DNA of 64,000 bases, from NCBI GenBank assembly GCA_002151545.1, contig CP021237.1, positions 1,302,001 through 1,366,000 on the forward strand. Reading direction: 5' to 3'. Source of the DNA: Sphingobacteriaceae bacterium GW460-11-11-14-LB5 (lineage in GTDB: Bacteria; Bacteroidota; Bacteroidia; Sphingobacteriales; Sphingobacteriaceae). Numbering within the stretch: position 1 is the stretch's first letter; each line of letters begins with the position of its first letter. The notes beneath the pieces are model-generated. The model was not told the origin of the DNA. It ran no database searches and saw only the letters and a list, made by a program, of their open reading frames with translations. Of the stretch, positions 1-64,000 are shown piece after piece. The translations under genes and the position numbers were made by a program.

Positions 1-948
1 TTTTCCCAACAATCCCTGTTGACCGACTGATAATCCATTATCCCCGGCCAGTACAATAATGGTGTTTTTATCTTTACCTGCAATTTTCAAGGCATCCATA
101 ACACGGCCGATCTGATAATCTACCTCGCTCACCATTGCATAATATTTGGCAATTTCTGTTTTTACAGCTTCTTTAGTCCGGGGAAAGGGCAAAAGTGTTT
201 CATCCCTGATCCGAAGTTCTCCATTATCGAAAGGATGCTCAGGGAGATAATTGGCAGGTAGAGATACATCTTTGGCTGAATAGCTATGTCCATACCAGGT
301 TGGTGGCGTACGTGGGTCGTGGGGAGAGGTAAATGCCAGGTACATTAAAAACGGCTGGGTAGAGGTTTTCTGTTTGTCAATAAAATCAATTGCAGCATCC
401 GCAAAATGGATGGAGGAATAATTATCGCCCCAAAAAGGCTTGTCATATTTGCCGGTCGTATCGTAATGAAATAATTCCGGCCGGTATTGCCCACCATTAT
501 CAGGAGGGTTCATGCCGCCTATGTGAATATTTTCGCCTGCGGCAAAAGAACGGTTTAATGATTTTGTATCCTGATGCCATTTACCTGTTTGAAAAGTGAG
601 GTACCCATTTTCTTTAAACAATTGCGGAAAAGTAATGTCCGATTCAGGAATATAAGCGCCGTCTTTTCGGATATGAAAAAGTGTTTTACCGCATAGGATC
701 ATGGCCCGGCTCGGTTGGCATACCGCTCCATTAAGTGCACCCATGATGTGTGCGTTGGTAAAGGAAGTTCCATTTTTTACCAATTTATCCATAGTAGGTG
801 TCACAATTTCTTTATTTCCAAGAGCATGGATAGTTTGATAGGTCTGGTCGTCAGTAATAATAACCAATACATTTTTTTTCTGTTGTGCAAGGGAAACTGT
901 AACTGTACAAAGGAATATAATTAAGGAAAAAAACTTTCGTAACATCAT
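1..948 (-). CDS. Secreted sulfatase (Cys-type), N-terminal part, runs off the window
   Basis: The reading frame opens with two adjacent ATGs (946-948 and 943-945) and stays open to base 1, giving 316 codons of a longer gene. A hydrophobic signal peptide of about 21 residues ends in SLAQQ. The core has ITDDQ, whose Asp pair is a typical metal site of the alkaline phosphatase/sulfatase fold, and AVCQPSR, which fits the C-x-P-S-R sulfatase signature with Cys77 as the residue to be converted to formylglycine. GKWH and SPHDPR follow, as in other S1 sulfatases. It is likely periplasmic and hydrolyses a sulfate ester; the substrate cannot be read. It needs a formylglycine-generating enzyme, and one is encoded at 17293-18438. 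Sulfatase family is seen directly; activity is inferred. Confidence 0.93.
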   Translation of the reverse strand, partial: MMLRKFFSLIIFLCTVTVSLAQQKKNVLVIITDDQTYQTIHALGNKEIVTPTMDKLVKNGTSFTNAHIMGALNGAVCQPSRAMILCGKTLFHIRKDGAYIPESDITFPQLFKENGYLTFQTGKWHQDTKSLNRSFAAGENIHIGGMNPPDNGGQYRPELFHYDTTGKYDKPFWGDNYSSIHFADAAIDFIDKQKTSTQPFLMYLAFTSPHDPRTPPTWYGHSYSAKDVSLPANYLPEHPFDNGELRIRDETLLPFPRTKEAVKTEIAKYYAMVSEVDYQIGRVMDALKIAGKDKNTIIVLAGDNGLSVGQQGLLGK

Positions 949-1379
949 TTATTTTGAAATTGTAATTATTGTTTTTATGAATTATTTAATGCCGTAGTTT
1001 TTGTTGATCAAATTTCACAGTTAGACCTATGCAAAATATTAAGATTTTATTTTTGATGGGATCCAGATAGTTCCCGTTGTCTAAATTGTATTTGCAGGTC
1101 TTTAAAAGCGAATGTTTTAAGGTATGGGCTTTGGCTTTATGTTTTTATCAGATTGTTTCGCTCCTGGTGATCAGAAGGCAATTAATATAACTGAAATGCA
1201 TCTTTCGGCTTATCATGGCGTAGTTTCACTCCTCGTTACTCCCGATATGTGGCTCCATGAAAGAAGCATTGGTTACATATTGATGTGGCAACGTTTTATT
1301 GTTAACTTTTCTTTAGCAAAAATTGATTATAAAAGCCCGATTCTTATTACGAATCGGGCTTTACCTTATTTAATCTTTT
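949..1379. other. Intergenic region between sulfatase and astacin genes
   Basis: About 430 bases upstream of the sulfatase and downstream of the protease gene. Short open frames here lack any recognisable protein. Apart from the terminator hairpin at 1332-1362 I see nothing definite. Confidence 0.5.
1332..1362 (-). terminator. Hairpin terminator of the astacin gene
   Basis: Perfect 12-bp stem AAAGCCCGATTC / GAATCGGGCTTT with a 7-base loop, 17 bases past the stop codon of the minus-strand protease gene. The minus-strand side continues into a T-rich stretch. Confidence 0.8.
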
Positions 1380-2669
1380 TTAAAATGTACTAAATTTGAA
1401 TTTTTGATTGTTGGCACCACCATAACCCCAAAGGCCAGGCAGGGTTCCGTTTGCGGTTGCACTACCCGGAATATCAATATTTTTGGATGGTACATTGCGT
1501 GGAGAAATGATATAATAACCACCCTCAACCGGGAAGATATTAAACTGCTGAGAGGTTGTACCTGTGTTTGTTCTAATTTCAAGTTTAGTACCATTCGCGA
1601 TACCACCACCCACTACGGTAAGTACCTTTCCTGGTGCATTTAACGGCGATAATATATAATAACCACTGGCATTTTTGGTCACATTCCACCTTCCGTTACT
1701 GGTGTTTACATCTGTCCATAAAATGACCTGCGTACCATCTGCCGTGTAATTCCCGGATACGTTCAGCACCTTGGTAATATCCAATGCTGTAGAAATTTCA
1801 TAATTAGTATTTGCAGGTAAGCCAACATATGTAAAACCGGTATACATGTGGTTGATGCCTGCAATATCTGCAGGGCTCATGTTTGGTGAAGGAAAGCAGG
1901 TCTCATAACGAGATCCATCTAATTTCGTTATCTTTTGGGGACTTCCGATTGGATCTGCGGCGTACATCAGAATTGATTCGATATCTAATGGAGTACCAAT
2001 AGTTGTATAACTTGTTGCCGAAACCTTATTATAGTTGTATGCACCACTTGGATCAATGTTGTCATAATTCACAATGATATAATCATCTCGGTCTGGGCGG
2101 CACATTTCATGATTTGCGCCCAATGAATGGAATATTTCGTGGATAATGATGCCGATAGTATTATAATTTACCAAATTCACGGTCTGTGCCCCACCGATCA
2201 TTCCTATTGGCGAAGTATTACCAGTGGACTTCATGAAATTAATGTAATTGGCCTGAGTAGTTCTTTGCACAAATGTTACCGGAGAAACCCTGCTAATATA
2301 TGCCATCGCCTTTAGAGAAGCAGCTGTATCGGCACCCAGACCCGATAAGTTATAATAAACTATACCACCTGGCCAGCGCTTAGCTAAAGCATTTATTACC
2401 AGTGCCCGCTCTGAGGTAGATACGTTTTTGTTGCTGTTAATTTTTATTAGATTAAACTGTTCTTTACTAAGTGTGATATCATCGGCGAGATAATATACTC
2501 CGTTGTCTTCTTTGATCTGAATGTTATTGCCGTCGAAATTAAAGGTATGCATTTTTGCAGATCTGTTTGCATCAACCACTTCGTTAGTCACGGCATTTTG
2601 CTTTTTACAGCTTAGGGCTGAAACAGACAAGAGTGCTGCCATAAAAAAGTTTAAATAGTTTTTTTTCAT
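1380..2669 (-). CDS. Astacin-like (M12A) zinc metallopeptidase lipoprotein with C-terminal ricin-type lectin-like domain
   Basis: 429 residues. An N-terminal lipobox (SALSC, Cys21) predicts a lipoprotein. Residues about 90-280 form the peptidase: the zinc site is HEIFHSLGANHEMCRPDRD (His177, Glu178, His181, His187), the extended astacin motif HExxHxxGxxHExxRxDR, and a Met-turn is visible as ILMY near residue 235. Residues about 290-429 hold repeated segments of the type YYILSPLNAPGKVL and YYIISPRNVPSKNI, typical of a ricin B-like beta-trefoil that binds carbohydrate. Known family role: endopeptidase, here probably surface-exposed and glycan-anchored. The N-terminal about 70 residues could act as a propeptide. 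A single-gene unit with its own terminator. Family assignment is firm, the lectin subtype less so. Confidence 0.93.
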   Translation of the reverse strand: MKKNYLNFFMAALLSVSALSCKKQNAVTNEVVDANRSAKMHTFNFDGNNIQIKEDNGVYYLADDITLSKEQFNLIKINSNKNVSTSERALVINALAKRWPGGIVYYNLSGLGADTAASLKAMAYISRVSPVTFVQRTTQANYINFMKSTGNTSPIGMIGGAQTVNLVNYNTIGIIIHEIFHSLGANHEMCRPDRDDYIIVNYDNIDPSGAYNYNKVSATSYTTIGTPLDIESILMYAADPIGSPQKITKLDGSRYETCFPSPNMSPADIAGINHMYTGFTYVGLPANTNYEISTALDITKVLNVSGNYTADGTQVILWTDVNTSNGRWNVTKNASGYYILSPLNAPGKVLTVVGGGIANGTKLEIRTNTGTTSQQFNIFPVEGGYYIISPRNVPSKNIDIPGSATANGTLPGLWGYGGANNQKFKFSTF

Positions 2670-3018
2670 TGCTTTTTTAATTAAGGTTTAGTTTATAGAT
2701 TAATTTATAATTGCGATAGAATTTTTTTTGCTTAATGATATGCAAGCATCCCAATCCACTTTTCATTTGACAACCTATAGAAGTTTCTTATTGACTAAGG
2801 TTGTCTGCTGTTTAAATCCATTTCCCCTTTTTTCACCTTAATGAAAACACAAAATAGCCTCAGCTTTCTATTTTTACTAAACGAAGTTAATAAATACTAA
2901 ACTTATAACTGGCTGAATATTAACATGTAATTACCACAAATTGACAATTATACAACTTCAATGAGCATTGAAAATGGCTTCTGATGTAATTGGTTTTATT
3001 ATAGGGTGGATGAAATAG
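2670..3018. other. Intergenic region upstream of the astacin gene
   Basis: About 350 A/T-rich bases between two minus-strand genes. It should hold the protease promoter, but I see no clear TAnnTTTG element, no hairpin and no credible short gene. Confidence 0.45.
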
Positions 3019-3918
3019 CTAAAACCTATAACCGATAGATGCCGCTACAGAGAGGGCTTCAAACTCTACTTCATTAAGACGGGTTGTACTGCTGGTATTA
3101 TTGTTGAACAACAATACATCTGTGCCTTTTTTGGCAATACCATAGCGGTAACTTGTTCCAATCCCAATATCCCACTTCTCATTGTAAATGTATTTCATTT
3201 CCACATCTGTGTTGAGAATATATCCCTTTGCCTGGTGTAGATAACTTTTTGGTTTTGCCAGGTTTTCCCTGAGGTTCCAGTTGCCATATCCTTTGTTTTT
3301 GACGTAATAGCCGGCTAAATTGTAACTAACCTCAAATGCTTTAAAGGGGATTAACTTAAAAGATATTGTTGGCCCGAAGCCATTCCAATTGGTTCTGTAA
3401 TAGGAGTTCAGGTTTTCTATATATACCGAAGGGTCTGATGTTAGTCCAGTCTCCTTAGCATTCAAAATATAATTTTTCTGGAACTGGCCCAGGTAGCCAG
3501 CCTTTGCTGTTATGCTAAAAGTTTCGCCCTTGAAAATTTGATAACCTAAACTTGCGGTGATGTTTCGGTTGAAACCTGCTGTAACGCCATAATAGCTAGA
3601 AAATATATCCGTGCGGTTGTCAGATGCATAATCGATATCGGATAAGGTACCTGATTTTATAAAAAGACTATTAAACTGAAAATCAGCGATATTTTTTTTA
3701 AAAAATATTGTTTGCAGATTAAATCCATATCCTTTTTGAACTACATTCTGCCATTTTAACTCAGAAAAAACATTAGGGCCACTACCTGCTGGTGTTCCCG
3801 CAATCGAAAAATTAAGATCGGATACTTGATAGATACCCTGTACAGACAACTTTGCTTGCGCAAAAACAACATTAGTCGCTAACAAGATTAATATAACAGT
3901 TAACCATTTTCTTTTCAT
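3019..3918 (-). CDS. Outer-membrane beta-barrel-like protein, unknown function
   Basis: 299 residues with a clear signal peptide (cleavage after VFAQA) and a C-terminus ending in GYRF, the aromatic last residue typical of outer-membrane barrels. The body alternates aromatic and polar residues in strands separated by turns rich in Gly, Asn and Asp, with no catalytic motif that I recognise. The segment with SDIDYASDNR resembles omptin-like or Protochlamydia outer-membrane protein-like barrels, but I could not confirm protease residues and do not claim that function. It stands alone, with long non-coding flanks. Barrel fold is an inference from composition and the C-terminal residue. Confidence 0.7.
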   Translation of the reverse strand: MKRKWLTVILILLATNVVFAQAKLSVQGIYQVSDLNFSIAGTPAGSGPNVFSELKWQNVVQKGYGFNLQTIFFKKNIADFQFNSLFIKSGTLSDIDYASDNRTDIFSSYYGVTAGFNRNITASLGYQIFKGETFSITAKAGYLGQFQKNYILNAKETGLTSDPSVYIENLNSYYRTNWNGFGPTISFKLIPFKAFEVSYNLAGYYVKNKGYGNWNLRENLAKPKSYLHQAKGYILNTDVEMKYIYNEKWDIGIGTSYRYGIAKKGTDVLLFNNNTSSTTRLNEVEFEALSVAASIGYRF

Positions 3919-4377
3919 CTTAATTTTTTCTACTTAATCATCTGCATTAATGTGTCGTTATTCTCTAATGCCTGTTGGTTTTATTGATTAACATTATTCT
4001 GATGATAGAGAAGCGGTAATGACGCTGAGCCAGAAAATCTGGCGATTAACTATTTCTATCATTAAAGGCCTTAGCCATGTTCATTTCCGGATAAAATTGC
4101 GCCATTGTAGTCATTATTGATATCTTCCCCTACATATGTTTTAATGGTAAAAGCTGTACTGGTTTCAGCTTTAAACAAAATTAATAGTTGCTAAACAACT
4201 GGTTGGCTCGATTTTACCTTATATAAACAGCATATTAACTGTGGCTTACTTAAACACGGCTAAATGCTATATCATTTTTTATCCTGGATTTTCCACTTAA
4301 CATTTTTTGAATCTGGATCGTAATTTTGATATTTCAATGAAACTGGTCAATCCTTTTTTGGCTATAAATACCGGTAA
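3919..4377. other. Intergenic region, nothing definite
   Basis: About 460 A/T-rich bases between the barrel protein and a gene remnant. No open frame with protein-like composition and no strong hairpin was seen. Its position beside a remnant suggests decayed sequence, which is inference only. Confidence 0.4.
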
Positions 4378-4713
4378 TTAAAAAGTTTCACCAGTGTTCA
4401 GATCCCTTAGCGAGATGTCTCTTAATTCTCCAATGCCTCCGAATGTAAAATTCAATCCAGAAACTTTTCCAATTGTGTTTTTATAGGCGGTGGTAAACAG
4501 CTGTTTACCATTTAAGAAAAATTTCACTCTTTTGTGTCGGACTAATAATCGTATATCGCCTCCTGATCTCAAATCTCTACCCAATGTGCTCAAGTCATAT
4601 TTACTTCCTTCTCTGCTGCTTTCAGAGAAAGAGCCGTAAGCCCAGGCCGTGCACCCAGGTCTGAGTATCAATATATCATGTCGTGCCTGGATAGCCTTGG
4701 GCTGATAGCCCTT
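4378..4713 (-). pseudogene. C-terminal remnant of a larger protein (beta-sandwich-like tail)
   Basis: The frame is open from an in-frame TAA at 4714-4716 down to the stop at 4378 and has no ATG near its 5' end; only a TTG at 4669-4671 could start it. The sequence before that TTG (KGYQPKAIQARHDIL) reads smoothly into the rest, so the coding part is longer than any start allows. The end has a LamG-like look (VKFFLNGKQLFTTAYKNTIG, then SGLNFTFGGIGELRDI). I know similar tails at the C-terminus of larger Bacteroidota proteins but cannot name the family. The N-terminal bulk of the gene is absent. Truncation is seen; the identity of the parent gene is unknown. Confidence 0.55.
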
Positions 4714-4828
4714 TTAGTGATGGGGTGCTATGGCTTTTCATACATTAGAAAAAAATTATAAACCAGCGGTTGGCATAGGCAACAAAAATTTTAATGAGAT
4801 ATTGATGTTTCGCCTTGATGACTTTCAG

Positions 4829-4858
4829 CAAATCAGCAATGAATTTATTGCTGATTTG
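4829..4858. repeat. Perfect 12-bp hairpin in a 490-base non-coding stretch
   Basis: CAAATCAGCAAT / ATTGCTGATTTG separated by six bases. The surrounding region (4717-5202) has no convincing gene; a 66-codon open frame at 4730-4930 contains this palindrome and is not protein-like. It could be a terminator relic or an operator. Confidence 0.5.
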
Positions 4859-5132
4859 AACTTTTGCTCCGTTGGGCCTTTAATAGATCTTAAAGTACTT
4901 TCTGTTTTTAGACTATTTTCAAACCATTGAATAAAAGCGATGGAGACCCGTTTGGGTTTCGAGCTCCATATTGGCACTTAGGATGCAAAAATAGTTTCTT
5001 ATTAATCTATTTCTTGATTCGATGCTGGTCATCTATATCCTTTAGAAAAGGAAACCCATAATTTCTCATTATTGCAATACTAGGTTCTATTCGGATTGTG
5101 ATCAGCTATCAAATGCTGACCTTTACAGCAAG

Positions 5133-5140
5133 TAAATTTG
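5133..5140 (+). promoter_or_regulatory. Candidate -7 promoter element TAAATTTG
   Basis: Matches the Bacteroidota -7 consensus TAnnTTTG, 62 bases before the SDR start codon at 5203. It argues against the longer open frame that begins at 5098. No good -33 TTTG was found. Confidence 0.45.
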
Positions 5141-5202
5141 GACCTTATAACAAGCTTTTTGACTTTTTTATCGTTGAACTTTGTCTTATCAAAACTTCAA
5201 AA

Positions 5203-6233
5203 ATGGAAAATAAAGAAACAGTTTTAGTTACAGGTGGATCGGGTTTTATAGCTTCTTATTGCATGATTACCTTATTGAAGAATGGTTTCAAGGTAAGAGC
5301 AACGCTGCGTTCCCTTCACAAATCAGAGTTGGTCAAACAAATGCTGAAAGAAGGGGGTATCAACTCTTTTGAAAACTTAGCTTTTGTGGAAGCCGATTTG
5401 CAAAATGAGCGCAGTTGGAAGAAAGCCGTCGAAGGATGCCAGTATGTTATCCACGTGGCTTCACCCACACCAAATACCGATGCAAAAACAGAAGATGATT
5501 TTGTGGTTCCTGCAAAAAATGGTGTGCTGTTTGTACTACGTGCTGCTAAAAAAGCAGGTGTAAAAAGAGTGGTACTTACATCTGCTTTCGGTGCTGTAGG
5601 TATGGGAACAACAAAAACAACACCTTACACCGAGGAAGATTGGACGGTCATCAACGAGACTGTTGCACCTTACCAGCGTTCTAAGACCATTTCGGAGCAA
5701 GCGGCCTGGGATTTCATCAAAAATGAAGGAGCGGGCATGGAACTTTCCGTGGTCAACCCGACTGGTGTTCTGGGGCCTGTGCTGGCTGATGATTATTCCC
5801 ATTCCATCCAAACCATTAAACAGATGCTCAATGGCGAAGTAAGCGGATGCCCTAAAATGAGTTTTGGTTATGTAGATGTACGCGATGTAGCTGACTGCAT
5901 TTTAAGGCAATGACGATGCCACAGGCTCTTGGTCAGCGTTTTATTGCCGTAGCCGGAGAAAGCATTTCAGTATTGGACATCGCTAAAATTCTTAGAAAAA
6001 ACTTAGGCGATATGGCAAGTAAAGTACCAACCAAAGAATGGCCTAATTGGTTGGTAAAGTTATTGTCGGTTTTCATTCCAAAACTTAAAATGATAGTGCC
6101 CCATTTAGGGCTAATAAAAGAAGCCAGCAACGAAAAGGCAAAAACATTGTTGGGATGGAAGCCAAAAAGCAATGAAGAAGCTATATTAGCTACTGCAAAT
6201 AGTCTCATCGATTTAAAAATTGTAAACGTATGA
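5203..6233 (+). pseudogene. NAD-dependent SDR (dihydroflavonol-4-reductase-like), frameshifted
   Basis: The frame starts at ATG 5203 (MENKETVLVTGGSGFIAS), with the glycine-rich nucleotide-binding motif TGGSGFIA. A YQRSK segment supplies the Tyr-x-x-x-Lys pair and VVNPTGVLGP follows, all typical of extended SDRs of the dihydroflavonol reductase type. The frame ends early at 5911-5913 just after YVDVRDVADC. A second frame, from about 5895 to 6233, continues the same protein (HFKAMTMPQALGQRFIAVAG...). Adding one base between 5894 and 5895 restores GA-CTG-CAT-TTT and joins the halves into about 343 residues, the normal family length. So the gene has a one-base deletion or there is a sequence error. 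It overlaps the next gene by four bases (ATGA), which argues for a working operon. Confidence 0.85.
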
Positions 6234-6874
6234 AAGTAATCATAACAGGTGCCACCGGAATGGTGGGCGAAGGCGTACTTTTCGAATGCTTAGATCATCC
6301 TGTGGTAAGCGAAGTGCTTATCATTGGAAGAAAACACTATGATAAAAGCCATCCAAAACTGAAAGAATTGATTTTAAAAGATTTTTCGGAAATCAATAAT
6401 CATTCGGATTTATTGAAAACTTACGACGGATGTTTCTTTTGCGCGGGCGTAAGTTCTGTTGGCGAGAATGAGGAAAGCTTTACTAAAAAGACCTATGATT
6501 TTGTAGTTCCATTTGCCGCAACAATTTCAGATATTAATCCTGGAATGACTTTTATTTATGTATCGGGGAACCGCACTGATAGTACAGAAAAAGGAAAAGT
6601 AATGTGGGCAAGGGTAAAAGGAAGGACCGAAAATGCATTGATGAAACTGCCGTTCAAGGGGCAGTATAATTTTCGTCCGGCAATAATGACAGGAAGCAAA
6701 GGACAGAAAAATGTAAAGACAATTTATAAAATTTTGGGCCCGCTGATCTCGCCATTTTTTCCGGCAAAAACATTGAAACTTTCTGAAGTAGGGAAAGCGA
6801 TGATTAATGCGGTGTCAAAAGGTTATCCAACACAAATTTTGGAAGCAGACGATATTTTTAAATTGTCGAAATGA
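6230..6874 (+). CDS. NAD(P)-binding SDR-like protein
   Basis: 214 residues beginning with MKVIITGATGMVGEGVLFEC, a Rossmann nucleotide-binding motif (TGATGMVG). VSGNRTDSTEKGKVMWARVKGRTE carries the conserved region of the atypical SDR/NmrA-like group, and FRPAIMTGSKG follows, as in small Bacteroidota proteins usually annotated NAD-dependent epimerase/dehydratase. The start overlaps the stop of the frameshifted SDR by four bases, and its own stop overlaps the AraC gene in the same way, so the three genes are almost certainly cotranscribed. Substrate unknown. The classic Tyr-x-x-x-Lys is not obvious, so it may sense or bind NAD(P)H rather than reduce a substrate. Confidence 0.87.
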   Translation: MKVIITGATGMVGEGVLFECLDHPVVSEVLIIGRKHYDKSHPKLKELILKDFSEINNHSDLLKTYDGCFFCAGVSSVGENEESFTKKTYDFVVPFAATISDINPGMTFIYVSGNRTDSTEKGKVMWARVKGRTENALMKLPFKGQYNFRPAIMTGSKGQKNVKTIYKILGPLISPFFPAKTLKLSEVGKAMINAVSKGYPTQILEADDIFKLSK

Positions 6875-7668
6875 AAATAACCGAAATAAAATCCTGCATC
6901 GTAGGTCCGGCACTTTCGGCAGAACAATTCATCGCCGAGCATTTCTTTGTATTTCTGGCAAAAGGAAAGATGAATGGCTATGATGGCAACAAACATTATG
7001 TGTTGAAGCCGGGCGAAAGTTGCCTTGTCCGGAAAAATCATTTGGCCAGATACAATAAAGTACGGGACAATAACGAGTTCGAGAAAGTGATCATTTTTTT
7101 TGATGAAGTGTTTTTAAAAGCATTTCAAAAAAAACACTCCATTGTATTCAAAAAGTTTATTTCAAAGGATGCATTTGTTAAACTGAAAAAAAATGATTTA
7201 ATCAATAGCTTCTTGTTGTCGTTAGAACCGTACTATAACAATTCGGGAAATATCAGCCCAACTTTCTCAGCCATTAAAAGAGAAGAATTATTGCTCATTC
7301 TATTGCAATTACATCCAGAGTTGGCAGACATTCTTTTTGATTTTGGCGTTCCTGGAAGATTGGACCTGGAAAAATTTATGCAACAAAATTACAAGTTCAA
7401 TGTGAGTATGGAAAGGTTTGCATTTCTAACGGGACGTAGTTTATCTGCATTTAAAAGAGATTTTAAAACTATATTCGAGGAAACACCCAATCGTTGGCTG
7501 TTAAAAAGACGTTTGGAAGAAGCCCGTTTTCTCATTGAAGAAAAAAAGCAAAAACCGACCGACATTTATCTTGATTTAGGCTTTGAAGATATAACCCATT
7601 TTTATTTTGTGTTTAAAAAGGAATTTGGCATCACGCCGAGTGAAATTAATGGTCCTAAAAGAGATTAA
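6871..7668 (+). CDS. AraC-family transcriptional regulator
   Basis: 265 residues. The N-terminal about 150 residues look like the cupin-type effector domain of the ExsA-like group. Residues about 165-262 contain the two helix-turn-helix motifs: MERFAFLTGRSLSAFKRDFK and, after RRLEEARFLI, the second HTH with DIYLDLGFEDITHFYFVFKK, followed by the family end motif FGITPSEIN. It overlaps the upstream SDR gene by ATGA, the usual layout in which an AraC regulator controls the reductase genes it travels with. The ligand is not known. No downstream terminator of quality was seen; a short CTAGC stem lies near 7850. Confidence 0.93.
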   Translation: MKITEIKSCIVGPALSAEQFIAEHFFVFLAKGKMNGYDGNKHYVLKPGESCLVRKNHLARYNKVRDNNEFEKVIIFFDEVFLKAFQKKHSIVFKKFISKDAFVKLKKNDLINSFLLSLEPYYNNSGNISPTFSAIKREELLLILLQLHPELADILFDFGVPGRLDLEKFMQQNYKFNVSMERFAFLTGRSLSAFKRDFKTIFEETPNRWLLKRRLEEARFLIEEKKQKPTDIYLDLGFEDITHFYFVFKKEFGITPSEINGPKRD

Positions 7669-7973
7669 TACATTTCTTATTATTCCTCCAGAATTTTTGA
7701 ATAACCGCCTAATTCAATCAATTCGTCCGCAAAGTGGTTCGAATTACGCACTATCGCTGATCACTTATGGGCAAGGTACCAGCACCGCAATGTGATGATT
7801 GGATAATTCAATCAGCAATCATATCTCCGCCATTCATTTCATCATCCACTAGCTTTTATAAGGCTAGCATTACTCATTTAAATTGAATTTACATTCTTTA
7901 CAATTCTTTTTACAATATTACTGGTGATGGAATGCGCTGGCCAAATTAGATTTGTCAGACTAATTGTGTTCCT
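7669..7973. other. Intergenic region upstream of the YceI gene
   Basis: About 300 bases. It holds a weak 5-bp hairpin near 7850-7868 and the promoter element at 7947-7954. I see no gene in it. Confidence 0.45.
7947..7954 (+). promoter_or_regulatory. Candidate -7 promoter element TAGATTTG
   Basis: Matches TAnnTTTG and lies 19 bases before ATG 7974, so it supports that start and a very short leader for the YceI gene. Confidence 0.5.
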
Positions 7974-8720
7974 ATGAAAACAAAAACTATTTTATTATTT
8001 CGGGCGATGATGTTTCCCCTATCGGGTTTTGCCCGGCAAAAGGAAAGTTCGGTAGGCAAGCCTGTTGCCGGGTGGCCTAAAATTGCGCTGATTAACCAGC
8101 CCATAAAAAATAAATATGTAGTGGTTTTGGCGATACTGTTCTGCCTGATCAATACAACTATGGCGAGGCAGCAGCCAGCTGGCAAGCCGATTGTTTACAA
8201 ATTAGATTTGAACATGAGCAAGCTCTTTTGGAAGGCTACTAAGGTTAATGGTGGACATAATGGCTTTCTTTTGTTCAATTCGGGCGTATTATATGCCGAT
8301 GCAAAAGGGAAATTTCGTAATGGCAATTTTGTGATGAATATGACTTCCATCACTGCGGTGGACAAGTTGCTGCCACGCGAAAACAGGGAATCTGAACAGG
8401 TAGTCAAGGCGGGTAATTTCTTTGCAACTACCCAATATCCTACAGCTAACATCAATGTGAAGTCTATTGTAGCAACGGGTAAGGTAAATCAATATCAGGT
8501 AACTGGTGACCTGACCATAAAAGGGGTGACCAAACCGCTGGTATTTGTGGCTACAATTAGCCCTAATGGAAGTGGTTTAAAAGCTGAGGCTGAAATGGAT
8601 ATTGACCGAACAAAATGGGGCATTACCTACAAATCAGGTAATTTCTTTTCCGATTTAAAGGATGAACTGATTTCTGACATGATCCATATTTCGTTGAATT
8701 TGGTATTTTACAAAGGATAA
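7974..8720 (+). CDS. YceI-family periplasmic lipid-binding-like protein with an unusual N-terminus
   Basis: 248 residues. Residues about 70-248 are a YceI domain: a lipocalin-like barrel, with the segments VNGGHNGFLLFNSG, SEQVVKAGNFFATTQYPTA, VTGDLTIKGVTKPL and DIDRTKWGI. Family members bind long polyisoprenoid or amide lipids in the periplasm. The usual length is about 190 residues, so this one has some 45 extra. Two signal-peptide-like segments occur in tandem: residues 1-22 ending in GFARQ, and residues about 46-66 ending in TMARQ. A promoter element 19 bases before ATG 7974 supports the long form. A GTG in the second hydrophobic segment is the only internal alternative start of note. A strong terminator follows. 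Confidence 0.88.
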   Translation: MKTKTILLFRAMMFPLSGFARQKESSVGKPVAGWPKIALINQPIKNKYVVVLAILFCLINTTMARQQPAGKPIVYKLDLNMSKLFWKATKVNGGHNGFLLFNSGVLYADAKGKFRNGNFVMNMTSITAVDKLLPRENRESEQVVKAGNFFATTQYPTANINVKSIVATGKVNQYQVTGDLTIKGVTKPLVFVATISPNGSGLKAEAEMDIDRTKWGITYKSGNFFSDLKDELISDMIHISLNLVFYKG

Positions 8721-8794
8721 TCGTAATAAAATAAATATCAAAGAATATCCAATTTATCCGCGCTGACAAAAGCAAGGAATTTCACCCTTAATCA

Positions 8795-8834
8795 GAAAGT
8801 GCCTTAGGAAACTCCTATGGCACTTTCTTTTTTT
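8795..8834 (+). terminator. Rho-independent terminator after the YceI gene
   Basis: Stem GAAAGTGCC-T-TAGGA / TCCTA-T-GGCACTTTC with a 3-base loop and a run of seven T directly after it. Confidence 0.88.
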
Positions 8835-9011
8835 AGCTCACAATCTTTTTTGTTAAACCTTTAGCATTTGGCGGTTAGTGTAGTTTATCGCTAAACCCCT
8901 AACGCTCTCCGCTAAATCCTAAAATAAAAAAATCAATCTCCCCATTCCTCACCTCATTCATTTCGGCTTTAAAAATTAAAGTAAGTTAATATAGTGTTTA
9001 CATAGGTCGAG

Positions 9012-9019
9012 TAGCTTTG
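9012..9019 (+). promoter_or_regulatory. Candidate -7 promoter element TAGCTTTG of the first SusC operon
   Basis: Matches TAnnTTTG, 69 bases before the SusC start at 9088. No clear -33 TTTG is present, so the promoter may need an activator. Confidence 0.5.
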
Positions 9020-9054
9020 CCAGCATTCTAAGGGACCCAGAATATAAACTAAAA

Positions 9055-9067
9055 CGGTTTAGAACCG
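9055..9067. promoter_or_regulatory. Short inverted repeat between promoter and SusC start
   Basis: CGGTT-TAG-AACCG lies in the 5' leader, about 36-48 bases after the -7 element. It is a candidate operator or small leader hairpin; no regulator gene lies beside it. Confidence 0.35.
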
Positions 9068-9087
9068 ATTACTAATTTTTAATTAAC

Positions 9088-12000
9088 ATGAAAAAACCTT
9101 TACTGCTTAAGCGGAAGTTTTTGCTATGCGTATCATTGGCAAGTCTATTATCCGGTGTAATCTCAGTACCTGCAAACGCTGCGATTTATTGGGATCATGC
9201 AGTACATGCTATAAAAAAGCAAGGCACAGGAACCATCAGTGGTAAGATCGTTGATGAAAAGGGCGACCCACTTCCGGGTGCAAGCATACTGATCAAGGAA
9301 TTAAACAAAGTTGTACAAAGCAAACCTGATGGTAGCTTTAGCATAAATGTTCCGGACGGAACCTACAATATTCAGGTAAGTTTCATCTCTTACACGGCTG
9401 TAACCTTAAATAAAGTTGTAGCGAAAAGCAACGAAACAATCACCCTAAATGTAACCCTTAAAGGAGAGACCGGAAGTTTAAACGAGGTGATTGTTGTAGG
9501 ATATGGCACCCAGAAGAGAGAAAATGCAACCGGGGCGGTTGATCAGATTACCTCTAAGAGCATTGAGAACAGACCGATTACCAACCTTACACAAGGGCTT
9601 CAGGGACTTCTTCCAAATCTAAATCTGAAAATGATGGATGGTAAGCCCACCCAGTCACCCAGCTATAATATCAGGGGTACAACTTCCATCGGTCAGGGTG
9701 GGAGTGCGCTGATCCTGATCGATGGTTTTGAGGGAGACCCGAGTCTGCTTAATCCCAACGATGTTGAGAGTGTCTCCATCTTAAAGGATGCTGCCTCTGC
9801 AGCCATTTATGGTGCACGGGGTGTTTTTGGTGTTGTGCTGATCACCACTAAAAAAGCTGAAAAAGGGCGCACAAGTGTTGCATATTCATCCAATTACTCA
9901 ATAAAAAGCCCATTGCAGGTTCCAGATTATGTAACTGATGGTTACACCTGGGCAAAAATGTTTGCTGAAGCTTTTGTAAATGGCGATGGTGCTTTTCCTC
10001 AAAATGCGAACAAAACCCAGAAATTCTCGCAGGCATATCTTGATGAGTTTAAGAAAAGAGCAGAATCTGGTCAGCCTTACAATCAGATCGAGGTTAATCC
10101 AACTACAGGAGAATATACTTATTATGGCAGCACCGATTATTATGCCGAGCTGTATAAAAAGAATACTGCTGCCTTTGAAAATAACCTGTCGGTAAGTGGT
10201 GGTGGTGATAAAGCTTCATTTCTGGTTTCAGGACGTTTCTTAAATCAGGGCGGTTTGTTTAGATACAACAGCGATGATTATGATATGAAAAATATCCGTG
10301 CAAGAGGTGCTGTTCAGGTTTTTCCATGGCTGAGTATCGAAAACAATGCCGATTACTCCGTGATGAATTATCACAATCCAATTAACGTTGGTGAAGGTGG
10401 CGGTATATGGCGGAACATTGCCGACGAAGGAAAGCCAACAATGCCTTTGTTTAATCCTGATGGATCATTAACTTTCGCCTCTGCATATACCGTTGGCGAT
10501 TTTATCTACGGCAAAAACGGGATTGATACCCGACGTCAGGTTTTTAGGAATATTACAGGCTTACGAAGCAGTTTTTTAAACAATAAATTAAGGGTAAATG
10601 CTGATTTTACCTTTCGCAATACCAATAACGATATCGACCAGAAAAGGGTGCAGGTGCCTTATAGCAATGTACGCGGCGTAACGGCCTACGTAGGGACAAC
10701 CACTAACGATCTGTTGTTTGATAAACGGGAAACGAATTACCTGGCCACTAATATTTATGCCGAGTTCGAAAACCGTTTCGGGGCTGATCATTATTTAAAA
10801 GTAATGGCAGGTTACAATTATGAGCAATCTACTTATAACCGCGTTGCCATTCAGCGAAATGGAATTATTTTTGAAGACGCCACAGACCTCAACCTCGCTT
10901 TGGGCCAATCAATCAACACAGGTGGAGGATATGAGCAGTGGGCTATTTTGGGTGGTTTCTCCAGGTTAAACTACGCTTTTAAAGATCGTTATCTGGTAGA
11001 GGTAAATGCACGTTATGATGGATCATCAAAATTCCCTTCAAATCAGCGTTATGGATTTTTTCCTTCAGTTTCAGCAGGATGGAGGATCAATAAAGAGCCT
11101 TTCTGGAAAGTATCTGATAAATTTATTTCCGATTTAAAATTAAGGGCTTCTTACGGATCTCTTGGAAACGGTAATATTGCTTCCTACGCATTTCAGGAGA
11201 TCTTCAATATCAGCCAATCCAATGTTATTCTGAATGGTGTTAAACCACAAACAACCAAAATTCCGGCAGTATTGCCAGATGGCTTAACCTGGGAAACCTC
11301 TACCACGACCAACTTTGGTTTAGATCTGACCATGCTTTCAGGCCGTTTGACATTCACAGGAGATGCTTATGTCCGTAAAACTACTGATATGTTTACTTTC
11401 GGGCTTACGCCACCCGCAGTGTTTGGGGCCGATGTTCCCAAAGGGAACTATGCAGACTTAACAACCCGTGGCTGGGAAGTTTCGGTAGGCTGGAATGACC
11501 GGATCGGAAGATCGGATAAGCCCTTCAGGTATAATGTGAGGCTAACCCTTTCTGATAACAAAACCAAGATCGATAAATACAATAATCCGGATAAGTTATT
11601 GAGCGATTATTACGAAGGACAAACTTTGGGAGAAATTTGGGGCTATGAAACCGAAGGTTTCTTTATTGATGATGCCGATATAGCAGCTCATGCCAAACAG
11701 GATCCACAGATGAGGGCATCTCCAACAGGTAAATGGTTCCCTGGCGATATCAAACTTAAAGACCTGAATGGAGATGGTTTTATCAACGTAGGCGAGAATA
11801 AAGTGGGCAAATCCGGAGATAGAAAAATCATCGGTAATTCGGCACCAAGATATCTTTATGGTATTAATCTGGGTGCAGACTGGCATAATATCTCATTTTC
11901 TGTATTCTTCCAGGGGGTAGGCAAACAACAATGGTACCCAAGCACCGAAACAGAAATGTTCTGGGGGCAGTATAACAGGCCATATAACAATATCCCAACT

Positions 12001-12396
12001 TTTCATTTGGGCAATATGTGGACACCACAGAACACCGATGCCTACTTCCCAAGAACAATGTCGAGGGCGGCATCGAGTAATACCAACCGTACACTTGGCG
12101 TGGCGCAAACAAAATACCTGCAAAATGTGGCTTACCTGAGAATGAAAAACCTTCAGGTGGGATATAACCTGCCAGCCAAATGGATAAACAAGATTGGTGC
12201 ACGCAGTGCGAAGGTGTTTTTCTCGGGTGAAAACCTATTTACCTACTCGCCGATGTACAAAATTGTAAAACATACCATCGATGTAGAAAATGCCGTGCCT
12301 TCAGATCAGGACCTGAATCCAAACAGTACAAATGGTGATGGTTATAACTATCCTTTAATGAAATCTTACTCCTTTGGATTAAACATTGGTTTTTAA
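9088..12396 (+). CDS. SusC/RagA-family TonB-dependent outer-membrane transporter
   Basis: 1102 residues, the usual SusC length. After a signal peptide (ends about VPANA) comes a carboxypeptidase D regulatory-like domain, residues about 48-125 (TISGKIVDEKGDPLPGASILI). The SusC plug signature follows (LNEVIVVGYGTQKRENATGA, then SVSILKDAASAAIYGARGVFGVVLITTKK). The rest is a 22-strand barrel ending in SFGLNIGF with a terminal Phe. It imports a ligand captured by SusD, driven by TonB. There is no N-terminal STN domain, so it is probably not a signalling transducer. It is first in an operon with SusD at 12421 and the EEP enzyme at 14228. The imported substrate cannot be read from sequence. Confidence 0.97.
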   Translation: MKKPLLLKRKFLLCVSLASLLSGVISVPANAAIYWDHAVHAIKKQGTGTISGKIVDEKGDPLPGASILIKELNKVVQSKPDGSFSINVPDGTYNIQVSFISYTAVTLNKVVAKSNETITLNVTLKGETGSLNEVIVVGYGTQKRENATGAVDQITSKSIENRPITNLTQGLQGLLPNLNLKMMDGKPTQSPSYNIRGTTSIGQGGSALILIDGFEGDPSLLNPNDVESVSILKDAASAAIYGARGVFGVVLITTKKAEKGRTSVAYSSNYSIKSPLQVPDYVTDGYTWAKMFAEAFVNGDGAFPQNANKTQKFSQAYLDEFKKRAESGQPYNQIEVNPTTGEYTYYGSTDYYAELYKKNTAAFENNLSVSGGGDKASFLVSGRFLNQGGLFRYNSDDYDMKNIRARGAVQVFPWLSIENNADYSVMNYHNPINVGEGGGIWRNIADEGKPTMPLFNPDGSLTFASAYTVGDFIYGKNGIDTRRQVFRNITGLRSSFLNNKLRVNADFTFRNTNNDIDQKRVQVPYSNVRGVTAYVGTTTNDLLFDKRETNYLATNIYAEFENRFGADHYLKVMAGYNYEQSTYNRVAIQRNGIIFEDATDLNLALGQSINTGGGYEQWAILGGFSRLNYAFKDRYLVEVNARYDGSSKFPSNQRYGFFPSVSAGWRINKEPFWKVSDKFISDLKLRASYGSLGNGNIASYAFQEIFNISQSNVILNGVKPQTTKIPAVLPDGLTWETSTTTNFGLDLTMLSGRLTFTGDAYVRKTTDMFTFGLTPPAVFGADVPKGNYADLTTRGWEVSVGWNDRIGRSDKPFRYNVRLTLSDNKTKIDKYNNPDKLLSDYYEGQTLGEIWGYETEGFFIDDADIAAHAKQDPQMRASPTGKWFPGDIKLKDLNGDGFINVGENKVGKSGDRKIIGNSAPRYLYGINLGADWHNISFSVFFQGVGKQQWYPSTETEMFWGQYNRPYNNIPTFHLGNMWTPQNTDAYFPRTMSRAASSNTNRTLGVAQTKYLQNVAYLRMKNLQVGYNLPAKWINKIGARSAKVFFSGENLFTYSPMYKIVKHTIDVENAVPSDQDLNPNSTNGDGYNYPLMKSYSFGLNIGF

Positions 12397-12420
12397 GCTG
12401 TGGATTACTAAATAATAGAA

Positions 12421-14202
12421 ATGATGAAAAAACAATATATCTGGATTCTTTTGGCCTGCCTGAGTTTGGCCGCCTGCAAAAAGTTAGATCAGCAACCAGA
12501 ATCAACAGCCTCTAAAAAAGCTGTTTTCGGTACAGAGAACGGACTAAAATTATATACCAACTCCTTTTATGGCATGGATTTTCTTCCCAAGAATTCTACC
12601 AGCCAGGATGCAATGTCCGATTATCTGGCCGTGAAGTCCGTTCCTGATTTTATCCGCGAGGGTGGTTTTGCCGCCAATAACAGCTCTGGCTGGACCTGGA
12701 GAGATTTAAGGAACATTAATTATTTTATCGAAAACTGTAACGATCCCGCCGTGTCAGCTACAGTTCGCAATAACTACCTGGGTATAGCACGTTATTTCCG
12801 TGCTTATTTTTATATGGAAAAGGTAAAGCGTTTTGGCGATGTACCCTGGATTAACAAGCCTTTAGATATTGACGACCCGGCATTAAATGCAGGCAGAAAT
12901 AAAAGAGAACTGGTTATGGATTCAGTACTGGCCGATATCAATTTTGCCTGCGCCAATATTCTGGCCACCAACGATGCCAGCAGAACCACAATTACCAAAT
13001 GGGTAGCCTATGCCTACAAATCCCGGATCTGTCTTTTTGAAGGCACGTACAGGAAATATCATACCGAGTTAAGTTTGGGTGCAACGGCAAACAAATGGCT
13101 GGAAGATGCTGCCTCAGCTGCCGACGAGATTATCAAAAAGGGTGGTTATTCACTTAATACAGCTGGAGGTGCGGGGGTATCTTATCGTCAGGTATTTACA
13201 AGCAATACACCGTTGGCAAATGAAGTGCTTCAGGCAGCTGTTGCTGATGTTAACCTTGGCGTATTAAATGAGGCCAATTGGTGGTGGACCAGTGGTACCT
13301 ACGGTGCTAAAGCAAGTTTTACCCGCACCTTTATTAATACTTTCCTGAAACTGGATGGTACACCATATACCAACGATCCGGCTTATAGTACAATGCTTTT
13401 TAAAGATGAGGTGAAAAATCGTGATTTAAGATTGAAGCAAACCATCCGTTTAGGCGACTATAAAAGAATAAGCAGTGGGCAGCAAGTGCCTGCGCCGCCA
13501 GTTTTCTCTTATACCTTTACAGGTTACCAGCCGATCAAATACACACTTGATGATACTTACTTTGATGCAGGTGCCCTGAATACCAATGCAATAGCCTTAT
13601 TTCGCTATGCAGAAGTATTGCTGAATTATGCTGAGGCAAAAGCCGAACTGGGTACTTTAACTGACGCGGAGTGGGCTTTGACCATCGGTGCACTACGATC
13701 GAGGGCTGGAATTACCGGAGGCTTAAGTATCAAGCCAACCTTTGCTGATCCTTATTTAACTACCAATTACTTTCCAGGAATTACTGATGCCACCTTACTG
13801 GAGATCAGGAGAGAACGTGGTATTGAGCTGAGCCTGGAAGGACTGCGTTATGCTGATTTATTGAGATGGAAAAGAGGCCCTTTGATGGAGCAAGAATGGA
13901 ACGGTTTCTACGTGCCAGCTTTAAATACTCCTATGGATTTAAATGAGGATGGTATTCTGGATGTTGCATTTTATCAGGGAACACGCCCAACACCTGGAGT
14001 AGCAGGTGTAACTTATGTGGATGTTTCTGCAACCATTGGTGGTGCGGCCAATTCACAATTGTTGAAGAACGGTAGTTCTGGCGAACTTACCTGGATGAAA
14101 GAAATTCCACGAAAATGGAATGAGCGAAATTATTATTATCCAATTCCTTTAAGCGATCTTCAACGAAATCCTAACCTGAAACAAAACCCAGGCTGGGAAT
14201 AA
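12421..14202 (+). CDS. SusD/RagB-family outer-membrane nutrient-binding lipoprotein
   Basis: 593 residues with a lipobox (SLAAC) after a short hydrophobic segment; either of two adjacent ATGs (12421, 12424) may start it. The family layout is complete: an N-terminal SusD-like half with ARYFRAYFYMEKVKRFGDVPWI, and a C-terminal RagB/SusD half with LFRYAEVLLNYAEAKAELG and IRRERGIELSLEGLRYADLLRWKRG. It ends in YYYPIPLSDLQRNPNLKQNPGWE, the typical SusD ending. It lies 24 bases after SusC and would cap that barrel at the cell surface to bind substrate. Confidence 0.97.
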   Translation: MMKKQYIWILLACLSLAACKKLDQQPESTASKKAVFGTENGLKLYTNSFYGMDFLPKNSTSQDAMSDYLAVKSVPDFIREGGFAANNSSGWTWRDLRNINYFIENCNDPAVSATVRNNYLGIARYFRAYFYMEKVKRFGDVPWINKPLDIDDPALNAGRNKRELVMDSVLADINFACANILATNDASRTTITKWVAYAYKSRICLFEGTYRKYHTELSLGATANKWLEDAASAADEIIKKGGYSLNTAGGAGVSYRQVFTSNTPLANEVLQAAVADVNLGVLNEANWWWTSGTYGAKASFTRTFINTFLKLDGTPYTNDPAYSTMLFKDEVKNRDLRLKQTIRLGDYKRISSGQQVPAPPVFSYTFTGYQPIKYTLDDTYFDAGALNTNAIALFRYAEVLLNYAEAKAELGTLTDAEWALTIGALRSRAGITGGLSIKPTFADPYLTTNYFPGITDATLLEIRRERGIELSLEGLRYADLLRWKRGPLMEQEWNGFYVPALNTPMDLNEDGILDVAFYQGTRPTPGVAGVTYVDVSATIGGAANSQLLKNGSSGELTWMKEIPRKWNERNYYYPIPLSDLQRNPNLKQNPGWE

Positions 14203-14227
14203 TTACTGATTTAACAGATAAATAAAA

Positions 14228-15067
14228 ATGAAAATAAAATTATTGTTGACTGCACTATTATTATCCTTAACTACATTGGTGGTGAAGGCGCAGCAGATTA
14301 CCATTGGTACCTTTAATATCCGTTATGATAACCCTGCTGATTCAGGTAATTTATGGATAAACAGGGCGCCTGTTGTTGCTAACCTTATCCGCTTTCATAA
14401 GTTCGATGTACTTGGAATTCAGGAAGGTTTAAAAAACCAGTTGGATGATATTTCTAATGCCCTGCCAGAATACGCGCGGTATGGCAAGGGAAGAGATGAC
14501 GGTAAAGATGGAGGGGAACATTCTGCTGTTTTTTATCGTAAAGATCGTTTTAAACTGCTTAAAAGTGGTGACTTCTGGTTATCTGAAAGCCCTGATCAGC
14601 CAGGGAAAGGATGGGACGCCACCTGCTGCAATAGAATTTGCTCATGGGTTTTCCTTGAAGATGTGCAAAGCAAAAAGAAGTTTTATGCCTTTAATGTACA
14701 CTATGATCATCAGGGGGTTGTTGCCCGTAAAGAAAGCAGTAAACTAATCTTAAAAAAGATAGCTGAAATTGCCGGTGATGCACCAGCCTTGTTAACCGGC
14801 GATTTAAATGGGGGCAGAGACAGCGAATGGTATCAAAGAATCGCAACTTCAGGTGTTTTATCAGATACACATACAAAAGTTAAGTTTCCGTATGCCAATA
14901 ATTCATCTTCAAATGGGTTCCGCACGCCACGTGGGCAAACCGTAATTGATCATATCTTTATAAGCAAACAATTTACAGCAACCAGGTGGGGCATTTTGAC
15001 GGATACCTATTTTGGTAAATTTCCTTCAGATCATTTTCCGGTATTGGCCGAAGTTGAACTGAAATAG
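14228..15067 (+). CDS. Secreted endonuclease/exonuclease/phosphatase (EEP) family hydrolase
   Basis: 279 residues with a signal peptide ending in VKAQQ. The metal-dependent EEP fold is complete: FNIRYD (Asn), GIQEG (catalytic Glu), NVHYDHQG (His), TGDLNG (Asp and Asn) and the terminal SDHFPV (Asp-His pair). Members cleave phosphodiesters or phosphomonoesters, for example of nucleic acids, phospholipids or inositol phosphates. It starts 25 bases after SusD and precedes a strong terminator, so it is the enzyme of this SusC/SusD operon. This hints that the imported ligand carries a phosphoester (inference). A DNase role is possible, but the SusD partnership makes a glycan- or lipid-linked phosphate equally likely. 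Confidence 0.93.
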   Translation: MKIKLLLTALLLSLTTLVVKAQQITIGTFNIRYDNPADSGNLWINRAPVVANLIRFHKFDVLGIQEGLKNQLDDISNALPEYARYGKGRDDGKDGGEHSAVFYRKDRFKLLKSGDFWLSESPDQPGKGWDATCCNRICSWVFLEDVQSKKKFYAFNVHYDHQGVVARKESSKLILKKIAEIAGDAPALLTGDLNGGRDSEWYQRIATSGVLSDTHTKVKFPYANNSSSNGFRTPRGQTVIDHIFISKQFTATRWGILTDTYFGKFPSDHFPVLAEVELK

Positions 15068-15103
15068 TCAAACTTCCTTAAAATTCCGGTACGGACTAAT
15101 CAT

Positions 15104-15147
15104 AAAAAAGGATCTTTTGAATAATCGTTCAAGAGATCCTTTTTTAT
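15104..15147 (+). terminator. Strong terminator of the first SusCD operon
   Basis: AAAAAAGGATCTTTTGAA pairs with TTCAAGAGATCCTTTTTT, with one bulged or mismatched region, ending in a T run. The A-rich left arm makes it potentially bidirectional. Confidence 0.88.
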
Positions 15148-15183
15148 GTATTAGATTCTGGCAAAAATTTAACCGCTTTCCTT

Positions 15184-15191
15184 TATCTTTG
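15184..15191 (+). promoter_or_regulatory. Candidate -7 promoter element TATCTTTG
   Basis: Matches TAnnTTTG, 24 bases before the GTG start of the ABC-F gene, giving a leader of roughly 17 bases. Confidence 0.5.
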
Positions 15192-15214
15192 CCGCGAATT
15201 TAATATTCCCAATC

Positions 15215-16849
15215 GTGATTAATGTAAATAACATCTCCGTTTCATTTGGCGGAACCACCCTTTTTAGCGACGTAACCTTTTCGATAAATGAAAATGATAA
15301 AATCGCCCTAATGGGTAAAAATGGTGCAGGCAAGTCGACCATTCTAAAAATTATTGCTGATGTAGCTAAACCTACTTCTGGCAGTGTAACTGGTCCGAAA
15401 GAAGCCGTAATTGCCTATTTGCCACAGCACTTGCTTACGCATGATAACGTTACTGTTTTTGAGGAAACCATGAAAGCTTTTGCAGAGGTGAATCAAATGC
15501 AAAAAGAGCTTGATGAGCTGAACGAGCAGCTTACAATTCGTACCGATTACGAAAGCGACGATTATATGAAGCTGATCGAACGGGTATCAGAACTGAGCGA
15601 GAAATTTTATTCGATTGAAGAAACCAATTACGATGCAGAGGTAGAGAAAGTATTAAAAGGCCTGGGTTTCGAACGTAAGGACTTTACCCGCCAAACCGCT
15701 GAGTTTTCGGGTGGATGGCGCATGCGTATTGAGTTAGCCAAAATTTTATTAAAGAAACCGGATCTGATTTTACTGGATGAGCCGACCAACCACATGGATA
15801 TCGAAAGTATTCAATGGCTGGAAGATTTCCTGATCAATTCGGCAAAGGCGGTGATGGTCATCTCACACGACCGTACCTTTGTAGATAACATTACCAATCG
15901 TACCATCGAGGTAACCATGGGTAGGATATACGATTACAAAGCCAAATACACCCATTACCTGCAATTGCGCGCCGAGCGTCGTGTACACCAATTAAAAGCT
16001 TACGAAGAACAGCAACGTTTTATTGCCGATAACCAGGAATTTATCGATCGTTTTAGGGGAACCTATTCTAAAACTTTACAGGTGCAATCGCGTGTAAAAA
16101 TGCTGGAGAAACTTGAAGTCATTGAAATTGATGAAGTGGATACCTCGGCATTAAGATTGAAGTTTCCTCCCTCACCACGTTCAGGTCAGTATCCGGTAAT
16201 GGTAGAAGAGCTGACCAAAACTTACGGCGATCATGTAGTTTTCGAAAAAGCATCAATGGTGATCGAGCGGGGAGAAAAAGTGGCTTTTGTGGGTAAAAAT
16301 GGTGAAGGAAAATCGACCATGATTAAAGCCATTATGAACGAGATTGATTTTGAAGGTGGTTTAAAGGTAGGGCACAATGCTAAAATTGGCTATTTTGCTC
16401 AAAATCAGGCGGCTTTACTTGATGAGAACCTAACGGTATTCGAAACCATTGATCAGATTCCGTTAAGCGATGGCTCAATAAAAATCAAAGACCTTTTAGG
16501 CGCTTTTATGTTCAGTGGCGATGATACCACCAAAAAGGTGAAGGTACTTTCAGGTGGAGAGAAAACCCGTTTGGCCATGATCAAGCTGTTGTTAGAACCC
16601 GTAAATGTATTAATCCTCGATGAGCCAACCAACCATTTGGATATGAAAACCAAAGACATTATTAAAGATGCGTTGAAAGATTTTGATGGTACTTTGATTT
16701 TGGTATCACACGACCGCGATTTCTTAGATGGATTGGTACAAAAAGTATTTGAATTTGGCAATAAACGTGTTCGTGAACATTTTGAAGATATCAAAGGTTT
16801 CTTAGCCTATAAAAAAATGAATAGCCTGAAGGAAATTGAGCAAAGCTAA
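15215..16849 (+). CDS. ABC-F family ATPase (ribosome-associated type)
   Basis: 544 residues with two ABC domains and no membrane segment. The first Walker A is GKNGAGKST (residues 34-42), with signature FSGGWRMR and Walker B LILLDEPTNHMD. The second has GKNGEGKST, LSGGEKTR and LILDEPTNHLD. The charged linker between them (YLQLRAERRVHQLKAYEEQQ) is the P-site tRNA interaction motif region of ABC-F proteins, and the domain ends are of the Uup/EttA/YbiT type. These proteins bind the ribosomal E site and act in translation, not transport. The start is GTG at 15215; no in-frame ATG lies nearby, and the family N-terminus (INVNNISVSFGG) fits it. It has its own promoter and terminator. Confidence 0.95.
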   Translation: MINVNNISVSFGGTTLFSDVTFSINENDKIALMGKNGAGKSTILKIIADVAKPTSGSVTGPKEAVIAYLPQHLLTHDNVTVFEETMKAFAEVNQMQKELDELNEQLTIRTDYESDDYMKLIERVSELSEKFYSIEETNYDAEVEKVLKGLGFERKDFTRQTAEFSGGWRMRIELAKILLKKPDLILLDEPTNHMDIESIQWLEDFLINSAKAVMVISHDRTFVDNITNRTIEVTMGRIYDYKAKYTHYLQLRAERRVHQLKAYEEQQRFIADNQEFIDRFRGTYSKTLQVQSRVKMLEKLEVIEIDEVDTSALRLKFPPSPRSGQYPVMVEELTKTYGDHVVFEKASMVIERGEKVAFVGKNGEGKSTMIKAIMNEIDFEGGLKVGHNAKIGYFAQNQAALLDENLTVFETIDQIPLSDGSIKIKDLLGAFMFSGDDTTKKVKVLSGGEKTRLAMIKLLLEPVNVLILDEPTNHLDMKTKDIIKDALKDFDGTLILVSHDRDFLDGLVQKVFEFGNKRVREHFEDIKGFLAYKKMNSLKEIEQS

Positions 16850-16873
16850 ATCAGATTTCCAATAAAAATTTTG

Positions 16874-16903
16874 AAAGCAGTTCTGAAAAGGACTGCTTTT
16901 TTG
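16874..16903 (+). terminator. Terminator after the ABC-F gene
   Basis: AAAGCAGTTC / GGACTGCTTT stem with a loop of about 7 bases, followed by a T run. Confidence 0.8.
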
Positions 16904-17063
16904 TTTGAAGCGGATTTTTGAGTTTGTCAGTATATACCAGATTACCAGGTCAACTCACCAGCTTTTTCATTATAGTATTGGCAATTCTGTATTTTTTTAG
17001 GCCATTCTTTTTGCAAAATCCTTAATGTATCATGCTGATTATTTAATATTTATAATAAATCTA

Positions 17064-17084
17064 CTATATCCATAGATAATATAG
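17064..17084. promoter_or_regulatory. Candidate operator CTATAT-N9-ATATAG upstream of the sulfatase operon
   Basis: A 6-bp inverted repeat with a 9-base spacer that contains TCCATAGATA, itself nearly symmetric. It ends ten bases before the -7 element at 17094, so it would cover the -33 region. I do not know the regulator. Confidence 0.4.
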
Positions 17085-17093
17085 ATATATTTA

Positions 17094-17101
17094 TATATTT
17101 G
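17094..17101 (+). promoter_or_regulatory. -7 promoter element TATATTTG of the sulfatase operon
   Basis: Perfect TAnnTTTG match. It lies 26 bases before the start codon of the cysteine-rich leader ORF and 192 bases before the formylglycine-generating enzyme, so the leader ORF would be the first thing translated. Confidence 0.6.
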
Positions 17102-17126
17102 CACTGTCAATGTTACACATAACGAT

Positions 17127-17240
17127 ATGAACCATCTTTACATTAACAAATCTACTCGACCTGATTTTAAGTTGAATGTTGTTTTAAGCCATGCTGAAAC
17201 CTGTTGTAGAATAGATGCAGATTGTTGTATGTGCAGCTAA
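17127..17240 (+). CDS. 37-codon cysteine-rich leader ORF, putative attenuator peptide
   Basis: ATG 17127 to TAA 17238-17240. The peptide begins MNHLYINKSTRPDFKLNVVL and ends HAETCCRIDADCCMCS. Five of its last 13 residues are Cys (positions 25, 26, 32, 33, 35), all near the stop codon, as amino-acid codons are placed in transcription or translation attenuator peptides. It sits directly after a TATATTTG promoter element and 52 bases before the start of a formylglycine-generating enzyme in a sulfatase operon. Cysteine-rich upstream ORFs that sense cysteine are known before sulfur genes in Actinobacteria; I know of no described Bacteroidota example. The TGTTGT codon pairs could pair weakly (5 bp) with ACAAC at 17240-17244 after the stop. 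Coding status and role are inferred from composition and position. Confidence 0.6.
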   Translation: MNHLYINKSTRPDFKLNVVLSHAETCCRIDADCCMCS

Positions 17241-17292
17241 CAACCAAGCGCTCGTCACAAACATTATTTAGTATATCCTTATTATCCCTTTT

Positions 17293-18438
17293 ATGAATCT
17301 CCTTTTCAGGAAACTGGTAATCAGCTCTTTGGTTATTTTTCTGGCATGCCCTTTTTTGAACTTCAGGCAGGCATACCCGGTGGTTAAATCTCATCCGGTG
17401 GCTGATGCTGTTTTATCTTGCTGTTCAGCTAAGCTTCCAAACAGGTATGGAGTGAAGTTTACAACATTAAACCAGTCTAAAGAAAATACACCCGGTGTTG
17501 CGGTAAAGACCATCAGTGGAATGGTTTGGATAAAGGGCGGAAGTTATTTAATGGGGGGCGACGATAAGCAGGCACAGGCCGATGAATATCCGAAGCACCG
17601 GGTAAGTGTTAAAGGTTTTTATATTGATGTGACCGAAGTAACCAATGCCCAGTTTAAAAAGTTCGTCGATGCAACACATTATAAAACTACTGCTGAGCGC
17701 ACGCCCGACTGGGAGGTGATCAAAAAACAGCTTCCGCCTAATACGCCTAAACCTGACCCCAGTTTACTCGTAAAAGCTTCGCTGGTTTTTAAGCCAAGTG
17801 TCAATAAGGTCGATTTAAATGATTATTCTCAATGGTGGGTATGGACCAAAAATGCGGATTGGAAACATCCCCATGGGCCAAAGAGCGATATTAAAAATAA
17901 AGATAATTACCCTGTGGTCCACATCTCTTTTGAAGATGCAATAGCTTATTGTAAATGGGCGGGAAAACGTTTACCAACCGAAGCGGAATGGGAGTGGGCA
18001 GCGAGGGGTGGACTCGAAAATAAAATCTATCCCTGGGGTAATGAAGCCCTCAACGCAGGCAAAGTGAAAGCAAACACCTGGGAAGGAGAATTTCCTAATC
18101 AAAACGCGAAGAAAGATGGCTACTATTATGCCGCACCGGTAAAGTCTTATCAGCCCAATAACTATGGGCTGTACGATATGGCGGGTAATGTATGGGAGTG
18201 GTGCTCAGATTATTACGATAGCCGGTATTATGCAAGTGCCAAAGTTTTCGATAACCCCAGAGGTCCGGCTAAATCTTTTGATCCTGACGATACTTTTGCC
18301 ATAAAAAGATTGATCAGAGGTGGTTCCTTTTTATGTAATGCCAGCTATTGCTCCGGATATCGGGTTGCAAGGCGAATGAAAACATCAGAAGACAGCAGTC
18401 TGGAGCACCTTGGCTTCAGATGTGTAAAAGATAAATAA
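17293..18438 (+). CDS. Secreted formylglycine-generating enzyme (sulfatase-modifying factor family)
   Basis: 381 residues. An N-terminal hydrophobic segment (residues about 7-22) predicts export. The FGE-sulfatase domain spans residues about 75-380: GMVWIKGGSYLMGGDD, FYIDVTEVTNAQFKKFVDAT, PVVHISFEDAIAYCKWAGKR, LPTEAEWEWAARGG, GLYDMAGNVWEWCSDYY and GFRC at the end. GGSFLCNASYCSGYRVARR carries both catalytic cysteines (Cys348 and Cys353) at the spacing of true FGE enzymes, which bind copper and oxidise the sulfatase Cys to formylglycine; many FGE-like proteins lack them. So it is probably an active maturase for the sulfatase at 23306. Its start follows the Cys-rich leader ORF by 52 bases, and it precedes SusC by 161 bases. 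An export signal implies periplasmic maturation, unusual since maturation is often cytoplasmic. Confidence 0.93.
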   Translation: MNLLFRKLVISSLVIFLACPFLNFRQAYPVVKSHPVADAVLSCCSAKLPNRYGVKFTTLNQSKENTPGVAVKTISGMVWIKGGSYLMGGDDKQAQADEYPKHRVSVKGFYIDVTEVTNAQFKKFVDATHYKTTAERTPDWEVIKKQLPPNTPKPDPSLLVKASLVFKPSVNKVDLNDYSQWWVWTKNADWKHPHGPKSDIKNKDNYPVVHISFEDAIAYCKWAGKRLPTEAEWEWAARGGLENKIYPWGNEALNAGKVKANTWEGEFPNQNAKKDGYYYAAPVKSYQPNNYGLYDMAGNVWEWCSDYYDSRYYASAKVFDNPRGPAKSFDPDDTFAIKRLIRGGSFLCNASYCSGYRVARRMKTSEDSSLEHLGFRCVKDK

Positions 18439-18599
18439 CCAGATTCTTAACTATAAACCAAAACAAATGAAAATGAACTGCAGAAAATAAAAAAAGGGAA
18501 AAATTTTCATTTCTCCCTCCAAACTAAATAAATCTTCGAACCAGGTTCTCAATTGGCGTTGGCCCTGATTCAAATGGTAACTTAATTCTAAACAAAATT

Positions 18600-21500
18600 A
18601 TGCAAAATTTCTATGAAGTACGTGCCCGGCGCACGCTTACTTCAAAATTTCCTACACAATACTTTAGGAAGCTATTCTCTGTTTCTTTCATCGGAAGAAA
18701 AAAAATAACCTTCAGCTTCCTGATTTTATTCTTGCTGCTTGTACTTTCAAAAAATGGGCATGCGCAAACCACTCCGCTTATTAATTCAACTTTAACCGGA
18801 ACGGTTAGAGATGCCAGAACGGGTGAAACCTTACCAGGCGTAAATGTGGGCATAAATGGCACTACCCATACGGCACTAACAGATAATAATGGTATTTTTC
18901 GTTTCGTAACTGGACAAAAATTCCCCTATACGCTTACCATTAGTTTTGTAGGCTATAAAACATTGCAGGTAGTAGCCAACGGCTCGCCGCTTGAAGTAAA
19001 ACTTGAGGAACAGGTAAATACACTGAACAATGTAGTGGTAGTGGGTTACGGAACGCAGAAAAAAAGCGACTTTACAGGTTCACTTTCCTCCGTTCCCACT
19101 GAACTGAAAGGCGTTCCGGTGGCCTCACCAGACCGGCTTATCCAGGGTGCAATTTCTGGTGCCCAGGTTACCCAATCCAGCGGACAGCCTGGTGGTGGCG
19201 TTTCGATCCGGGTGCGTGGTGGAACATCTATTAATGCGGGGAACGAACCCCTTTATGTAATTGATGGTTTCCCGGTTTACAATGGCGATGCATCAGTTGA
19301 TGCCGGTATCACCAACGGACCGGCCATCAATCCACTTTCTGCAATTAATCCAGCCGATATCGAATCGATAGATGTACTTAAGGATGCTTCTGCAACTGCA
19401 ATTTACGGCTCTCGTGGTGCAAATGGTGTAATTCTGATTACCACTAAAAGAGGCAGCAAAAACAGTTTTTCCATTAACTACAGCGGTTATTACGGTACAC
19501 AAAAAGTGAGTAAGAATATAGGTGTATTGAATGCCAGGGAATGGGGAGCGCTAAAAAACGATGCCCTTACCGATGCGGGTAAAGCGCCCTTTTATACCCA
19601 GGCGCAGTTAGACCAGCTTGGAGAAGGAACCGACTGGCAAAGCGAGGCTTTCAGAACAGCACCCGTGCAGAATCACAGCCTTTCGATTTCGTCGGGCAAT
19701 GAAAAAACACGTTTATTACTTTCTGGAAATTACTTCAAACAAGAAGGGGTAATTTTAAATACAGGTTTTGACCGGTATTCGGCAAAGCTAAATATTGATC
19801 ATGAAGTAAACGCTAAATTCAAATTGGGGGCTTATCTGAACGGAAGTATAACCCATGCCGATGTGGCACCAAGCGGGATTGTGGCCAATATTCTTTCTAT
19901 GGTACCCGTTGTTCCGGTAAAAGATGCTAATGGGAATTTTACGGCAAACAGTAGTTTTGGGGCAACGGTTGCAAACCCGATAGCTACTTTAAGCTTGCAG
20001 ACCAACGAAACAAAAACCACCAGGTTTTTGGCCAACAGTTTTGGAGAATATACCATTATCGATGGATTAACAGCCAGGGTTTCTTTAGGTGCAGATATCA
20101 TCAATAACAAACAGAACAGATACCTGCCATCTGCACTTTACGAAAGTCTGCCAGGTGGAAATGCATCAATAGGCGCTTTATCAACATTAAACTGGCTAAA
20201 TGAAAATACAATTAACTACAAAAAAACAGTTAATGGAAAACATAGCTTCGATATCCTTTTAGGTAATACACAACAAAAATCGGTTACCGAGGTTTTTACC
20301 GCAGGTACTTCAAATTTTGTTAGCGATGCATTTAAATACAATAATCTGGCTTCCGGAACGGTGCTGGCAACCCCAACATCATTAAAAACAGAGTGGGCAC
20401 TGCAATCCTTCCTTGCCCGTATCAATTATGCCTACGATAATAAATACCTTTTAACCTTAACGGCCCGCGCCGATGGATCTTCAAGGTTCGGTATCAATAA
20501 CAAATGGGGAACTTTCCCTTCGGCAGCAATTGCCTGGAATGCCTCGAATGAGGGATTTCTTCAAGGCATAAAAGCCATTAGTTCGTTGAAATTCCGTTTT
20601 AGTGCGGGTGTAACCGGTAACCAGGAGATCGATCCATACCGATCACTTTCGCGCTTGTCGAGTTATCAATACACTTTTGCCAATACCCTGGTTAATGGTT
20701 TAGCCATAGCCAGTTTTGCAAACCCTGATTTAACATGGGAAAAAACAGCTCAATATAACTTTGGTATCGACCTGGAACTGTTTTCGGGCAGAATCCAGTT
20801 AACAACTGATGTGTATTATAAAAGAACTTCAGATTTATTGCTTGAAGTTCCGGTGCCCTATTCTTCAAGTTTGACCAGTGCATTTCAGAATTTAGGTGTA
20901 GTCAGGAACAAAGGGGTAGAGTTAGGACTGAAAACCATAAACTTCCAGGGCGATTTTAACTGGACAACCAACCTGATATTTTCTGCAAACAGAAATAAAA
21001 TTATTACGCTTGGTGGCGCGCCTTATTTCTTTGTTACAGATCCGGCCAGTCCCACCACTTTACCAACCCAGATTATTAAAGTTGGCGAATCGGTCGGTGC
21101 ATTTTACATGTACGAAACTGATGGTGTAAATCCTGCTACGGGCTTACAAAAGTACAAAGACCTGAATGGTGATGGTGCGATAACGCAGGATGCCGATCGC
21201 AAGATTGTGGGTAGTTCTCAACCAAAATTTTTGGCAAGCATAACCAATACTTTTAGGTGCAAAAATTTCGATTTGTCGGTTTTTTTCAATGCCTCGTATG
21301 GGAACAAAATCTTCAACTGGACGCGCGCCAACCTGGAGTTAGGAACTGGTTATACCGGTGCTGTAGCGACATTACTTGACCGCTGGACACCGACCAACCG
21401 GAATACTGATGTACACAAAGCCATCGAAAACCCGGCAGTAACTATTTCTGACCGCTTTGTGGAGGATGGCGCTTTCATCAGACTTAAAAATGTTTCTATT

Positions 21501-21713
21501 GGTTATAGCATTCCAGGCCGCTTACTCTCCAAATTGAAATTAAGTGCACTAAGGGTGTATGTCTCAGGTTCTAACCTTTACACGTGGACGAAGTATACTG
21601 GCTACGATCCGGAGGTAAGCACCAATGGACAGAACTCGATAAGCACGGGGATGGATAGGGCAGCTTATCCGAATGCAAAATCAATTCAGGGTGGCATCAG
21701 CCTAACGCTTTAA
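18600..21713 (+). CDS. SusC/RagA-family TonB-dependent transporter of the sulfatase operon
   Basis: 1037 residues. About 35 basic N-terminal residues precede a long hydrophobic segment (KITFSFLILFLLLVLSKNGHAQ), so the true start may be internal. A carboxypeptidase-D-like domain follows (STLTGTVRDARTGETLPGVNV), then the plug with VVVVGYGTQKKSDFTGS and SIDVLKDASATAIYGSRGA. The barrel ends in GGISLTL. The 161-base gap after the formylglycine enzyme contains only a weak GGGA...TCCC hairpin near 18495-18520 and no strong promoter, so cotranscription is plausible. With SusD at 21741 and the sulfatase at 23306 it likely imports a sulfate ester. Its ligand is inferred from the neighbours only. Confidence 0.96.
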   Translation: MQNFYEVRARRTLTSKFPTQYFRKLFSVSFIGRKKITFSFLILFLLLVLSKNGHAQTTPLINSTLTGTVRDARTGETLPGVNVGINGTTHTALTDNNGIFRFVTGQKFPYTLTISFVGYKTLQVVANGSPLEVKLEEQVNTLNNVVVVGYGTQKKSDFTGSLSSVPTELKGVPVASPDRLIQGAISGAQVTQSSGQPGGGVSIRVRGGTSINAGNEPLYVIDGFPVYNGDASVDAGITNGPAINPLSAINPADIESIDVLKDASATAIYGSRGANGVILITTKRGSKNSFSINYSGYYGTQKVSKNIGVLNAREWGALKNDALTDAGKAPFYTQAQLDQLGEGTDWQSEAFRTAPVQNHSLSISSGNEKTRLLLSGNYFKQEGVILNTGFDRYSAKLNIDHEVNAKFKLGAYLNGSITHADVAPSGIVANILSMVPVVPVKDANGNFTANSSFGATVANPIATLSLQTNETKTTRFLANSFGEYTIIDGLTARVSLGADIINNKQNRYLPSALYESLPGGNASIGALSTLNWLNENTINYKKTVNGKHSFDILLGNTQQKSVTEVFTAGTSNFVSDAFKYNNLASGTVLATPTSLKTEWALQSFLARINYAYDNKYLLTLTARADGSSRFGINNKWGTFPSAAIAWNASNEGFLQGIKAISSLKFRFSAGVTGNQEIDPYRSLSRLSSYQYTFANTLVNGLAIASFANPDLTWEKTAQYNFGIDLELFSGRIQLTTDVYYKRTSDLLLEVPVPYSSSLTSAFQNLGVVRNKGVELGLKTINFQGDFNWTTNLIFSANRNKIITLGGAPYFFVTDPASPTTLPTQIIKVGESVGAFYMYETDGVNPATGLQKYKDLNGDGAITQDADRKIVGSSQPKFLASITNTFRCKNFDLSVFFNASYGNKIFNWTRANLELGTGYTGAVATLLDRWTPTNRNTDVHKAIENPAVTISDRFVEDGAFIRLKNVSIGYSIPGRLLSKLKLSALRVYVSGSNLYTWTKYTGYDPEVSTNGQNSISTGMDRAAYPNAKSIQGGISLTL

Positions 21714-21740
21714 TTTTTTCAAAATCTAATTTTTATTACG

Positions 21741-23261
21741 ATGAAAATAAAATATTTACTGCTGGCAATTGCTGTTGCCAGTCTTTCAGCCTGCGTAAAA
21801 CTGGATGAAAACCCAAAATCATTCATCTCGCCAGAGCAATTTTACAAAACAGCTGGCGATGCTGTTTCTGCTGTTAATGCCATATATTATCCAATGGTTG
21901 ACAATAGCACAGGTGCTCAGCCGATATATAACCGGCTGTTTTATACAGGATTGGATTTCCTGACGGATGATCTGGATGCTGGTCCGGGCTCTCCCAATGC
22001 AGAAGTAAGGGCACTGGCCAAGTTAACCCATGCTTCTACAAATTTACGCATCCAACAAATCTGGACGGAACATTACGAGGGCATTAATAAAGCTAATATT
22101 GCCCTGGAAAGAATTCCTGCGATAGAAATGGATGGCAAACTTAAAAACCGCTTACTTGGTGAAGCCAAATTTTTGAGGGCCTTTTATTATTTCAATTTAG
22201 TCAGGCTTTATGGCGATGTTCCATTGCTGTTAAAAGACCAGACACAGTTGAGCATTGCTGAACTGCAGGTACCACGAACACCGAAAGAACAGGTTTATCT
22301 GCAGATTATCAATGATCTGGAAACCGCGGCCTCTTTATTCAAAGCGGGCTCAGGCGGTGAAGCAGGTCGTGCTACCGAAGGTGCTGCGGTGGCCTTGTTA
22401 TCCAAAGTGTATTTAACCAGAAGAGATTGGGCCAATGCCGTGAAATATGCCGAAGCCGTAATTACAGGCAGTTATGGTTACGCATTATTTGATGATTATG
22501 CACAGGTTTTTCTTCCGGCATATAAAAATGGAAAAGAGCACATTTTTTCTGCACAGATAAAAGGAAGTACAATCAGCACCGGTCATTTAATTACCTCAAG
22601 TGATATCCGCTCCGGTGTTCCCGGATTAAAAGGATCCTACGGAAATCAATTGGCTTTTTATACCGTTGGAAGCGATAATTTTTTCAGTCTGTACAAACTT
22701 TATTCGGGAAAGGATAAAAGAAAGCGTGTATCATTTGTCACTTATTATACCAGTCCGACAGATGGTAAAAAGTATGCCACGATCAATGCACCAGGGGATT
22801 CTGTTCCTTTCATCAATAAAAACTGGGACCCTAATTATGCCAGCACCGGAAACTCTGATGCCAATATGAACATCTTACGTTTTGCAGAAGTGATTTTGAT
22901 AGACGCTGAAGCTGAAAATGAACTTAACGGGCCAACAAGCAAAGCTTATACTTCAATTAACAAAATCAGGAAAAGGGCTGGCCTGGCCGATTTAACAACA
23001 GGATTAACCAAAGATCAGTTCAGGGATTCGGTTTATCTGGATCGCCGCCTCGAACTGGTAGGCGAATGCCACAGGTATTTCGATCTGATCCGTCAAACGG
23101 GAACCGAAGTTACAGGCGTTGGTCCTGAAGGGAAAGGGATTTTACTTAAAAACCTGAAGCTGGTTGGAAAAACGAATGTAGCTGCGCGACATTATTTATA
23201 TGCCATCCCACAGGGTGAAATTGATAGAAACCCAAAACTTACCCAAAACCCAGGCTGGTAA
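21741..23261 (+). CDS. SusD/RagB-family lipoprotein of the sulfatase operon
   Basis: 506 residues with lipobox SLSAC after the signal segment. SusD-like features: LLGEAKFLRAFYYFNLVRLYGDVPLL in the N-terminal TPR half, LRFAEVILIDAEAENELNG and RRLELVGECHRYFDLIRQTG in the second half, and the family ending YAIPQGEIDRNPKLTQNPGW. It begins 27 bases after the SusC stop and ends 44 bases before the sulfatase start, as expected for one operon. It binds substrate on the cell surface and hands it to the SusC barrel. Confidence 0.97.
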   Translation: MKIKYLLLAIAVASLSACVKLDENPKSFISPEQFYKTAGDAVSAVNAIYYPMVDNSTGAQPIYNRLFYTGLDFLTDDLDAGPGSPNAEVRALAKLTHASTNLRIQQIWTEHYEGINKANIALERIPAIEMDGKLKNRLLGEAKFLRAFYYFNLVRLYGDVPLLLKDQTQLSIAELQVPRTPKEQVYLQIINDLETAASLFKAGSGGEAGRATEGAAVALLSKVYLTRRDWANAVKYAEAVITGSYGYALFDDYAQVFLPAYKNGKEHIFSAQIKGSTISTGHLITSSDIRSGVPGLKGSYGNQLAFYTVGSDNFFSLYKLYSGKDKRKRVSFVTYYTSPTDGKKYATINAPGDSVPFINKNWDPNYASTGNSDANMNILRFAEVILIDAEAENELNGPTSKAYTSINKIRKRAGLADLTTGLTKDQFRDSVYLDRRLELVGECHRYFDLIRQTGTEVTGVGPEGKGILLKNLKLVGKTNVAARHYLYAIPQGEIDRNPKLTQNPGW

Positions 23262-23305
23262 GAAACAAATTTTTAGAAAACCATAAACTTTAAATGATAC
23301 GTATT

Positions 23306-25621
23306 ATGAAAAGGATACATTATAAGATTGCGGGAGCAGCTATTTTAATATCATCGATATTTCAAGCGGCATCTGCACAAACATCAAACCCATTAACATC
23401 CGATCAGGGTTTTAAAGGCAAAATTGGCAGAACAGCAGCCGAATCTCAGGAATATTTTCCCGAAAAGAAAAAAGCACCTGCTGGTGCACCAAATGTAATT
23501 GTATTTTTAATTGATGATGCCGGTTATGGCACATCGAGTGCTTTTGGAGGTTTAATGCAAACACCGGTGTTGGATAGTTTGGCCAATAATGGGTTACGTT
23601 ATACTAATTTCCACTCTACAGGAGTTTGTTCCCCAACACGTGCTGCGCTGCTCACTGGCCGTAACCACCATTCGGTACATATGGGTACCTTAAATTACAG
23701 TTCGAGTGGTTTCCCGGGTTATGATGCAATTATGCCAGCCGATAAGGGAACAATTGCCGAAGTGCTGCACGAAAATAACTATAGCACCTTTGCTGTAGGA
23801 AAATATCATGTTGCGCCGATCAATGAAATTACAGCAATTGGCCCCTACGATAGATGGGCTGTTGGCCGGGGTTTCGATCACTTTTATGGATTTCAGCTGG
23901 GGCATACCGATCAGTATCATCCAAATCTTTACGAAGACACTAAAGTTGTTGATCCGGAACCAAATGGGAAACACCTGACCACGCTATTAGCTGACAAAGC
24001 GATCAACTATATTTCTAATCAAAAATCCATTGCACATGATAAACCTTTCTTCCTCTATTTTGCAACCGGTGCAATTCATTCTCCGCATCAGGTAGATAAA
24101 AAATGGAGCGATTTGTATAAAGGCAAATTTGATAAAGGCTGGGATTGGTACAGAGAAGAAGTTTTTGCCCGTCAGAAAAAACTGGGAGTAATCCCTGCCA
24201 ATGCGGTGCTGCCCGATCGCGATCCTACGGTTAAAGCCTGGAATAGCTTATCGCCAGAGCAAAAGAAAGTATATGCCCGTTTTATGGAAATTTATGCGGG
24301 TTTCTTAACGCATGCGGATTACGAGTTTGGCCGCATTGTTAACTATGTAAAAGAAATCGGACAGGCAGACAATACGGTGATCCTGGTGAGTATTGGCGAT
24401 AACGGATCAAGTCACAGCCCGGAGCATGGTAGTTTAAATGGTTATATCAGCTCACTGGATGAAGATAAACAAGTTGCAGCGTTATATAAAAACATTGATA
24501 AACTGGGTACAGAACACTCTTTTGAAGATGCACCCTCAGGCTGGACCCAGGCAACCAATACACCGTTCAGGTTATGGAAAGCAGACCCGAACAGTGAGGG
24601 CGGTACGCACCAGCCGCTTATTGTGTATTATCCGAATGGCCAGTTAAAAAAGGGCGATATCCGCGGTCAATACGGGCATGTAATTGATATTGCACCAACC
24701 ATATATGAGTTAACAGGAGCAAAGGTTCCTGAAGTTATTAAAGGAAGTGTACAGAAACCGATTGAAGGGACAAGTTTGGTTTATTCATTTAAAGATGCCA
24801 ATGCCGAAAACAGGCACAAAATTCAGTACTATGAGTTATTTGGAAAGCGGGCCATTGTGAAGGACGGCTGGAAAGCTTCTGTTTTTCATAAATCCGGAAG
24901 TGATTTTAATCAAGATGTATGGGAGCTTTATAACCTGAATGACGATTTTAACGAACGTATTAACCTAGCTGCAAAATACCCTGAAAAAGTAAAAGATTTA
25001 CAGGCACTTTTTGAGCAGGAGGCCATTAAGTATAATGTATTTCCATTAAATGATAATGCACTCGGCCACAGCGTCGGCGGAAGAGCCCGCAGTCCTTTTG
25101 GTCTTGATAAAAAGGTGGTGCTTTACCCGGGTATTGAGCAGTTTTTAACCCTTAGCGGACCACAGTTCCAGAACGATGCATTTTCAATTACTGCAGATGT
25201 TGATATCAAATCGGCAGGAGCACAAGGAGTTTTATTTGCTACCGGCTCTGAATTTGAAGGTTTAAGTTTATTTATTAAAGATGGCAAATTTGTAGTGGCA
25301 CATAACACAGGCAGCATTGTTAAGTATCTGGAATCGAATGTTCCGGTTTCAGTTGGCAAATCAAAACTGAAGTTCGAATTTAATTTCACTGCGCCGGCTC
25401 ACGAAAGTAAAGATAAAAATGCACCTGCAGGTACTGAGGCGATTTATATCAATGATAAAAAGGTAGGCGAGCGCAATGTTGTTGCTGCAGAAGGTAGAAT
25501 TGCAATATATAAAGATGGGATCGACGTAGGTGCAGACAGAAATTCGACTGTAACCGATCGTTACAAAGCACCCTTTAACTTTACGGGAAAGTTAAACAAC
25601 ATCACTATTGAATATAAATAA
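23306..25621 (+). CDS. Large Cys-type arylsulfatase-like sulfatase
   Basis: 771 residues from ATG 23306; another ATG at 23294 adds four residues, but the internal one gives a normal basic signal peptide (MKRIHYKIAGAAILISS, cleavage after AASAQ). FLIDDAGYG holds the Asp pair of the calcium site. TGVCSPTRAALLTGR is the perfect C-S-P-T-R sulfatase signature (Cys108 to become formylglycine). GKYHV, the GAIHSPHQ segment and SIGDNGSS supply the remaining metal and sulfate ligands. The length and the C-terminal beta-sandwich-like extension (residues about 600-771) fit the large bacterial arylsulfatase type rather than the roughly 500-residue glycan exo-sulfatases. With FGE, SusC and SusD in the same operon, a role in sulfate release from an imported ester is likely. 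Confidence 0.95.
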   Translation: MKRIHYKIAGAAILISSIFQAASAQTSNPLTSDQGFKGKIGRTAAESQEYFPEKKKAPAGAPNVIVFLIDDAGYGTSSAFGGLMQTPVLDSLANNGLRYTNFHSTGVCSPTRAALLTGRNHHSVHMGTLNYSSSGFPGYDAIMPADKGTIAEVLHENNYSTFAVGKYHVAPINEITAIGPYDRWAVGRGFDHFYGFQLGHTDQYHPNLYEDTKVVDPEPNGKHLTTLLADKAINYISNQKSIAHDKPFFLYFATGAIHSPHQVDKKWSDLYKGKFDKGWDWYREEVFARQKKLGVIPANAVLPDRDPTVKAWNSLSPEQKKVYARFMEIYAGFLTHADYEFGRIVNYVKEIGQADNTVILVSIGDNGSSHSPEHGSLNGYISSLDEDKQVAALYKNIDKLGTEHSFEDAPSGWTQATNTPFRLWKADPNSEGGTHQPLIVYYPNGQLKKGDIRGQYGHVIDIAPTIYELTGAKVPEVIKGSVQKPIEGTSLVYSFKDANAENRHKIQYYELFGKRAIVKDGWKASVFHKSGSDFNQDVWELYNLNDDFNERINLAAKYPEKVKDLQALFEQEAIKYNVFPLNDNALGHSVGGRARSPFGLDKKVVLYPGIEQFLTLSGPQFQNDAFSITADVDIKSAGAQGVLFATGSEFEGLSLFIKDGKFVVAHNTGSIVKYLESNVPVSVGKSKLKFEFNFTAPAHESKDKNAPAGTEAIYINDKKVGERNVVAAEGRIAIYKDGIDVGADRNSTVTDRYKAPFNFTGKLNNITIEYK

Positions 25622-25631
25622 GACGATAAAT

Positions 25632-25668
25632 AACAGGCTGCCATCTTTTGGTAGCCTGTTTTGTTTTA
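25632..25668 (+). terminator. Terminator of the sulfatase operon
   Basis: AACAGGCTGCC / GGTAGCCTGTT (one G-U pair) with a 7-base loop, then TTTGTTTT. It ends the operon 11 bases past the sulfatase stop and rules out translation starting at 25661 for the next gene. Confidence 0.88.
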
Positions 25669-25693
25669 CTACAATTTCTCAAATCGATATCAA

Positions 25694-26958
25694 ATGAAAA
25701 TAATACTCAGAATTTTTATGCTCGCTGTTTTGGCAAAAAGCACATGGGCACAAGATAAAGCCGGTGATCCTATTTTTAATGGCAATAAATTGTTCGCCGA
25801 TGTAAAGCAATACGTTGACTTTGGGATTCACAGAACTGCGACAGATGGCGATAACCAAACATCGGCATGGCTGAAAAATAAACTGGATAAATTAGGGTAT
25901 AAAACCGAATACCTTTATTTTCCGGTGAAGCAGTATTTTTTGGAAAGCGCTTCACTACAAGTAAAAAATAAAGTATTAAATGTATTTCCGCTTTGGCCTG
26001 TTGCCCAGGCCAATGTGTCTTTAAATGCGGTTTTAGTTGATGCAGATAAGAACAAACAGTCAGTTTCGGGAAAAATTGCCATCATCAGATTAAAAAAAGA
26101 AGACCGTCAATACATTGACCGTTTAGAAAAACTCGATCGCTTTAATGATTTGATTGCCCGGCATGCCAGTGCTATAATTTTGATTGTGGATAATGAAGCA
26201 GGCCAAATAGCTGCTTTAAATACCCAACCAAATGCATCGTGGAAAATTCCTGTGGTCAGATTGCACCAAAAGATACCGCACAGTTAATCAGCGGTGCCAC
26301 AGCTTCCCTTCAGATTAAAGGCAGTTTAAAAGATGTACAGGCACGTAACGTAATCGCCAAAATTGGATCTGGCAAAAAAGAAGTCATTGTTTCTACTCCA
26401 ATTAGCGGCTGGTTTACCTGCGGTGGAGAGCGCGGACCTGGAATTGCAATTTTTAATGCCATCGCCGAATGGGTAAGCGTTACCAAACCACCGTATACCT
26501 TTGTTTTTATCGCAAATTCATCTCACGAACTGGAAGATCATAGGGGAACTCATGTATTTATTGATAAAAGGGCACCAAAACCAGAAAATGTCAGGCTGTG
26601 GGTGCATTTTGGTGCGAGTTTTGCCATAAACGCATATCAAAAAACAACTGACGGAATAAAGAAACTTGATGCTGTTGATCCTAAGAGGAGGGTTTATTAT
26701 AGCTCAAATATGGAGAATACAATCCATAAAGCCTTTGATAACAGACCGATCGCTCAGCTGAAGGATGTTGCCTTAGGAGAGCTTAGTGTAGCCAAAAAAT
26801 ACGGGTACGCTTCTTATTTCGGTTTTGTTGGGGCCGATTTTAATCCTTATTTTCATACCCCAGTTGATGATGAGACCGCAACATCGCCAAAAATATTAGA
26901 AGAAACGGCTTTACTGATCAGGAATGCAATTGAATTAGAATTGGCAAATCACTTGTAA
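25694..26958 (+). pseudogene. M28-like (PA-domain peptidase fold) secreted protein, frameshifted
   Basis: ATG 25694 starts a signal peptide (ends STWAQD). The frame stops at 26285-26287, but the downstream frame from about 26257 continues the same protein: WKIPVV joins QIAPKDTAQLISGATA if one base is added between 26256 and 26257. Joined, it is about 421 residues, with an M28-like fold: NQTSAWLKNKLDKLGYKTE, an inserted PA-like domain, SGWFTCGGERGPGIAIFNAI, FIANSSHELEDHRG and the terminal FHTPVDDETATSPKILEET. The His-x-Asp metal ligands of M28 peptidases (usually in an H-x-D pattern before the GADDN motif) are replaced (STPISG), so even a repaired protein may not be a metallopeptidase. Frameshift is seen; family is likely. 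Confidence 0.75.
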
Positions 26959-26975
26959 TGAAATTTAGATGATTT

Positions 26976-27287
26976 ATGGAAAATAAGATAGATGAAATGC
27001 TAACAAAATATAACCTGAATACGGAAGATAGCATTTTATCTATTTTGGAAGATTTTAGAGATGAAAATGAGGTTCGCGAATATTGTATGAGGGTTTTACA
27101 GGCCTATCCTGACCTGAAAAAAGAAGACTGGATAATCGGAATGGAAGGGGGGGACTACATTTACAGTTTTGAGGGCAATTTTATTTTTATCACCGATGAT
27201 ATCTGGAGTTTTAATTTAGTGGCCAAAAAGCCTGTATTGGAATTATTGGCAGAGAAAATGAGATTGTTGAGGCAATCAACGCTTTGA
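26976..27287 (+). CDS. Small acidic hypothetical protein
   Basis: 103 residues, no signal peptide and no membrane segment, so probably cytoplasmic. The N-terminal 60 residues are helical and rich in Glu and Asp; the middle has GMEGGDYIYSFEGNFIFITDDIWSFNL, which looks like beta strands. I do not recognise a family. It starts 17 bases after the M28-like gene and may be cotranscribed. Real coding is supported by protein-like composition and lack of overlap with other genes. Confidence 0.6.
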   Translation: MENKIDEMLTKYNLNTEDSILSILEDFRDENEVREYCMRVLQAYPDLKKEDWIIGMEGGDYIYSFEGNFIFITDDIWSFNLVAKKPVLELLAEKMRLLRQSTL

Positions 27288-27424
27288 AAGAAGAGGAAAG
27301 ATAAAACAGTTTAATTTTATGGTGTTTTGCCTTACTTTATCTGGTGGTAATTAAGAAATCAAACACTCCATCATTCCATAGGCTAGCATATCCTTTACCA
27401 ATTCGGTATTAGCAAGCGAAAATT

Positions 27425-27432
27425 TATATTTG
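27425..27432 (+). promoter_or_regulatory. Candidate -7 promoter element TATATTTG, almost at the start codon
   Basis: Matches TAnnTTTG only five bases before ATG 27438. If used, the mRNA of the PL8 gene would be nearly leaderless. Confidence 0.4.
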
Positions 27433-27437
27433 CCGAT

Positions 27438-29636
27438 ATGAAGAAGCCCGTTTTTTTAGTTTTCTTATTTATACTCGGCTCAACTTTTTTTAGCCATACA
27501 AAAGCGCAATCCGTATTCCAAACCATATTACAAAGGGTTCATCAGGAGCAAATTGATGACGTAAAGGATATAAAAAGCCTGGACAAACGGGTGGAAGATA
27601 ATCTGGCAGGTTTAAATCTAAAGAGTGGAAAATGGGAATCTATAAATTATGCAGATTATAAACGCATCAAGCCAGGTTGGTTACCTGTATTGGAAAGGAT
27701 AAGGACCATGACATTAGCTTATTCATTTCCTAAAAGTAGTTATTATAAGAATAAACAGATTTTTGAAGCCATACATAAAAGCCTGAGTTATTTCATTAAT
27801 CATAAACCTTTGCCTTATTGCGATAATTGGTATCAGCAGGGTATTACGCGTCCACAAACTTTAGCTTTAAGCCTTGTCAATATGAGGTTTGGCGAGTCGC
27901 CCCTAGATGGTGAGTTGGAAAAAAATACGCTGGCTGTAATTTGCAAAGATACTTCCGTTACCAGTATCGGACGGAATAACCCTATGCACAGGTTTAATTT
28001 TGGAGCCAATAAAGCCCAGATTGCGATGGGCTGGATATTTATAAGTGCTTTGCTAGCGAATGAAAAAATGTTAGAAGTGGGGGTGAAAGAGGCTTACTTG
28101 CCCATTCAATACACCACTGGAGAAGGAATTCAATATGATCTTTCTTACGATATGCACTATGGGTATCTGTACAATGGTGGATATGGAGTGGAGTTTATGA
28201 CAAGTGTGGTTAAATCTGCTGCTTATACTTTTGGAACCAAGTATGCGCTGAAAGGTGAGAAACTGGATCTATTTCGAAAATTTATATTGGAATCAATATT
28301 TGGCGTTATCCGTGGGAAGTGGATGGATTGGAATGTGATGGGTAGGGGTATTTCGCGTATTGGTGCAATACAAAAAGACTACTCTTCATATCTCGAAAAG
28401 TTGGAGCAGATTGATCCACAGGGAAAGGAACAATATAGTGCTATTAGAAAAAGGATGAAAGGTGAAGAACCTGTTTTCTTCAAAGTGGAACCCTTCCACC
28501 GTCATTATTGGAATACTGATTATACGGTGCACACCCGGCCTTCATACTTGATGTCGATACATGCTGTTTCAAACAGAAAGTACTCACAAGAGATTGGCAA
28601 TCTGGAGAATCAGAAAGGATTTTGGGGTTCAGAAGGAACCATGAACCTTCAATTGAAAGGGAATGAATATTACAATATATTTCCACTATGGAATTGGACC
28701 AAACTACCTGGCACTACACTGCCAGATACTTTGCCTACCATTAAAGATAAGGCGCCAGGTGTAGGAGATAGGAGAGGAACACATTCCTTTTCAGGAGGAG
28801 TGTCTGATTCAAGCTACGGAGCTACCGCTTATGTAATGGATAATGATCTATATACCTCAGCAAAAAAATCCTGGTTTATGTTTGATGATGAAATTGTATG
28901 CTTAGGAGCAGGTATCAAGTCAACCCTGCCTTATCCGGTTGCCACTACTTTAAATCAGGTAATGCTTTCTGGAAATGGACTAACCATATGCGCTGGTAGT
29001 CGTGTTACCCGATATCAAAAAGGCATCAACCTAACTTTTAAAAATCAGGTAGAATGGGTATTGCATGATCATGTAGGATATGTGTTTCCTCAAGGGGGCA
29101 ATGCACATCTATCTGCTGAAAACAGGATTAGTGATTGGGCAGGGGTGAGTATGACTGGTGAAGAAGCTAATAAAAAGATAGAGCAGAAATCTGTTTTTCA
29201 GTTAAGCTTACAGCATGGTATTCGTCCTGAAAATGAGAAATACGCCTATATCCTAGTGCCGGCTATCAAAAATTCTATTGAAATGAAACATTACCTTGAA
29301 AGGAAAAATGTTACAATCAAGTTCAATAACGAAAAGCTCCAGGCGGTATATCATAATAAATTGAAGATATGGCAGATGGTATTTTATGCGGGAAATATGT
29401 CTTTTAAGGATGATGAAATTAATTTATCAACAGATATTCCATCAATTTTAATGCTTAAAAAAATAGAGAAAGGAAAATATCAACTTTATGTTGCAGATCC
29501 TTCCCATCTTTATGAAAAAATGAAGGTTAGCCTTAAGATAAGCGGGGGCGATACGCAGACGTTTGACTTAGATCTGCCGCTGAAGCAATATGCTGGTCAG
29601 ACTGTATCGATTGTTGTAAATTCCGAACATCTTTAA
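27438..29636 (+). CDS. Polysaccharide lyase family 8 (chondroitin/hyaluronan lyase type)
   Basis: 732 residues with a signal peptide (ends HTKAQ). The N-terminal alpha/alpha toroid is residues about 30-370 and the C-terminal beta-sandwich domains about 370-732. Catalytic residues match those of chondroitin AC lyase of Pedobacter heparinus: His240 and Tyr249 in MHYGYLYNGGYG (same nine-residue spacing as His225/Tyr234), Arg303 and Arg307 in GRGISR, and Glu399 in WGSEG. It cleaves uronic acid-containing glycans by beta-elimination. Chondroitin or hyaluronan is the most likely substrate class, but xanthan and alginate-like specificities exist in PL8. No SusCD is directly beside it. The sulfatase operon upstream could fit sulfated glycosaminoglycans, though it ends at its own terminator. 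Confidence 0.93.
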   Translation: MKKPVFLVFLFILGSTFFSHTKAQSVFQTILQRVHQEQIDDVKDIKSLDKRVEDNLAGLNLKSGKWESINYADYKRIKPGWLPVLERIRTMTLAYSFPKSSYYKNKQIFEAIHKSLSYFINHKPLPYCDNWYQQGITRPQTLALSLVNMRFGESPLDGELEKNTLAVICKDTSVTSIGRNNPMHRFNFGANKAQIAMGWIFISALLANEKMLEVGVKEAYLPIQYTTGEGIQYDLSYDMHYGYLYNGGYGVEFMTSVVKSAAYTFGTKYALKGEKLDLFRKFILESIFGVIRGKWMDWNVMGRGISRIGAIQKDYSSYLEKLEQIDPQGKEQYSAIRKRMKGEEPVFFKVEPFHRHYWNTDYTVHTRPSYLMSIHAVSNRKYSQEIGNLENQKGFWGSEGTMNLQLKGNEYYNIFPLWNWTKLPGTTLPDTLPTIKDKAPGVGDRRGTHSFSGGVSDSSYGATAYVMDNDLYTSAKKSWFMFDDEIVCLGAGIKSTLPYPVATTLNQVMLSGNGLTICAGSRVTRYQKGINLTFKNQVEWVLHDHVGYVFPQGGNAHLSAENRISDWAGVSMTGEEANKKIEQKSVFQLSLQHGIRPENEKYAYILVPAIKNSIEMKHYLERKNVTIKFNNEKLQAVYHNKLKIWQMVFYAGNMSFKDDEINLSTDIPSILMLKKIEKGKYQLYVADPSHLYEKMKVSLKISGGDTQTFDLDLPLKQYAGQTVSIVVNSEHL

Positions 29637-29678
29637 TATTTTCTATATCTGAAATAATAATATTAGGTTATCAGATAG

Positions 29679-29711
29679 CACTACTGGAATCCATTAGGCC
29701 TTCCAGTAGTG
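29679..29711. repeat. Perfect 11-bp hairpin between convergent genes
   Basis: CACTACTGGAA / TTCCAGTAGTG with an 11-base loop, 43 bases past the PL8 stop and before the end of the minus-strand DUF2807 gene. It lacks a T run, so it may be a weak terminator or an mRNA-end stabiliser. Confidence 0.55.
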
Positions 29712-29758
29712 ATCGTCAACTGTTTTCTAAATTAATTAATCCAGTTTTTTTAATCAAG

Positions 29759-30352
29759 CTAAAGAACCAACGCAGCAATTTCTTCCCCGGTTCCCACCTG
29801 GGTGACCTCCGTTTGGACGGCAGCAAAACGATCGATGGTTAAATTTGGTGCTTTACCCATCACGAGTGTATGGCGATTGGTGTTGCCTTTGAGTTTTAAA
29901 GTACTATTGTCGAGAATTTCAGTATATAAGCCTTCACTACTGCTGTCGATATCGGCAAAGGCATTTCCCTTAAGAATAATCTGGAGATATTTAGTACTAA
30001 GCTTTGCTTCTGTTCTCACTACAGCGTTTTGATCAGCCTCAATGCGGTAGATGTCATTTACATAAATAATAAGTTTACACGTTTCTTTATTGAGGCCGGT
30101 AATGCGTAACACTTCGCCCTGCTGCATAACTTTCACACTTCCAGCGTTATCATCTGCAAAGAATATTCCGATGGCGCGCCGCTGCACCAGCATCACTTCT
30201 ACATTGCCCTTGATCACAATCCTCCTGAAGTTTTGAATCTTATTGAGCACTGTTTCTGTTTTTTCTGTAGCCCTTGAGTGGTTTGGAAAGCTAACTGTTA
30301 AGGTAAGTATGGCAGATGCCATGGCGATTAGCGTTTTAATTGAGGTTTTCAT
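29759..30352 (-). CDS. DUF2807 (GIN domain) secreted protein
   Basis: 197 residues with a signal peptide (cleavage near SRATE). The body is a right-handed beta-helix-like GIN domain (putative auto-transporter adhesin head), with alternating strands such as RIVIKGNVEVMLVQR, KLIIYVNDIYRIEAD and LQIILKGNAFADI. Members are exported proteins of unknown role, common in Bacteroidota. A close paralogue is encoded at 62614-63213, with the same start (MKTSIKTL) and the same end motifs (HTLVMGK, DRFAA). No operon partner; it faces PL8 convergently. Confidence 0.88.
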   Translation of the reverse strand: MKTSIKTLIAMASAILTLTVSFPNHSRATEKTETVLNKIQNFRRIVIKGNVEVMLVQRRAIGIFFADDNAGSVKVMQQGEVLRITGLNKETCKLIIYVNDIYRIEADQNAVVRTEAKLSTKYLQIILKGNAFADIDSSSEGLYTEILDNSTLKLKGNTNRHTLVMGKAPNLTIDRFAAVQTEVTQVGTGEEIAALVL

Positions 30353-30487
30353 GGTGTTTTTTATTTAAATGTTAAAATTTGTTGAGCTTATGATGGCGTG
30401 CTAATAAAAATCAGCTTTACCGGCATTTCAGTTTCAGGGTTAACCAAGCGGATGCCAAAAAGAAAATGTCTGCTTAAGCGCGCTATA

Positions 30488-30583
30488 ATGCGTTTTTTTT
30501 ATTTAATGCTGATTGCGGCATGTTCATTTTCGAACAGTGCTTGTGCGGGAGCGAACAGTTTTGATGTACAGGCACCTGAATGA
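30488..30583 (+). CDS. Possible 31-residue secreted peptide
   Basis: ATG 30488 opens a hydrophobic segment (FFYLMLIAACSFSNSACAG) that looks like a signal peptide or lipoprotein anchor, followed by only a dozen residues. An upstream in-frame start near 30398 would give 61 residues. No family is recognisable and it could be chance. Confidence 0.2.
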   Translation: MRFFYLMLIAACSFSNSACAGANSFDVQAPE

Positions 30584-30701
30584 AGCTGGGATCTTTTTAT
30601 GGGTATTATTCAATCGTTAAGCACAGCCATATCAGATTATATTCATTATTTTAGTAGAACCTTAGGGTATATTGAATCAGTTGTTTTGAATAAAAATCAC
30701 G

Positions 30702-31742
30702 ATGTCAGTAAAAATCAATCGCCAGACACAGCAGAAACTTCAACAATTATTCATCATTATCCTGGCCTGGATGATGACTGGGGTTGTAATTGCGGTTTTT
30801 GAAGATCTTGTGCTGCATACCCGAAATTCTTTAGGACCCGTTCCAGGTTATACCTTAGTTTCTTCTATTTTACTCAATGCAGTTATTGGCCTTTTTGGCG
30901 CGCTGTTAGGAGGGAGTTTGCTTGTGTTTTTTGTAAATGTAAAATATAACGATAAGCCTTACGGTTATACCCTTCTTATTGTAGCCGGATCATTTTTATG
31001 CGTGATTTTGATTGTAAACGAGTTACTGAGCCTCTATGAATTGGGCGATTCGAAAAGATTTTTGAAAAACGGATTGGTGTGGGCCATTGTGGTTTCCATT
31101 ACGCAGTTGCTGCTTCAGATAAACAGTAAATTTGGACAAGGGATTTTCTGGGATATCATCAGGGGAAAGTACAATACACCTAAGGAAGAATCACGGATTT
31201 TTATGTTTCTCGACTTAAACTCATCCACCTCCATTGCCGAAAGTCTCGGCGATAAAAAATACCATGAATTACTAAAAGATATCTTCATCGATATTACCAA
31301 TCCTATTTTAGAAAACAGGGGAGAAATATACCAATATGTAGGCGACGAGGTGGTAATAGCCTGGCGTTATGATGAAGGATTAAGGAACAATAAATGCATC
31401 AATTGTTTTTTTGATATTAAAGCGCATCTGTTACTGCTCAGGAATAAATACCATGAAAAATATGGTTTATTGCCAGCTTTTAAAGCCGGTATTCACTGTG
31501 GCAAAGTGATAGCGGGAGAAGTTGGAATTATAAAGCGTGATATTACCTATTCGGGCGATGTGCTGAATACCACTTCAAGAATCCAGAATATGTGTAAGGA
31601 GTTTAACCAGGAAATGCTCGTATCCATCGCGCTGGCTGAAGAACTCCAGTTAACAGACCATTATACTACCCAGCTATTAGGTGCAATTAAACTCCGTGGA
31701 AAGGAAAAAGAAATGCAGTTAGTGGCTGTTCAGCCTGTTTAA
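30702..31742 (+). CDS. Membrane-bound class III adenylate/guanylate cyclase
   Basis: 346 residues. Four hydrophobic segments lie in residues about 15-145, then a catalytic domain of class III cyclases from about 165. Metal-binding Asp171 (FLDLNSST) and Asp215 (YVGDE) are present, as are the transition-state residues Asn289 and Arg293 (VLNTTSR). The base-specifying position that is Lys in canonical adenylate cyclases (K-x-x-GD) is Gln211, while the second specificity position is Thr282, common in bacterial adenylate cyclases. So it makes cAMP or, less likely, cGMP. The membrane part may sense an unknown signal. A single gene between non-coding stretches. Confidence 0.9.
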   Translation: MSVKINRQTQQKLQQLFIIILAWMMTGVVIAVFEDLVLHTRNSLGPVPGYTLVSSILLNAVIGLFGALLGGSLLVFFVNVKYNDKPYGYTLLIVAGSFLCVILIVNELLSLYELGDSKRFLKNGLVWAIVVSITQLLLQINSKFGQGIFWDIIRGKYNTPKEESRIFMFLDLNSSTSIAESLGDKKYHELLKDIFIDITNPILENRGEIYQYVGDEVVIAWRYDEGLRNNKCINCFFDIKAHLLLLRNKYHEKYGLLPAFKAGIHCGKVIAGEVGIIKRDITYSGDVLNTTSRIQNMCKEFNQEMLVSIALAEELQLTDHYTTQLLGAIKLRGKEKEMQLVAVQPV

Positions 31743-31847
31743 TATGCCCTGGAGCATAAATATAACCCTTTCAAATAGGTTTCTTGATTATTGTCAAACA
31801 GATTATAATTTGCAATGAACGAATTTAACGGGATTGTATTATTTTTG

Positions 31848-31960
31848 TTGCAGCATGAATTAATTGTCTATCCATTCATGTAGGTAGGATTTGTTTAATT
31901 TGTGATGACTTTAAACAAAGGAGAGGGTGAGCATGAAGAATGTTTACCCTTTTTTATTTT
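31848..31960 (+). ncRNA. Candidate small non-coding RNA with two hairpins and a U-tail
   Basis: After a TATTTTTG promoter-like element (31840-31847) come a 9-bp hairpin TTTGTTTAA / TTAAACAAA (31890-31919) and then a terminator hairpin at 31925-31949 with a long T run. No open frame fills this stretch, and the cyclase gene ended about 180 bases before the terminator. Size, ends and function are inferred. Confidence 0.35.
31925..31960 (+). terminator. Rho-independent terminator
   Basis: GGGTGAGCAT / ATGTTTACCC (two G-U pairs) with loop GAAGA and the tail TTTTTTATTTT. Confidence 0.8.
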
Positions 31961-32102
31961 AATCCGTAACTAAAACCCTGCTAATTTCAGACGTATCCTT
32001 AAGACACAACGTTTTTTCTTTGATTTCCTATGCATTTTGCTAGCTACTTGAATAAACCACAGGTTTTACCGAAGCACGCGGTCAATCCCAAGTGGCAGAA
32101 AA

Positions 32103-32335
32103 ATCAAAAAAACAGCTGCAGAATAGAACAAATAGCACCATCAAACCTTAAACGCAGTGGTTTTGTGTTCAATAATCATAATCCTCAGCTTTTCAAAGGT
32201 ATTGAACACAAAACGAAGTGCCGCTGTTTTTTTGATGAGACTGGGGCAGTGAGAAGCCACCTTGCTGGATTGACAAAGCGCTTTGGGTACTTTGGCGCTC
32301 CAAAGTACCATGCCCCGCGGCAAAGAGCGGGAAAA
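32103..32335. repeat. Nested inverted-repeat cluster (candidate interspersed element)
   Basis: Outer arms ATCAAAAAAACAGC (32103-32116) and its exact complement at 32223-32236 enclose inner 15-bp arms GTTTTGTGTTCAATA (32160-32174) and its complement (32200-32214). Downstream is a third hairpin, GGTACTTTGG-CGCT-CCAAAGTACC (32286-32309). Open frames across it (for example 32030-32356) consist of this palindromic DNA and are not credible proteins. It lies in a 760-base gene-free gap. Confidence 0.6.
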
Positions 32336-32501
32336 AAAATCAACATTTGTGCGTAACGTAATAATTTCTTTACGGAAGAAGCAGGACAGAGCAGGTCGCT
32401 TCTTTTTTTAAATTATTATAGATTGGCTTGATTAACCATTTATAAACCCATATATGTTTTGTTCCCGTTTGGGAATAATGATATAGTTTAAGCCATCCAC
32501 T

Positions 32502-33884
32502 ATGTTTGTTTTTACCCATCTGATTAAACCTCCAGGATTTAAAATATTATTCCTTGCTACTGCCGTATGCACTGCTGTGCCTGCTTTTGCACAATATGTT
32601 GAACATAAAGGTAATGATGTTACCGCGCCGCTACATTTACTGAAACCGGCTTATGTTACACCTTATGGCGAGACAAAAATGGCAGATATTAAAGTATCGC
32701 TTGATCGGGTTTATAACTATCTGGATAAAACTACTCCTTTCGAACTGATCGATAAGGTTTCGGGAAAGGTGATTTCGGATTTAAAGAAAGCCGATTCCAG
32801 TTCGATATTTAAGCCTGGAGACTACCGTTTAACGAGTTACGAGTGGGGCGTTACCTATACGGGTATGTTAGAGGCTGCTGCCGCCACCGGAGATCGGAAA
32901 TTTAAGGATTATACGGTTGAGCGCGTCAATTTTTTGGCAGCCGTTGTTTCCGCTTATCAAAAGTATTTAAAAACAAATAAAGGGGCTGTAACGCCCGTTC
33001 GTTCGGTAATAGATCCGCATGCATTGGACGATGCAGGTTCTATTGCGGCTGCAATGATCAAAGCGCAACGAACAGGTGAGGTAAATGCGGATCTCCGTCC
33101 GGTTATTGATCATTATTTAAATTATATCATGACCAAAGAGTTCCGTTTGAAAGACGGCACACTGGCCAGAAACAGGCCACAACCCAATACCTTATGGCTT
33201 GATGATCTCTACATGAGCCTGCCGGCTATTGCCCAGATGGGCGTGTTAACTGGTGAAGCTAAATATTTTGATGAGGCGGTGAAACAATACAGATTGTTTG
33301 CAGAACGGATGTTTAACCCCGAAAAAGGATTGTATATGCATGGCTGGGTTCAGGATATGGATCCTCATCCCCAGTTTCACTGGGGGAGGGCCAATGGCTG
33401 GGCACTTATGACCAAAATAGAATTGCTGGATGCTTTACCTGCAAACCATCCCGACAGACCTTACCTTTTGAAAATGTTAAAAGCACATGTAAAAGGTTTG
33501 GCGGCTTTACAGAATGGAACAGGCTTTTGGCATCAGCTTTTAGATCGTAACGATTCTTATTTGGAAACTTCAGCTACTGCTATTTATAGCTATTGCATTG
33601 CCCGTGCGGTAAACAAAGGCTGGCTTGATGTTAAGGCTTATGGCCCCATGGCACTGCTGGCCTGGAATGCGGTGAGTACTAAAATAAATGCAAATGGCCA
33701 GGTAGAAGGTACTTGTGTGGGCACGGGCATGGGCTTCGATCCAGCGTTTTATTATTACAGGCCTGTAAATGTTTTTGCTGCGCATAGTTATGGCCCGGTG
33801 CTTTTGGCAGGAGCAGAAACTTATCGTTTGCTACAGCAGCACCCTTTTGTCATCAACGATAGTTCAGTACAGATGTATAAATAA
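32502..33884 (+). CDS. GH105-type unsaturated rhamnogalacturonyl/uronyl hydrolase
   Basis: 460 residues with an N-terminal hydrophobic signal segment ending in FAQ. The (alpha/alpha)6 barrel motifs of GH105/GH88 are present: YEWGVTYTGMLEAA, LDDAGSIAAAMIKA, LWLDDLYMSLPAIAQMG (catalytic Asp region, Asp234/Asp235), YMHGWVQDM and HWGRANGWALM. These enzymes hydrolyse the terminal 4,5-unsaturated uronic acid left by pectin lyases, by hydration of the double bond. It is 28 bases upstream of the PL22-like gene, so the two form a small pectin oligosaccharide operon. The exact product specificity (YteR-type rhamnogalacturonan or other) cannot be read. Confidence 0.94.
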   Translation: MFVFTHLIKPPGFKILFLATAVCTAVPAFAQYVEHKGNDVTAPLHLLKPAYVTPYGETKMADIKVSLDRVYNYLDKTTPFELIDKVSGKVISDLKKADSSSIFKPGDYRLTSYEWGVTYTGMLEAAAATGDRKFKDYTVERVNFLAAVVSAYQKYLKTNKGAVTPVRSVIDPHALDDAGSIAAAMIKAQRTGEVNADLRPVIDHYLNYIMTKEFRLKDGTLARNRPQPNTLWLDDLYMSLPAIAQMGVLTGEAKYFDEAVKQYRLFAERMFNPEKGLYMHGWVQDMDPHPQFHWGRANGWALMTKIELLDALPANHPDRPYLLKMLKAHVKGLAALQNGTGFWHQLLDRNDSYLETSATAIYSYCIARAVNKGWLDVKAYGPMALLAWNAVSTKINANGQVEGTCVGTGMGFDPAFYYYRPVNVFAAHSYGPVLLAGAETYRLLQQHPFVINDSSVQMYK

Positions 33885-33911
33885 GAAAGACCGCTTTTAA
33901 TCAAAATAACG

Positions 33912-35273
33912 ATGAAATATACCTCCTGTTCCTTTCTCCTAACCGTTTTTACCTGCATGTTTGTATTTAATTACTCCCCTGGTTACGCACAGATGGGTAA
34001 ACGTTTTCCTTCGGAAAGAAAAGTGCTTAAAGATCCCGTTACAGGTGTTGTACTGACTTTTCTAACCAGTACGCCTGCCGGAGATTCGAAAATTTATCAA
34101 ACGCATAACCAGTGGACTGCTGACGGGCAATGGCTCATTTTTCGGTCGGGCAGGGTTAAAGGCGAGGCAATGGCTGTAAATGAGCAAACAGGAGACCTGG
34201 TTCAGGTGACCGAAGGTGGTTATACCGGAATGTTGAATGTGGCCAGAAAATCGATGAAGCTCTATTTTATGCGGAATGTGGATTCGAATAAACGCGCAGG
34301 CGGCGCAGTGAAAATTGTAGAGGTAGATCTGGCGAAGGTATTTGCAGATAGTAAATCTGGCAAAATGAAATCCTTATCCACTTACGAGCGCATTTGTGGA
34401 ACTACGCCCGAAGAAATTGCTGCAGGTGGCGATATGGCGCTTGATGGCGACGAAAACTGGGCTTATTTCAGGGTGGGTAAAGAAGAAGCGGCTAAACATC
34501 TTGTAGCAGGAACTAAACTGGAACCGAACTTCGGACCACGGAAAATGGGCGCTGGTCCTGCGGGTATTGCAGGGATGAATATATATACCGGCGAAATCAA
34601 ATATGTAGTTTCCGTTCCTTTTCAGGTAGGGCATATACAAACCAATCCCTGGCTTGCCGGCGAAATTGTTTTTTGTTGGGAAACCGGAGGGAAATCGCCG
34701 CAACGAACCTGGACGGTAATGGCTGATGGAACGGGATTACGGCCGCTATATCCGGAGGCTGATTATGAATGGGTTACCCACGAGGCCGTAATTTCGCGCG
34801 ATGAGGTAGCCATGGCCATTATGGGGCACAGGCCTATACCTGGAACGGGTGCTGTATCTGCTCCGCAAACCGGGGTAAATGGCGCTAATCCGGGGCAGGA
34901 AAATGGCTGGGGACCATCAGGTACCCGAGAAAAACCCACCGGGCTGGCGATTGTAAATTTAAGGACAAGGGAAATGAGAATTGAAGGGCAAACGCCAACA
35001 GGTAGCGGGCTTTGGCATGTTAGCGGTTCGCCAGACGGTAAATGGGCGGTTGGCGACGATTTTTCGAGGAGCATTTATCTCATTAACAGGAAAACGCATG
35101 AAATGAAATTGCTCTCGGCAGGACATAAACAAAGCGCTGCAGATCATCCGCATCCTACCATGAGTCCGGATGGTAAAAAAATCGAAATTCAGTCTGCGAT
35201 GTTGTCGAAAGACAACCGATCGATGAATATCTGTGTGATTGCCATACCAGAAGCATGGATGAATACCAAATAG
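33912..35273 (+). CDS. Oligogalacturonate lyase-like protein (PL22 type, beta-propeller)
   Basis: 453 residues with a signal peptide ending in GYAQ. Repeated WD-like blades (NQWTADGQWLIFRSG, LWHVSGSPDGKWAVGDD, HPHPTMSPDGKKIEIQS) predict a seven-bladed propeller. The His-rich segments GHIQTNPW, THEAV, WHVSG and HPHP match the positions of the manganese ligands in oligogalacturonate lyases. The expected role is beta-elimination of digalacturonate from pectin, consistent with the GH105 enzyme 28 bases upstream. The export signal is atypical for PL22 enzymes, which are usually cytoplasmic, but normal in Bacteroidota. Family confidence is fair, substrate inferred. Confidence 0.85.
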   Translation: MKYTSCSFLLTVFTCMFVFNYSPGYAQMGKRFPSERKVLKDPVTGVVLTFLTSTPAGDSKIYQTHNQWTADGQWLIFRSGRVKGEAMAVNEQTGDLVQVTEGGYTGMLNVARKSMKLYFMRNVDSNKRAGGAVKIVEVDLAKVFADSKSGKMKSLSTYERICGTTPEEIAAGGDMALDGDENWAYFRVGKEEAAKHLVAGTKLEPNFGPRKMGAGPAGIAGMNIYTGEIKYVVSVPFQVGHIQTNPWLAGEIVFCWETGGKSPQRTWTVMADGTGLRPLYPEADYEWVTHEAVISRDEVAMAIMGHRPIPGTGAVSAPQTGVNGANPGQENGWGPSGTREKPTGLAIVNLRTREMRIEGQTPTGSGLWHVSGSPDGKWAVGDDFSRSIYLINRKTHEMKLLSAGHKQSAADHPHPTMSPDGKKIEIQSAMLSKDNRSMNICVIAIPEAWMNTK

Positions 35274-35720
35274 CTTTAAAACCCAGCAGTATTTCATTAG
35301 ATAATACTTCACAGCCCATTGGATAATAACCTTGTATTTTGTCTTATTTCTTGTACTCTTCATATTTTTTTTGACCATTAATACTGTTGTTTATTTTTTT
35401 TTAAAGGCACTCAGCCTTACTTAAAACGATTTATGTGTAGTGTAGGTGGATATAATCTTTTTATGATAATATTTTATAGTAAAAAGACAGGATAGTACAG
35501 GATGGGAGTTTTAATCGACCTTTTTATATTTAAGAAATAATTCACTAACCAAATAACTTTTTAACCAACTATTTAATTAACGAACGTTAATACGATTCTA
35601 TGCAGTAAAAATCTACTCACCCCTTTAAGTCAGTTTTTGCATTTTTTAATTTCTAATTGATTTAGATCCATAGCTTTTTATTGCCCAGTATTTAATGGCC
35701 GTTTATCCAATGAAATTGCT
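35274..35720. other. Intergenic region before the fasciclin operon
   Basis: About 450 A/T-rich bases. Contains AACGAACGTT-like sequence near 35579 but no good TAnnTTTG element, hairpin or gene. It must contain the promoter of the seven-gene operon that follows. Confidence 0.45.
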
Positions 35721-37946
35721 ATGAGTAAAATTTTACAAAAATTTTTAATCGTTAATTTGACGATTATATTCATTCTCAGCGCTTGCCGGAAAAAAGAATT
35801 TGATGAGTTCTATGGCCGTCCTGAAACATTAGCCGATCCAATTTATCAACAACTCCAGGCCAAAGGAAATTTTACCAGATTTTTAGATTGTATAGATAAA
35901 TCGGGCTACAAAGAAACCTTGAGTACGGCGGGTTCGTGGACGGTTTTTGCACCAACAGATGCGGCTTTTACCACCTACATGTCTGAAAATAACTTAACCG
36001 AAATCAATGCAACACTGGCTTCGGCAATTGTACGTTATTCGATGACTTACGATGGAGAGAAGGTAGAACGTTTAAGCGATAACTTAACATCAAAAGGTTT
36101 CGTTAAAAATGTTGGTTTCAGGCGACGTACCGTTTATTACGATTTTGTTTACGATGGCGTAGATAACGATGGTAAAGCGATAAAGGTAATTGCGGGAAAC
36201 CGTAACGGAACTTATTTATCAACCGATTTCAATAATAAAAACCTGCCCTTTTTTCTAACACCCTTCGTCACTTTTGCAGGCATTAGTGCGCTAGACTATA
36301 ACTATTTTTATCCCAATACAAGCTTTACCGGAAAAAATGTTGGCCCTGGGAAAATTATCGAACAGGATATTGTGGCCGAAAATGGCGTAATCCATATCGT
36401 AGATAAGGTACTTACCCCACCACAAAGCATCGATCAGTATATCGGCACTAAGGCACAATATGGTGCTTTCAAATCCCTTTTAGATAAATACGTAAGCTAT
36501 AATTTAAATACTGATATTACCCATCGCTACCAGGTGTTAACCGGAAAAAGCGATAACGTTTACGCTAAAAACTATAGCATACTGCTTGGTTTTTCGCCCA
36601 ACAACGAAAATTATCTGAAAGAAGACGCCAACGATGCACAGATAGGTATGTATACCATTTTTGCACCAACTGATGAGGCGGTAGAAGCTTATGCAAAGGT
36701 GCTGTTAAAATATTATGCAAAAAACAGGTTACAACCCGGAAATTATAAAGCACAGCTGAACGAACTGTTTTCTTTACGGTCAGACATCATCAGGGATTTT
36801 ATCAACTCCCATTTATACAGAACGACCGTATGGCCAAGCAAGTTTAATACGGTTAACAGCTTTTTAGGCGAGGCCACTAAACTTACGCCTGCAAATGTGG
36901 TAGACAAACAGTTTTTAAGTAACGGATTGTTTTACGGCGTAAATGCGGCCCAAAATGCCAACGTATTTTCAACCGTTTACGGAAAAGTAAATTTAGATCC
37001 TACCTATTACATTATGAAACAGGCGCTTGATGTATTGGGTTATGCCATTCCGATTAAAACAGCTTCTTTAAAATATATTGTTATCCCCATTCCTGATGCC
37101 ACATTGGTTAGTTTAGGATTCTCATACGATCCCTTTTATCCTTCATCACCCATCAGGGGCGATCTGAATGTTTTAAGGCGATTGTTGCAAACACATATTA
37201 TCCCGCTGGGCGATCGTGCCGTACCAAATTTTGCCACCACAGCTGGCATTTTAGAAACTTCGGGTGGCGAATACATTAAGTACAATAATGGTTTTTTCTC
37301 TTCAGCAGGTACAGAAGATTTGCCAGCGGTTGCCGATAAAAGTATTAAGATCGATTCGGTTGCTACAGCAGTTAACGGCGCTGATGCTTATGCAGCCAAA
37401 GTACTGATGTATACCGTACTTCCGGTAAGCAAGCATATCGAAAAATACGGAACTTTAACAACCGATCCTTATTATTCCTTCTTTCAATATCTTAAAAATA
37501 ACCTAACCCTTTACACTGCGGCAACAGGTGCTATCCAGGGGGTTACAGATGGAACTTCTTACACCGTTTTTATTCCAACAAATGCGGCTATACAAGCTGC
37601 GGTAACCGCTGGGTTATTACCGAAATTAGCCAACGGAACGCCAAACTATGCGCCAACAGATGCCGCAGACATTAGCCGGGTAGCCAAATTTATCCAATAC
37701 CACATTATTAAAGGTACGGTAGCCAGTGATGGACAGAAAACGGGCTCTTTTGAAAGTTTGCTTAAAAACGATTCGGGTGATGCAGCCAAGGTTACGGTAT
37801 CCACCAATACCACTAATACACTCACACTAAGAGATGTAACCAATACTTCTGTGAATGTTTTGCTCGGTACAACCGATAGAAGCAACGTATTATCTAACAG
37901 AACGGTTATCCACCAAATCAATTCTTATTTAAAATATCAATTCTAA
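35721..37946 (+). CDS. Multi-domain fasciclin (FAS1) lipoprotein A
   Basis: 741 residues with a lipobox (FILSAC, Cys22). Several FAS1-like units follow. The first (residues about 48-235) has GNFTRFLDCIDKSGY, SWTVFAPTDAAF and NGVIHIVDKVL. The second, about 240-420, has IGMYTIFAPTDEAVEAY. The third region, about 420-570, is more divergent. The last, about 585-741, has YYSFFQYLKNNL, TSYTVFIPTNAAI and TVIHQINSYL. FAS1 units mediate adhesion or ligand binding. It is the first gene of an operon and lies six bases before a SusC gene, so it probably acts at the outer surface beside that transporter. The role with SusC/SusD is inferred from order; no enzyme motif is seen. Confidence 0.9.
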   Translation: MSKILQKFLIVNLTIIFILSACRKKEFDEFYGRPETLADPIYQQLQAKGNFTRFLDCIDKSGYKETLSTAGSWTVFAPTDAAFTTYMSENNLTEINATLASAIVRYSMTYDGEKVERLSDNLTSKGFVKNVGFRRRTVYYDFVYDGVDNDGKAIKVIAGNRNGTYLSTDFNNKNLPFFLTPFVTFAGISALDYNYFYPNTSFTGKNVGPGKIIEQDIVAENGVIHIVDKVLTPPQSIDQYIGTKAQYGAFKSLLDKYVSYNLNTDITHRYQVLTGKSDNVYAKNYSILLGFSPNNENYLKEDANDAQIGMYTIFAPTDEAVEAYAKVLLKYYAKNRLQPGNYKAQLNELFSLRSDIIRDFINSHLYRTTVWPSKFNTVNSFLGEATKLTPANVVDKQFLSNGLFYGVNAAQNANVFSTVYGKVNLDPTYYIMKQALDVLGYAIPIKTASLKYIVIPIPDATLVSLGFSYDPFYPSSPIRGDLNVLRRLLQTHIIPLGDRAVPNFATTAGILETSGGEYIKYNNGFFSSAGTEDLPAVADKSIKIDSVATAVNGADAYAAKVLMYTVLPVSKHIEKYGTLTTDPYYSFFQYLKNNLTLYTAATGAIQGVTDGTSYTVFIPTNAAIQAAVTAGLLPKLANGTPNYAPTDAADISRVAKFIQYHIIKGTVASDGQKTGSFESLLKNDSGDAAKVTVSTNTTNTLTLRDVTNTSVNVLLGTTDRSNVLSNRTVIHQINSYLKYQF

Positions 37947-37952
37947 ACCGAG

Positions 37953-40900
37953 ATGACTAAAAGATATAATTATAGTTTTTTTATTTTACTATGCTGTTTG
38001 TTGGTATCATCCCTAAGCTACGCACAACAAATTAACTATGTAAAGGGAAAGGTTATTGATAAAAAAGATAAACAGCCTATTATTGGTGCATCTGTTGTAA
38101 TTGTTGATAAGGACAAAAGGGTAATTAAAGGTGTTTCGACAGATATTGATGGAAATTACACTTTACCGGTAGCAGATAAGACCTATAGAATTTCGGTTTC
38201 TTACATCGGTTATAAGTCTTCGGCACCGGTTAATATCGATAAAGCCGTGATCAATTTTCAGTTGGAAGCATCTGATAATCAAATGGATGAAGTTCAGATT
38301 GTTTCGAGGGCTAAAACGAGCAACGGAAGTGGAATGACGATCGATAAACGCGACCAGACTTCGGCTACGGTTACCATCGATGCCAAAGATCTTGAAGACC
38401 TCCAGTCGGCATCAATCGATCAGGCTTTGCAAGGTCGTATGGCAGGTGTTGATATTACCGCCAGTACAGGCGATCCGGGCGCACCGATGCAGATCCGCAT
38501 CCGTGGTACATCTTCCATCAATGGTGCTACCGATCCCTTAATCGTATTGGATGGGATGCCTTACGATATTACCATTCCTTCTGATTTTAACTTTGCCACC
38601 TCCGATGAGAACAATTATGGTCAGTTATTAAATATTGCCCCATCTGATATTAAAGAAATTAGTGTGCTAAAAGATGCTGCGGCTACAGCCGTTTGGGGAT
38701 CGAGGGCAGCAAACGGTGTATTAATCATTACCACAAAAAGAGGTTCGATTGGTCCGCCGGCTATTTCCTATAACTTTAAAGGTTCGTATTCTAAACAGCC
38801 AAGTCCCATCCCCATGTTGGATGGTAACCAGTATTCTTCGCTTATTTTGGAAGAATATTATAACGCAGGCCGCCAGTTCTCTACCTCAGAATATGCAAAA
38901 GAATTTCAATACGATCCGAATGATCCCTACAATTATTATAACTACAGCAACAATACCGATTGGCTATCGGCCATTACCAGGGTAGGTTACCTGCAGGACC
39001 ATAACCTTTCTATTTCAGGAGGTGGTGAAAAAGCCCGGTACCGTGCTTCGGTAAATTATTTTAACCAAACGGGTACAACCATTGGCACCGATTTAAACCG
39101 TGTTTCGGCAAGGGTAAACTTAGATTATATGGTGTCGAATAAAATCAGGTTTAGTTCGGATATTTCTTATACCCATATCGATCAGAACGGACTTTTTAAT
39201 ACCCGCGTTCGAGATGTTGCTTATACCAAAATGCCTAACCAAAGTATTTATGAGTACGATGAATATGGCAATTTAACTTCAAACTTTTTCAGCCCTGCTG
39301 CAACCGCACAAGGTGCTTATGCCGGTACTTTTAATCCATTGGCCATGGCATCGGCAGGTAGTAATCACCAATTGGGCGAGCGTATTACACCAAAATTTAG
39401 TTTGCAGTACGAAATTTTGCCAAGTGTGTTACGCCTGAACGGAAGTTTTATGGTGAATATTAACAATACCAAGGTAAAAACCTTCCTGCCTCAAATTGCA
39501 ACAGGCCGTCCTTATACCGAATCGGTGGTGAATACGGCTTCAGATGCTGATGGCGATTCTTTTACCATGAATACCAGTATGACTTTGGCTTACACGCCCA
39601 AACTGAACGATAAACACGACATTATTGGCTTTTTACGTTTTGATAGTGAAGATAGCCGTCGTACAGGCCAGTACCTGTTTGCAACCAATACGGCATCATC
39701 TTATTTAACCGATCCTTCGGTTGATAGCCGTACCAATTATACCGGTTCTGCAACCTCATCTTTAGGTCAAACCCGGTCGGTAGGTTTATTGGCTAACGTT
39801 CAATACAAATTTTTAGACCGTTATATCATCAATGGGAGTATCAGGGGCGATGGTAATTCCAGGTTCGGTGCGGCTAACCGATATGGTCTTTTCCCTTCAG
39901 TTTCTGGTCGCTGGCGGATATCCGGCGAACCTTTTATGAAAAAGGCGAATAAATATGTCGACGATTTTAGTTTAAGGGCCAGTTATGGTAAAAGTGGAAA
40001 CGTTCCGCGTAACGATTATTCTTACTTTAATATTTATCAGAATTACGGTTTCAGTTACCTGGATAACGCCGGGGTGTATTCTACCAATATGGAATTAACC
40101 GATTTAAGGTGGGAAACCGTTACCCAATCCAATCTGGGTATTACCTTAAATCTCTTTAAAAACTTAAATATCGATTTCGATTTATACCGTAAACGCACTA
40201 CCGATCTGTTTTATCCGGGTTTACAGGTAGCGAGTTATAACGGTTATGGCGGTGTTGATATGAACGTGGGTACCATGGATAACCAGGGCTGGGAAGTAAA
40301 CCTGAATGCTACGGTGATCAAAAAGAAAAAAATAAGATTAGATCTCTCTTTCAATATTGCACATAACGAAAACGTCATCCGCGAGGTTTCGCCTTTATAC
40401 CCAAGAGAGAATAAGGCTAAAGTAACCAGTAACAACGTGTACAAGGTATTTGTGCAGGAAAATAATCCTTTCGGTTCGTTTTATGGTTTCAAGTTTAAAG
40501 GGGTATATCCTGATAAAAACGCAACAGTTGCATTGGATGAAAATGGAAACCAGATTGTTGGACCGAATGGCGATAAAATTTACATGCGTTTTGCTTATCC
40601 ATCTATCGATTATGTTTTCCAGCCGGGTGATGCCATGTATGAAGACATTAACCACGACGGGAATATCGATTATAAAGATATTGTGTACCTGGGTAATGGT
40701 AACCCGAAACTAACAGGAGGATTTGGATCTAACCTCACCATCAACGGAAACCTTCGTTTAGGTTTTAACTTCACTTTCCGCACCGGTTACGACATTATTA
40801 ACGGTACTAAAATTAATACCACCAATATGTACGGCTTTAATAACCAAAGTACAGCCGTATTGCGCCGGTGGAAAAAAGAGGGAGATGTTACCGACATGCC

Positions 40901-41201
40901 AAGGGCCATGTATGCTACGGGTTATAACTTTTTAGGTTCTGACCGGTACATTGAAGATGGCTCATTTTTAAGGTTGAGCTCGGTAGTATTAAGATACGAT
41001 TTTGCCAAAACCTTTATGAAGAGATTGGGGATGAAATCACTTACCACCAACCTTACCGTGCAGAATATTTTAACATTTACCAAGTATACGGGGCAGGATC
41101 CTGAGGTGCCAATTAAGTTAAATGGGTCGAACACGGTGATCGATAATTCTACCACACCGCCAATTAAGACAATCACTTTCGGTTTAACTGCTAACTTTTA
41201 A
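37953..41201 (+). CDS. SusC/RagA-family TonB-dependent transporter, first of the fasciclin operon
   Basis: 1082 residues. The signal peptide ends in SYAQQ. The carboxypeptidase-D-like domain is YVKGKVIDKKDKQPIIGASV, then DEVQIVSRAKTSNGSG in place of the usual VVVGYGT motif, and the plug ISVLKDAAATAVWGSRAANG. The barrel ends in FGLTANF. It lies six bases after FAS1 lipoprotein A and 10 bases before its SusD partner. The changed linker after the CarboxypepD domain differs from the other SusC copies in the window. Substrate unknown. Confidence 0.96.
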   Translation: MTKRYNYSFFILLCCLLVSSLSYAQQINYVKGKVIDKKDKQPIIGASVVIVDKDKRVIKGVSTDIDGNYTLPVADKTYRISVSYIGYKSSAPVNIDKAVINFQLEASDNQMDEVQIVSRAKTSNGSGMTIDKRDQTSATVTIDAKDLEDLQSASIDQALQGRMAGVDITASTGDPGAPMQIRIRGTSSINGATDPLIVLDGMPYDITIPSDFNFATSDENNYGQLLNIAPSDIKEISVLKDAAATAVWGSRAANGVLIITTKRGSIGPPAISYNFKGSYSKQPSPIPMLDGNQYSSLILEEYYNAGRQFSTSEYAKEFQYDPNDPYNYYNYSNNTDWLSAITRVGYLQDHNLSISGGGEKARYRASVNYFNQTGTTIGTDLNRVSARVNLDYMVSNKIRFSSDISYTHIDQNGLFNTRVRDVAYTKMPNQSIYEYDEYGNLTSNFFSPAATAQGAYAGTFNPLAMASAGSNHQLGERITPKFSLQYEILPSVLRLNGSFMVNINNTKVKTFLPQIATGRPYTESVVNTASDADGDSFTMNTSMTLAYTPKLNDKHDIIGFLRFDSEDSRRTGQYLFATNTASSYLTDPSVDSRTNYTGSATSSLGQTRSVGLLANVQYKFLDRYIINGSIRGDGNSRFGAANRYGLFPSVSGRWRISGEPFMKKANKYVDDFSLRASYGKSGNVPRNDYSYFNIYQNYGFSYLDNAGVYSTNMELTDLRWETVTQSNLGITLNLFKNLNIDFDLYRKRTTDLFYPGLQVASYNGYGGVDMNVGTMDNQGWEVNLNATVIKKKKIRLDLSFNIAHNENVIREVSPLYPRENKAKVTSNNVYKVFVQENNPFGSFYGFKFKGVYPDKNATVALDENGNQIVGPNGDKIYMRFAYPSIDYVFQPGDAMYEDINHDGNIDYKDIVYLGNGNPKLTGGFGSNLTINGNLRLGFNFTFRTGYDIINGTKINTTNMYGFNNQSTAVLRRWKKEGDVTDMPRAMYATGYNFLGSDRYIEDGSFLRLSSVVLRYDFAKTFMKRLGMKSLTTNLTVQNILTFTKYTGQDPEVPIKLNGSNTVIDNSTTPPIKTITFGLTANF

Positions 41202-41211
41202 TTCAAAACTG

Positions 41212-42675
41212 ATGAAAAATATTATATATAGCACTTGTTTATTATTGATGCTGGTGATGAGCAGCTCCTGTAACAAATGGCTCGATCTTCAACCTAGAGA
41301 TGGGATTACCAGACAGGAGTTCTGGAAAACGAAAGAAGATGTATTAGCAGCAGTTTCTGGCTGTTATGCCTCTTTGCTGGCGCCGCCTCCGGGTATTTCT
41401 GATAAATCTTTATTGGAATACATGTTTATGTATGGTGAGCTTAGAGCAGATATGATTGCGGGCGGGCCCAGCATTACAACCGAAGAAACGGATATTATCA
41501 ATGTAAATATTACCCAGGATAATACCACTGCAAAATGGGCAGCATTTTACCGTACCATTAATTATTGCAATACTGTACTAGATTTTGCTCCTGGTGTTAA
41601 AGGTACCGACCCCACTTTTACCGATGCAGCATTAAACGGTTACGTGGCAGAAGCACTTACCTTAAGAAGCTTAATGTATTTTTACCTGTTGCGTACTTTT
41701 AGGGATGTACCATTAAAATTAACCGCTACCGTAAAAGATACCGATTTACAGGATCTGCCAAAAACCAAACAGGCTGATATTTTAAAACAAATTGTTGCCG
41801 ACTTAAAAAAAGCAGAACAAGGCGCGGTTACCACTTATGGCAGCACAAGGTTAGATAAGGGCAGGGTAACCAAATTTACCGTAAATGCTTTGTTAGCCGA
41901 TGTGTACCTGTGGATGGAAGATTATCCAAATTGTATTACCGAGTGTAATAAAATCATCAGCTCGCAACGGTTTGCCCTGGTTGGTGCAGCTGGCTGGTAC
42001 AATAATGTGTTTTTTAAAGGTTCATCCATCGAAACCATATTTGAATTTGATCAGGCGATTGAAAATCCGTTTTATAATTTATTGGTAAATACCCGACGAC
42101 GTTTTATCGGCTCTCCGTTTTTGAGCACCGAAATCTTTATTGCAGATGATGTTGATCCGGATAATAACTATGATATCAGAGCGGCTTCTTACTACAATTC
42201 GGCTTTTACCATCCAAAAATATGGTACCGAAAATCCATCTTATGTAAAATGGCAGGCTTACCGTTATTCGGATATTATGATGATTAAAGCCGAAGCTTTG
42301 GCTTTAACCGGGGGTGGTGCAGAAGCTTTGGCGCTGGTTGATGAACTGAGGTTAAGACGGAATGCCGTTAATGCCACAAAGGCTACTGTAGATCCTTCAG
42401 AACCTGAAGCTTTGTGCGATTATATTTTGGCCGAACGTGCCAGAGAATTTGCTTTTGAAGGTAAAAGATGGTTCGATCTTTTACGCCATGCCAAACGCAA
42501 TAACTACAGCCGCATTGATATCCTGTTAGATATTGCTGCAAAAACCGTATCGCCTACGCTTCAGCAATCGGCCATTACCAAATTTAGAGATCCCAATAGC
42601 CATTACCTGCCGATTTATCAGAGCGAGTTATTTACCGATCCTAATCTTGTACAAAATCCATTTTACACTAAATAG
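41212..42675 (+). CDS. SusD/RagB-family lipoprotein, first of the fasciclin operon
   Basis: 487 residues. The lipobox is MSSSC, followed by NKWLDLQPRDGITRQEFW, a typical SusD start. EALTLRSLMYFYLLRTFRDVPL marks the TPR region and ILAERAREFAFEGKRWFDLLR the C-terminal half. It ends in YLPIYQSELFTDPNLVQNPFY, the family ending. It starts 10 bases after SusC; the next gene starts 10 bases after its stop, so translation may be coupled. Confidence 0.97.
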   Translation: MKNIIYSTCLLLMLVMSSSCNKWLDLQPRDGITRQEFWKTKEDVLAAVSGCYASLLAPPPGISDKSLLEYMFMYGELRADMIAGGPSITTEETDIINVNITQDNTTAKWAAFYRTINYCNTVLDFAPGVKGTDPTFTDAALNGYVAEALTLRSLMYFYLLRTFRDVPLKLTATVKDTDLQDLPKTKQADILKQIVADLKKAEQGAVTTYGSTRLDKGRVTKFTVNALLADVYLWMEDYPNCITECNKIISSQRFALVGAAGWYNNVFFKGSSIETIFEFDQAIENPFYNLLVNTRRRFIGSPFLSTEIFIADDVDPDNNYDIRAASYYNSAFTIQKYGTENPSYVKWQAYRYSDIMMIKAEALALTGGGAEALALVDELRLRRNAVNATKATVDPSEPEALCDYILAERAREFAFEGKRWFDLLRHAKRNNYSRIDILLDIAAKTVSPTLQQSAITKFRDPNSHYLPIYQSELFTDPNLVQNPFYTK

Positions 42676-42685
42676 AATAAGTGAT

Positions 42686-44500
42686 ATGAAAGTGAAATTA
42701 GACCTCCGCAAAATTACCTATTTGGTTATACTCAGTGCATTTGTAATCTTTGTGATTAATGCCTGTAAAAGAGAAAGTTTAACATTAACCACCACCGATG
42801 ATGTTAATATTACCGGGTTTCTGGAGAAAAATCCTGATAAATTTTCTTTGTTTACCCAAATCTTAGAAAGATCTGGTACAAAGGGTTATTTGGCGGCATA
42901 TGGTAAATACACCATGTTTACCCCCGATAATAATGCAGTGAACAATTGGTTAAAAAGTTTGAATAAAACGGCAGTCGATCAATTAACAGCTGCAGAACTG
43001 AAAGATGTTGTTCGTTTCCACGTTTTGCCAGATACCGTGGCCACAGGTAAATTTACCGATGGTAAGTTAACGCAGATTACCCTTTATGGTCAGTACCTGC
43101 AAACGGGCGTTACTTTTAAAGATGGTATAAGTAGCTTTATTATCAACAAACAGGCCCTGATTACCCAGTCGAACGTTCGGGTTGGGAATGGCATTATCCA
43201 TGTTATCGATCATGTGTTAATCCCTTCAACTAAAACACTGGCTGCTACCATTGAAGGTAATAACAGATACAGCATTTTTACCCAGGCCTTAAAAGAAACC
43301 GGTTTTTACGACTCGTTAAACTATGTACAAGCTGTAATTCCTGATACTACACGCCGTTTTCAGACCGTAATTCTCGAATCCGATTCGGCATTACAAGCCG
43401 CAGGTTTTAACAATTATGCCGCTTTAAAAGCCAAACTTTCTAAAACAGGTAATCCGAAAAGCCATGCCGATAGTTTGTGGATGTATGTGGCTTATCATAT
43501 TTCAACAGGCGCAAGTTATACCCCTGATATTGTTTCGTCGCCTTCATTGGCAACATTGGTGCCGAGTGAAATCATAACCACCAAATTACTGGGAACGAAA
43601 GTTTTATTAAATGATGATGAATTTAATGGGGTGATTGAACCAGGAGTAGAAGTTAACAGAACGTTTAGTAATGTGACTACCTCAAATGGGGTTTTACACG
43701 AATCGAAAGGTTTTTACAAAATTAAACCAAGGGTACCTACAGGCGTTTTCTTCGATATTGGCGATCAGCCGGAATTAAAATTACTGGCAGCCTGGCGTGC
43801 ACCCGGACAAACCATCCAGCTCTTGCAAAATGGAAAATTAATTACCGCGGGCATCAGGCTAGATGCTTACCGGTCGGGCACAATCGGCCCTGTTTATGCC
43901 GTGTCGTCAACCCCGATAGGTGCATCTGATGGGCGGAGTTATGCCAATAGAGATGTTATTCAATTTAACCCAACCACCAGTAATACGGCACGTTCCATCT
44001 GGATGGAAATCAGAACCCCTATGCTGGTAAAAGGCAAATACAAAGTTTGGATCTGTTATACCTACAATGGCTCTGGACCACTTACACAGGTTGGGGTAGA
44101 TGTGGGTACACCTCAAGAGCAGTTACTACCCAATCTGGTCGATTTCGCACAAACATTAACCAGTTCCGGGGTGCCTACCGCCAATGCGGCTTTGCCTTCT
44201 GCAGATGGATTAATGTTAACCAATGGCTTTAAACGCTATATGGCTACAACTGCTGAAGTAAGCAATGGCGTAAATGGTTTACAGCCCATCTCACAAAATA
44301 ACTTATGGTCGGTTATGGTCGGGAAACTGGCTGGTGTGGTTGATATTAAAACAACTGATAAACACTGGGTAAGGTTTACAACACTGCGCGGTAATGGAAG
44401 CGGAATTATGAATATGGATATGATTCACTTTATTCCAATTGATGATGACCAGAACTATCCAAGATTTAGTCCGTCGGGCCTGATTTACAAACGCCCTTAA
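42686..44500 (+). CDS. Fasciclin (FAS1) lipoprotein B with C-terminal beta-sandwich-like domain
   Basis: 604 residues from ATG 42686. An upstream start at 42533 would overlap SusD by more than 140 bases and lacks a signal peptide, so it is rejected. The lipobox is FVINAC (Cys27). FAS1 unit one (about 40-185) has FSLFTQILERSGTKGYL, KYTMFTPDNNAV and GNGIIHVIDHVLIP; unit two (about 190-385) starts RYSIFTQALKETGFYDSL. Residues about 390-604 form a Gly/Asn-rich beta-sandwich-like region of unknown family (KYKVWICYTYNGSGP, TTDKHWVRFTTLRGNGSG), which could bind a glycan. It sits between SusD and FAS1 lipoprotein C. No enzyme motif found. Confidence 0.88.
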   Translation: MKVKLDLRKITYLVILSAFVIFVINACKRESLTLTTTDDVNITGFLEKNPDKFSLFTQILERSGTKGYLAAYGKYTMFTPDNNAVNNWLKSLNKTAVDQLTAAELKDVVRFHVLPDTVATGKFTDGKLTQITLYGQYLQTGVTFKDGISSFIINKQALITQSNVRVGNGIIHVIDHVLIPSTKTLAATIEGNNRYSIFTQALKETGFYDSLNYVQAVIPDTTRRFQTVILESDSALQAAGFNNYAALKAKLSKTGNPKSHADSLWMYVAYHISTGASYTPDIVSSPSLATLVPSEIITTKLLGTKVLLNDDEFNGVIEPGVEVNRTFSNVTTSNGVLHESKGFYKIKPRVPTGVFFDIGDQPELKLLAAWRAPGQTIQLLQNGKLITAGIRLDAYRSGTIGPVYAVSSTPIGASDGRSYANRDVIQFNPTTSNTARSIWMEIRTPMLVKGKYKVWICYTYNGSGPLTQVGVDVGTPQEQLLPNLVDFAQTLTSSGVPTANAALPSADGLMLTNGFKRYMATTAEVSNGVNGLQPISQNNLWSVMVGKLAGVVDIKTTDKHWVRFTTLRGNGSGIMNMDMIHFIPIDDDQNYPRFSPSGLIYKRP

Positions 44501-44532
44501 CGAATTGAGCCATAGAACTAAAAATATAAATA

Positions 44533-45966
44533 ATGACTAGAAAATATATCATATACGTTGCCCTGCTCAGCATCACTACAGTTTTATATTCCTGTAAAGA
44601 TAACCTGGAACTGCATAACAAGCTTACCAATGTAGATAACAGCTTAGATCTTGCGCAAAAGCTTGATGCTCAGGCCAACGTAAGCATTTTTAACGGTTAT
44701 GTTAAAACAACCGGTTATGATAAAGTGCTTGCCAGTGCGCAAAATTATACGGTTTGGGCCCCAACCAATCAGGCTTTAGCCAATTTAGATGCTGCAATTG
44801 TTTCTGATCCCGCAAAATTGAAAGATTTTGTAGCCAACCACATTGCATTATCTACTTATCCGTTAAATAAAATAGGCGATACCACCAGGTTAAAATTACT
44901 GAATAATAAGTTTGGTGTTTTTACCAGCACGAAATTTGAAGAAGGTACTGTTGCCGGCGCTGGCCAGTTTGTGAAAAATGGGGTATTGTATACCGTAGAT
45001 CAGGCAGTTCCGGCCAAACAGAATATTTGGGATTATATGCTCTCTAGCACGGATGGTGCTTTGCAAAAAAATTACATCAATAATCTATCCGTTACCGTTA
45101 TCGATACCGCAAACGCTACTGTAATTGGTTATAATGTATTGGGTAATCCAATTTTTGCACCAAATCCGCCCATGGTATCTAGAAATACGTACTGGGTCAA
45201 TGTGGCCGATCTGAGAGACGAAAGTCAGCAGTACACTTATTTCATATTACAGGATGCCGCCTTTACAGCCGAATCAGCAAAACTTTCTAGCTATTATCCA
45301 AGTATCAATCCGAATTTAAATGCTTCTTTCTTTCTGGTTAAAGATTTAACCATAAAAGGCGTGTACCCAATTGAAAAATTGCCAGATACGCTTATCTCAT
45401 TAAAAGGGGTAAAAGTGCCAATCAATAAGGCCAATATTGTCCGTTCTTACCGTGCCAGCAATGGAATCGTGCATGTGGTTAATGCACTGCCTTTCCGTTT
45501 GAAGGATAAAGTACAGGAATTTAAAATCGAAGGGGAAAAACCGCTGTCTGTTAGTGCTGCACGAACGATTTTATACCGTACTAAACTCGATAATTTAGGG
45601 AAAACCTTTAACGATATTGAGGTTTACGACCATAAGTATGCCGAATTTGGGGTGTTTTATACCAAAGCCAATTTGCCGGTGGTCAAATATAAAGTGTATG
45701 CCAGGGCCATTTCTGGTTTACCCGGCGATCCGCAGGTGGCGGCATTTACGCAGCGTTACTTTTTTTATAATCCAACCACCTTAAGTTATACTTTATTTTA
45801 TACGCATTTGGTAAATCCCTTAACCTATGGCGAAACCTATTTAGGAGAATATACGCCTGCAGACTTTGGTAATTTTCAGGTGAGGTTAACCGCTGCAAAC
45901 AGTACGAATGTAAATGTAAGTACACTCATACTGGATTATCTCCGCTTCGAACCAGTTTTACCTTAA
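44533..45966 (+). CDS. Fasciclin (FAS1) lipoprotein C with C-terminal beta-sandwich-like domain
   Basis: 477 residues with lipobox VLYSC (Cys21). The FAS1 core has VSIFNGYVKTTGYDKVLA, NYTVWAPTNQALANLD, DFVANHIALSTY and VKNGVLYTVDQAVP; a second, looser unit ends in RASNGIVHVVNALPF. Residues about 330-477 are beta-rich, with an aromatic run (RYFFYNPTTLSYTLFYTHL) and an ending DYLRFEPVLP resembling that of lipoprotein B's tail. It precedes a SusC gene by only two bases. It likely forms a surface complex with the following SusC/SusD pair (inference). Confidence 0.88.
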   Translation: MTRKYIIYVALLSITTVLYSCKDNLELHNKLTNVDNSLDLAQKLDAQANVSIFNGYVKTTGYDKVLASAQNYTVWAPTNQALANLDAAIVSDPAKLKDFVANHIALSTYPLNKIGDTTRLKLLNNKFGVFTSTKFEEGTVAGAGQFVKNGVLYTVDQAVPAKQNIWDYMLSSTDGALQKNYINNLSVTVIDTANATVIGYNVLGNPIFAPNPPMVSRNTYWVNVADLRDESQQYTYFILQDAAFTAESAKLSSYYPSINPNLNASFFLVKDLTIKGVYPIEKLPDTLISLKGVKVPINKANIVRSYRASNGIVHVVNALPFRLKDKVQEFKIEGEKPLSVSAARTILYRTKLDNLGKTFNDIEVYDHKYAEFGVFYTKANLPVVKYKVYARAISGLPGDPQVAAFTQRYFFYNPTTLSYTLFYTHLVNPLTYGETYLGEYTPADFGNFQVRLTAANSTNVNVSTLILDYLRFEPVLP

Positions 45967-45968
45967 TT

Positions 45969-48900
45969 ATGAATCTTGCTTTCAAAAAAAATACTATGTA
46001 TAATTTTACAACGATAAAAAAAGTTTGGGGCATGTTACTTTGCTTACTGGTGTTTGGCTTAGCGGCACAGGCACAGGAAGTAGATTCGATGAAAACCGAA
46101 ACAGATACCACTACCGTAAAAATAAAAGCCCGCGCCGTTAAGGGCGAAAAAATAAGGGGAGTTGTGCTCGATGGAAATACCAATAAACCTTTAGTGGGTA
46201 TCAATATTACCGTTACTGGTTTTAATGCCGCCATTACTGATGAAAAAGGCAGGTTTACTGTAGTTGTACCCGATTATAAAGCCAGTATTATTATTTCAGG
46301 TAATGGTTTCCAAACCAAGGTGCTACCCGTTTACAAAGACAAAGAAATTAGAACCAAACTTTACCCTTTGTCATTTACCTCTGTTTACAACGAGGTGCTA
46401 ACCCCATTAGGTACGGTTTCTCAGGCAAGGGCAATCCCTGCCATCAGTAATGTGAGTTTGCAAGGCAACTGGGCCAGCAATTCTGAAAGTGTAATGAGTT
46501 ACATTCAGGGCAGGGCAGCAGGTGTTAAAGTGACCAGGCGTTCAGGAACACCTGGGGTAGGTGCCGATGTGCTCATCAGAGGGTTTAACTCTTTGTACGC
46601 CACCAATCAGCCTTTATATGTGGTGGATGGAATGATTTTCGACGCCAATAACTATGGTACTTCGCTAATTAAAGGTCATGTTAATAACCCGCTCCAGTTT
46701 ATCGATGTTAGGGATATTGAAAACATCAGTATAATTAAAGATGCAGCTTCGGCAGCAACTTATGGGGTGAAAGCGGCAAATGGAGTGGTATTAATAACCA
46801 CCAACCGTGCTCACGATCTGGCCACGAATATCGATTTCTCCGGATATGCTGGTTTTAATTTCAAACCTAAAAACCTGCCTGTAATGGGGGCTGCTGATTA
46901 TAGGTTATACCTTTCAGATATCTTAAAAAGTCAGGGATTGAGCAATAGTGCTATCGCCGCAAAACCATATATGAACGATAGCCCGGCGAATACCGATTAT
47001 TTTAAATACCACAACGAAACCAATTGGCAGAATGAAGTATTAAAAAGCAGTTTCGATCAGAATTATTTTTTAAAGGTTACCGGGGGTGATAATATTGCCA
47101 AGTACGCACTTTCTGCTGCTTATGCCAGAGACAGGGGCGTGATTGATAGTACCGATAACTTAAAATACAGCACGCGCTTTAACAGCGATTTAAACCTGAC
47201 TAAAAAATTGCAGGGAAGCACCAGTTTATCATTTACTTATACCGAGCAGCGTTTAAAAGACCAGGGCATTGCTCCGGTAACCAATCCGCTGTTTTTAGCT
47301 TTGGTTAAATCGCCTTTTATGGCCAGAAATGAAGTAAATTCGGCCGGAGCCGTTTCACCTAATTTAGCCGATTACGATACTTTACAAGTGAGTAATCCAA
47401 GAGCCTTGATCGAAAAAGGACAAAATTTGAAAAAGGCTTATCGGTTTTATGGTAACATTAATTTCGATTTTACTTTCAACAAAAACTTTAAATTATCTAA
47501 CCTAAGTGGGGTAACTTACGATAAAACACAGGAAACACTGTTTATTCCAAGAAAAGGGGTAACCAACGATACACTTTCCAATTATGTGGGCGATAGCCGT
47601 TTAGGTACACAGGTAGGAAGGTTTTTTAATGTGTTTAACGATCTACGTTTAACTTACGATCAGTCTTTCGGTTTATACAGCAAGTTACATGCAATTGTAG
47701 GTACGCGTTACTCACAGAGCGAAAGTGAGCAGGATTATGCTTTAGGTTTTAACTCTGCAACAGACGAATTAATTAGCATTGGGAACAGTAATGCCGCTTT
47801 TAGAACATTTGGTGGTGATATTGGGAAATGGCGTACGCTGAACAATTACCTGTCTGCCAATTATAGTTACGCTGATAAATACCTGGTTAACTTTTCGATG
47901 GCTGTTGATGGTTCTTCACGTTTTGGCGCAAAGGCCGGTCAGGGTTTCTTAAACTTCGACGATGGTTTTCGGATTAATGGAAGCCGTTATGCTGTTTTGC
48001 CCGCCATTGGTGCTGCCTGGGTGATCTCTTCGGAGCAATTTATGCGCAATTTACACCGTGTTGACCTTTTGAAATTAAGAATGAGTTACGGTTTAGTTGG
48101 AAATGATGATGTGGGGAATTATACCGCCAGAAAATATTATACTTCTCAGAATGTATTGGGCATTAGGGGGATTGTAACCGGCAATTTCGCCAATCCGAAC
48201 CTGCAATGGGAAACCGTACGCAAGTTTAATGCGGGTATAGATGGTTCCTTTTTTAGTGAACGCTTAAACATCAGTTTAGATTATTGGCGAAACAGCACCA
48301 AAAATATGTTAAGCTATCAATTGCTGAGTGTGGTTACCGGTACAGCTTCGTTTATCAGCAATAATGGCGGCATGCAAACAAATGGTTTAGACTTAGCCCT
48401 GAACGGCCGGATTCTGAATGAAAAATTAAAATGGGATGCGGGTTTAACCATTGGTACATCGAGCAATAAAATGACCAGTTTGCCGGATGGAAATTCAGTT
48501 ATAACCAGTTATGCAGGTGGTGCTTATATCAGTCAGGTTGGTCAGTCGGCCAATCAGTTTTATGGTTACAAAACCAATGGCGTATATGCAACCAATGCAG
48601 AGGCTGCGGCCTCGGGTTTATCTAGCCGCAACAGTTCAGGAGCGCTGGTGCCTTTTACCGGTGGCGATGTTAGGTTTGTCGATAGTAATGGCGATAAGAT
48701 CATTGATGATGCCGACCGCGCCGTTATTGGTAACCCAAATCCAGGTTTGTTCGGAAGTTTGAATAATACCTTCACTTACAAAAACTGGAGTTTAGATGCC
48801 TTGATCACTTTTGTTAGTGGTAATGATGTTTATAATTATACCAGGTCACAGTTAGAATCCGGAAGTACTTATTACAACCAGACTCCAAATATCAACAACA

Positions 48901-49229
48901 GGTGGAAAGGTGATGGACAAATTACAACAATACCCAAAGCGACTTATGGCGATCCGGTTGGGAATGCCCGTTTTTCTGATCGCTGGATAGAAGATGGTTC
49001 TTATTTACGTTTGAGAACGGTTAATGTAACCTATAATGTGCCTTTAAAACTGAAAGCCATTAAGTACGCAAAAATTTATGCTACGGCTAATAACTTGTTT
49101 ACCGTAACCAATTATTTAGGCTATGATCCAGAATTTAGCAACTCCGGAAGTTTATTTAGTCAGGGCGTAGATACCACGCTTGAGCCACAGTTCAGGTCTT
49201 TTCAGCTAGGTGTTAGAGTTGGATTATAA
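45969..49229 (+). CDS. SusC/RagA-family TonB-dependent transporter, second of the fasciclin operon
   Basis: 1086 residues. ATG 45969 is two bases after the previous stop; ATG 45996 (MYNFTTIKKVWG) is an alternative that gives a tidier signal peptide. After the signal (ends AAQAQ) comes a CarboxypepD-like domain (IRGVVLDGNTNKPLVGINI), then the plug with ISIIKDAASAATYGVKAANG. The barrel ends in FQLGVRVGL. The sequence differs clearly from the first SusC of the operon, so this is not a recent duplicate. It is paired with the SusD at 49247. Confidence 0.96.
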   Translation: MNLAFKKNTMYNFTTIKKVWGMLLCLLVFGLAAQAQEVDSMKTETDTTTVKIKARAVKGEKIRGVVLDGNTNKPLVGINITVTGFNAAITDEKGRFTVVVPDYKASIIISGNGFQTKVLPVYKDKEIRTKLYPLSFTSVYNEVLTPLGTVSQARAIPAISNVSLQGNWASNSESVMSYIQGRAAGVKVTRRSGTPGVGADVLIRGFNSLYATNQPLYVVDGMIFDANNYGTSLIKGHVNNPLQFIDVRDIENISIIKDAASAATYGVKAANGVVLITTNRAHDLATNIDFSGYAGFNFKPKNLPVMGAADYRLYLSDILKSQGLSNSAIAAKPYMNDSPANTDYFKYHNETNWQNEVLKSSFDQNYFLKVTGGDNIAKYALSAAYARDRGVIDSTDNLKYSTRFNSDLNLTKKLQGSTSLSFTYTEQRLKDQGIAPVTNPLFLALVKSPFMARNEVNSAGAVSPNLADYDTLQVSNPRALIEKGQNLKKAYRFYGNINFDFTFNKNFKLSNLSGVTYDKTQETLFIPRKGVTNDTLSNYVGDSRLGTQVGRFFNVFNDLRLTYDQSFGLYSKLHAIVGTRYSQSESEQDYALGFNSATDELISIGNSNAAFRTFGGDIGKWRTLNNYLSANYSYADKYLVNFSMAVDGSSRFGAKAGQGFLNFDDGFRINGSRYAVLPAIGAAWVISSEQFMRNLHRVDLLKLRMSYGLVGNDDVGNYTARKYYTSQNVLGIRGIVTGNFANPNLQWETVRKFNAGIDGSFFSERLNISLDYWRNSTKNMLSYQLLSVVTGTASFISNNGGMQTNGLDLALNGRILNEKLKWDAGLTIGTSSNKMTSLPDGNSVITSYAGGAYISQVGQSANQFYGYKTNGVYATNAEAAASGLSSRNSSGALVPFTGGDVRFVDSNGDKIIDDADRAVIGNPNPGLFGSLNNTFTYKNWSLDALITFVSGNDVYNYTRSQLESGSTYYNQTPNINNRWKGDGQITTIPKATYGDPVGNARFSDRWIEDGSYLRLRTVNVTYNVPLKLKAIKYAKIYATANNLFTVTNYLGYDPEFSNSGSLFSQGVDTTLEPQFRSFQLGVRVGL

Positions 49230-49246
49230 TTAAGAAAGATATACTC

Positions 49247-50980
49247 ATGAAAATGAACTTAAATAAAAAAATTGCATCCCTTTTGTTATTGGGTATTTTA
49301 TCGGCAGGTTCCTGGTCTTGCAAAAAAATGCTCGATGTACCAACAGAAGATAAACTGGATAGTGTAAATGCATTTAAAACGGTATCTGATGCAGATGCTG
49401 CGGTTATAGGTATTTATGGCCAGTTTTTGGGACTGGAAAAACTCTACATCCTTCAGAACGAGCTCCGGGGTGATTTAATGGATGTTACTTCGAAATCAAG
49501 TACCGATCTGCAGGAGCTATCAGCACATACCGAAACAAAAAACAATCAATATGTTGACCCAAGACCATATTATCAGGTAATTGTGAATTGTAACGATGTG
49601 CTCAAAAACTTTAAAATGATGGTTGATGATCGTCGGATGAGTGTGGACGATTACAACAAACGTTACTCTGATATTGCTACATTAAGAAGCTGGATTTATC
49701 TGCATTTAGGTATCCAGTACGGTAGCATACCTTATATTACCGATGCGATCGAAACGGTAGATGATTTAAAAAACCTGGCCAATTACCCGAAAACACCATT
49801 CGACCAGCTATTGGATAAATTAATTGCCTTTAACGAAAGCCTGCCTTATAAGGAAGCTTATGCTTACCCAACAGGAACATCGCTGCTGGTTACCATTGAT
49901 GCTAACAGTACTCAAAAGTTATTTGCTTCAAAAGCCTTTTTATTAGGTGATCTTTATTTGTGGAAAGGAAATTACATCAAGGCAGCAGAAAATTATGCGA
50001 AGCTGATGAATGCCGAAAACAATAACGGGAATGATAACTTTAGGTTTAATTTTTATAAGATCAATAACTCCGGAGATCCGGCTTATGCCAATTTAGCCAT
50101 CTTATTTAGCAGAAGCGGACAAGATCCGACCAGTTTAATCAATAGTTTAGATGCAGGCTGGAGGGCTATTTTTGGCTTACCAACCACATCAAGTGCGTGG
50201 AGTTCAGAATGGTTTTGGTCTATGCCTTACAATACGGCATTTAAACCTGTAAATCCGATGATTGACTTATGTTCGCCGCTTAAAAGCTATCAGATTAAGC
50301 CATCACAAGCCATAAAAGACCTTTGGAATAGCCAGATGACCTACGGTGGTGTTCCCTTCGATCCAAGAAGCAAATTATCGTTCAATGCTTCTGCCATGGG
50401 TGATGAAATTACCAAACTTACTGATAACGGCGGGAAATGGGGCATTTACAGGGCACCTTTGTTGCATCTTCGTTTTTCGGAGGCGGCCAACAGAGACGGA
50501 CAAACCAAATTAGGCTGGGCATTGTTAAACACAGGAATCAGAAATACTTATTATGTAGGTACATTTACCGCTGGGGCACAGGCACCTGTTTCGGTAGCGG
50601 AGTTAAATACCATGATTACGCCTTATCCGCAAAGCTCGCCTTATTATTTCGATGCCAGAAAAAATAACGATGTTTCAGGTACCTGGTACCGTAACTGTGG
50701 CATTAGGGGCAGGGCAGTAGTAACCGCAATTGATGTCAGTTACCAGACGGATATGGTTGGCTTGGAAGGTAAATTAATCGATGAGGCTGCACTGGAACTC
50801 GCTTTTGAAGGTAACCGCTGGCCAGATCTGGTTCGGATTGCCCGCAGGCAGAACAACCCGGCTTTTTTAGCAGATCGCATTTATCAAAAACTCTTAAAAG
50901 CAGGTAATCCTAATGCCAGCCTTACCAGACAGAAATTAATGGATCCGGCCAATTGGGTACTCCCATTTGACTGGAAATAG
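49247..50980 (+). CDS. SusD/RagB-family lipoprotein, second of the fasciclin operon
   Basis: 577 residues; lipobox SAGSWSC, then KKMLDVPTEDKLDSVNAFKT. Family features include LRSWIYLHLGIQYGSIPYI in the TPR half and IDEAALELAFEGNRWPDLVRIARRQ in the C-terminal half. The end LMDPANWVLPFDWK departs from the usual NPN...QNPGW motif seen in other SusD proteins. It begins 17 bases after SusC and is the last gene of the operon, with a large palindrome ten bases after its stop. Confidence 0.96.
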   Translation: MKMNLNKKIASLLLLGILSAGSWSCKKMLDVPTEDKLDSVNAFKTVSDADAAVIGIYGQFLGLEKLYILQNELRGDLMDVTSKSSTDLQELSAHTETKNNQYVDPRPYYQVIVNCNDVLKNFKMMVDDRRMSVDDYNKRYSDIATLRSWIYLHLGIQYGSIPYITDAIETVDDLKNLANYPKTPFDQLLDKLIAFNESLPYKEAYAYPTGTSLLVTIDANSTQKLFASKAFLLGDLYLWKGNYIKAAENYAKLMNAENNNGNDNFRFNFYKINNSGDPAYANLAILFSRSGQDPTSLINSLDAGWRAIFGLPTTSSAWSSEWFWSMPYNTAFKPVNPMIDLCSPLKSYQIKPSQAIKDLWNSQMTYGGVPFDPRSKLSFNASAMGDEITKLTDNGGKWGIYRAPLLHLRFSEAANRDGQTKLGWALLNTGIRNTYYVGTFTAGAQAPVSVAELNTMITPYPQSSPYYFDARKNNDVSGTWYRNCGIRGRAVVTAIDVSYQTDMVGLEGKLIDEAALELAFEGNRWPDLVRIARRQNNPAFLADRIYQKLLKAGNPNASLTRQKLMDPANWVLPFDWK

Positions 50981-50989
50981 AAAATAAAT

Positions 50990-51122
50990 AAGAAGTTGTA
51001 TCATAATGACGATTTCACCTCAAATGCTGTCATGTTGAGCCTGTCGAAACCCCTCAAAGCGTAATAACAGGTCCTTCGACAGGCTCAGGATGACAAAATT
51101 ATATTGACGTATACAACTTCTT
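50990..51122. repeat. Long palindromic intergenic repeat, bidirectional terminator
   Basis: Outer 12-bp arms AAGAAGTTGTAT / ATACAACTTCTT flank inner arms TGTCAT-GTT-GAGCCTGTCGAA (51028-51048) and TTCGACAGGCTC-AGG-ATGACA (51075-51095). The GAGCCTGTCGAA core is, to my knowledge, a frequent intergenic element in Bacteroidota genomes. It lies between convergent genes and ends in T runs on both sides. Confidence 0.8.
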
Positions 51123-51126
51123 TTTG

Positions 51127-51885
51127 CTATTCAACAGCTTCAAGGCCCAAAATCTGTGCCTTGTATGCTGCTGGTAGAATCAGGTTTCTTAAAGGTTTAT
51201 TTACCTTCAGTTTCCGGCTTATTTTGTATAAAGTAAGCACTGGTGTAATTGCTTTTCCATTTCCGAGCTTAAGTAATTCATTCACTTTTAATGGAACGAT
51301 CAGTGCTTGTATTTTTCGCATTAATGAATATCTTAGAAAACCAAGGTGTTTTTTATACTGATCATAAAGATCATGCGAAAAGCAACTGTGAATTAAATTC
51401 TCCTGTAGCTGTTGCTCATGCATCATTTGCCACGCTGCAAAATTACTCGGAAGTCCGTTTATTTCCATGCGGTGCCCAACTTTATAGAAAGTAGAAAATA
51501 TTTCTTCTTTTTCTATTAAGGTGAGTTTTCTTTCCAGCACTTCAAAAGCGCTGATGGAATAGCTAATCAGCATAAAAAGAACATCTCTATAGGCCCAATC
51601 CGGAATTTTAGCGTTTCTTCCGGCTTCAACATGCTGATGGATTTTGGTAATCTGATCTATTGCAGCAGTTGCTTCGGTTACAGAAGAAAATACGATTTTT
51701 TGAGCATAGGCTACTGTCGAAAATAATCTTCCCAACGGATCTTTAGGCAGTTTTCCCGTAAAATACAACCAATCAACAGCTTTATTCAGGCTAAATTCTG
51801 CTGCAGCACCGGCGAAAATAAAAAGAATAACATCTGTATTACCCCATATTTTCCTTACGATAGAATGTTTGTCTACAAAGTCCAT
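51127..51885 (-). CDS. Oxygenase MpaB family (DUF2236) protein
   Basis: 252 residues. MDFVDKHSIVRKIWGNTDVILFIFAGAAAEFSLNKAVDWLYFTGKL and DPLGRLFSTVAYAQKIVFSS are typical of the DUF2236 / rubber oxygenase-like family, with the candidate haem-binding histidines in KIHQHVEAG and QMMHEQQL and the motif YRDVLFMLISYS. Members are haem-dependent oxygenases or related proteins of unknown substrate. It overlaps the membrane-protein gene by 13 bases, so the two are translationally coupled. No signal peptide. Family is fairly sure, activity not. Confidence 0.85.
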   Translation of the reverse strand: MDFVDKHSIVRKIWGNTDVILFIFAGAAAEFSLNKAVDWLYFTGKLPKDPLGRLFSTVAYAQKIVFSSVTEATAAIDQITKIHQHVEAGRNAKIPDWAYRDVLFMLISYSISAFEVLERKLTLIEKEEIFSTFYKVGHRMEINGLPSNFAAWQMMHEQQLQENLIHSCFSHDLYDQYKKHLGFLRYSLMRKIQALIVPLKVNELLKLGNGKAITPVLTLYKISRKLKVNKPLRNLILPAAYKAQILGLEAVE

Positions 51886-52382
51886 AATCCGTAATGTTCT
51901 GCTAATATTTCAATTTTTTTAATATTAATGCGGCATAATATTAACGGGACAATTCCGAAAATACCAAAAGAACAGTCTATCAATTGCCAAAATAGAGGGA
52001 TCTGACGGATGTTTCCGGCAATTAATGCCAATGGAATAATCGCGATACAGCAGATCATACCAAAGTCGATTACCCATTTGTTTTTTACAGGATCTTTTAA
52101 TGGCCCGATAAAAAGTATGGCCAGCATGATATGGGCAAATGCCAGCCAATCGGTGCCATAACTTAAAAAAGGATACTGCAGATTGGTCGCTTTAAGGGCT
52201 TGATAAACGGCTCCAAGCCAGGTTTGAAGACTCACCGGTAAAATTTCAATATACTTAACCAGATAAGCCATTTCGGTTTCTAACGGAAATGCAGTTAATC
52301 CGCTGATGGCCAGTCCAATAATGATGATGCTGACGTATGTTTTTGAATGTAACCTTAATTTTTGCTGTTCGGTATTCATCAT
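51873..52382 (-). CDS. Four-helix integral membrane protein, unknown function
   Basis: 169 residues with hydrophobic segments near residues 15-33, 80-95, 108-123 and 130-148. It starts with two adjacent Met codons. Its end overlaps the start of the oxygenase gene by 13 bases; it is the first gene of that pair, probably a membrane partner. I do not recognise a named domain, though similar small proteins occur widely in Bacteroidota. Confidence 0.8.
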   Translation of the reverse strand: MMNTEQQKLRLHSKTYVSIIIIGLAISGLTAFPLETEMAYLVKYIEILPVSLQTWLGAVYQALKATNLQYPFLSYGTDWLAFAHIMLAILFIGPLKDPVKNKWVIDFGMICCIAIIPLALIAGNIRQIPLFWQLIDCSFGIFGIVPLILCRINIKKIEILAEHYGLWTL

Positions 52383-52967
52383 TTCTGATTTATAATGGTG
52401 ATTTGCAAGTTATGATAAGCCTTATGAATAAATTGCTTCATATTTCTATGTTTTGTAAAGTGCTTTGTATTTCAAAGTAAATACTAAAAATTGAATATTC
52501 CAAAAAAAATGATGCGGATTTTTCAGCATGATGAATTTTATCTTGCTGTAAGAAGATTGGAAATGGAAGACCAGCGCTTAAAGATTATTCGATTTGGGAG
52601 GTTTTTATCACAGATTTCACCGGATAATGGTAGGATATCTAAAAAGCAAAAGCGCCGGCATCGCGCTGGCGCTCTTGGTATCATTAACTAAACTAAATCA
52701 ACGCACTGCTTCTCGCAGTTGTTTCATTCGTTAAACAAATATCTGTCGCATTGACAATTAAAACGAAGGTGGCTGGTAAATACGGAAAATGTCCTGTTGA
52801 ATAACTTTTTGCGGAATTTAATTCTGTTGGTAGTTTTAATTATACTTTTTGCCAAAATTTTGTTCTTTTTTTGTGCTCCGCTTAAGGGTTTAACAGAGAG
52901 TATTTATATATTTGGATATTCATTATAAACTAAGCCTAGAAAAGAGATAAATAGACTAACCACTATA
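52383..52967. other. Intergenic region between divergent membrane and Lrp genes
   Basis: About 585 bases. It contains the promoter element at 52907 and a hairpin AGCGCC ... GGCGCT at 52651-52673 whose minus-strand side runs into TTTTGCTTTTT, so it could terminate a minus-strand transcript. A 66-codon frame at 52491-52691 covers this palindrome and is not credible. A basic minus-strand frame at about 52737-52905 has no ATG. Confidence 0.45.
52907..52914 (+). promoter_or_regulatory. Candidate -7 promoter element TATATTTG
   Basis: Perfect TAnnTTTG match 54 bases before the Lrp-family gene start. Confidence 0.5.
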
Positions 52968-53435
52968 ATGGAATTATACACCCCTGACCAAACAGACAGA
53001 GATATTTTAACACTATTACAAAAAGATGCAAGGCTAACCTATAAGGAACTGGCTGCGATGCTGCATTTGTCAAAATCGCCCATTCAGGAACGTGTAAAAC
53101 GCTTAGAACGTTTAGGATTCATTTCTTCGGTAGTGGCATTAATCGATCCGAATAAATTTGAGAACTGCATGATATCCTATTTGCAGGTTCAGCTTACCAA
53201 CCATTCTGTTAATACCTTCAGGTTATTTCAGCAGGAGGTAAGTAAACTCGATGAAGTACTGGAATGTTACCATACTACAGGAGGGTTTGATTTTATGCTA
53301 AAGGTTGTGGCAAGAAATATGATCGCTTATAACGATTTTTTAATTAATAAGTTTGGTCGTTTGGATAATATAGGTACACTTAACAGCTCGCTTGTAATTA
53401 CGCAGGCAAAACGCGAAACCGCTTTACCTGTATAG
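52968..53435 (+). CDS. Lrp/AsnC-family transcriptional regulator
   Basis: 155 residues. The N-terminal winged HTH (TDRDILTLLQKDARLTYKELAAMLHLSKSPIQERVKRLERLGFI) is typical of Lrp/AsnC proteins, followed by the RAM effector domain (residues about 65-150) with the GGFDFMLKVVARNMIAYNDFL segment. It likely binds an amino acid and regulates transport or metabolism; the target is unknown. It has its own promoter and a palindromic terminator shared with the convergent Ohr gene. Confidence 0.95.
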   Translation: MELYTPDQTDRDILTLLQKDARLTYKELAAMLHLSKSPIQERVKRLERLGFISSVVALIDPNKFENCMISYLQVQLTNHSVNTFRLFQQEVSKLDEVLECYHTTGGFDFMLKVVARNMIAYNDFLINKFGRLDNIGTLNSSLVITQAKRETALPV

Positions 53436-53460
53436 CAAGAGCATTAAATTTATAAATTAA

Positions 53461-53494
53461 AAAAGCACCGTGGATTTAAATCCATGGTGCTTTT
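53461..53494. terminator. Bidirectional terminator between convergent Lrp and Ohr genes
   Basis: Almost perfect palindrome: AAAAGCACC-G-TGGATTT followed by AAATCCA-T-GGTGCTTTT, with A and T runs at both ends. Confidence 0.9.
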
Positions 53495-53511
53495 CTGCTT
53501 TATTTTGTAGG

Positions 53512-53970
53512 TTATATCGCTACATTGATCTGTACATTGATATTGCCACGGGTAGCTTTAGAGTATGGACAGGTTTGGTGCGCAGCTTCAACTACTGTTT
53601 TGGCTTCTTCGTAAGTAAGTCCGGGTAAAATTACATTTAATCTTGCCTGAAGGCTAAAGCCGCTGTCGGCCAAAGCCAGATCAACTTCTGCATCAATTGC
53701 CGCATCTGCTGGAAGGGCAATTTTAAGTTGAGGTGCATTATGTTTCATTGCGCCAATAAAACATGCAGCCCAGCCTGCAGCAAATAACTGCTCAGGATTT
53801 GTTCCTTTTCCTGCACTGCCAGGAGATGACAATGCGGTATCAAGCAAACCATCGCTACTTTTGGCAAAGCCCTCACGGCCACCGCTTACATGAACTTTTC
53901 CGGTATAAAGTACTTTGTTGATAACTACATTTAAAGTATTTGTCGATTCAATTGCATTTTGATTTTCCAT
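53512..53970 (-). CDS. ohr: Organic hydroperoxide resistance protein (Ohr/OsmC family)
   Basis: 152 residues with both redox cysteines: Cys70 in WAACFIGAMKH and Cys133 in QTCPYSKATRG, and the Arg-containing loop HVSGGREGFAKSSDG. The Ohr subfamily reduces organic hydroperoxides with a thiol such as dihydrolipoamide; the cytoplasmic location fits the lack of a signal peptide. It is 52 bases downstream of the alpha/beta hydrolase gene on the same strand, so the two may be cotranscribed as a stress-response unit. Confidence 0.95.
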   Translation of the reverse strand: MENQNAIESTNTLNVVINKVLYTGKVHVSGGREGFAKSSDGLLDTALSSPGSAGKGTNPEQLFAAGWAACFIGAMKHNAPQLKIALPADAAIDAEVDLALADSGFSLQARLNVILPGLTYEEAKTVVEAAHQTCPYSKATRGNINVQINVAI

Positions 53971-54022
53971 TTTTTTGAAATTTTATTGTGAATATTTGAA
54001 TTTTTAAGATGATTAGTTTTTA

Positions 54023-55072
54023 TCAGGCCATCATAGCTGCCTGTATAATGGCGTCTGCGAATGCCTGGGGTGCTTCCTGAGGAAGATTATGTCCAATGCC
54101 GCCATCGAGATTGTGGTGTGCATATTTGCCCGTAAACTTAGCTGCATAATTAGCAGGATTACCATGTGGGGCACCATTGGCATCACCTTCGAGCGTAATG
54201 GTCGGAACGGTTATAACTGGAAATGTGGCTAGTATTTTTTCGTATTTATCATATTGTGCTTCCCCTTCTGCAAGCCCCAATCTCCACCGGTAATTATGGA
54301 TGACAATGGCAACATGATCTGGATTATCGAGTTCAACTGCTGATTTTTCGAAAATGGCATCGGTAAATTTCCATTCCGGAGAAGCGCTTTGCCAGATCAG
54401 TTTGGCGAAATCTTTTCGGTTAGCTTCATAGCCTAAACGGCCGCGTTCGGTTGCAAAATAGAATTGATACCACCATGATAATTCTGCTTTGGGCGACAAT
54501 GGTTTTTGGTTTACCTCCTGGCTTCCAATAAGGTATCCGCTTACCGAAACCATTGCTTTACAACGCTCAGGCCATAATGCAGCCATAATATTGGCCGTTC
54601 TTGCGCCCCAATCAAAGCCACCAATTATGGCTTTATCTATTTTTAGGGCATCCATGAAGGCAATAATATCTGCTGCAATGGCCGATTGTTGTCCATTTCT
54701 TGGCGTTTTAGCCGAAAGAAACTGTGTATTGCCATGGCCGCGAAGGTGTGGAACAATTACCCGGTAGCCTTTAGCAGAAAGCAAAGCTGCTACATCTGCA
54801 TAACTATGAATGGTATAAGGCCATCCGTGTAACAGTATAACGGGTTCACCATCTGCTGGTCCGCTTTCTGCATAAGCCATGTTTAATACGCCGGCCTGAA
54901 TCTGCTTTATGGCATCGAAAGATGCATTGCTGTGCGATGTAGGGTTGCCGGATGTCTTCTTTACATTTTCCTGCGCATTTAAAAGGTTTAATCCTCCAAG
55001 TTCTGCAACGGCAACAGTTAGTGCGGCTACACTTAAAAAGCGCCTGCGGCTGTAATTATTTTGATTTTCCAT
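54023..55072 (-). CDS. Exported alpha/beta hydrolase, epoxide hydrolase/haloalkane dehalogenase-like
   Basis: 349 residues from the ATG at 55072; a start seven codons earlier (55093) is less likely, because the shorter form begins directly with a twin-arginine signal (SRRRFLS). The core has LLHGWPYTIHSY (oxyanion loop HGWP), the nucleophile elbow GGFDWGARTAN with Asp154, and the terminal catalytic His328 in GGIGHNLPQEAP. An Asp nucleophile points to epoxide hydrolase, dehalogenase or fluoroacetate dehalogenase-like chemistry rather than Ser esterases. It precedes ohr by 52 bases on the same strand. Folded export by the Tat system is expected. The substrate is unknown. Confidence 0.92.
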   Translation of the reverse strand: MENQNNYSRRRFLSVAALTVAVAELGGLNLLNAQENVKKTSGNPTSHSNASFDAIKQIQAGVLNMAYAESGPADGEPVILLHGWPYTIHSYADVAALLSAKGYRVIVPHLRGHGNTQFLSAKTPRNGQQSAIAADIIAFMDALKIDKAIIGGFDWGARTANIMAALWPERCKAMVSVSGYLIGSQEVNQKPLSPKAELSWWYQFYFATERGRLGYEANRKDFAKLIWQSASPEWKFTDAIFEKSAVELDNPDHVAIVIHNYRWRLGLAEGEAQYDKYEKILATFPVITVPTITLEGDANGAPHGNPANYAAKFTGKYAHHNLDGGIGHNLPQEAPQAFADAIIQAAMMA

Positions 55073-55275
55073 CGTGCTAAAATTTGTTGACAATTAAGGT
55101 TTTACCTGCTTTGGTATGTCAAAATTAATGCGATTAGCAGGAGGTGATTAGCCGTTTCGGGATGAAATAGACAAATTAGGTTTTGACTTATACATTGTTG
55201 AGCCTGAGCAGGACAGGAGTAATCGGCTCAGCTAAGGTTATGAAGTTAAAGGTTAAGTATGGGCGTGAAAACATT

Positions 55276-55344
55276 GTCCTTCGACAGGCTATCATTGAAA
55301 GATTCCAATAAGGCGGTCGTCTTTCCCGCGCATGCTGGAATCTT
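55276..55344. repeat. Decayed intergenic repeats
   Basis: GTCCTTCGACAGGCT (55276-55290) matches the core of the palindrome at 51071-51085, and AAGATTCCA / TGGAATCTT arms (55299-55307, 55336-55344) enclose TTCCCGCGCATGC. The flanks (55073-55448, about 375 bases) hold no gene; TTGAGCCTGAG near 55198 may be another arm relic. Confidence 0.5.
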
Positions 55345-55448
55345 AAAGCGTATTGTATGATGATTATTGAACACTAAGTGATTCCCAATCGAGTTGGACA
55401 TAACGATATTCTGAGCGCTATCATCTACTTAAAATCGCTCAGTCAATA

Positions 55449-56039
55449 TTATAAACCAAAAATCAGCTGCATAATTACTTTCTTGCGCGCTAACATTAAT
55501 GCATTAAAATCCTGAACGGTAATTTGGAACAATTGCTGGTATAATGGGGCCATCATCAATGGATAGGAAAGGAGCGAAAAAAGATTCATTAAAAAATGTG
55601 CAGGATCGGTTTTTACGATCGTACCCTTTTCCATTTCCTGCTGTACTTCTTTTAAAAATTGCTTAACCGGATTTGTTTGGATATTGCCCATAAGTTCTTT
55701 ACCCAAAGTATTAATTTCAGTTACCAAAAATGTTTCCTGATAGGGGAAAGCGATCATGTCTTCTAAAAAAACCGTTATCAGGTGTTCAACTTTCTGCTTA
55801 AAAGGTTTTTCAGATTCCATACTTTCGTTAAGGCGTTTGCTTAGTCCCTGCATGGTTTCCTGAAATACAGCTGCAATTAACAGGTCTCGGGAACGAAAAT
55901 AATAGTGAAGCGCCGTTCTGTTTACACCAGCGGCATCAGCTATTTCCTGCGTGGTCGCATGAAGCTTGCCTTCGGCAAACAAAATCTTTTTAGCAGTGTC
56001 TTTTATCAGTTGTTCTGTACCTGTATTTTTAAGTGGCAT
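55449..56039 (-). CDS. TetR/AcrR-family transcriptional repressor
   Basis: 196 residues with a TetR HTH in the first 55: TQEIADAAGVNRTALHYYFRSRDLLIAAVF. The rest is a helical ligand domain of no clear subclass. It starts three bases after the stop of the ABC-F gene, so it is cotranscribed and probably represses its own operon from the palindrome at 57711-57728. The inducer may be an antibiotic or other small molecule. Confidence 0.94.
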   Translation of the reverse strand: MPLKNTGTEQLIKDTAKKILFAEGKLHATTQEIADAAGVNRTALHYYFRSRDLLIAAVFQETMQGLSKRLNESMESEKPFKQKVEHLITVFLEDMIAFPYQETFLVTEINTLGKELMGNIQTNPVKQFLKEVQQEMEKGTIVKTDPAHFLMNLFSLLSYPLMMAPLYQQLFQITVQDFNALMLARKKVIMQLIFGL

Positions 56040-56042
56040 TTT

Positions 56043-57650
56043 TTATAGATGAAGGCTGTTTTTAGTGAGACTGATCTGGCTGGTTACGCCAATTTCTTTT
56101 ATAAAATGCTGATCATGCGAAATAACCAATAACGTACCTGTAAAGTTTTTTACGGCTGAAGTTAAGATCTCCAAACTCTGAACATCGAGGTTGTTAGTGG
56201 GTTCATCGAGGATAAGCATATCAGGCGCTTGTTTACTTATTGCCAGGCAACATAAAGCCAGTTTCATTTTTTCACCGCCACTTAATCCTATGCATTTTCT
56301 ATCAAACATCTCCTGACTAAATTGTGAATAAATAAGCAACGATTTTAGTTCATGTTCCTGTAATCCATCATGATTATATTTTTGCACCTGTTCGTAAAGA
56401 CTGAGGTCGGGCTTTATCATGGTATAATCCTGATCGAGATAAAGATATGAAAAATCCGGGCTCATGTATTGACCTTCTGTAGGTTCTATGGCTCCTGTAA
56501 TCATCTTAAGCAAGGTGGTTTTTCCTGCACCATTATCGCCCTCAATATGCAAACGGTCTCCGGATCTTACCTGAAAGCTTAGCGCTTCCCATAAAGTGTT
56601 GCCATGATAACCATAGTTAACGTTATTCGCATCAATCAGAATCTTACCATGATGAAGATGAGAAGCCGCTATATTAATGTGCAGTGCCTGGTATTGCTGT
56701 ATTTGCGATCGGGTTTCCCTGATATGCTCAGCGAGGCCAGATATTTTCTCGTGATGAGCATCCAATACCTTAGCTGTACTTTGCTCTGCTTTACTTTTAA
56801 GTCTGCCCGCAACAATACGGGGTAACGAATTGCTTTGTCCCGCACTTTTGCCTTTTGCCTCCTTTTTTTGACGTTGCTCAGCCATATCGCGGGCCTTTTG
56901 CTGGCTCTGTTTCAACGTTTTGGTTTGTTCTTCGAGTTTGGCTTGCAGAGCATTAACTTTTTCTTGTCTTTGCTCCAGATAAAAGTCGAAATTGCCACCA
57001 AAAACCTCTATTCCTGTTTGGCTAAGGGCGAAAGTTTTGTGAAGGAGATTTAATAGCGTTATGTCATGGCTAACGGTCAAAATTGTTGCCTGATGTTGTG
57101 TAACCAAATCATATAACATCTTGCGGCTGTTTGTATCCAGGTGGTTAGTGGGTTCATCAAGAAGAATAATCCTGGGTTGATGAATTTCAATACCGGCAAG
57201 AAATACTTTTGTTTTTTGGCCACCGCTTAAACTTCCCATGAATTGATGAGCACTAAAATGTCCAAGGCCCCATTTCGTCAGGGCCATTTCTGCTTTTTCT
57301 TCAATTTCCCAGTCATCATCCAGATCAGTAAAGTAAACCGGATCGATACTTCCGTTAAGGATGGCTTGCATTGCATTTAACTTTACATCTATTTTTAAAG
57401 CCTCAGCAATAGATAGATGATCGTATTGTCCAAGATGTTGAGGCACGTACCAGCAACTTTCAGAAAGCATAATTTCTCCGGACGTAGGCAAAATGGTGCC
57501 TGCCATAAGCTGTAGCAAGGTCGATTTTCCCATGCCATTAAGCCCAACCAGGGCTGCCTTTTCACCTTTGCCAAGCGTTAAATTTAATTCGTGGAAAAGC
57601 TTTTCTCCATCAGGATGGGTATAACTAAGCGATCTGATGATTAAACTCAT
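56043..57650 (-). CDS. ABC-F family ATPase, probably ribosome protection type
   Basis: 535 residues with two ABC domains: Walker A GLNGMGKST and GDNGAGKTT, signatures SLSGGQKTK and GLSGGEKMK, and Walker B LLDEPTNHLD and LILDEPTNNLD. A long charged linker (about 215-320, with EQTKTLKQSQQKARDMAEQRQKKEAKGK split by basic residues) separates them, as in ARE ABC-F proteins and YheS/Lsa-like members. No membrane segments. The partnership with a TetR repressor suggests inducible antibiotic resistance or self-protection, unlike the constitutive-looking copy at 15215. Resistance is inferred, not shown. Confidence 0.93.
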   Translation of the reverse strand: MSLIIRSLSYTHPDGEKLFHELNLTLGKGEKAALVGLNGMGKSTLLQLMAGTILPTSGEIMLSESCWYVPQHLGQYDHLSIAEALKIDVKLNAMQAILNGSIDPVYFTDLDDDWEIEEKAEMALTKWGLGHFSAHQFMGSLSGGQKTKVFLAGIEIHQPRIILLDEPTNHLDTNSRKMLYDLVTQHQATILTVSHDITLLNLLHKTFALSQTGIEVFGGNFDFYLEQRQEKVNALQAKLEEQTKTLKQSQQKARDMAEQRQKKEAKGKSAGQSNSLPRIVAGRLKSKAEQSTAKVLDAHHEKISGLAEHIRETRSQIQQYQALHINIAASHLHHGKILIDANNVNYGYHGNTLWEALSFQVRSGDRLHIEGDNGAGKTTLLKMITGAIEPTEGQYMSPDFSYLYLDQDYTMIKPDLSLYEQVQKYNHDGLQEHELKSLLIYSQFSQEMFDRKCIGLSGGEKMKLALCCLAISKQAPDMLILDEPTNNLDVQSLEILTSAVKNFTGTLLVISHDQHFIKEIGVTSQISLTKNSLHL

Positions 57651-57684
57651 GTCTTTTATTATTGAATGCTAAACAATTCGTTTG

Positions 57685-57692
57685 CAAATATA
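57685..57692 (-). promoter_or_regulatory. -7 promoter element of the ABC-F/TetR operon
   Basis: On the minus strand reads TATATTTG, 34 bases upstream of the ABC-F start. A TTTG at 57716-57719 (minus strand) lies 23 bases further up and may serve as the -33 element. Confidence 0.55.
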
Positions 57693-57710
57693 AATATTTT
57701 AATATTTTTG

Positions 57711-57728
57711 TTTAACAAAATTGTTAAA
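57711..57728. promoter_or_regulatory. Perfect palindromic operator candidate for the TetR repressor
   Basis: TTTAACAA-AA-TTGTTAAA: an 8-bp perfect inverted repeat with a 2-base centre, overlapping the -33 region of the ABC-F promoter. Position and symmetry fit a TetR-family operator. Confidence 0.6.
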
Positions 57729-57919
57729 ATAAAAAAATAGCTTTTCTGTTAATCTAAACCTGATATTGTCTATTTCAATACCGAATCTGTCTGGTTCAGG
57801 TTCGAAATGGTTTAACTATAAGATTGGGGTGGTTACTTTAGGTGAAAAATGAAGAGAATGATGTGGCTTAGCTTAAAACGAAGTCGTCATATTCTTTAAA
57901 TTTAAGTGTAATAAATTAT

Positions 57920-57927
57920 TATTTTTG
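57920..57927 (+). promoter_or_regulatory. Candidate -7 promoter element TATTTTTG
   Basis: Matches TAnnTTTG, 42 bases before the ATG of the histidine kinase gene at 57969; the region 57729-57919 shows nothing else. Confidence 0.45.
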
Positions 57928-57968
57928 ATTATCCCAACCCACCTTAATTGGCCTGGCTAAAAACGAAC

Positions 57969-58988
57969 ATGACTAAAAGCCCTTTAAAGATTTCGCCTGT
58001 TATTATCTGGGTAAGTTCCATTTTTCTTGGACTTTTATCTTCTGTTCCTCAAATAGCAGAGCATCATTTTAATGCCGCCGAAGCTGCGGTAAATGCGGGC
58101 ATTACTTCGGTATTTGCCTTGTTGATGTGGTATTTGAATATTTATATGCTGTCGCGAAAGCGCAGCCGGCCGGGCAAACAAGGCATTTCCTACTCCAGGT
58201 TATTTAAAAGTCTTTTAATTGGTATTGGGGTGATGCTTTGCCTGGCATGGATTCAGCAATTGATTCTTTCGCACATTAATTTCGGTCCGGTGATGTTGAT
58301 GGTGGAGGTAAGGGGGATATTGATCAATTTAATTTTTTATATGTTCCTCCATCTGTTACAGCAAAATTACGAAAATCAGCAGGTGAACATGGAACTGGAG
58401 AAAATTAAAAGTGACAGTTTGGGTGCGCAGTATGAATTGCTAAAGCAGCAGGTTAATCCACACTTTCTTTTTAATAGCCTCAATACCCTAAAAGCCATGG
58501 TAGAAATTGGCGATGAAGAGGCGGTTGATTTTATCCTCAAACTGTCTAATTTTTATCGCTATACCCTCGAGAGCCGTAAATTAGACCTGATTCACGTGTC
58601 GGAAGAAATGGAAATACTGAATGCTTATCTGTTTTTACAAAAAGCACGGTTTGATGGTGGTTTCATCTTTACCTCTACTTTAAATGAAGCAGTATTACAG
58701 ACCTTAATTCCTCCTTTTACGCTGCAGCTGTTAATCGAAAACTGTATTAAACATAATGTTGTTTCATTGGATAAACCTTTGCAGATCAGTTTGTACGCTA
58801 TCGATGGGCAAATTGTTTTGGAAAATCCTATCCGTTTAAAAATAGCCGGTAACAACTCATTAGGGGTGGGGCTAAAAAATATCACACTACGCTACCAGCA
58901 TCTTCTCGAAAAACCAATTGAGATTAGTAATGATGGCCAGATTTTTAAAATTAAACTCCCATTAATTCATGAACATCATCATCATTGA
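57969..58988 (+). CDS. LytS-type sensor histidine kinase
   Basis: 339 residues from ATG 57969; the longer TTG-started form from 57948 adds no domain. Four hydrophobic segments lie in residues about 12-135, then a short coiled stretch and the His_kinase domain with QVNPHFLFNSLN (His165, the phosphorylated residue), RYTLESRKLDLIHVSEEM and PPFTLQLLIENCIKHN (N box). The G-box region near GLKNI is present. Its C-terminus reads EHHHH because the gene overlaps the response regulator start by 20 bases. It signals to that regulator; the sensed cue is unknown. Confidence 0.94.
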   Translation: MTKSPLKISPVIIWVSSIFLGLLSSVPQIAEHHFNAAEAAVNAGITSVFALLMWYLNIYMLSRKRSRPGKQGISYSRLFKSLLIGIGVMLCLAWIQQLILSHINFGPVMLMVEVRGILINLIFYMFLHLLQQNYENQQVNMELEKIKSDSLGAQYELLKQQVNPHFLFNSLNTLKAMVEIGDEEAVDFILKLSNFYRYTLESRKLDLIHVSEEMEILNAYLFLQKARFDGGFIFTSTLNEAVLQTLIPPFTLQLLIENCIKHNVVSLDKPLQISLYAIDGQIVLENPIRLKIAGNNSLGVGLKNITLRYQHLLEKPIEISNDGQIFKIKLPLIHEHHHH

Positions 58989-59730
58989 GGATGAGCTGAA
59001 AACAGCTAAATCACTCGAAAATATAATCCTGAGCCTGAGGCCCGATGTTAAAATAATAGGGCAGTACCAGAGTATTGAGGGATCGGTAAAAGCATTGACA
59101 GAACAGCCGCAACCCGATTTGATATTTATGGATATTCAATTGGCAGATGGATTATGTTTTGAAATATTTAAACAGGTTAAAGTTAATTGTCCCGTTGTGT
59201 TCTGTACCGCCTTTGATGAATATTCCCTGGAGGCTTTTAAACGAAACGGCGTAGATTATGTGTTAAAACCATTTTCTAAAACAGATATTCAGGAAGCCTT
59301 TCAAAAAGTAGATGGCCTTCAGAATTTTTTTCAGCAGAAGGTAATCCCCGATTTAAGCAATTTATTAACCAAATTGAATAGTCCGGCTGGAAAAGAGAGC
59401 TTTTTAGTGTTTAAAAACCAGAAATATACCACTGTTCAAACCGAAAACATTGCTTTCTTTTACATCAGAAATGATGCTTCAACCATTATGTGTTTCGATA
59501 AGCAGGAGTTTGCCCTAAGTCAATCGCTTGATCAGATTACAGCACTGATATCTTCTAAACAGTTCTTCCGGGTTAACCGCCAATATCTGGTAAATTTTAA
59601 AGCCATTAAAGAAATTGAACATTATTTCTTAAGAAAGTTATTTGTAAAACTGGTGATTGAAACCCCTGATAAATTATTGATTAACAAGGAAAAAACACCT
59701 GCTTTTCTTTCGTGGATGGAAGATAGGTGA
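58969..59730 (+). CDS. LytTR-family response regulator
   Basis: 253 residues. The receiver domain has acidic residues IIIEDE (residues 5-8), phosphoacceptor Asp55 in LIFMDIQLADG, Thr80 and Lys100 (VLKPFS). The LytTR DNA-binding domain covers residues about 145-250, with KYTTVQTENIAFFYIRND and FRVNRQYLVNFKAIKEIEH. It is translationally coupled to the LytS kinase (20-base overlap) and ended by the terminator at 59758. Confidence 0.95.
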   Translation: MNIIIIEDELKTAKSLENIILSLRPDVKIIGQYQSIEGSVKALTEQPQPDLIFMDIQLADGLCFEIFKQVKVNCPVVFCTAFDEYSLEAFKRNGVDYVLKPFSKTDIQEAFQKVDGLQNFFQQKVIPDLSNLLTKLNSPAGKESFLVFKNQKYTTVQTENIAFFYIRNDASTIMCFDKQEFALSQSLDQITALISSKQFFRVNRQYLVNFKAIKEIEHYFLRKLFVKLVIETPDKLLINKEKTPAFLSWMEDR

Positions 59731-59757
59731 GGATACCATATCCCTGATACGGTGTTG

Positions 59758-59799
59758 AAAAGGCTTGAAGCAGGTATCTGTTTTCAAGCCTTTTTAATT
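59758..59799 (+). terminator. Terminator of the LytS/LytTR operon
   Basis: AAAAGGCTTGAA / TTCAAGCCTTTT (12 bp) with a 13-base loop, followed by TAATTT. Confidence 0.82.
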
Positions 59800-59903
59800 T
59801 CAGGCTGCTGCGCCTTTGTCTTGTTTATCTGTTCCCTGTCCAGCTCTTCCATTAATTTGTCCGGTTCAGCTATTTCCAGCTCATTTCAGCGATGCTACGC
59901 GCT

Positions 59904-59911
59904 TATTTTTG
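59904..59911 (+). promoter_or_regulatory. Candidate -7 promoter element TATTTTTG
   Basis: Matches TAnnTTTG, 20 bases before the ATG at 59932, and argues against the longer frame from 59752 across the terminator. Confidence 0.45.
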
Positions 59912-59931
59912 ATAAAAAAAGAATAGAAATT

Positions 59932-60714
59932 ATGAAAACACTAAAAAGAATAGCGATCGTAAATGTGGTTATTGTAGGGATAATAGCGCTCAGTGCATTT
60001 ATTTGGGTAGGATCAGCCCGTGAAAAAAAAGCGGAACAGCCTGTTAATGGAAAAGGTTTTGCCGTTCTGGAGTTATTTACTTCTGAAGGATGCTCAAGCT
60101 GCCCGCCAGCAGAAGATTTACTGGCCCAAATAGAAAAAGAATCGAAAGGAAAAGCGGTGTACGTGCTTGGATATCATGTCGATTATTTTGATAACCTAGG
60201 CTGGAAAGACGTTTTTGCTAGTCCTGAAAATACAAAAAGGCAAAAAAAATATAGTGCCTGGTTAAATGCACAGGTTTATACGCCTCAATTGGTGATTAAC
60301 GGCGCTCAGGAATTTATTGGATCTAATGAAAGTGATGTGAGAAATGCCATTAACAAACAGCTTTTGAATCAACAACATACAGCCAGTTTAGCCTTCGGTA
60401 CCAGAAGAGATGGGGAAGTATTGAAAATAAATTACGAGGCGAAAGGTACCCAGGCTGGCGACGACCTTGTTTTTGCACTCGTACAAAAAAACGGAAGTAC
60501 TCACGTACAACGTGGGGAAAATGCAGGACTTAAATTATCTCATGTTCAGATCGTACGGAAAACCTTAACCCTATCGCTAAAGAATACAAAATCAGGAACT
60601 GCAGCGCTGAATATTCCTAAGAGTAGCGGTGCCGAACAATGGGAAGTAATTGGTATGGTTCAGCATCAAACAACAGGGCTAATTTCTGCAGTTAATGTAT
60701 CCGCAATTTTTTAA
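59932..60714 (+). CDS. DUF1223 family thioredoxin-like secreted protein
   Basis: 260 residues from ATG 59932. N-terminal membrane anchor or signal (IAIVNVVIVGIIALSAFIW). The DUF1223 core begins VLELFTSEGCSSCPPAEDLL with a CxxC pair (Cys54, Cys57), then VLGYHVDYFDNLGWKD and YTPQLVINGAQEFIGS, giving a thioredoxin-like fold. Many family members are annotated as exported proteins of unknown role, possibly thiol redox. The upstream in-frame start at 59752 would run through the terminator and is rejected. The 59-residue gene follows ten bases later. Confidence 0.92.
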   Translation: MKTLKRIAIVNVVIVGIIALSAFIWVGSAREKKAEQPVNGKGFAVLELFTSEGCSSCPPAEDLLAQIEKESKGKAVYVLGYHVDYFDNLGWKDVFASPENTKRQKKYSAWLNAQVYTPQLVINGAQEFIGSNESDVRNAINKQLLNQQHTASLAFGTRRDGEVLKINYEAKGTQAGDDLVFALVQKNGSTHVQRGENAGLKLSHVQIVRKTLTLSLKNTKSGTAALNIPKSSGAEQWEVIGMVQHQTTGLISAVNVSAIF

Positions 60715-60724
60715 TCACCATATC

Positions 60725-60904
60725 ATGGAAAATCATCAAAATAACACGACCAACAGTTTACTTGTTGGATTGGCAACCTTAATGGCGACACTTTTTATGG
60801 TTAGCCCTCCATTCGAAAAAAATCCACAGCAATGTGAAATGGTACAAAGTATCGGAAAGAAAAAACAAAAAGGGCTTGAGCGTGAGTCTGACCCAATGGT
60901 ATAA
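60725..60904 (+). CDS. Small hypothetical protein with one hydrophobic segment
   Basis: 59 residues from ATG 60725 (MENHQNNTTNSLLVGL). The hydrophobic stretch (residues about 11-28) could be a membrane segment. The tail is Lys-rich (GKKKQKGLERESD). It follows the DUF1223 stop by ten bases, so it may be in the same transcript, and a terminator lies 45 bases downstream. No family recognised; coding is plausible but not proven. Confidence 0.42.
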   Translation: MENHQNNTTNSLLVGLATLMATLFMVSPPFEKNPQQCEMVQSIGKKKQKGLERESDPMV

Positions 60905-60947
60905 CATCAGATCTAATTACCATTCATAAACAGAATTATTTTTTGAG

Positions 60948-60976
60948 GTCGCCATATATTTGGCGACTTTTTTAAT
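60948..60976 (+). terminator. Terminator after the DUF1223 unit
   Basis: GTCGCC / GGCGAC stem with an 8-base loop and a T run (60968-60973). Confidence 0.8.
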
Positions 60977-61175
60977 TAAAAACAATACGCCCTACGCTTT
61001 AGGTATAAACTTAGCTAAAGGGATAAACATTCACCACGTCAAATATTTGTTACGGATAAAATCCTCCTGAATATTTACTTTAGTTCGATATTGGGCATCG
61101 TTTACAGTAAAATGGAGCTATATCCGTCATTATTTTTAGCATTGAAATCAAATTAACATCATAAATTAATCAACT

Positions 61176-62546
61176 ATGTCGAATCGAAACAACGCAGCCG
61201 ATACTACTAGAGCCCTAACCGATGCTGGGATAAGCCCAGACAAGAAAACATTTTTACAAGCGCTTACCGAAGATTGGTGGGCCGTTATATTGGGAACAAT
61301 TATTATTGCCACTGTACTTTATTTAACCAGCAATGGTACTGTTATCAGTTTGCCTGCATTTAAATGGGCAAACAGTGAGGATCTTTTGGGTAAAATATTA
61401 TCCGCATCTAACTTATTGTTGATTGTTGAAACGGGTGTCGTTTTTATGGCCTTAGCTTCGATAGCGATAGGTTTATCAGGGGGCAATGTTGCGCGGTTTG
61501 CTGGTGGTTTTGCACTCATTTATTTTTTAGCGATCGTTTCCTTTATTATCGGCGGTAATAAAAGTGTATCGTATTTCGGATTAGAATATGTGGTATTTGC
61601 ATTGCTTATCGGTATTGCATTGGGTAACCTGATTAAGTTGCCGTCCTGGTTAAAAGAAGCTGTACGATCGGAGTTTTATATTAAAACAGGTTTGGTGATA
61701 TTGGGCACCACTATTTTATCAGCCGATTTGATTAAGGCAGGTTTACCGGGTATAATACAGGCAATTATTGTCGTTACCGTAGTCTGGTTTTTTTCCATGT
61801 GGTTAAGCCGTAAATTAAAAGTTGATGATGAATTTGGTGTGATATTGGCTTCAGCAGTGTCTATTTGTGGCGTTTCTGCTGCAATTGTTGCCGCTGGCGC
61901 TATTAATGGTGATAAACGTAAGTTGTCTTATGTAACCACGCTGGTATTGATCATGGCGATCCCGATGATGATTATTTTACCCTGGGCAGTAAAGTATTTT
62001 CATATTCCTGAGGTAATTGGTGGCGCATGGCTGGGAGGAACCTTAGACACAACGGCAACGGTAACGGCTGCAGGCGATTTGGTTGGACCAATAGCTGTTA
62101 AAGCAGGTGTGATTGCCAAGTTTTCGCAAAATGTTTTTATTGGTGTTGCTGCTTTTTTTATTGCAATTTGGTGGGCCTATAAAAAACCTAAGGGTGAAGA
62201 TGGCGTAGTCATTAAAGCAGAACGCCCGGGATTGAAAATTGTATGGGAACGATTCCCGAAATTTGTATTGGGTTTCGTGGCGGCATCTTTGGTATTTTCT
62301 TTTTTGTTATCTCCGGCCACTGCAAAAAGTGTTGCACCAACCTTAAACGGTTTACGCACCGTGTGGTTTGCAATCGCATTTATTTCAATTGGTATGGAAG
62401 CTAAATTTTCCTCACTGGTCAAACTTCAAGGTGGTAAGCCCGCATTTACATTCGTTACCGCGCAAATATTCAACATCTTCTGGACCTTGTTATGGTCGTA
62501 TATTTTATTTGGTGGATATGTATTCCCTGTACCTGATTTTAAATAA
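61176..62546 (+). CDS. YeiH-family putative sulfate/sulfite exporter, multi-pass
   Basis: 456 residues with about ten membrane segments. Family features (PF03601, Cons_hypoth698): ASNLLLIVETGVVFMALASIAIGLS, the AVSICGVSAAIVAAGAI motif, GGAWLGGTLDTTATVTAAG and FSQNVFIGVAAF. Members are annotated putative sulfate exporters, but the transported ion is not proven. It is alone, with a non-coding upstream stretch of about 200 bases lacking a clear promoter element, and ends at a strong terminator. A sulfur link to the sulfatase genes is suggestive only. Confidence 0.92.
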   Translation: MSNRNNAADTTRALTDAGISPDKKTFLQALTEDWWAVILGTIIIATVLYLTSNGTVISLPAFKWANSEDLLGKILSASNLLLIVETGVVFMALASIAIGLSGGNVARFAGGFALIYFLAIVSFIIGGNKSVSYFGLEYVVFALLIGIALGNLIKLPSWLKEAVRSEFYIKTGLVILGTTILSADLIKAGLPGIIQAIIVVTVVWFFSMWLSRKLKVDDEFGVILASAVSICGVSAAIVAAGAINGDKRKLSYVTTLVLIMAIPMMIILPWAVKYFHIPEVIGGAWLGGTLDTTATVTAAGDLVGPIAVKAGVIAKFSQNVFIGVAAFFIAIWWAYKKPKGEDGVVIKAERPGLKIVWERFPKFVLGFVAASLVFSFLLSPATAKSVAPTLNGLRTVWFAIAFISIGMEAKFSSLVKLQGGKPAFTFVTAQIFNIFWTLLWSYILFGGYVFPVPDFK

Positions 62547-62566
62547 AAGGGGGAATTTCTTCCAGC

Positions 62567-62597
62567 AAAAAAAAGCGACATCACTGTCGCTTTTTTT
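62567..62597. terminator. Bidirectional terminator after the YeiH gene
   Basis: AAAAAAAAGCGACA / TGTCGCTTTTTTT with a 4-base loop, between convergent genes. Confidence 0.9.
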
Positions 62598-62613
62598 ATG
62601 TCTTTTTGTGCGG

Positions 62614-63213
62614 TTATTTCGCCAGGGCAACCGTTTGCAAGGTGTTTGTATCCGGGTTACTCATTTCCGTTGTTAGAGCAGCAAATCTATCCAGGTTTAG
62701 TTTTGGTGTTTTACCCATCACCAAAGTATGTTTATCAGTAGCACCACTCAATTTTAGATCGGCATTGTTTTCGATTACGGTATATAAACTTTCTGTATCT
62801 GAATTGATTTCGGCAACTGCATTTCCTTTTAAAAATACCTGAAGATATTTAACATCCAGTTTGCCTTGGGTTTTTACCACCGCGTGGTCAGATGCCTTAA
62901 CCCTATAAATATTATTCACATAAAGCGTAATCTTCGCCACTTCTTTATCTTCTGAACTGATTTTTAATGCGTAGCCATCTTGTGTTACTTTCACTTTGCC
63001 TGTATTGTCATCATTGTAGCTAATGCCTTCTTTCTCTCTTTGAATTAAGGTAACTTCTACATTTCCGCTTACAATTACTTGATTGACGTTTTTAGGCGCA
63101 GAAACTTTACTTGGTTGTTTCTCATCGGCCATTACGCTTGTAGAGAAAATAGAAGAACTTAAAACGATAGCTGCTAAAAGCGATTTTGTCAGGGTTTTGA
63201 TTGAGGTTTTCAT
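62614..63213 (-). CDS. DUF2807 (GIN domain) secreted protein, paralogue of the 29.8 kb gene
   Basis: 199 residues with a signal peptide (ends STSVMADEK). It shares the architecture and many motifs of the protein at 29759-30352: VIVSGNVEVTLIQREKEGI, KITLYVNNIYRVKASD, YLQVFLKGNAVAEINSDTESLYT and HTLVMGK. The two are clear paralogues about 33 kb apart. The start (MKTSIKTLTKSL) is again followed by the same motif order. No operon partner; the role is unknown. Confidence 0.9.
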   Translation of the reverse strand: MKTSIKTLTKSLLAAIVLSSSIFSTSVMADEKQPSKVSAPKNVNQVIVSGNVEVTLIQREKEGISYNDDNTGKVKVTQDGYALKISSEDKEVAKITLYVNNIYRVKASDHAVVKTQGKLDVKYLQVFLKGNAVAEINSDTESLYTVIENNADLKLSGATDKHTLVMGKTPKLNLDRFAALTTEMSNPDTNTLQTVALAK

Positions 63214-63534
63214 AATGCTGTTGTTTATATTTTTAAATAATATTTTGTGATTGTTTTGTAGATAAGACGCCTGTACCCCAAAAACGTTGCAGCAGAAATG
63301 CCGCTATTATACCAACACAGCTTAATTGTCGACGAACTGGATTTAAAAACTGCCGAATGGCTGAGGTCATTATTGTATTCGATCAATAGGGGCCTTCTGT
63401 TTATTCGGTTTTCCTCAAAATTTCTATTTCTGTTCATGTAAAATCTAATAACCAGATTTTATATTATCTTTAAACCTATAGGAGCGGGGAATTTTAAGAT
63501 TTCATTTTTTTAACCAAATGATTTGAAGAATAAT
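63214..63534. other. Intergenic region between divergent genes
   Basis: About 320 bases between the DUF2807 gene and the gene at 63535. It must hold promoters for both, but I see no strong TAnnTTTG element or hairpin. Confidence 0.4.
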
Positions 63535-64000
63535 ATGAGAAATACGAAAACTACTTATTTAGCTTTTTTTACCTGCCTGATCTGCATCGGTTTTTGTGGT
63601 TTTATTTCCGATAAACAGTCCTACCCGCGTTTAGGTATTGTATCTGGTTTAACACAGGATAGTTTAGCTTACGTTTCGGGTTTTAAAATGATTGGCGAAT
63701 CGGTTCCAAAGATGCTTTCGCCTGTTTTAACAGATGATCAGTTTCGTGACAATTTGAAAAAGATTAAAGCTGCAAAATGTAAAGTGTTAACCTGCAATCT
63801 TTTTTACCCGGCGAGTATAAAAATAGCTGGGCCAGATGAAGATGAAGCAAAGGTTTTAGCATATACCGAAACGGTTCTTTCCAGAGCGCAGCAAGCGGGA
63901 ATCAAGTTTATTGTTTTGGGTAGCTCGGGTGCAAGGAGTATTCCGGCAGATTATAATATCGTTAAGGCAAAATCAGATTTTATTCGTTTGGGCAAAAAAC
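63535..64000 (+). CDS. Sugar phosphate isomerase/epimerase-like (xylose isomerase-like TIM barrel) protein, partial
   Basis: ATG 63535 opens a signal peptide (FFTCLICIGFCGFIS), then YPRLGIVSGLTQDSLAYVSGFKMIGESV and the strand-helix pattern KIKAAKCKVLTCNLFYP and VLSRAQQAGIKFIVLGSSGAR. This is the layout of AP endonuclease 2-like/xylose isomerase-like TIM barrels in Bacteroidota, which are usually exported and of unclear function. 155 codons lie in the window; the rest runs off the end, so metal ligands cannot be checked. Confidence 0.8.
   Translation, partial: MRNTKTTYLAFFTCLICIGFCGFISDKQSYPRLGIVSGLTQDSLAYVSGFKMIGESVPKMLSPVLTDDQFRDNLKKIKAAKCKVLTCNLFYPASIKIAGPDEDEAKVLAYTETVLSRAQQAGIKFIVLGSSGARSIPADYNIVKAKSDFIRLGKK

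Follow-up and report, generated by a model that had tools for sequence, protein, structure and literature searches.

A cysteine-codon leader before a sulfatase operon of Sphingobacteriaceae and its putative place in an Rrf2-type sulfur regulon

Attenuators, cysteine leaders, and sulfur regulons described elsewhere

Attenuators of the his, trp, and phe type carry a run of codons for the sensed amino acid, mutually exclusive hairpins, and an intrinsic terminator. The leader addressed here shares with them a sensed-codon run in a short leader, but their exclusive hairpins and intrinsic terminator were not found. In the CymR-type Rrf2 sulfur regulons of Firmicutes, the Rrf2 gene stands beside sulfur-assimilation genes and an operator is present at sulfur genes. 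Our genomes likewise have an Rrf2-family gene beside sulfur-assimilation genes and an operator-like motif at sulfur genes, with binding being inferred here. We know of no leader peptides that serve CymR as a second tier of control.

Cysteine leaders were proposed in 2005 for Mycobacterium, Propionibacterium, and Bifidobacterium, without hairpins and with a suggested role for Rho (PMC1262725). Like the leaders described below, those candidates carry their Cys runs close to the stop codon, lack a conserved hairpin, and have a pyrimidine-rich gap; unlike them, they precede cys and cbs operons, and no shared operator was described there. According to Canestrari et al. (2020), as cited in two later papers (PMC13236596, PMC9094748), the leaderless polycysteine sORFs of mycobacteria are cysteine-responsive, and a later paper terms them translation attenuation. 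These sORFs resemble the present leader in being short Cys-codon ORFs before sulfur genes. They belong to another phylum, have no known sequence relation to this leader, and are leaderless (ATG at +1), whereas the promoter box of our locus predicts about 20 nt of 5' leader, the start being unmapped. The leaders described here further differ in having a shared operator and in their targets (glycan-sulfatase/TonB-receptor and PhyH genes), and their cysteine response is inferred.

In the same phylum as our locus, leader peptides were inferred in Flavobacterium psychrophilum, but before amino-acid biosynthesis operons, and no cysteine leader was found in the main text of that report (PMC9723704). 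Unspecified sORFs have been reported in B. thetaiotaomicron. The literature that we searched contained no cysteine leader of Bacteroidota, an absence that is no proof of novelty, and the Cys-run leaders of Flavobacteriaceae and Sphingobacteriaceae have apparently not been described so far.

The leader ORF and the operon behind it

The window, which is the whole stretch of 64,000 nucleotides analyzed, comprises bases 1302001-1366000 of a 6.18 Mb single-contig genome. From its sequence alone, the original prediction described a 37-codon ORF with five of its final 13 codons coding for Cys, 52 bases ahead of a gene for a formylglycine-generating enzyme (FGE) and behind a TATATTTG promoter element, and all of these features were borne out. 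The ORF (17127-17240, forward strand) encodes the 37-residue peptide MNHLYINKSTRPDFKLNVVLSHAETCCRIDADCCMCS. Its Cys cluster, CC-RIDAD-CC-M-C, occupies 17202-17234, with Cys codons at 17202-17207, 17223-17228, and 17232-17234 that are scattered and form no single run. The TATATTTG element, a Bacteroidota-type -7 box conserved in four loci, lies on the same strand at 17094-17101, 25 bases ahead of the ATG; we infer a transcription start near 17107, which would leave about 20 nt of leader 5' of the ATG.

The operon is separated from upstream transcription by a terminator-like site (16873-16900, forward strand) after the preceding ABC-ATPase gene (Pfam ABC_tran), and the same type of scan found no terminator in the 58 nt from the last Cys codon to the FGE start (17235-17292). 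The genes that follow, all on the forward strand, encode an FGE-like protein (17293-18438; PF03781, 3.1e-82), a SusC-type TonB-dependent receptor (18600-21713; PF07715 and PF13715), a SusD-type lipoprotein (21741-23261; PF07980), and a sulfatase (23294-25621; PF00884, 9e-56). The sulfatase carries CSPTRAALLTGR, a Cys-type signature that needs formylglycine. Several minor features were seen in and around these genes. Outside the Pfam domain, FGE proteins have in common a CC-x3-[LI]P-[NS]-R element (about residues 43-52 of the window protein; also in L159, 10756-11859), with CCSAKLPNR and CCESNIPSR as instances. Downstream of the sulfatase gene, two overlapping ORFs in different frames (25661-26287 and 26239-26958), with no Pfam domain above the cut-off, may be one frameshifted gene. 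A polysaccharide lyase family 8 gene (27438-29636) lies downstream of the operon and fits a sulfated-glycan locus.

A search of 145 genomes of the genus with the leader peptide gave three clear homologues, one with 75% identity (G092) and two with 56% (G031 and G087), each occupying the equivalent position ahead of this operon. All five Cys are invariant in the four genomes while the other positions drift, and the sole length difference is one whole codon. Two of the homologous loci are informative about what the leader serves: of the FGE gene, G031 and G087 have only a 116-aa remnant that retains both ends (L003 and L004, about 1093-1443, minus strand), although their leaders are intact and SusC genes are still found behind them. 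Judged by gene content, this suggests conservation of the leader for the sake of the whole operon rather than of FGE by itself. Weaker tblastn matches in the genus (L005-L030) showed no comparable leader when read, so homology of this particular leader is recognized in four genomes only. Nothing convincing came from a profile search with the leader family, one match (G721) having an internal stop and no start. The window peptide matched no NCBIfam family at E up to 10, and the leader region matched no curated Rfam family, with only sub-threshold chance matches.

A shared operator-like motif and poly-Cys leaders

Just upstream of the -7 box lies the motif CTACTATATCCATAGATA (17061-17078, forward strand), which is almost invariant across the four leader loci and is a candidate Rrf2 site. 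The original prediction had pointed to an inverted repeat over the -33 region; this repeat, CTATAT-N9-ATATAG (17064-17084), is present and overlaps the motif, but conservation falls on the 18-mer, which is offset from it. With three mismatches allowed, the motif has eight matches in the window's genome, and behind these stand, among others, a PhyH gene preceded by the mini-ORF MSNKTFVFYFPSVPNHSRMRMCCCCA, a tRNA-Cys/SAM-riboswitch transcript, and another SusC gene. A refined motif had about 89 matches in 40 genomes of the genus, compared with about 11 for its reversed control. It covers the -33 region in the window and sits next to the expected start point, behind TAnnTTTG, in the PhyH type; judged by position, both placements would suit a repressor.

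The genes near the motif have the make-up of a sulfur regulon: PAPS-reductase-family genes, cobA, Rrf2, sulfite/nitrite reductase, tRNA-Cys, and the SAM riboswitch. At one locus (L152), cysH- and cysD-like genes of the PAPS-reductase family and a GTPase gene read as cysN are followed by the motif and then by cobA. At another (L153), an Rrf2 regulator gene ends 19 nt before the motif, again with cobA after it, and its orthologue in the window's genome (78% identity; G000:C1:984025-984444) precedes a sulfite/nitrite reductase gene. An Rrf2-family gene thus adjoins sulfur genes in the same genome, as expected of an Rrf2/CymR sulfur regulon. Because the Rrf2 gene adjoins a motif site, a CymR-like Rrf2 repressor is the most likely binder of the motif, and CTACTAAATCTATAGATT would be its putative target; both are proposed without binding data.

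Some motif sites are accompanied by structured RNAs. One copy in the window's genome stands ahead of a tRNA-Cys(GCA) gene and, behind that, a SAM riboswitch (L033/L161; G000:C1 near 904448), and similar arrangements occur in several relatives. The motif also precedes a tRNA-like element with the anticodon loop CAU (Met-like; L032 1762-1831, G000:C1 near 2372507), which was found by Rfam and not called by ARAGORN. Flavo-1 RNA matches above the gathering score lie near two motif sites (L032 2194-2290 and L034 2157-2226), and their relation to the motif is unknown.

Many copies of the motif are followed by mini-ORFs that are rich in Cys, in runs of 3-9, and otherwise mostly unrelated, and the genes behind them include PhyH, TonB-receptor, FGE, and others. 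Within the genus, such leaders are represented by the sequences MRMCCCCA (PhyH), LECCCC and SNCCCCCRGFSRM (TonB receptor), SCNNFCCCC, MCNCCCR, KVCCCCRS, NYCCYC, CRMCNC, and GYCCCC. In G090, the leader of an FGE-SusC-SusD-two-sulfatase operon, the type also present in the window, is a different one that ends in MMMCCCCNE and is likewise rich in Cys. The PhyH leader of Flavobacterium johnsoniae has the ending MRMCCCCCCFR. The original prediction had proposed a search in Bacteroidota, upstream of sulfatase, FGE, and sulfur genes, for leaders that keep their Cys codons as their other positions drift, and this check came out positive. Four Cys in four codons were found downstream of the motif at 16 of 83 genus sites and in none of 732 stretches further downstream; the counts at the motif sites were 0 on the antisense strand, 0 upstream, and 0.01 on average in shuffles. 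Orthologous sites were taken separately here, so the independent events are fewer than 16.

These counts bear on whether the operator alone matters, with Rrf2-type repression doing the regulation and the leader having no regulatory role. Several motif sites, among them those at cobA and tRNA-Cys, do lack a leader. We nevertheless consider this reading very unlikely, for Cys runs stand behind the motif far more often than chance allows and recur in unrelated sequences before different genes.

Pattern scans of the genus and the phylum gave several times as many real as control matches, and about 100 distinct poly-Cys leaders lie behind the same motif. A scan of a collection of 84,980 species for the motif, an ATG, and three Cys codons returned 87 stretches, all from Flavobacteriaceae, Sphingobacteriaceae, or a Bacteroidetes MAG (Flavobacterium, other Flavobacteriaceae, Pedobacter, Mucilaginibacter, Nubsella, a Sphingobacteriaceae MAG, and the Bacteroidetes MAG). 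A looser scan of the phylum without the motif (TTTG-ATG-TGY3-TAA) was uninformative because other matches, Ala codons out of frame among them, dominated its output; the spread given here covers motif-bearing leaders only.

The Cys run lies inside an ATG-started ORF in 80 of the 80 loci read. In a test that did not assume the frame, applied to 66 leaders with an ATG at a fixed offset from the motif, the run was in frame with that ATG and stop-free in 65, at eight spacings that were all multiples of three, and the remaining leader has a later in-frame ATG. Orthologues differ within the runs at third positions only, and most runs reach to the final or penultimate codon of the leader. These leaders have what defines the Cys-codon class, namely clustered Cys near the end of a short ORF upstream of sulfur genes, and a frame and Cys codons that are kept while the rest drifts. 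Frame, third-position drift, and run placement are, on comparative evidence, marks of codon sensing and not of a small protein or a nucleotide repeat. That the repeated TGY stretch acts as an RNA or DNA motif is barely credible: many runs are indeed tandem TGY repeats, but the frame and the spacings, the variation confined to third positions, and the interrupted, scattered Cys patterns such as that of the window all speak against it. Conservation of the coding frame would also suit a small functional peptide, perhaps binding metals or thiols and co-expressed with the sulfur regulon without being a sensor. This, too, is improbable in the extreme, if a little less so than a nucleotide motif, since the peptides of different genes mostly have nothing but Cys in common, the run varies in length and sits at the very end, and its spacing to the next start is kept. 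We hold with high confidence that the ORFs are cysteine-codon leaders, with translation and cysteine response being inferred.

Spacing, RNA structure, and the proposed control step

The terminator scan was negative both behind the window leader and in 81 leaders. In folding, the window leader does not surpass shuffled versions of itself (z = +0.79), which leaves the pairing of TGTTGT with ACAAC suggested in the original prediction without support. Pairing between the Cys codons and the downstream start region was also considered and was rejected, since across 82 loci it did not exceed that with shuffled targets. Lacking an intrinsic terminator and alternative hairpins, the window leader is not a classical transcription attenuator. 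What is maintained is distance. Between the end of the Cys run and the start codon of the following gene there are usually about 50-70 nt, with 57-59 nt among the FGE leaders and medians of 56-69 nt for the PhyH and TonB-receptor groups. This holds for leaders that stop right behind the run as well as for those that stop 14-20 nt short of the gene or 43 nt into it. An exception is one Pedobacter receptor group, at about 170-200 nt, and the constancy is partly due to common descent. Because the spacing is kept wherever the leader stops, it points to the position of a stalled ribosome, and not to the leader stop, as what would matter.

We propose that 17127-17240 encodes a leader peptide that would sense charged Cys-tRNA, and hence cysteine, for the FGE-SusC-SusD-sulfatase operon, and that it is probably one of two tiers, beside an operator-like motif shared with sulfur-assimilation genes and presumed to be bound by a CymR-like Rrf2 repressor. 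When cysteine is scarce, the ribosome would stall within the Cys cluster, at about 58 nt from the start of FGE, and expression of the operon would rise; when cysteine is plentiful, the leader would be read through and expression would stay low. Since no terminator or sequestering hairpin was found, the effect may be on translation of the first gene, or act through mRNA protection, and not through an intrinsic terminator. The low state at plentiful cysteine remains without explanation, as no repressing RNA structure was found. The original prediction of a Cys-sensing leader stands in its main point, given the conserved Cys and the distinct Cys leaders, and is corrected in two respects: the leader is part of a regulon with an operator-like motif, probably for an Rrf2 repressor, and no hairpin or terminator was found.

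We give this whole explanation, a Cys-tRNA-sensing leader without a terminator in an Rrf2-type sulfur regulon, a probability of roughly 0.72. Comparison of genomes shows that the ORF is coding, that its Cys are conserved, and that the motif is shared, and it also shows the sulfur context, the spacing, and the absence of a terminator; the Cys-tRNA signal, direction of response, Rrf2 binding, and translational step are inferred without expression or ribosome data. Confidence in the direction, unmeasured as it is, is moderate and rests on targets that scavenge or assimilate sulfur and on leader peptides elsewhere that work in this way; confidence in the physical mechanism is low. The scattered Cys of the window leader, its having only four homologues, and the motif sites without a leader count against the explanation, as do the wider spacing in one Pedobacter receptor group and the lack of a repressing RNA structure.

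The main rival, which we regard as possible but unlikely, keeps the Cys sensing and makes Rho-dependent transcription termination the output, as in tna: a finished leader would leave a G-poor, pyrimidine-rich gap bare for Rho to act on, and a stalled ribosome would prevent this. G makes up 4.7% of the segment between the final Cys codon and the following start codon, compared with 11.5% for other upstream regions; C is almost four times as frequent as G, and the gap is less structured than its shuffles. The same idea was put forward for the actinobacterial Cys leaders (PMC1262725). However, 17 leader ORFs run 43 nt into the PhyH gene and six end 14-20 nt before the next gene, so that in these the gap would be translated just when Rho should act.

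With the Cys-tRNA-sensing leader as the preferred explanation, a broader proposal can be made tentatively, at somewhat less than even odds: that Flavobacteriaceae and Sphingobacteriaceae have a regulon in which an Rrf2-type operator is stacked with terminator- and hairpin-free poly-Cys leaders on scavenging genes, with the ribosome stalled at a roughly set distance of about 50-70 nt before a start codon, in bacteria mostly without Shine-Dalgarno sequences. If true, this would be a new way of attenuation. Cysteine-sensing leader peptides would be extended to a phylum without a described case in the searchable literature, with about a hundred distinct mini-ORFs revealed in the much-studied Flavobacterium, Pedobacter, and Mucilaginibacter, and the use of sulfated glycans would be linked to the demand for sulfur as well as to that for carbon. 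By inference, cells most likely switch on sulfur scavenging through such leaders when cysteine runs short. Bacteria of this group mostly lack Shine-Dalgarno sequences, and control by a stalled ribosome is open to a simple genetic test in them.

Two features of the poly-Cys leaders and their targets are recorded here as observations. In 46 of 77 distinct leaders (L162-L241), largely related PhyH leaders, the residue just ahead of the Cys run is Met, which could provide extra start codons or reflect methionine sensing. In two families (L155 9158-10811; Flavobacterium orthologues, L162 etc.), a PhyH oxygenase gene followed by a CDP-alcohol transferase gene stands under a poly-Cys leader, a pair that might, speculatively, remodel lipids in a way that spares sulfur.
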